In this document: piece after piece, positions 1-25,145 of the stretch | How the letters are laid out: each line of letters begins with the position of its first letter | Numbering within the stretch: the first letter of the stretch is position 1 | Virus record (IMG/VR): IMGVR_UViG_3300021959_000357 | Span: 1-25,145 of that record | Length of the DNA: 25,145 nt | DNA from: a virus | Direction: 5' to 3' (one strand) | Position numbers and translations under genes: made by a program | The notes under the pieces: generated by a model | The model's database searches: none | What the model was told of the DNA's origin: nothing | The model's input: the letters and a program-made list of their open reading frames with translations, nothing else

Positions 1-1479
1 TGGTCCGGTTTCAGCCCGTATAAACGTATCTTTATCAACGTCTTTTACACTACCTGCCAACTCAGCCCATGAATTACCGTCGTAACCTTCGAATCTCTCA
101 TCCGTAAGGTTATAACGAATCATTCCATAAGCGCTATTAGCTGGACGTTCAGCAGTTGAACCGGCTGGTAAAGTTAAAGCACCGGATGTGTCGATAGTAA
201 TAACTTCGCTATCGCTCTTAAGATTTTCTGTATAAACTCGATACCAGTTCTTACCTATCGTACCAAGACTGTATAGGCCTGAAGCATCAGGTATAATATC
301 TGAAGTAAAGTCTGCAACGACATTGATTGTATCAATGGGAGCGTCACCAAGAATAATATTACCACCAATCGTAATATTACCGGTAATGTCTGCATCACCA
401 TCAACTACAAATGTTGACCCGTCAAATGTGAGTCCACTACTATCAACTAACTCGCCTTGAGGACCAGTAAACACGACTCGTTGAGGTGTAAGATCTGTTA
501 CGTTAACTGAGCCTAGTGTTGTCTGGCCAGGAACAGAAAGTATGTCGAGGAACACACCACCAGTTGCTGTAATCGAAACACCATCAAAGCTTAGGTTAGC
601 AGAATCAATAAGCTCGCCGTTTGCACCGGCATACATAATTCGACCTTCGTTAAGGTCTTCAATGTTTACACTACCGAATGTTGCTTGGCCCGGAACAGAT
701 AAGTCGTCTAAGAAGACACCACCTGTTGCAATAATACTTGTATCGTTGAATGTTAGATTTGAAGAATCAATAAGCTCGCCATTAGCTCCAACGTATACTA
801 TGCGACCTTGCGTTAAGTCTGTAACATTAACACTTCCCAATCCAGACTGGCCGGGAACTTGTAATCCATCGAGGAATACACCACCATCTGCAATTAATGA
901 TGTACCATCGTATCGTAACCCATCCGTATCGATGATAGCACCATTAGCGCCAGCATATAGAATACGACCTTCTGTCTTATCTCTTATTGTAAGACTGTCA
1001 GCTGATACCGGACCACCGATGTCAAGAGATGATAAACCGACAAGTGTATCAACGGTTTCACCGAGAGTTAGAGAGGTATTACCAATCGTGATATCATTTG
1101 AAATAATAACAGTCGAGTTGGCTGAGAAATTGAGTGGGTTAAGACTTGTATTTTCGAATTGAGTAATATGACCAAACTGATCAATATTAATATTTTTTGG
1201 AAACTGAAGATTTCCGTTTACTGTGCTAACTTCAGAAGAAGTATTTGCGTGACCGATAACAACGTTTGCGGCCTGATCATTAACTGTTTGAGTAATAATG
1301 ATACCATTGGCACTTTCAATTTGCTGAACGTAATTACCAATTGTATCAATGCCAAGGACGACAGAATCTGGAACGATCTGTGGCTTTCGTTCTGCTGGAG
1401 CGACTATGCTAGTTTTAGAACCTTCCTTGGGTATGGCCTTAATACTTCGGCCACCACCAATCTTGACCTTTATGCTCAC
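1..1479 (-). CDS. Phage tail-fibre / virion structural protein with 54-residue tandem repeats (3' end outside window)
   Basis: 493 codons are visible on the minus strand with no stop; the gene runs off the left edge, so the C-terminus is missing. The start is a GTG at 1479-1477, which overlaps the TGA of the preceding gene (GTGA). GGAGG lies at 1488-1484, and there is no in-frame ATG until far into the protein. The N-terminus reads VSIKVKIGGGRSIKAIP. Residues about 155-360 hold four related copies of a module built round RIVYxGANGELIDSSNLxFD and GGVFLDxLSVPGQ, typical of marine T4-like phage fibres. After the repeats come TGNITIGGNIILGD and a LYSLGTIGKNWYRVYTENL segment, a common beta-structured element in such fibres. 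The last visible stretch includes SAYGMIRYNLTDERFEGYDG, also a recurrent fibre motif. The role in host recognition is inferred from family resemblance. No enzymatic motif is visible. Confidence 0.88.
   Translation of the reverse strand, partial: MSIKVKIGGGRSIKAIPKEGSKTSIVAPAERKPQIVPDSVVLGIDTIGNYVQQIESANGIIITQTVNDQAANVVIGHANTSSEVSTVNGNLQFPKNINIDQFGHITQFENTSLNPLNFSANSTVIISNDITIGNTSLTLGETVDTLVGLSSLDIGGPVSADSLTIRDKTEGRILYAGANGAIIDTDGLRYDGTSLIADGGVFLDGLQVPGQSGLGSVNVTDLTQGRIVYVGANGELIDSSNLTFNDTSIIATGGVFLDDLSVPGQATFGSVNIEDLNEGRIMYAGANGELIDSANLSFDGVSITATGGVFLDILSVPGQTTLGSVNVTDLTPQRVVFTGPQGELVDSSGLTFDGSTFVVDGDADITGNITIGGNIILGDAPIDTINVVADFTSDIIPDASGLYSLGTIGKNWYRVYTENLKSDSEVITIDTSGALTLPAGSTAERPANSAYGMIRYNLTDERFEGYDGNSWAELAGSVKDVDKDTFIRAETGP
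405..1015 (-). repeat. 162-bp tandem repeats inside the fibre gene
   Basis: The word GGAAC that begins the PGQ-encoding segment recurs at 530, 692 and 854, exactly 162 bases apart, so the unit is 54 codons. About three full units plus a partial fourth (405-530) are present. Each unit encodes a GSVNVTDLxxGRIVYxGANG-type stretch and then a GGVFLDxLSVPGQ-type stretch. The copies have diverged at the DNA level, which suggests an old duplication under selection for protein shape. Confidence 0.85.
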
Positions 1480-1814
1480 GAAACCTCCGTGATAGTATCG
1501 ACTACGATTGCTAAGCCTTCAACTATTTTTGACAATTCTCCTGTTTGTTTTTGCATTATTACGTCGTATTGATACTTTCCAGGTTTGAGAGCATCGGTTT
1601 GTTGATCAGTTAGAACGAGAGTGATGTCATTATTGGATTTTTCTATCGTGAAGTCTGCTAAACTCGTGCCTGAATATACTTTTCGTAGACTGCTATAGAA
1701 GCTATAAACATCCATTGTTACGTCAGAATATTCTTGCCCTTCGTCGTTAAAAAGCTCGATAGCGGTTCTAAAGTCAGTTCCTTTGTCAATGTATATGTTA
1801 GCTCTGGATGCCAT
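1476..1814 (-). CDS. Small beta-sandwich-like virion protein (112 aa), translationally coupled to the fibre gene
   Basis: The ATG at 1814 follows AAGAAGG at a spacing of about nine bases. The sequence MASRANIYIDKGTDFRTAIE starts with the IYIDKGTDF pattern that I associate with small uncharacterised virion proteins next to fibre genes in marine T4-like phages, and with BppU-type N-terminal beta domains. The body alternates strands (VTMDVYSFYSSLRKVY, FTIEKSNNDITLVL) and ends with LKPGKYQYDVIMQ and VEGLAIVVD, which resembles an Ig-like fold. There is no signal peptide or membrane segment. The stop overlaps the start of the downstream fibre gene by four bases, so the two products are probably made in fixed proportion and may sit together, perhaps as adaptor and fibre. 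Family assignment is from memory of similar sequences; function is inferred. Confidence 0.8.
   Translation of the reverse strand: MASRANIYIDKGTDFRTAIELFNDEGQEYSDVTMDVYSFYSSLRKVYSGTSLADFTIEKSNNDITLVLTDQQTDALKPGKYQYDVIMQKQTGELSKIVEGLAIVVDTITEVS
1484..1488 (-). promoter_or_regulatory. Shine-Dalgarno site that fixes the GTG start of the fibre gene
   Basis: On the minus strand GGAGG is followed by TTTC and then GTG. It lies inside the last codons of the 112-residue gene. Together with the GTGA stop/start overlap it supports translational coupling and explains why this gene has no ATG near its start. Confidence 0.7.
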
Positions 1815-1848
1815 TGTGATGAACCTTCTTAGTTGATCCTGTTTCTTA

Positions 1849-1856
1849 TATTTATT
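1849..1856 (-). promoter_or_regulatory. Possible T4-type late promoter octamer (AATAAATA)
   Basis: The minus strand reads AATAAATATAAG just as the 311-residue gene ends (overlapping its TAA) and about 35 bases before the 112-residue gene. It matches TATAAATA at seven of eight positions and shares the following TATAA with the better site at 19495-19502. This octamer also occurs inside coding sequence here (1875-1882 and 22005-22012), so chance is a serious alternative. Confidence 0.3.
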
Positions 1857-2790
1857 AAACTACTAATACGTTTCTATTTATTCGAGTAGACTGTACAGCC
1901 AGAACCCGTAAACCAGGACGTATCTTCGATCCTCTTCGAGAGGAGTCATTACGAATCAAAAAGAATATTTCATATTTACCGGTCAAATCAGTTATTGAAT
2001 CGATAACTTTAGTGCCAGTAATTACTAGTTCATCACCTACAATATTAAAATCTCTCTGATTAAATGTTTTAACTAATACGCAGCCCTTTCTTTGAAGTAT
2101 ATCGCTCCCAAACACCACATCGGTTTTTTCTTGAGCTGTGGCTGCTTTTGCAACACTAGGTTTGATCTTAAAGACTGAACCTGTTTGTGTTACATCAATT
2201 TTATTTTGTTGTTCTAGACTATCTATAATATCTTTAGCTTTTGAAGACCAATAGCTGTCCGCAGACTCCCACGTCTCAGCATTGTCTTTTTTAATCGATA
2301 TTGGTATTTTTTGATTTGAAGTAGTAACAAGATTAACGTCAGCCTTTTTGCGACCAACAGTATCTCGTCCCATTTCTTCGATGCCGGCGATATCTTTATA
2401 GAGTTTATTCTTAACACCGTCTGTGATTCGAATATTGATAGGACCGCCTGCCGTATATTGTTTCACAAGCTTTATCATTAAAAGCTCGTTTTGAATACCG
2501 GCAGAAAAGTTCCCTTGCTTGGACGCGGGTCTTGCTTTAATTGTGAATTGACCTACGGTAACCGCTCCTAAAGATGATGATCCTTTGTTGGGATCATATA
2601 CAGCTTGAATATCTCGAAGTCCCTCTTCTACTAGCTGAAGAACTTCGAGACGATTACCGTCGGTTAAGATCGATATCGTTCTACCAGAATCTCTTTTGAG
2701 ATTAGTGTAATCTAATAGCTTAAGGCGATTTTCAAGGTCAGCGAGCGAGAAGTCAGCATTGCTGAGGGCATCAGCTGTAAGTCTCGCCAT
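1855..2790 (-). CDS. Hypothetical protein in the structural cluster with PD-(D/E)XK-nuclease-like core (311 aa)
   Basis: The ATG at 2790 follows a GGTGGGGGA stretch, 14 bases after the collagen-like gene ends. I do not recognise a named family. Residues 79-110 (VGQFTIKARPASKQG then SAGIQNELLMIKLV) give a strand, a basic Gly-rich turn and a helix carrying Glu102. Residues 148-168 (KKADVNLVTTSN then IPISIKKDN) give a beta-hairpin with Asp151 and a Ser-Ile-Lys167 triplet, followed by an AETWESADSYW helix. The order helix-Glu, Asp-strand, xxK-strand, helix is what a PD-(D/E)XK fold would show, although Ser replaces the usual second acidic residue. The C-terminal third (230-311) is beta-rich and basic. 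Its position between fibre genes suggests a virion or tail-assembly protein; the nuclease idea is inference only. Confidence 0.85.
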   Translation of the reverse strand: MARLTADALSNADFSLADLENRLKLLDYTNLKRDSGRTISILTDGNRLEVLQLVEEGLRDIQAVYDPNKGSSSLGAVTVGQFTIKARPASKQGNFSAGIQNELLMIKLVKQYTAGGPINIRITDGVKNKLYKDIAGIEEMGRDTVGRKKADVNLVTTSNQKIPISIKKDNAETWESADSYWSSKAKDIIDSLEQQNKIDVTQTGSVFKIKPSVAKAATAQEKTDVVFGSDILQRKGCVLVKTFNQRDFNIVGDELVITGTKVIDSITDLTGKYEIFFLIRNDSSRRGSKIRPGLRVLAVQSTRINRNVLVV

Positions 2791-2804
2791 GGTGATCCCC
2801 CACC

Positions 2805-5800
2805 TTACTTATTAGACTTTAATTCATCGATCTGTTTTTGTTGTTCCTTAACGGCTTCAATTAATAATGCGACCAAGTTAGAGTAAGAAACATTCTTAAT
2901 CTTATCTTCTGAATCGTCTTCACCAACAACCTGTGGAACAATCTCTTCAACTTCTTGAGCGATAAGACCAATCTTCTTACCAGTCATTTCTTTAAAGTTG
3001 AATTCAACACCTCTTAAGGAAAGTACCTTATCAAGAGCGTTCTCGATCGTTTCTACGTTTTCTTTAACTCGAGCATCAGAAGTTGAGTTAAAGTCTGCAG
3101 CGGTTAATTCACCGGTTCCTGTATCGAACTTGAACCTTTGAGTTGTTCCTTCGCGAATATAGATGTCGTAGCTAGCGTCAGCATCGATGTACATTGCTGT
3201 GCCGTTGTTATAGAATTCAATATCCTTACCAGTACCGAAGTTAAGCTTAATATTATCGTTAAACGTTAAGTCACCACCAGTTTGAACATTGTTTCCGCCA
3301 CCATCATATCCAGCAGGCCATGCAGTTTCAGTAACACCACCCAGTGTAATACCACCTTCGACTGTTACGTTTTCAACAGATAATTCGTCATCGATGCCGG
3401 TATAGAATAGGTTAGAGTTTCCTCCTCCTGGCAGTGGCCGTGGGTTAGGACCAGTTGTACCATAGATTGGTCTACCACCTGAGCCACCTTGGACCAAGTT
3501 GACAAACATTGCAGTACCCTGAAGAGCACTAGTATAAAGGTTTTGTACGTCAACCGAACCAGTTGTACCAGTTGTACCTTGAATACCTTGCGGTCCAGTT
3601 GCACCTGTAAAGCCCTGTGCTCCTTCTGGTCCTTGTCCGCCATCGCCACCTTCTGGACCTTGAATACCTTGCGGTCCAACACCAAATGGTCCTTGGAAAC
3701 CTTGAACTCCGCGATATCCTTGGAAGCCAGCGCCACCACTAGGACCGGAACCACCCTGTGCTCCTATGAATCCTTGGAAGCCTCTCTCGCCCTGAAGACC
3801 CTGTTCAGATCCACCGATTGGTCCTTGGAATCCAGCCTCACCCTGAACACCCTGTGCACCAATAGCACCTTGTAAACCAAATCCTGAAGGACCTTGTCCA
3901 CCATCAGCACCTTGGAATCCACGATAGCCCTGTACACCAACTCCACCAGTTCCGCCAGCCTCACCTTGTGGTCCTTGGAATCCGCGTTCACCTTGAACAC
4001 CCTGAATACCTTGAGGTCCACCGTTCTCAGCGCCTTGAACACCTTGGAAACCTTGAATACCACGAGGACCTTGAGCACCTTCGACTCCATTACCGATTGC
4101 GCCCTGAATACCTATTTCACCCTGAACACCTTGAGTACCCTGTGGGCCTGGGTCACCAGCACCTCTTGTTCCTTGAGTTCCTTGGAATCCACGATATCCC
4201 TGAATACCCGTAGATGCATCACCCTGTTCGCCCTGAGGACCTTGAACACCTTGAGTACCGCTTGCACCCTGAGGACCTTCTTGACCTTGTCCAAATGCAC
4301 CTTGAATACCTTGTACACCTTGAGTACCCTGTAGTCCCTGTACACCGTTACCGGTTAAACCAGAAATACCTTGCGGTCCTTGTATACCTTGAGCACCTTC
4401 ATCACCAGCAGGACCCTGCGTACCAATTGCACTCGGTCCTTGAGCACCTTGTGGTCCTTGAATACCTTGAGCACCATCTGTTCCTGGGCCGCCCGGCTGA
4501 CCTTCATCACCAGCAGGACCTTGAATACCGTCTTCACCAGTTGTACCTTGCGGTCCTTGAGGACCAGCTGGACCCTGTGCACCTATACCGCCAGATCCAT
4601 TAAATCCTTGGAATCCACGATAACCCTGTATCCCTAATGGACCTTGAGCACCGATACCACCAGTACCACCTTGAATACCATCGGTACCTTGTGGACCCTG
4701 AGGACCTTGAACACCTTGAGCGCCAGCACCTTCAGGACCATCACCACCTTGAACACCCTGTAAACCTTGAGTACCTTGAACACCCTGTGCGCCGATTCCT
4801 CCACCGGCACCTTGTAAACCTTGAGCACCTTGGATACCAGTACCACCAGTAGCACCCTGAGGACCTGCCGCACCAGTGGCACCAATGTCACCAGTTCGAG
4901 CAAATGTAATTGTAACATCTTCACCATTTGCGAACGATCCGTTTCCACTCACAAAGTCACAGTTGACAATGAAGTATCCACCTTGGTTAACCGTTCCGCT
5001 AATAGTAAAGATCTTGAAGTCTTGTGGTGCAGACTTCTTAGTAATCTTAAAGTGACCTTTAACAGGGCTTGTACTATCATCAATAGTAAGTAAGAAAGGC
5101 TCAATGTTAACGAAGTTATCGTCACGATCATCAATGAACATTGCTGTAATGTCAGCATCAGTTGTATCATTGACCTTTAACTTACCGAAGCCCGGATCAG
5201 CATTGTTTGTTGTATTGTCGAATGTGTAGTCGAATGTTACACCACCAAACGAACCATCGGCACCCTGAATACCTAAGTCACCTTGTACACCCTGTACACC
5301 CTGTACACCAGCACCGGTAAATCCTTGTAAGCCTTGAGCACCCTGAGGTCCTTGAGCACCCTGCACACCAGCAGGTCCGCGTGGGATAAATGAGATTAGT
5401 GTTTCTGCTGAGTGAGATGCAGCAACCGCGGTCCAAGATGTCGCATTACCATCAACGTAATTAACGTCAAAGTAACCGTAATTCTTAGAACCTGAATCCC
5501 AAGACCAGTTTGTAATTTCGTATACAAGCCAATGGTGTCCGCCAGGTCCTGTTCCGCCGGGGCCTGCACCTGCCTGAATTTTTAAATAACCTTTTACGGT
5601 ACCAGGTTGATTATCAATGAAGTCTAAGAAGTCATCAATTTCTGTATCGTATTGGTCGAAAGGAACATCGTCAAGTGTTAATAGGTCAGCCAGAGTTGTG
5701 TTTGCATTATTCAGTTTCCAGTTGTTGGTGCCTGGGTCTGTTCCACCCAGTGTGTTAGAACTCCAATTCCACTTGAAGGTCATTCCACCATATTCACCTT

Positions 5801-8297
5801 GGTCGCCCTGGAAGCCGCGCCAACCCTGTAATCCTTGAGTACCTTGGGTACCTTGCGGTCCTTGCATACCTTGGATTGCTTCACCTTGTACGCCTTGGAT
5901 ACCTTGTGTGCCCTGCATACCCTGAACACCTTGTGGTCCTTGCATGCCCTGGATTGCTTCACCCTGAACACCTTGGAGACCTTGCATTCCCTGAGGACCC
6001 TGTGGTCCTTGCATACCTTGAATAGCTTCGCCTTGAACACCCTGTAAGCCTTGGAGACCTTGAGTACCCTGCGGTCCTTGAGGTCCTTGGATACCTTGGA
6101 TTGCTTCACCTTGTACACCCTGAAGGCCCTGTAAGCCTTGGAGACCTTGCAATCCTTGAGTACCCTGCGTTCCTTGAACACCTTGAGCACCTTGTAAACC
6201 TTGGAGACCTTGCAATCCCTGAATACCTTGATCACCAGTTCTGACAAACGAGATTCGGAAATCAGTACCATTAGGATAGCTTTGAGCAGCTGACATTGTA
6301 TCAACGTCAATGAGATACCAACCTGAACCAGCGTTACCATTCAGAGCGCCACCAGTAACTTCGAACAGGGCATAATTGTAAACGTTTGAAGCGTCTGCTA
6401 ACTTTAAGTAACCCTTATTGCCTGGGTTAGTTGATGCAAAGAAGTCTGCAAGCATTGCAGCAATTTGTACACTATCAGCATCTTCAACATCAAAGTAAAG
6501 TTGAGTAGAGTTACCGAAGACAGAATTGTTACCTTTTACAAAACCAATGCCGGGATCTGATGCTGTCGTGTCGGTAGCATCATATGTAAATCTAAATGTA
6601 ACTCCACCGTAAGCACCGGTAAAGCCTTGGGTACCTTGAGCACCCTGTAATCCTTGTGTTCCCTGAGTACCTTGAGAACCAGTTACACCTTGAGGTCCTT
6701 GTACACCCTGTAATCCTTGAACACCTTGTAGTCCTTGTGGACCTTGTACACCTTGAACGCCTTGAGGACCAAGATCACCTTGTAAACCCTGAACACCTTG
6801 TGGTCCACGGAAACCTTGGATACCTTGGTCACCTGCAATACTAAATGCAACAACCAAAGGTTGAGAAATAAACGTGCCTGGATTGCCTGGAAGATCTTCT
6901 GCAACAAAATGTTCTTTAGCAGCAGAACCAGAAACGTATGTGACATCGAGTTCCCAATATGATCCATCATCAACCATTGTTTGAACGGTAAAGATAACGT
7001 ATCTTGCAGGTTCATCGCGTCTTGTAATTTTTACGAATGCTTTATTTGCGGATGTAGACTGAGATATAGCAGTGAGCAAAGGCTCAATGTCATTGTTATA
7101 GGTATCATTTTCGCTGATATAAAGTTTAGTTACAGCACTAAAGTCGTCAGTTGGATTTGATTGACCGTTAACTTGGAAGAATCCGCCGGGAGGAGCAGGA
7201 AACTCTCCACTCGTGTTCATCATTCCAAAGTCTATAACACCACCTGAGTCTGTACCGTTATATCCTTGTAAACCTAACTTACCTTGGATACCAGTGGTAC
7301 CTTGCACACCCTGCGTCCCTTGAGCACCTTGTGTACCTTGGTTACCTAAGTCACCTTGAATACCTTGTACACCCTGAACACCTTGTGGGCCACGTCTACC
7401 TTGAACACCCTGTGTTCCTTGGAAGCCACGGAAACCTTGAAGACCTTGAGTACCCTGCGCGCCTTGGAAACCACGAACACCACGATAACCCTGAACACCA
7501 GTATTACCGGTTGGTCCTTGAGTACCTTGCGGTCCTAGATCGCCTTGTAAACCTTGAATCCCTCTGAATGAACCAATGTTTATCCAAGCGGCTCCGTCAT
7601 AAATCCAGAGCTCATCATCGGCTTCATCAATAACACCGTCACCGGTATTGGGAGTTGCAAATGCTGCGTTTAATGTTGCTTGAGGATCGCCACCTGAGTC
7701 AACATCTGGTACTGATCCGACAATAGTAAAGCCAGGACCATACTCACCTTGAGTACCTTGAACACCTTGTATGCCCGGTATACCTTGACCAACCGAAACA
7801 ACTGGATCTGATCCAAATACCATAATACTAAATGCACTTGCACCAGATGGAGCGGTTGCAGCACCATTGTCATCATAGAACGAAGCTTCAAATCCGTTGA
7901 CTGTTTTACTTTGAATCGAAACTAACCGGCTATCGTCATTCAATTCACCGTCAGTAATAACAGTATAATCTGTGTCAGGCTGAGCGACATCGAAGGTAAA
8001 GTCTGCGGTCCCAGCAGCTCCATCCCAGTTGGACATTGAGATTCCAGTACCTGAGATATCTGCTGTTTGGCCTACTCGAATAAATGCGAATGGAAGGATA
8101 GCATTAACTGCTCCTCCTGTCCCTGCGCCTGCTAGTTCTACCCAAGCAGTGCCATCGGAAAAATATACCTTATCGTTATCGGCATAAACGAGAGCGCCCT
8201 CGTGGACGACAGGATCTAATGTAATCGGAAATGCTTGCGGCGTTCCGAAGCCTATTAGCTTACTTCTTCCTGTTAGTGTGCCGAATCTATTGGCCAT
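2805..8297 (-). CDS. Collagen-like fibre protein with four globular inserts and C-terminal S74 chaperone domain (1830 aa)
   Basis: The ATG at 8297 follows GGAGA at 8310-8306. The N-terminal part has two short domains of the type AWVELAG and [17 protein letters not shown], usual for phage fibres. Five collagen-like Gly-X-Gln tracts follow, at about 7567-7245, 6833-6610, 6236-5790, 5382-5250 and 4895-3555. Between them sit four related beta domains of roughly 120-140 residues, each starting GG(V/M)(T/I)F and three of them containing a KGYLKI-like strand. Three tracts begin after a (R)TGD(Q/I)G or AGDQG junction. The C-terminus carries [14 protein letters not shown] and [17 protein letters not shown] peptidase S74 / intramolecular chaperone domain then starts at Ser1740 (SDARVKEN) with the Ser...Lys spacing of the endosialidase family and [16 protein letters not shown]. 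By analogy the domain trimerises the fibre and is cleaved off at Ser1740. A final coiled coil ends at residue 1830. Likely a long trimeric adhesion fibre. Confidence 0.93.
3555..7567 (-). repeat. Collagen-like Gly-X-Gln coding repeats (five tracts)
   Basis: A nine-base theme encodes Gly-X-Gln triplets over and over; on the plus strand it appears as CCTTGxxxACCTTGxxxACC. Tract limits are about 3555-4895, 5250-5382, 5790-6236, 6610-6833 and 7245-7567; the stretches between encode globular domains. Gln is by far the commonest third residue and Ile, Val, Leu, Thr or Pro the second, with recurrent GYRGFQG units. Codon choice varies between copies, so the repeats are not recent slippage products. 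The low complexity creates long open frames in other frames and on the plus strand. Confidence 0.92.
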
Positions 8298-8339
8298 TTA
8301 GTATTTCTCCGTGATCCTTTATTATACTATATATGTTGT

Positions 8340-8759
8340 TTAAACAACGTCATCTTCTTCTGATTGTCCAAGTGTGAACGATAGGGTACTGTGAATCGCA
8401 AAGCTTACGGAAGCTGATGCTTGTAGTATGTCTCCAGTTTTTAGAAATTGACCGTTCAATGGCAGAGGAACTGTGTCATAAGCCGGAACAGGTAAATTTT
8501 TAACAATGTGGAAAAACTGGTTTTCTACGTTTCTATATATTTCAACATCAACAGTAACCGTGTTTGCAGTTGTGTTACACAGGAGCAATGGAGAAATAAC
8601 TTCGCCAACACCCGGCTCAACAGTAGTACTACCACCAAAGACTAATTCAGGTACCTCATAGTTAGGTACATTCATTAATTCCTTCGCTGTAGTTTCAAGT
8701 ATTAAACTACTGTATACCGGTTTCGCGTCTGGCGCCTGACTGGTAGTAATTGTTGCCAT
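8340..8759 (-). CDS. Small beta-rich virion protein (139 aa)
   Basis: The ATG at 8759 is preceded by AGGATAG and lies 15 bases after the giant gene. The product starts MATITTSQAPDAKPVYSS. It alternates strands throughout: ISPLLLCNTTANTVTVDVEI, then HIVKNLPVPAYDTVPLPLN, then TGDILQASASVSFAIHSTLS. The pattern of a short amphipathic start, an LCN(T/H) strand and a late GDxLQAxAS strand resembles small structural proteins found between fibre genes of marine T4-like phages. There is no signal peptide or transmembrane helix, and the C-terminus is acidic (EEDDVV). Placed between the giant protein and the collagen-like fibre, it may be an adaptor or tip, but no function is shown by the sequence. Confidence 0.82.
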   Translation of the reverse strand: MATITTSQAPDAKPVYSSLILETTAKELMNVPNYEVPELVFGGSTTVEPGVGEVISPLLLCNTTANTVTVDVEIYRNVENQFFHIVKNLPVPAYDTVPLPLNGQFLKTGDILQASASVSFAIHSTLSFTLGQSEEDDVV

Positions 8760-8774
8760 TTTTTTCTATCCTAT

Positions 8775-11700
8775 TTAAAGTGACGCTCTACTATTAGAAG
8801 CACGTCTTGCTAGTTTTCTAACAGAAGATGTAAATGGTCGACCTTCAATTCGTCCTGTACGACCGTTAATCCTTAATCCTCTTGCAAAGTACTGGTTGTT
8901 CAATTCATCCGCACCTGACCATCTGATACGTCCGCCATCTTCATTCAATACCGAAGCGATAGCAGAGATTGGCTGACCTAAGTTTCTAAAGTTCAGTGGC
9001 AATGCGTTTCTGTTAACACCTGCCGATGCACCGTTGAACTGGTGAGCAATGGATTCAACCAACGATCCGAAGATCAATGTTTCTGGTCTTACCACGTTAT
9101 CAATCAAACAATCATTAAACAATCCGGCAATCATTGCTGAGTGAGCCGCATCAGGTGAAAGGTTACTAATCATGTAATCTCTCATTCGTTCCCATGCCCC
9201 TACGAAGGAATCTAGAAGTTCAGTGTTATTAGGACCATCGTATCTCCAATCGTTGATTGTAGGATCCCAATAATATATATCACCCTCGTAGTGACTATCC
9301 GCCATGTTAGTAGCAACGATATATGCATGGTTTGGTTTTTGACCAGTGACCGATGCTAGAATACCGCTACCAACAGGACCTTGTAAAGAACCTTGATACT
9401 TCAAGCCCGGAGTAGTTGAGTTGAATACTGGGAATGCATGTTGACCTTTGTAATCGAAGAACGATGATGTAAAGGTTCTTATTGCATTCTGAGCACCAAC
9501 CGCAATACTACCAGTGTAAGATGGTGAATTAACTTCTGTGCCATCCTCATACTTGAAGTCATTTGCTATTGCTTGAAGCAAGTTAGATGCATCGCGTCTA
9601 GTAAGAGGTAAGTTGATAAATCCGTATTCAGCACTTACATATCTTACGGTATCAGCAGCAAGATTAATCTTATTCTCACCGATGATAAACTGAGCACCAG
9701 TAAACTTGTCTCCAGCATAAGTGTAATCAGGTTCTTGCTTAGCTGGTAAATACTTCGTATCTTTATTTATCTGAGTCAGATAGAATACATTTGCAAGCTT
9801 TTCAACTTTATCAGCTTCAACCTGAGTACCAAGCTCGCCTTTAGCAACCTGTCCTTCATACTTACCGAGAACGATATCTTTACAAATTACACCAAGCTGT
9901 CTATAAGACTTAGCAGTTGCTTCACGCTGATTTTCTGGTACTCGATACTCGTTATTCCAGAAGTAGAAGTCTGCATTCCAACGAGAAGCGATGTTACCAC
10001 CATAGTTCAAGTCATAGCTGAATGCATCGAGTAAGTAACCAACATCTCGGAAACACTTGGCTCGGTTATAATCAAGAGCATTAAACTCAGTGTTGATAAA
10101 GTGTACCAAGTCATTTGCTAGATGATCGACATTATCTTCGATTTGCTCTGCAGCTCCAATTAACTCAGAGTTGACCCAAGAAAGATCAGGTCCTTCAAGC
10201 CCTGGTAGTGCATCAGTTGAATTTGCTCGAATAACATCTTCAACAATACCGATGAGAGACTGTGCAGCCGCTGCTTCGGTAGCTGTTCCCGGTGTTCCGA
10301 GGAACTGTTGATAAGGACCGTTAGCAAGTGAATCAGCATCAGCCGTTACGAATGTATGAGCAACTTGACCTGTTCCGCCCGTTCCTACATTCATCGTAAT
10401 CGTAGTACCCTCTACAGCAGTAATTGGGCATCCTCTGTTATAGTATGGGTGATGTGATTCTGGTGACCTATGATTCTGGTTACCAGAGCCCATGTTGCAA
10501 GAGAATACAATACTTTCAGGAGCAAACCATACAAGATCTCCAACCTTAAAGTTGTTGCTTCCGATCGTTGCGGTAAATACTCCAGATGCTGGATCGTAAG
10601 TTGCATTAGTTGGAGTGTAAGTTGTAAACTGCGATACATCATTTTCTTGAACGACTTGTGACATTACAAGACCGAGGTAATCGTAAATGTCTGCGGTTTG
10701 CTTACGGGTATCTGCTGGAAGTACACTTACTCCATTTTCGAAGTAGATTCCTGCAGATTGTCTAGAAGCAAAGTTTCCGCCATATTGAACGTCGTGTGAT
10801 ACAGCATCAATTAAGTAACCGATGTCTCTTCGACATTTCGCTCCTGGGAAGCCTAATCCATTTTGAACTGCGGTCAAGTATGTAAGTACATTATCTGCTA
10901 GAGCAGGTACAGCATCTTCAACCACTTCCTTACCAGCAATAACTGTTGGTGATTGCCATGTTTGTAATGGATCGACTCGAGTTGGGAATGTAGCATAAGA
11001 TCCAGTCTCAACAACATTGGTAATAATCATACCTAATGCTTTTGCTCGAGTAGCGATCATTGGGTTACCAGCAACATTACCGAGTTCTTGTCGATATGGA
11101 TTTGAAACCTTAATGATAGCATTTGCTTTAGCACTTACAAATGAGTGAGCCTGAGTGTATCCACCGGCAGGTTCAACATTAACTGTAAATGTAGTTGCAG
11201 TAACAGCAGATACTCGAAGTGGCTTACGATAAACAGGATCTGTTACTCGTGGATGCGAGATCTCAACGGCTGGGTTATTACACTCAAACGTAATACCTTC
11301 CTTTTCGATAACAATGTAATCACCAAGACTTAATGTGTGTGGTGCCAAAGTAGTTGTTACCATTTCACCAGATACTGGATCATAAGCAACTGTACTTACA
11401 CCGAATCGATCAAGTGGTCGTAACGGAATTTCTTGACGTTGTACAATCTTCTCGACCAACTCAGACATGTGAGTAAAGGCAAACTTAGAAGCTTCTCTCT
11501 GTTCGAGTGGCAGAGTATTAACTGCGTTATCAAAGTAGAGTTTAGCATTACCTAAGGTTGCTGCATTGCCACCATACTGAATATCATGTGAGATTCCATC
11601 CAAGATGTACTTGGTATCTCTTCGACATTTGTCTTCGCTGTAAGGAAGAATCTCGAAGTACTCAGCAAGGTGAGCATAAAGACCATCTTGTACGCTTGGG

Positions 11701-14700
11701 ATTACAGCTTCCAACTCAGTGAATGCAGTCTTGAATTCATCGACATAAGCATTAGATGCACTGTTTGGTTCTTCCAAAGCAGGCATACTTTCAAGTGAGT
11801 TATTTGATATTGCATTAGCAACTACAGAGAATAGTCTCTCAACTTCATTACCAACCGCTAGACCAGCACTACCTGAGTCTCTATTCTGTGTCTCACTGTT
11901 TGAGCTAGACTTAAGTCCCAGTGCATCGACATCTTGATCTTGTACGATGTACTTAGCAACCTCTGCAATGTGGATGAATGTTTCAGCGGTCTTAGCTTGT
12001 TGATCAACCGGTAATACACTTACAGCATTCTCGAAGTAAAGTTTAGCATTTCCTCTAACTGCTGAGTTACCGCTGTGGTAAGTGTCAAAGATTACACAAT
12101 CTGTTAAGTAACCAACATCCCTCTCACACTTAGCAACATCATAAACATATGAAGGATAGTTGTCAGCAAGGTAAGCAGTGATTTCAGCCTGCATGAATGC
12201 TTTGTTATTCTTTAACTGTTCCCGTGCATTAACACCATTTAGACCACGAGAGCTTGATGGACCGAATACAATATTATCAGCGGCTGATTCACCGTTGGTC
12301 ATAATGTCGATAAGCTCATTGAATGAATTCAGAGTCTTTGTCTTAGCAGTAGGATCGGTTACAGCGGCTACCGCAGCATCTCGAGTATATTCAATTGCAG
12401 AAACAGTTTCTGTTAATTGTTCAGTGATTACGTTATCAGCTAATTTCGTACCAATTCGATAAGCTAATCCATTGAATACCGCATTAAAGTTTGAATCGGT
12501 TAGAACATCTCGCTTAACTGCATTAATCAGAATTGCCATATCTCTGTAGCACTTTTCACCATCGAAGGTGTAGTAACGCTCTCTCAGATATTCAACAACG
12601 TCTTCAGCAATAAAGTCCTTGTTCATTTGGATTTGCTTACGTGCCACAGTCCTATTAGGATCAACTGTTGGGTTAGTAGCTTCAGGAATGTAATCAGCAG
12701 TCTTATCATCTACAAGGTCAGCAACTGCTTGGATCAAGTCATGTACCGCAGTACCGGTAGCAGCAGGAGCGGCTGTACCACTTGTATCCTGAGCTGGTAC
12801 ATCAGCAGATGAAGGAGTGATTGCAGTTTCTGTTACGACCTTTTCAGCAACATCTGCTAATCTCTCGAATGCCAATCGAGTTGGAACTCGTTGTATTTCT
12901 GGTAAAACATTAATAAGTGTACGTAGACCAGAAACGTTAGCAGTTGGATACTCTTCAGCAGTATCTCTCATTTGTCCTTTTACTTCAAGAGGAAGAACGT
13001 TAACGCTTCGTAGTTGCTCGTAATCACCGGATGTTTCATCATCACGTGAGAAGTAGAATGCAGCAGACTCAATAGTAGAAGCATTGCCACCATACTCAAT
13101 ATCCTTAGATACCGAATCTATAATATGACCAACATCTCTGAAACACTTAGCCTTGTTATATGGAAGACCGTTGAATACGTTGATGATGTGTTCAATAACA
13201 TCAGTTTGAAGGTTTTCAGTCTTACCATCCATTCTAGCAACGGCAGTCTCGAATCCAGCTTCAATAGTAGGTTCAACATAAGAAGGTAACCAATCAAGCG
13301 TGTCAGCTTCAATTGTCTTAGTGACAACCGTAACAAGATCACGACCTTTGTTACCTAGGATGATTCCTAAATCTCCACCTGAAACATCCTGTGTTTGAAC
13401 GTTTCCTGTTGTAGGTGTAATTGCAATTGCTCGAATAACCGAGTAGCAAACTTCAGCAATGTATTCCCAAGTTCGAACGGTTGGAACAACTTGATCTTCG
13501 GGTAATACAGCCATTGCGTTTTCAAAGTAAAGTCTTGCAAAGTTAACCGCACCAGCATTTGATCCGTGTTGGATATCCCAAGAGATTGCATCAATCATGT
13601 ATCCAGTATCACGAAGACACTTAGCAGTATCATAAGTAAGATTTGGATAAGTGTCAGCGATATGTGCTATTGTCTCAGCTTGGATAAACGTTTTGTTTGT
13701 CTGTAGTGCAACTCGAGCATTAGCATGAGCTACATCAACTGCATTAGTACCCCAAACAATCGTATCAGCATTACCTGAACCGTTTGATAAGATGTCAATG
13801 ATTTCGTCGAAAGCATCGTTGCTTCGAGTTAAAGCAGTACCGGTAAGTTCTTCACTAACCTCTGACTTGAGGTAGTTGATTGCACCAACGGTTTCTGTGA
13901 GCTGGTCATTAACGACCTTGTCTGCACCTACGGTTCCAATTCGATATCCCAATCCCATGTAAATTGCAGGATAGTTAGAACCAGTAGCAACCGAACGTCT
14001 TGCTGCATCAACAATAAATCCAGTATCTCGAGAACACTTATCACCATCAAATACGAAGTATTGAGTATCAAGGTATTCCATGATCTCAGTCTGAATCATG
14101 TTTCGATTTGCTTGGAGTTGCTCTCTAGCCAACTGCCCGGCTGTATTGGTTGTTACCTTTATGACCGCGTCATTAGCCACACTCACGAAGGTGTGAGTCC
14201 CTCCAGATCCTGTACCTACATTGACAGTAATATTGTTTCCTGCAACGTTTGTAATCTCCATTGCGGTCTTGTAATTACCATCTCCAACTCGTGGATATTG
14301 ATGCTCAGTAGCATTACCATCCAGAGAACAGGTGTATGTAAAGCTATATGGTGTAAACTCAATACGATCACCAATTGCCAAATCATGGTCAGGAATAGTA
14401 ACAACACTGACTCCAGTTGCAGGATCGTATGTAGCAGTTGTTGGTGTGTAGTAGTTCAAGTAAGATGATGGATCAGTCCAAACGAGTGGATCAGCAATGA
14501 TAGCACCAACATCAGCACTTACAAATGTATGAACACCAGTATAACCTCCACCAGCACCGACATTCATAGTAATTGACGTCGCAGTTACCGCGGTAACTAA
14601 TACTGGTTTCTTATAGAATGGATGGTGTTGCTCTGGACTTGCATGATCTTCTGGACCATTACCGTTGTCACAACTAAATACTACACTCTCTGGCTTGATT

Positions 14701-17700
14701 TCTACATAATCACCAACCTGGACGTTGTGCTTTCCAATTGAAGCAACGAAGACACCAGTGTTAGGATCGTAAGTAGCATTTTGTGGAGTGTAAGTACCTG
14801 AGTAACCAAACTCTTTAACACAGTCATCGGTAGCACTCACAAATGTGTGTACTTTATCTGTTCCTGCAGGACCAATGTAGCAAGTAAATGTAGTAGAAGA
14901 TGTCGCAGTAATCTTGATCGGCTTACGATAAACTGGATCAGTTGGCCGTGGATGAGTAATTGAAACTGGGCTACCACCTTCATCTGGGCATGTAAACGTA
15001 ATGCAAGAATCTGCAAGTACAATTTCTTGGCCGGGCTGAAGATCATGATCACCAATTGTGCTAATCATCATTCCTGTTACAGGATCATAAGTTACATCAG
15101 TTGGTGTATATGTCTTTCCGGTATTATTAACAATGTCAACAAGTTGACGGAACGAGAGATCTGCTTGAGTAGATTCAGCATTACGTCCGACCGAAGTAAC
15201 TTCAGAGATAGCATTAGCAACAGATGATACAAATGTATGTGGGAACAAGCCTGTTCCACCAGTACCTACATTCATAGTAATTGTAGTTGCATCAACCTCG
15301 GTAACCAAACATGGCTTACGATAGAATGGGTGGTGAGCTGCTGGTGAAGTATGGTTAGTAGCACCACTTCCCATGTCACAACTCATTGTAATACCGTTAT
15401 CTGCAAACCAGACATAATCGCCAGGTTCTAAACTGTGAGTTCCTACCGTTGCAACAAAGATTCCAGTATTAGGATCGTAAGTAGCATTGGATGGAGTAAA
15501 CTGAGCACCAAACTCAACACCAACATTGTCGGTAATTTCTTGTCGTGTATTAAACTGGAGATCTTCAATTGCTGCAACAGTCTGTGGCAGTTCATTAAGT
15601 ATGGTTGACTCACCAGTTTTCTGACGATAAGCGATACCAGCTTGAATTGCGTTATAGTTACCACCGGTAACCATGTCACGTTGTACAGCAGGTAAGATGT
15701 AATCTGTTACATCCCTACGGCAAGCGATGTTATCGTAATGGAAGTAGTTAGTATCGATATAATTCAATACCGAATCTTGCATAAACTCTCGGTTAGCTTG
15801 AAGTAGCTTACGAGAATCTCGTCGTGCTTCCAAAATACCAGCGTCATCAGAGAATGTAATTTCAGCACCAAGTACCGAGATAGCATTTGGTAAAGCTGAT
15901 ACGAAGGTGTGGGCTTTATCGACCGTTGCTACACCAGCATTAATTGTAATAGTGGTTGCACCAACATCTATAATTTCACATGGCGTGTTGTAGCATGGAT
16001 CTGGACGACCTGCTCCACCCAATGCTCGTGGATGTGCAATTTGACCAATGCTTCCATCACCTTCACAAGCAAGAAGAATACTTTCTGGCTTGAATAGTAT
16101 CTTATCACCTGGTTCTAAATTATGAGTACCGATGGTCATTATCATAACACCGGTAATGTGATCGTAATCTACACCAGTAGGAGTAAATGTAGCACCGTTA
16201 GCTCGTAGTTGTGTAATAATTTCATCGAAAGCACCATCGACTCGAGCTGAACTAATGTAAGAGTTCGCATCAAGAATTTCGTTAGTACGATCTTTCAAGA
16301 ATCGGTAAGCACCAATTGTTTCATTTCGTTGCTCACCTATAACCTTAGATGCAGATGCCATGTAGTATGCATTACCGGCGGTTACTGCATTATAGTTTGT
16401 GTCAAGAAGCATGTCATTCTTAACTGCTGGCATGATGTAGTCAGTAGTATCTCTACGGCATGCAACACTATCATATGAGTAGAACTGATCGTTATTGTCG
16501 ATCCAGTTGGTCAACTCAGTTTGAATGAATGTTCTATTATCTTGGAGAAGTTCCCGAGCTGCAGTTTGTTCAACAGATGTTGGTACCCAAGTAATTGGGT
16601 TAATGTTTTCTTCACCGTATTGAAGAACATTGTACAGTTCTTGCATCGAGGTATTTGCTCGTGCTACAATTGCTGGATCACCTTCGAAGAGATCTTGCAC
16701 TCGAGCTTGCATGTACTCGTTAGCACCAAGAGTTTCTTCAAGCTGCTCGCCTGGGACTACATATGAAATTGGTGAACGGTAAGAAATACCTGCTAATCGA
16801 CCCCAGTAGTTACTATCAAGAGCAATGTCATATCCAAGACCATCGAGGATAATCTTAGAATCTCGCTCACACTTATCAGCATCATATCCTTTATAACCCA
16901 ATCCGCCCGAAGCAGTATTTGCAGTTATGAAGTCGACCATGTCGTCGATGATAAGTGGCTCATTTGCTTCGATAGTGTCGGCAAATGCTGTGTTACCAAA
17001 TATGTTAGCAGCGCTAGTAGACTTAGGAGCAAAGAACCTTGTGGTACCTTTTGCTCGCATTGAGATGTCACCGAACTGAGTACCTGAGTTGTTCAATGTC
17101 ATTTGTCCGCCGTTCAAGGCGTAAAATGCAATACGTACGAAGATTGACAGAGAACCAATACCGTTTACACCAGCACCATCCCGTGCTACATAACCGATAC
17201 CGTTCTGAGTACGAGGTGTGAAACCAAAACATAGTACATATGTATATAGTGAATCTGGATCTAGAACTCTTCGGTCTGCAAGTACACAACCACCACCTCG
17301 ACCTACCAACCTGTTAGGGAAGTCATCAATACCGATCGACTCGACAGTACCTGTTCCGCCTGATTCACATTGTACGGTATCACCTACCGCAAAACCTCGA
17401 TTGTTCTTAAGGTTTCGTACTCGAATCTTACGATTTTGGTTGACGTCACGATCAATACCCTGAGCTGCATCCATGCTGTCATCCCAAGAGAGATAACCAA
17501 CTGCACCAGATGAGAATGTAACTTCATCACCTTCTTGCCACAACGACAATGCAGGGTTAGCATTTTGTCCTGTCATGCCAACTTCAAGTGTAAACTCTCT
17601 ACCAAGGTCAGCTAGTGTACCTTTGGTGTTGTATGGGTTAAGAGGTGGTTCAACATCAGAACGAACAAAGTTTGAAAGCTGAGTTGAGTCTCTCAAGTAT

Positions 17701-19472
17701 GGAGAACGAAGTAACTTAGCGCCTGGTCGATAAGCAACCGCGAATCCACCTTCTGGGAAATCGAAGTTATCGATCTTCCAGTTCATGTAAGAGAAGCCCT
17801 GTACATAACAACCAGAACCTACTAGAATCGCGTTGTTATTTTCATAACCTGGAAGTGCTTCAATAACCGTGGCATACTGACCAGATGTAGAAGTAACCGA
17901 ACAATCATCCGGCAACATCAAGTTACCCTTGGTGTAATATGTTCCTGGCCCTGCAGAAATATGAACTGAGTTGTTTAAAGCATTTCGATCAAATGATCCA
18001 CCAGCCTTTTCTAAACAAAGCTCAAATGCTCGTTCCATACTTTGAACTGGCTGTAACTGAGTTCCTGGGTTGTCATCATTACCTGATGCCGCATCAACGT
18101 GAACTTTAAGAGCCTGTGCAGTACTCTTCGATACTTCGTCAAATAATTGACTGTAAGAAATTTGTTCTGTTTGACCTGTCTTTTCGTTCTTAATAGCAAA
18201 GTAGCTATCTTCATCAAGAGGTGGCTCAAACTTATCATTGAGATCCATGTCAAAGTCGACAAGAGTAGAATCCTTAACGATACCATTGTCGAACGTTGAC
18301 TTAGTAACATCACCACTGTCGAACGTTGATCTTGTTTGACTAAAGCCATCAGCACTTGAACTCGTGATGGTCATGTTCTGAGCTACTACATTATCCATCG
18401 TTCCTGTAAAGGATGAATTAACAATTTCAGAATTCTGAATTGTACCTTGGTCAATTGTAGTATTGGTAAAGACGTTGTTATTGCCGGTACCATCAGAGAA
18501 GTCTGAGTTAATGATTTCAACATTATCAAGATCAGACTGAGTAATTGTAACGTTGTTTGCTGTTGAATCTTCAATTGCGCCATCAGTAAACGTTGAATTA
18601 GCAATTTCTAAATTATCAGCAGTGCTATCGGTGATTGTAGAATCATCAATAGTAGAATTTGTAAGTACTACATTATTACCAGTACCATCATTAAATTCAG
18701 AATCAGTTATAACAACGTTGCTTGCAACCGAATCTTCAATTTCACCGTTCGTAAAGACAGAGGTATCAATGGTAGATCTGGTAAGTACTACGTTGTTGCC
18801 GGTTCCGTCATTAAACTGAGAATCGGTAATAACTACGTTATTTGCGGTAGAGTCGTTTAACTCAGAATTTGTAAGTACTACATTGTTACCGGTAGAGTCA
18901 AAGATCTCTCCATCAGTAAACTCGGAATTTGTTATTACAATATTGTTAGCAGTGGAATCTTCAATCGACCCATCATTAAATTCAGAATTTGTTATTACAA
19001 CATTGTTTGCTGTACTATCATTAAGTTCTGAATTCGTGAGTACAACATTATTACCTGTTGAATCATTAATCTCGCCGTCGTTGAACTCAGACTGAGTAAT
19101 GATAACGTTGTTTGCTGTAGAGTCGTTAATCTCACCGATATTAAATTCGGATGAGGTAATGATTAAGTTATTAGCATCCGAGTTCGTAATGACCGTATCG
19201 TCAATCGTTCCTCGTTCAAAGTTGGTATCTTCGATGTCAGAATTGTCGATAATGACTCGATCAATGCGCAGGTCGTGGATGAACGCGCCGGAAATGTCTC
19301 CGCCGGTAATCGTGATCCGATCAAATACCTCGTACTGAATGGCCTGTACGAGTTCTTTACGAGTGATGTTTGATGTGCCATCATCACCTTGTACCAGATT
19401 GACAATAACAAATAGATCTTCTGATCTAGTATTATCACCGGTAATCGGAGGTAATTCTGAAATCTTCGCCAT
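8775..19472 (-). CDS. Giant modular virion structural / fibre protein (3565 aa)
   Basis: The ATG at 19472 follows GGAAAGG and a T4-type late promoter octamer. Order of parts: an N-terminal module (KISELPPITG, DLFVIVNLVQ); a pentapeptide-repeat solenoid at residues 54-358; a second short module (EDSYFAIKNEKTGQ); a pectin-lyase/parallel-beta-helix-like start near residue 453 (HVDAASGNDDNPGTQLQPVQ) running to about residue 800. Then come about 12 helical modules centred on a Cys-x-Arg-Asp motif (16975-9450), with seven beta domains of about 100 residues set between or within them. The C-terminal region of about 200 residues ends with GGRIRWSGADELNNQYFARG, TGRIEGRPFTSSV and a basic tail; comparable endings occur in large marine T4-like phage fibre proteins. 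No catalytic motif is clear. There is no signal peptide, and no frameshift over 10.7 kb. A surface fibre or whisker with host-binding modules is the likeliest role, by inference. Confidence 0.92.
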   Translation of the reverse strand: MAKISELPPITGDNTRSEDLFVIVNLVQGDDGTSNITRKELVQAIQYEVFDRITITGGDISGAFIHDLRIDRVIIDNSDIEDTNFERGTIDDTVITNSDANNLIITSSEFNIGEINDSTANNVIITQSEFNDGEINDSTGNNVVLTNSELNDSTANNVVITNSEFNDGSIEDSTANNIVITNSEFTDGEIFDSTGNNVVLTNSELNDSTANNVVITDSQFNDGTGNNVVLTRSTIDTSVFTNGEIEDSVASNVVITDSEFNDGTGNNVVLTNSTIDDSTITDSTADNLEIANSTFTDGAIEDSTANNVTITQSDLDNVEIINSDFSDGTGNNNVFTNTTIDQGTIQNSEIVNSSFTGTMDNVVAQNMTITSSSADGFSQTRSTFDSGDVTKSTFDNGIVKDSTLVDFDMDLNDKFEPPLDEDSYFAIKNEKTGQTEQISYSQLFDEVSKSTAQALKVHVDAASGNDDNPGTQLQPVQSMERAFELCLEKAGGSFDRNALNNSVHISAGPGTYYTKGNLMLPDDCSVTSTSGQYATVIEALPGYENNNAILVGSGCYVQGFSYMNWKIDNFDFPEGGFAVAYRPGAKLLRSPYLRDSTQLSNFVRSDVEPPLNPYNTKGTLADLGREFTLEVGMTGQNANPALSLWQEGDEVTFSSGAVGYLSWDDSMDAAQGIDRDVNQNRKIRVRNLKNNRGFAVGDTVQCESGGTGTVESIGIDDFPNRLVGRGGGCVLADRRVLDPDSLYTYVLCFGFTPRTQNGIGYVARDGAGVNGIGSLSIFVRIAFYALNGGQMTLNNSGTQFGDISMRAKGTTRFFAPKSTSAANIFGNTAFADTIEANEPLIIDDMVDFITANTASGGLGYKGYDADKCERDSKIILDGLGYDIALDSNYWGRLAGISYRSPISYVVPGEQLEETLGANEYMQARVQDLFEGDPAIVARANTSMQELYNVLQYGEENINPITWVPTSVEQTAARELLQDNRTFIQTELTNWIDNNDQFYSYDSVACRRDTTDYIMPAVKNDMLLDTNYNAVTAGNAYYMASASKVIGEQRNETIGAYRFLKDRTNEILDANSYISSARVDGAFDEIITQLRANGATFTPTGVDYDHITGVMIMTIGTHNLEPGDKILFKPESILLACEGDGSIGQIAHPRALGGAGRPDPCYNTPCEIIDVGATTITINAGVATVDKAHTFVSALPNAISVLGAEITFSDDAGILEARRDSRKLLQANREFMQDSVLNYIDTNYFHYDNIACRRDVTDYILPAVQRDMVTGGNYNAIQAGIAYRQKTGESTILNELPQTVAAIEDLQFNTRQEITDNVGVEFGAQFTPSNATYDPNTGIFVATVGTHSLEPGDYVWFADNGITMSCDMGSGATNHTSPAAHHPFYRKPCLVTEVDATTITMNVGTGGTGLFPHTFVSSVANAISEVTSVGRNAESTQADLSFRQLVDIVNNTGKTYTPTDVTYDPVTGMMISTIGDHDLQPGQEIVLADSCITFTCPDEGGSPVSITHPRPTDPVYRKPIKITATSSTTFTCYIGPAGTDKVHTFVSATDDCVKEFGYSGTYTPQNATYDPNTGVFVASIGKHNVQVGDYVEIKPESVVFSCDNGNGPEDHASPEQHHPFYKKPVLVTAVTATSITMNVGAGGGYTGVHTFVSADVGAIIADPLVWTDPSSYLNYYTPTTATYDPATGVSVVTIPDHDLAIGDRIEFTPYSFTYTCSLDGNATEHQYPRVGDGNYKTAMEITNVAGNNITVNVGTGSGGTHTFVSVANDAVIKVTTNTAGQLAREQLQANRNMIQTEIMEYLDTQYFVFDGDKCSRDTGFIVDAARRSVATGSNYPAIYMGLGYRIGTVGADKVVNDQLTETVGAINYLKSEVSEELTGTALTRSNDAFDEIIDILSNGSGNADTIVWGTNAVDVAHANARVALQTNKTFIQAETIAHIADTYPNLTYDTAKCLRDTGYMIDAISWDIQHGSNAGAVNFARLYFENAMAVLPEDQVVPTVRTWEYIAEVCYSVIRAIAITPTTGNVQTQDVSGGDLGIILGNKGRDLVTVVTKTIEADTLDWLPSYVEPTIEAGFETAVARMDGKTENLQTDVIEHIINVFNGLPYNKAKCFRDVGHIIDSVSKDIEYGGNASTIESAAFYFSRDDETSGDYEQLRSVNVLPLEVKGQMRDTAEEYPTANVSGLRTLINVLPEIQRVPTRLAFERLADVAEKVVTETAITPSSADVPAQDTSGTAAPAATGTAVHDLIQAVADLVDDKTADYIPEATNPTVDPNRTVARKQIQMNKDFIAEDVVEYLRERYYTFDGEKCYRDMAILINAVKRDVLTDSNFNAVFNGLAYRIGTKLADNVITEQLTETVSAIEYTRDAAVAAVTDPTAKTKTLNSFNELIDIMTNGESAADNIVFGPSSSRGLNGVNAREQLKNNKAFMQAEITAYLADNYPSYVYDVAKCERDVGYLTDCVIFDTYHSGNSAVRGNAKLYFENAVSVLPVDQQAKTAETFIHIAEVAKYIVQDQDVDALGLKSSSNSETQNRDSGSAGLAVGNEVERLFSVVANAISNNSLESMPALEEPNSASNAYVDEFKTAFTELEAVIPSVQDGLYAHLAEYFEILPYSEDKCRRDTKYILDGISHDIQYGGNAATLGNAKLYFDNAVNTLPLEQREASKFAFTHMSELVEKIVQRQEIPLRPLDRFGVSTVAYDPVSGEMVTTTLAPHTLSLGDYIVIEKEGITFECNNPAVEISHPRVTDPVYRKPLRVSAVTATTFTVNVEPAGGYTQAHSFVSAKANAIIKVSNPYRQELGNVAGNPMIATRAKALGMIITNVVETGSYATFPTRVDPLQTWQSPTVIAGKEVVEDAVPALADNVLTYLTAVQNGLGFPGAKCRRDIGYLIDAVSHDVQYGGNFASRQSAGIYFENGVSVLPADTRKQTADIYDYLGLVMSQVVQENDVSQFTTYTPTNATYDPASGVFTATIGSNNFKVGDLVWFAPESIVFSCNMGSGNQNHRSPESHHPYYNRGCPITAVEGTTITMNVGTGGTGQVAHTFVTADADSLANGPYQQFLGTPGTATEAAAAQSLIGIVEDVIRANSTDALPGLEGPDLSWVNSELIGAAEQIEDNVDHLANDLVHFINTEFNALDYNRAKCFRDVGYLLDAFSYDLNYGGNIASRWNADFYFWNNEYRVPENQREATAKSYRQLGVICKDIVLGKYEGQVAKGELGTQVEADKVEKLANVFYLTQINKDTKYLPAKQEPDYTYAGDKFTGAQFIIGENKINLAADTVRYVSAEYGFINLPLTRRDASNLLQAIANDFKYEDGTEVNSPSYTGSIAVGAQNAIRTFTSSFFDYKGQHAFPVFNSTTPGLKYQGSLQGPVGSGILASVTGQKPNHAYIVATNMADSHYEGDIYYWDPTINDWRYDGPNNTELLDSFVGAWERMRDYMISNLSPDAAHSAMIAGLFNDCLIDNVVRPETLIFGSLVESIAHQFNGASAGVNRNALPLNFRNLGQPISAIASVLNEDGGRIRWSGADELNNQYFARGLRINGRTGRIEGRPFTSSVRKLARRASNSRASL
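9450..16975 (-). repeat. Array of about 12 Cys-x-Arg-Asp helical modules in the giant protein
   Basis: The motif (Y/F)(D/N)xxKCxRD followed by a hydrophobic helix and a GGN/SNxN turn recurs with its Cys codon near 16870, 16456, 15720, 14036, 13617, 13142, 12550, 12128, 11629, 10824 and 10054. A twelfth, degenerate copy lacking Cys lies near 9595 (LTRRDASNLLQAI). Each is usually preceded by a helix of the form RxxLQxNRxFIQxE and followed by one of two endings: QLTETVxAI (copies 3, 4 and 7, with a related NETIGAYRFL in copy 2) or YFENAVxVLPxxQ (copies 5, 8, 9, 10 and variants in 6 and 11). Similar modules occur in large cyanophage and pelagiphage structural proteins; I know of no assigned function. 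Confidence 0.85.
14155..15515 (-). repeat. Four consecutive copies of a ~100-residue beta domain (seven copies in the whole gene)
   Basis: Each copy reads roughly TPTxATYDPxTGV, then a TIGxHxLxxGD strand-turn, a SITFSC strand, an HPR or HHPFY element, TxITMNVG and a closing HTFVSA. Four lie in a row at about 15195-15515, 14815-15118, 14500-14795 and 14155-14460. Three more sit singly at about 15870-16200, 11110-11410 and 10320-10630. The strong Gly/Thr/Val content and alternation point to a compact beta fold. The repeated units are clearly homologous to one another, but the DNA copies have diverged. Confidence 0.85.
18399..19313 (-). repeat. Pentapeptide-repeat solenoid coding region (61 units)
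   Basis: Residues 54-358 of the giant protein can be divided into 61 consecutive five-residue units without a register break. Typical units are VITNS, EFNDG, EIEDS and TANNV. Every fifth residue is Ile, Phe, Leu or Ala and the residue two before it is usually Ser, Thr, Val or Asn, which is the pentapeptide-repeat rule for a right-handed four-sided beta-helix. At DNA level phrases of about 60 bases recur, for example GTAAGTACTACATT on the plus strand at about 18661 and 18871 and variants at 18781 and 19037. That equals one full turn of four pentapeptides. Confidence 0.9.
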
Positions 19473-19494
19473 CTAGCCTTTCCTTTTTACTTTA

Positions 19495-19502
19495 TATTTA
19501 TA
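19495..19502 (-). promoter_or_regulatory. T4-type late promoter octamer TATAAATA before the giant gene
   Basis: The minus strand reads TTATAAATATAAAG in the 53-base gap between the 400-residue and 3565-residue genes, the largest gap in the window. TATAAATA is the exact T4 late promoter element, recognised by the gp55 sigma factor with the gp33/gp45 co-activators. Transcription would start a few bases downstream, giving a short leader that carries GGAAAGG before the ATG. That the phage has a gp55-type sigma factor is inferred, since that gene is not in this window. Confidence 0.55.
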
Positions 19503-19525
19503 AGACCATTATTGGACTAATGTGA

Positions 19526-20728
19526 CTATTCGCTTGGTAAGCGACTTTCTAAATCTTCTACTTTTTCTTTCAATTCTTTAATTGCTTCCAATAGTAGAGG
19601 GATAAGGCCATTGTAGTTCACGCCTTTATACACTCCATCATTTTTTTGTATATCATAAATAACTTCAGGCAGGACTCTTTCAACTTCCTGTGCTATAACA
19701 CCGGATTCGACAGTATCACTACCAATTTTATTAAATGTGTACCCATTCACCGACATAAGTTTGTCTAGGCTGTTGGGTATAATCATTAAATTTTCTTTTA
19801 ATCGTTGATCAGATGCGGTAACAACGTTGCCCGATGCAGTAATGTTACCAGTAACCGTTAGGTTAGTATCGATTTGAGCGGTTCCTGAAACGTCAAGATC
19901 ACCCAGAACATTAAACCCTCCAGTAGTCCACTCAGCAGTAGAGTACTCTGATCCTGCAAGTGTAACTCGTAGTTGTCCAACAGGATTCGCGCCGTCGAGA
20001 GTTCCTCTAACATGTGCGTTATAGCCCGAACCTTCGAAACTAATCTTTCGTTGTTGTATATCTTTTGGCGTATTTAATGTAGTAATATCAGTAGTAGCGT
20101 TATAGTTAACACTTACATTAGCAGGACCAACCCCAGGTTGAAGTGCACTACCGACTCGAGCATTTGTGAAGTAAAGATTAGTTTCACCTTCAGGAACGTC
20201 ATCGGTATCAGAGAATTGAGATGCACCAACAAATGATGCTGCAGTAACAGTTCCAGTACATACAATACTAGGAATTGTTAATACACCTGCAGTTGAAAGT
20301 TCAAACTTAACAGGAGCGACGCCAGTGTCGATAATAAAGTTTGAGTCGGCTTGAGTATCATCAATACCCACATCCCAACTAAAGCTTCCATCGGTGAAAC
20401 GAACTTGGCCACCAGATGCAGCGTTATTAAATATAGCGGCAGGATTAGCAGCAGATGTAATCTCAACAGGAGATCCAAATGCAACCGTACCGGAACTTGA
20501 TGCAGAGTTAATAAGATCAGTTTTAAGATCACCACCGTTACCTGCATCTACAACAAGATTATCAGCTGTAAAAATACCGGTTAGTGTAGCGTCTCCGTCT
20601 GTTGTATCCCCAGAGCCTGACGCAGTCATTACTTCGTCTTTGAATATGCCGACCATTTCATTAGTCTTAGCAAGCCAATTCTCAAACGTCTGACTGGTAG
20701 TTACTTCGGTTATTAGTGGTTTTGCCAT
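19526..20728 (-). CDS. Tail-fibre protein with C-terminal peptidase S74 chaperone domain (400 aa)
   Basis: The ATG at 20728 lies one base after the stop of the 60-residue gene; TTGGAA upstream is only a weak ribosome site, so coupling to the upstream gene is likely. The N-terminus (LITEVTTSQTFENWLAKTNE) is a helical attachment-type segment common in marine T4-like fibres. A beta-rich shaft follows, with the widespread DVPEGETNLYFTNARVG motif near residues 175-192 and NLTVTGNITASGN just before the chaperone. The S74 / intramolecular chaperone domain starts at Ser306 in SDQRLKEN, with Lys311 at the expected Ser+5 position, then SGVIAQEVERVLPEV, then a coiled coil (LLLEAIKELKEKVEDLESRL). By analogy with endosialidase it trimerises the shaft and cleaves itself at Ser306, leaving a mature protein of about 305 residues. 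Confidence 0.9.
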   Translation of the reverse strand: MAKPLITEVTTSQTFENWLAKTNEMVGIFKDEVMTASGSGDTTDGDATLTGIFTADNLVVDAGNGGDLKTDLINSASSSGTVAFGSPVEITSAANPAAIFNNAASGGQVRFTDGSFSWDVGIDDTQADSNFIIDTGVAPVKFELSTAGVLTIPSIVCTGTVTAASFVGASQFSDTDDVPEGETNLYFTNARVGSALQPGVGPANVSVNYNATTDITTLNTPKDIQQRKISFEGSGYNAHVRGTLDGANPVGQLRVTLAGSEYSTAEWTTGGFNVLGDLDVSGTAQIDTNLTVTGNITASGNVVTASDQRLKENLMIIPNSLDKLMSVNGYTFNKIGSDTVESGVIAQEVERVLPEVIYDIQKNDGVYKGVNYNGLIPLLLEAIKELKEKVEDLESRLPSE

Positions 20729-20729
20729 T

Positions 20730-20912
20730 TTATTCGGATTCCAACTTTTGTATTCTGTCGTAAATAAGTGTTATGCTCTTCTTGATTTCTACGATATCAT
20801 CATGGAGCCTGTCAACTTTACGGTAGTACTTACGCTCTACTTTATATTTATTCAGCGCTTCAACATCGGTATTGAGAACAGCACCGGTTATTGGATCTTT
20901 TTTACTTTGCAT
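20730..20912 (-). CDS. Small charged coiled-coil-like protein (60 aa)
   Basis: The ATG at 20912 follows AGGGG at a suitable distance, 13 bases after the upstream gene, and the stop is one base before the 400-residue fibre gene. The sequence MQSKKDPITGAVLNTDVEAL then a Lys/Arg/Tyr-rich helix (KYKVERKYYRKVDRL) ends in a heptad-like segment (IKKSITLIYDRIQKLESE). The DPxTGAVLNTD opening is one I associate with small uncharacterised proteins of marine T4-like phages. Tight packing between two virion genes, a clear ribosome site and a sensible composition argue that it is real. It could be a coiled-coil linker or assembly factor; no function can be assigned. Confidence 0.78.
   Translation of the reverse strand: MQSKKDPITGAVLNTDVEALNKYKVERKYYRKVDRLHDDIVEIKKSITLIYDRIQKLESE
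20845..20852 (-). promoter_or_regulatory. Weak late-promoter-like octamer inside the 60-residue gene
   Basis: The minus strand reads GAATAAATATAAAGT, sharing ATAAATATAAAGT with the stronger site at 19495-19502, about 120 bases before the 400-residue fibre gene. It is in coding sequence for LNKYKVE, so codon content alone could create it. Listed because the extended similarity is longer than the octamer. Confidence 0.22.
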
Positions 20913-20925
20913 GATAAGTCTACCC

Positions 20926-23900
20926 CTAGGATAACGCTATGGCCCTGTAATCGTTTAATGTGGGAGCGTTGTGGATGTTAGGTGATAGCATATCAATGCG
21001 GATGGCAAACTTTCTAAATCCAGAGAAAGTACCAGCACTGCTAGTATATTGTAGTAGTCCATTAACATCCTTATCCGACTCAGCTACCTTATACTTGTAC
21101 TCTTTAAAATCACCAATGTTAATATTTGAAGAGAATAAATTTACACCTTCAAACATTTCTAATTCTACCCATTCCATCTCACCAAAGCTCTGACCATCGT
21201 AAACATTCTGAGGCTTAATGTAAACCTTAATGTCTGTACCGTTAGGGCGATATGCGCTGATAGTTACTTCCATATCTTCGGCGTCAAGATCTTCAGCCAG
21301 TTCTACGCGGTTTGAAATAAACACCGCATCAGGATCAGATGCATCATTATTGATGTTATATTGATATGCGAATAGTTTAGCAATTTCGATATCAACCACA
21401 GGTGTAGATGTTACGTTACCGCTGTTTTCTAAGTTGACTGTAAAGTTGAATGCTTTAGTTTCATTAACATCGTTAGATTTACTATATACCATCACACCCT
21501 TTTCTGGGAAGTGAATGTTACCATTAAACTTTAAGCCTTTATTGTAAGTACTGCTTACGTCTGCTGGTGAAACGAATGTTCCATCAAGAGTTGTAGTTGC
21601 AACAGTATCTTCTGTTTTCTGAATCATTGCTTGAACATAGCTTAGATTAATATCATCAACCGTTGTAATGTCAGCAGTCCTGCCACTGTCGAGTCCAACA
21701 ATCTTAGTTGTTGCATCTGAAGGATTACTTGCTTGGAATACTCGTGATGGCTTAGCTGAACTGTGCTCGAGGTTCATAGTAAATGGTCTTAGTACATTAT
21801 AGTAACTTATGTTACCTACCACCACTGCTGCACAAGTTCCTCCACTTACCGCAAACGATGTTGGCTTATTCACAGTAAGTTGCGATGCGGAATCGACACT
21901 GATAACTTTAAAGATATCTTTACGAGTAGCACCAGCATCATTTATTAGAATAAAGTCATTCTCGTTAAACGTATCATCGAGATCTGTACCGGTAATGATT
22001 GCTGTATTTATTGCCATACTTACAGTTGCAGATGTTGAGCCTGCAAAAGCCTTTTGCTGGTAAACAAGCTCACCGGTATTGAATCGGCCAGTAACGTCGC
22101 TGATAGTCAAGAACTCACAATCATTTGCTGTCATTGTAATTGAACCAGCAGACTCGTTAAAGTTATGTCGATAAAGCTTGAACTTTAAATCTTCGTCTTG
22201 GTATGACTTCCAAGCACTGTTGTTTGTTGAACTAAATAGAACACCATCACCCCAGTCCTGTACAATAGCAGTTCCTTGAGTCGCTCCAGGCGTAAGATCA
22301 TTTTGTCCGATTTGAGATATGAACAGCAAGTAGTTAGGATCGTTAGCATCTGCTTGTAATACTAATGCATATTCTTTTTCTACATCCAATCTTACAGGAG
22401 CTTCAAAAGTAAATGTAGTTGGAACCGAAGCGTCATCAGATGCAGCCCCTACCAAATCAGAAGGTAGTTTACGAGACTTCGAGAATGGAATGATTTCGTT
22501 TGTTGGGAAACCATTAACAACTTCTCGTATCTGACAGGTGATACCATTCTCTGTACTAACTCGCTTGAAGAATACATCAACCTGAGATAAGAATACTGTA
22601 TTGCTTCCAGCACCCATACCTTTCTTAACAAAGAATGTTTGAGCAAGTGGATCACGACCTTCTGGTCTTCGAACAACATTTCGAACAGTAGTTGTCTTAG
22701 CTACATCAGCATCTGGCTTACGAGTTGTTTGAGTAAGAGATGTACGCTCCATTGAGAAGTTATAAGCACGGTATGTAACAAAACCTGTAGATGTTGCAGC
22801 TGAATCAATATTGTCGTAAGAATCAACATCCACAATATCTAATACGCGATCACCGACAAAGAATGTTTCACCAGGAATCGTAAAGACTGCACGTAATACA
22901 CCATTTGCATCAGTAGATACTGCATCACCGTATTCGCCTAATCGCTCAACTAGGTTAACATCGTCAACAGCACTTCCTGGGATTACATTAGCATTAACGT
23001 CTGTCTTGTCGAAGAAGAAATAATGTTGAGTGTTTGGACGAAGACCTGACATATAGACCTTAACATCCCTGCCAGCAATAAATGGCTTGAACTGTACATT
23101 ACTAACAAAGTCTCCAACAGGAACTGAAACGCTAGTATTCTCAGGCATTGAGATATCGATATCACGCTGAGTAGTAACTTCTCGGAATGTGCCGGGATTG
23201 TATCCATACCAACGGTTACGATAACGTGGGTGATGCCATCCGCCATGCCACCATCTGTTCCACCACCAATCACCACCCCAATATTCGCCAGGAACATATT
23301 CGTAACTGGTATCAGTAAGTGGTAGTACTTCTTGAATGTTATCAATGAGTTCGCTAAATGCTCCAGTCATATCAACATCAATTGTCACTGGATTGACCGT
23401 AGTGTCATAGTTCACGTCGTAAGGAGGTGAAATGTAACCGTTACCTTTGTACTGGTAGAAGTTGTTTGCACAAGTTCTAAAACCAGTTGCTGAAGGTTGG
23501 TCTATGAAAGCGACATTTGAATCCCGACCTAGTGTACCTACCTTAGCGCTTGTGGCTGAAGGGAATAAGGAAGCGCCGGAGCTTGTCTTATATTTAAGAT
23601 CAATAGGGAATTGCTTGACTGAAGGAGTAAGTACCTTACGACCATGCGGAATCGCTGCACTAAATAAAGGATCTTTAATGTTTGAAAGAGAAACATCATT
23701 GAATGGATCTACAATAAATCCATTTTTAAATCTGTTAAGTCCATTCTCATCGAGTACTCGCATATTTTGTGTATCAGATTCAAGCTGATTCAATGAGATG
23801 TAATAAGACATATTGTCGATTCTCTTTTCGAGAGAATGCATGTCTTTCATAGTAAAGTTTTTAACACCTGTACCCTTACAAGTAATTGCATGTGCTCGTT

Positions 23901-25145
23901 TATTTTGAGCATCAGCTGCTCGAGCTGATAGAGCTGGAAAGCCAGGGACTCGAACTTCAGCAACGGCAAACTCTTCTCGACTTACTCGTGGTGGTGTTGG
24001 GTTATCTTGCTCTTTACCTTTAAGAAGTTTAATTTCACCATAAGAATCAACAACAATACTGTCGATACGTGCTAAGTAATATTCGATGTCAGTTGTAATT
24101 GCTTGATCGACTGCAGGGATGAGAGGTGTACCGTGACCATCAGCACCAAAGGTAGTAACTGCACCACCTACGGTTCCAGCAATAATAGGAGCGGTTGGTC
24201 CGTTGTTTGCACCATAGTTTGCATTAGCTGCTTTATCTGCGACTGGTCTAAAGTCAAAGCACTCTCGTAAACTATATGAATCACCTGCATCAGCTACGTA
24301 AGCTGGAATATCAGATGGTTGAATTGTATTGGGATAACTGTTAATTGTAAAGTAGTAATCACCAGATGAACTAATTACTTTAAAGCACTTTAATTGAATA
24401 ATCAATCGCTGGTTACCAGGACGTGGTCGACCTTGGATGTATTCAATATATGAAATATCGTAGTGAGTATCTTTTTGGTTATTATGAAGCTTAAAGCTCT
24501 TGGTGTAATCAGTTCCTAACGTGTCTTCGATACTAATAATTTCAAACACGTCTGGGAAACCAAGGCTATATTTGTTTTGGCCTAGGGTATGATCAACACG
24601 TACAAACGGTTCTTCTACTACCTTACCATAAGGCTCTACACCATCTGTGGAGCCAATCAAACGAACGTTATAGTAAACCTCTACTGAACTCCAAGGACCT
24701 CCAGATGGATCCAGCTCAATCACCAGCTCACTGTTATTAGTCTGTGTGGTAGTTGAAGTGATTGTTGGATAAGCACCACCTGCCGCAACAACCAATACGT
24801 CGTTATTATCACATACAAAGTCTTCACCTGGGCCTGCTGTAATCGTGATGACGTTTGTTTGAGCGGTTGCAGATACCTGTTGTCGTACTGGAATCAAAGT
24901 ATCTGAGGTCGAGAATAAGCTTACCAAACCAGTGCGGAAAATGAGTGGCTTAAGTCCTACATTTCGAATTACATTTCCTACTGAAACAAATCCGTTTCCA
25001 TCTGAAAGCTTAGCAATATCTTGTACTGCACCTGCCATTACTACGTTTGTGATATAGGCTTTTGTAGGTGTAATGTTAATCGCTTGACAAGAACCGATAG
25101 ACGAACCACCAGAATCTTGAATATCAACCGTTGCTCGATTTAAAT
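20926..25145 (-). CDS. Large DUF4815-like virion structural protein (5' end outside window; 1405 residues visible)
   Basis: The frame is open from the stop at 20926 to the right edge. The first ATG, at 25038, has no ribosome site and is preceded by 35 sense codons ending AINITPTKAYITNVV, so the true start lies outside the window. Visible residues about 340-520 (EYYLARIDSIVV, GEIKLLKG, NPTPPRV, then FTMKDMHSLEKRIDNMSYY and GLNRFKNGFIVDPF) match what I remember of the DUF4815-type large proteins of cyanophages and other marine myoviruses. A Trp/His/Arg-rich patch lies at visible residues 622-651. It is followed by VSVPVGDFVSNVQFKPF, GLRPNTQHYFFFD and ANGVLRAVFTIPGETFFVGD, an Ig-like region. The C-terminal half is beta-rich and ends RAIALS. 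Likely a peripheral tail or neck component; no catalytic motif is visible. Confidence 0.9.
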   Translation of the reverse strand, partial: LNRATVDIQDSGGSSIGSCQAINITPTKAYITNVVMAGAVQDIAKLSDGNGFVSVGNVIRNVGLKPLIFRTGLVSLFSTSDTLIPVRQQVSATAQTNVITITAGPGEDFVCDNNDVLVVAAGGAYPTITSTTTQTNNSELVIELDPSGGPWSSVEVYYNVRLIGSTDGVEPYGKVVEEPFVRVDHTLGQNKYSLGFPDVFEIISIEDTLGTDYTKSFKLHNNQKDTHYDISYIEYIQGRPRPGNQRLIIQLKCFKVISSSGDYYFTINSYPNTIQPSDIPAYVADAGDSYSLRECFDFRPVADKAANANYGANNGPTAPIIAGTVGGAVTTFGADGHGTPLIPAVDQAITTDIEYYLARIDSIVVDSYGEIKLLKGKEQDNPTPPRVSREEFAVAEVRVPGFPALSARAADAQNKRAHAITCKGTGVKNFTMKDMHSLEKRIDNMSYYISLNQLESDTQNMRVLDENGLNRFKNGFIVDPFNDVSLSNIKDPLFSAAIPHGRKVLTPSVKQFPIDLKYKTSSGASLFPSATSAKVGTLGRDSNVAFIDQPSATGFRTCANNFYQYKGNGYISPPYDVNYDTTVNPVTIDVDMTGAFSELIDNIQEVLPLTDTSYEYVPGEYWGGDWWWNRWWHGGWHHPRYRNRWYGYNPGTFREVTTQRDIDISMPENTSVSVPVGDFVSNVQFKPFIAGRDVKVYMSGLRPNTQHYFFFDKTDVNANVIPGSAVDDVNLVERLGEYGDAVSTDANGVLRAVFTIPGETFFVGDRVLDIVDVDSYDNIDSAATSTGFVTYRAYNFSMERTSLTQTTRKPDADVAKTTTVRNVVRRPEGRDPLAQTFFVKKGMGAGSNTVFLSQVDVFFKRVSTENGITCQIREVVNGFPTNEIIPFSKSRKLPSDLVGAASDDASVPTTFTFEAPVRLDVEKEYALVLQADANDPNYLLFISQIGQNDLTPGATQGTAIVQDWGDGVLFSSTNNSAWKSYQDEDLKFKLYRHNFNESAGSITMTANDCEFLTISDVTGRFNTGELVYQQKAFAGSTSATVSMAINTAIITGTDLDDTFNENDFILINDAGATRKDIFKVISVDSASQLTVNKPTSFAVSGGTCAAVVVGNISYYNVLRPFTMNLEHSSAKPSRVFQASNPSDATTKIVGLDSGRTADITTVDDINLSYVQAMIQKTEDTVATTTLDGTFVSPADVSSTYNKGLKFNGNIHFPEKGVMVYSKSNDVNETKAFNFTVNLENSGNVTSTPVVDIEIAKLFAYQYNINNDASDPDAVFISNRVELAEDLDAEDMEVTISAYRPNGTDIKVYIKPQNVYDGQSFGEMEWVELEMFEGVNLFSSNINIGDFKEYKYKVAESDKDVNGLLQYTSSAGTFSGFRKFAIRIDMLSPNIHNAPTLNDYRAIALS

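Follow-up and report, generated by a model that had tools for sequence, protein, structure and literature searches.

Introduction

Several described systems come close to the locus analyzed here. Giant proteins of cultured marine phages include Sf-CH1b_92 (3473 aa), S-WAM2 gp224 (4759 aa), P-SSM2 gp7 (5195 aa) and P-RSM4 PRSM4_106 (6603 aa). An earlier note on this DNA had mentioned that marine T4-like phages are known to carry large structural proteins, and these relatives bear this out, several of them sharing both helical modules and beta domains with the protein described below (P0001). Those helical modules contain a Cys-x-Arg-Asp (CxRD) motif. According to excerpts of PMC10151467, many phycobiliproteins, and also the globins BBAG-1/3 (bilin biosynthesis-associated globins), use CXRD as their attachment motif, and BBAG-1/3 bind bilins without lyases.

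The role of the cyanophage genes pcyA and pebS was called "a mystery" (PMC3037559, cited from an excerpt), and the purpose of phage bilin genes was left open in the available portion of PMC11480375, in which binding to BBAG-type globins was named as one possibility. Bilin-globin-like domains that keep the motif in proteins of the phage tail region would offer a concrete candidate acceptor for phage bilins. Here, we describe P0001, which is probably a giant fibre protein of the tail or baseplate region of an uncultured marine T4-like phage, with 12 modules of predicted phycobiliprotein fold in a row, small beta domains in their loops and conserved ends.

A giant open reading frame and its neighbourhood

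The window, a 25,145-base IMG/VR record analyzed at its full length, holds on its minus strand the single unbroken frame of 3565 aa that had been claimed for it (Table 1). Two scans of viral contigs, one with the C-terminal part and one with residues 445-830, gave 253 and 235 relatives, respectively, and 80 were kept from each. In the set from the residue 445-830 scan, 56 of the 80 homologous IMG/VR loci contain a complete ORF, counted only if longer than 3000 aa; 46 of the 56 are distinct, and the lengths span 3162-4177 aa. A length of exactly 3565 aa recurs in three further contigs (L090-L092), whose region called pectin-lyase-like in the earlier note is 99-100% identical. The complete ORFs (n = 56) carry 11 CxRD motifs in 26 cases, 12 in 27, 18 in one and 19 in two, and from 1 to 9 beta motifs each. 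Misassembly of shorter genes, which the earlier note had raised as a possible source of the giant ORF, was discarded as very unlikely because so many homologous loci hold complete ORFs.

Table 1. Positions of P0001, its parts and its neighbours in the window.
Feature	Position	Strand	Basis or remark
P0001, giant ORF, 3565 aa	8775..19472	-	from start codon (19472) to stop (8775)
P0002, upstream neighbour, 400 aa	19526..20728	-	C-terminal Peptidase_S74 (intramolecular chaperone)
P0003, upstream neighbour, 1370 aa	20926..25038	-	DUF4815
P0005, downstream neighbour, 139 aa	8340..8759	-	
P0004, downstream neighbour, 1830 aa	2805..8297	-	long collagen-like repeats and terminal Peptidase_S74 chaperone domain
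N-terminal segment, residues 1-59	19296..19472	-	homologous BLAST stretches starting at residue 1
Pentapeptide-repeat region, residues about 60-400	18273..19295	-	Pfam PF13599
Conserved region, residues about 440-836 ("pectin-lyase-like" in the earlier note)	16965..18155	-	conservation among 13 sequences
Module 1, CERD at residue 868	16635..17030	-	module HMM and motif
Module 2, CRRD at 1005	16119..16622	-	module HMM and motif
Beta insert 1	15864..16190 (approximate)	-	motif
Module 3, CRRD at 1251	15432..15908	-	module HMM and motif
Beta insert 2	15177..15503 (approximate)	-	motif
Beta insert 3	14787..15113 (approximate)	-	motif
Beta insert 4	14469..14795 (approximate)	-	motif
Beta insert 5	14127..14453 (approximate)	-	motif
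Module 4, CSRD at 1813	13734..14198	-	module HMM; part of phycobiliprotein-fold model
Module 5, CLRD at 1952	13347..13739	-	module HMM; part of phycobiliprotein-fold model
Module 6, CFRD at 2110	12810..13301	-	module HMM and motif
Module 7, CYRD at 2308	12249..12701	-	module HMM and motif
Module 8, CERD at 2449	11844..12266	-	module HMM and motif
Module 9, CRRD at 2616	11334..11795	-	module HMM and motif
Beta insert 6	11082..11408 (approximate)	-	motif
Module 10, CRRD at 2880	10554..10997	-	module HMM and motif
Beta insert 7	10296..10622 (approximate)	-	motif; modelled in model 2
Module 11, CFRD at 3140	9756..10217	-	module HMM and motif
Module 12, degenerate, TRRD at 3291, without Cys	9453..9725 (approximate)	-	motif
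C-terminal cap, last 110 aa	8778..9107	-	85-100% identity in 56/56 homologues

The neighbourhood of the gene is conserved. P0002 and P0003 lie upstream in all 61 loci with more than 6 kb of upstream sequence, P0005 lies downstream in 30 of the 33 loci with more than 1.2 kb of downstream sequence, and by Pfam and PHROG the neighbours look fibre-like and baseplate-like. P0001 itself matches phrog_701 ("virion structural protein") in 11 stretches with E 3.7e-120, and it also matches families labelled "tail fiber protein". The PHROG labels and the conserved tail neighbourhood sustain the earlier claim of a large virion structural protein as far as a modular structural protein of the tail region is concerned; we infer that it is present in the virion, where it would form a prominent surface structure. 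A giant fibre of phage S-CREM2 was detected by mass spectrometry (excerpt of PMC10665884), which was discarded as proof of virion location here because our module search gave no module match in the S-CREM2 fibre.

The gene psbA was found in none of the 28 larger family contigs. The terminase of a 98-kb contig near-identical to the window is closest, at about 59%, to those of the Sinorhizobium phages phiM12, phiN3 and phiM7; in phiM12, the one of these three covered by the module search, no modules were found. An alphaproteobacterial host is only a guess made from these sequences.

Conserved ends, repeated modules and beta inserts

The N-terminal part of P0001 is shared widely: homologous BLAST stretches to residues 1-860 (n = 50 distinct, coverage at least 75%) begin at residue 1 in 46 cases and are 57-100% identical to the window protein. 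The pentapeptide solenoid described in the earlier note is backed, as a pentapeptide region, by a match to Pentapeptide_4 (PF13599) at E 1.3e-11 and 44.8 bits, above the cut-off of 38. The pectin-lyase-like start that was said to follow it gained no support from sequence searches. A 13-sequence alignment of residues 440-860 had no match among PDB sequences up to E 10, no pectin-lyase family was among the Pfam matches of the 13 members, and the best Pfam match was DUF7305 (E 0.0035, in 9 of the 13). The mean column identity of residues 440-836 is 77% in these 13 sequences. At the other end, the cap that had been called conserved-looking is indeed conserved in every complete homologue (Table 1), yet AlphaFold2 models it as a single chain with low confidence (block means 25-42), which suggests that the cap may need a partner.

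Between these ends, about 12 Cys-x-Arg-Asp modules had been counted, fairly, since 11 are intact and one is degenerate (Thr-Arg-Arg-Asp); all seven inserted beta domains were likewise recovered, by the motif Y[DN][PH]x[TS]G. The module HMM recovers each of the 11 intact modules at E 2.8e-35 or better and, having been built from the same 11 modules, demonstrates repetition only. Across the 80 loci, module matches of at least 40 bits number 769 (not deduplicated); CxRD is present in 761, and the other eight keep Cys and Asp. The twelfth module has Thr or Ser in place of Cys and retains Arg and Asp ([TS]RRD) in 55 of the 56 complete homologues. With its Cys lost and its Arg and Asp kept, it is a natural negative control.

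Beta inserts come after the motif helices of modules 2, 3, 9 and 10, in an inter-helix loop, as judged from the sequence and from model 2 (see below). The best structural neighbour of beta insert 7 in model 2 is residues 256-334 of the phage phi92 endosialidase (Z 6.9, rmsd 1.9, 71 aa, 21% identity), a match too weak to count as reliable by the tool's own standard.

Predicted phycobiliprotein fold of the modules

An alignment of 87 two-module stretches (A1) was used for profile searches. Its profile gave nine matches up to E 10 among PDB sequences, seven of which were phycobiliproteins (E 0.03-1.5), and in the printed profile-PDB alignments the module Cys falls on the bilin Cys. The Pfam family PF00502 (Phycobilisome) was the commonest among the 87 A1 members, 18 of which match it at E 1 or better (best E 7.1e-6). 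P0001's own A1 stretch scores 20.2 bits against a curated cut-off of 22.2, which is exceeded by the whole S-WAM2 gp224 protein from a cultured phage (49.4 bits, E 6.3e-13). For a second S-WAM2 ORF, 14 of 15 PDB matches were phycocyanin chains.

Structure prediction with AlphaFold2 gave a two-module model of residues 1768-2070 (model 1, modules 4-5) with pLDDT 86.3 and pTM 0.81. VIA-align listed 50 entries for it, of which 47 were phycobiliprotein or phycobilisome chains and three were fluorescent proteins, namely smURFP (6fzn), the bacterial fluorescent protein 8u0f and the designed near-infrared protein 8j98; the Z scores were 15.3-13.4, in a method that can give helical models lacking any clear match a best Z of 14. 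Either module of model 1 can match phycobiliproteins by VIA-align. Foldseek gave 188 matches up to E 10, and 46 of the 50 listed were phycobiliproteins or derived from them; the best E was 0.028, none of the 188 reached E 0.001 and no single row is significant by E-value. Cyanophage tail proteins predicted independently, in library models, showed the same fold with 15 matches at E 0.001 or better. By the alignments and model 1, the motif sits in the first turn of a helix at the place matching phycobiliproteins, and 11 P0001 modules have Cys-x-Arg-Asp at this bilin attachment place. At one aligned position, Asn is the residue seen most often both in phage modules (69 of 103) and in phycobiliproteins (73 of 127).

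Within P0001, the globin-like phycobiliprotein fold was found in the predicted model 1 only. Model 2, covering residues 2826-3565, was poor (pLDDT 64.9, pTM 0.35); its structural searches had no phycobiliprotein among the matches listed, and the module carrying a beta insert came no closer than flavohemoglobin (Z 4.4). Model 2 did not reproduce the fold result of model 1. A further alignment, A2, included one paralogous row (L159) and was kept out of structure prediction.

The contribution of the motif was evident from controls. Profile comparison by hhalign scored 36.6 for the real alignment, 11.8 with KCxRD masked, 12.0 with the alignment reversed and at most 18.4 in 60 column shuffles, and the mean best score of a phycobiliprotein HMM on 56 family proteins fell from 6.5 bits to -1.7 with KCxRD masked and was -1.6 for reversed sequences. 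Masking drops the scores to the control level, so that the sequence similarity of the modules to phycobiliproteins lies in the motif; the fold claim leans on one good model, on the library models made by others and on the place of the motif. Three invariants of the phage modules are without counterpart in phycobiliproteins: Asp+14 (101 of 103 representatives), Asn+20 (98 of 103) and Tyr+30 (103 of 103). The phycobiliprotein (bilin-binding globin) fold of the Cys-x-Arg-Asp modules is predicted, not solved.

Bilin genes and cpeT in relation to the modules

A ferredoxin-dependent bilin reductase is encoded in 3 of the 28 larger family contigs, and a heme oxygenase gene lies beside it in the same three. 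These pairs, in a family that shows no psbA, are at 676-2133 of L253 (G014), 1447-2802 of L252 (G008) and 1492-2744 of L251 (G012). The cassette occurs in two of the seven family contigs of at least 100 kb, which is too few to claim an enrichment of bilin reductases. A known lyase gene in the same genome, which is not strictly required, was not found among the family contigs, CpeT and CpeS each being detected in 0 of 28, many of which are fragments. In a separate observation, a contig titled as a Bifidobacterium breve MAG (L208) encodes a phycocyanin alpha chain, presumably through contamination with cyanobacterial DNA.

Among cultured cyanophages, the gene cpeT lies 0.4-1.5 kb upstream of a module-bearing "short tail fiber" gene in nine genomes, S-PM2, S-WAM2, S-RSM4, S-CAM1, Syn1, S-RIM44, ACG-2014e, S-CAM3 and Sf-CH1b; no other record of the 19 searched, a set chosen partly for modules, has a strong full-length CpeT. 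CpeT was found in 12 of 13 cultured module-bearing phages in the records searched for both, again partly chosen for modules; weak CpeT matches lie far from modules in S-SZBM1, S-SCSM2R and P-RSM4. A relative of one S-WAM2 module was found in 73 phage records, by name 55 Synechococcus, 15 Cyanophage, two Prochlorococcus and one Marine, which serve as a lead only since the query itself came from a Synechococcus phage; the name Prochlorococcus stands there for Syn1, whose host is Synechococcus WH8101. In the S-PM2 record (L374, 5929-17268), the annotation places sixteen tRNA genes within the giant "short tail fiber" gene and gives the giant CDS and a tRNA one locus tag, which is probably an annotation artefact.

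Discussion

In the working that we propose for P0001, the conserved ends would fix the protein to the virion or help to assemble it there, the chain of globin-fold modules would act as a long stalk or spacer with a copy number that varies between phages, and the beta inserts would be exposed binding units touching the host surface. The overall shape may be that of a long fibre or of a baseplate-attached rod.

The modules could instead be an unrelated helical bundle that resembles phycobiliproteins by convergence and contains the CxRD motif by coincidence. The dependence of the sequence signal on the motif and the failure of model 2 to repeat the phycobiliprotein match speak for such a bundle, but the structural neighbours of model 1 are near-unanimous, the motif occupies the matching place in the first helix turn, the aligned Asn predominates in both families and the S-WAM2 protein has a strong Pfam score, so that we consider convergence improbable. 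A shared phycobiliprotein fold leaves two readings of what the modules do. They may bind bilins (biliverdin, phycoerythrobilin or phycocyanobilin), through a covalent bond to the motif Cys or through contacts with Arg and Asp. The virion fibre would then be a chromoprotein, and its pigment could give protection from light, serve in signalling, make the fibre more stable or recruit host bilin or its lyase; we regard bilin binding as possible and rather doubtful. Alternatively, phages may have captured the phycobiliprotein fold for use as a rigid helical brick, with Cys-Arg-Asp kept only for folding or packing and no pigment bound, to which we give about an even chance.

Pigment binding is favoured by retention of the motif, kept in nearly all of the 769 module matches while 103 divergent representatives average 28% identity. 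Nine cultured-phage giants gave 43 readable motifs (not deduplicated, rows with a gap at the motif dropped, six giants truncated where the analyzed sequence ended); Cys and Asp are both present in 42 of these motifs, and Arg as well in 35. In a smaller cyanophage set with duplicates and gapped rows removed, Cys is kept in 19 of 22, and the three without Cys are also without Arg. The identity of the motif with the attachment motif of phycobiliproteins and BBAG-1/3, the adjacency of hemO to a bilin reductase gene in three family contigs, including the two largest, and the position of cpeT within 1.5 kb upstream of the giant in 9 of 9 cyanophages with a strong full-length CpeT point the same way. 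However, the complete Mosig genome and P-SSM4 have bilin genes and no detected modules. P-SSM2, which carries pebS and ho1, is likewise without modules by the module search. Modules occur in only 1 of the 32 IMG/VR bilin-reductase contigs of at least 10 kb (all of that size among the 80 kept matches, most of them fragments), and a general link from phage bilin reductases to modules is therefore unsupported. Further points against pigment are that only two of the seven large family contigs have the hemO-reductase cassette, that the 28 family contigs lack CpeT and CpeS, that no reductase was matched in the 98-kb contig near-identical to the window and that the phage invariants are absent from phycobiliproteins. 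In P-SSM4 and P-RSM4, cpeT neighbours gp5 and adjoins no module protein, so that its adjacency to the modules may be explained by a common, inherited gene order. Every one of these points counts in favour of the rigid brick, as do the phage-specific residues at +14, +20 and +30, the Cys-less twelfth module maintained in nearly all homologues and the three Cys-less modules of cyanophages; in contrast, packing alone hardly explains why each of the 769 module matches keeps a lone Cys where phycobiliproteins attach the bilin.

For the possible pigment binding, a fuller proposal is that marine T4-like phage particles carry bilins on tail-fibre arrays of some 4 to 19 phycobiliprotein-like domains. 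The bilins would be made by the phage or by the host, and in cyanophages a CpeT-type lyase encoded by the phage itself would load them; this proposal is slightly less likely again than bilin binding as such. Pigmented virions, if real, would explain what some of the long-puzzling phage bilin genes are for and would represent a virion chromoprotein of a kind that we have not found described. Even without pigment, the prediction suggests that a light-harvesting or bilin-globin fold has served phages in building giant fibres.

Comparison with known systems

The giants of marine T4-like cyanophages (phrog_701, phrog_5342, phrog_4527) and P0001 are alike in size, in their tail or baseplate neighbourhood and in their beta domains. 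Those of S-WAM2, Sf-CH1b and P-RSM4 share the helical modules with P0001, whereas P-SSM2 gp7 has no module match. The resemblance is limited in sequence: the C-terminal part of P0001 reaches about 30% identity at best to the cyanophage giants, its N-terminal 836 aa have no match to them at E 1e-5, and its cap matches them weakly (E 0.04 or worse). In the translation of the Sf-CH1b giant (L009, 13277-23698), examined by eye, CxRD and beta modules seem to be inserted within a beta-helix-like region and not to follow it.

Phycobiliproteins (PF00502) and the P0001 modules are alike in predicted fold and in the Cys-x-Arg-Asp motif, which BBAG-1/3 share by published description (excerpt of PMC10151467). 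P0001 differs from both in having tandem modules within a giant phage protein, beta inserts, phage-specific invariants and no phycobilisome partner. The hemO-pcyX cassettes of marine phages (PMC11480375, in the portion available) are like the adjacent heme oxygenase and bilin reductase genes of three of the 28 family contigs, but a similar cassette also occurs without modules, most family contigs searched are without it, and PcyX-type activity is putative here. The open-access literature searched contained no description of phycobiliprotein-like phage tail-fibre modules with a retained bilin motif. The earlier note had considered the combination of modules undescribed, but giant marine phage proteins of this general kind are known; the likeness of the Cys-x-Arg-Asp modules to phycobiliproteins, which is the notable part, had gone unnoticed in it. 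P0001 is thus a giant protein of a known kind, and the reading of its helical modules as phycobiliprotein-like domains with a bilin motif is new within the open-access literature searched.
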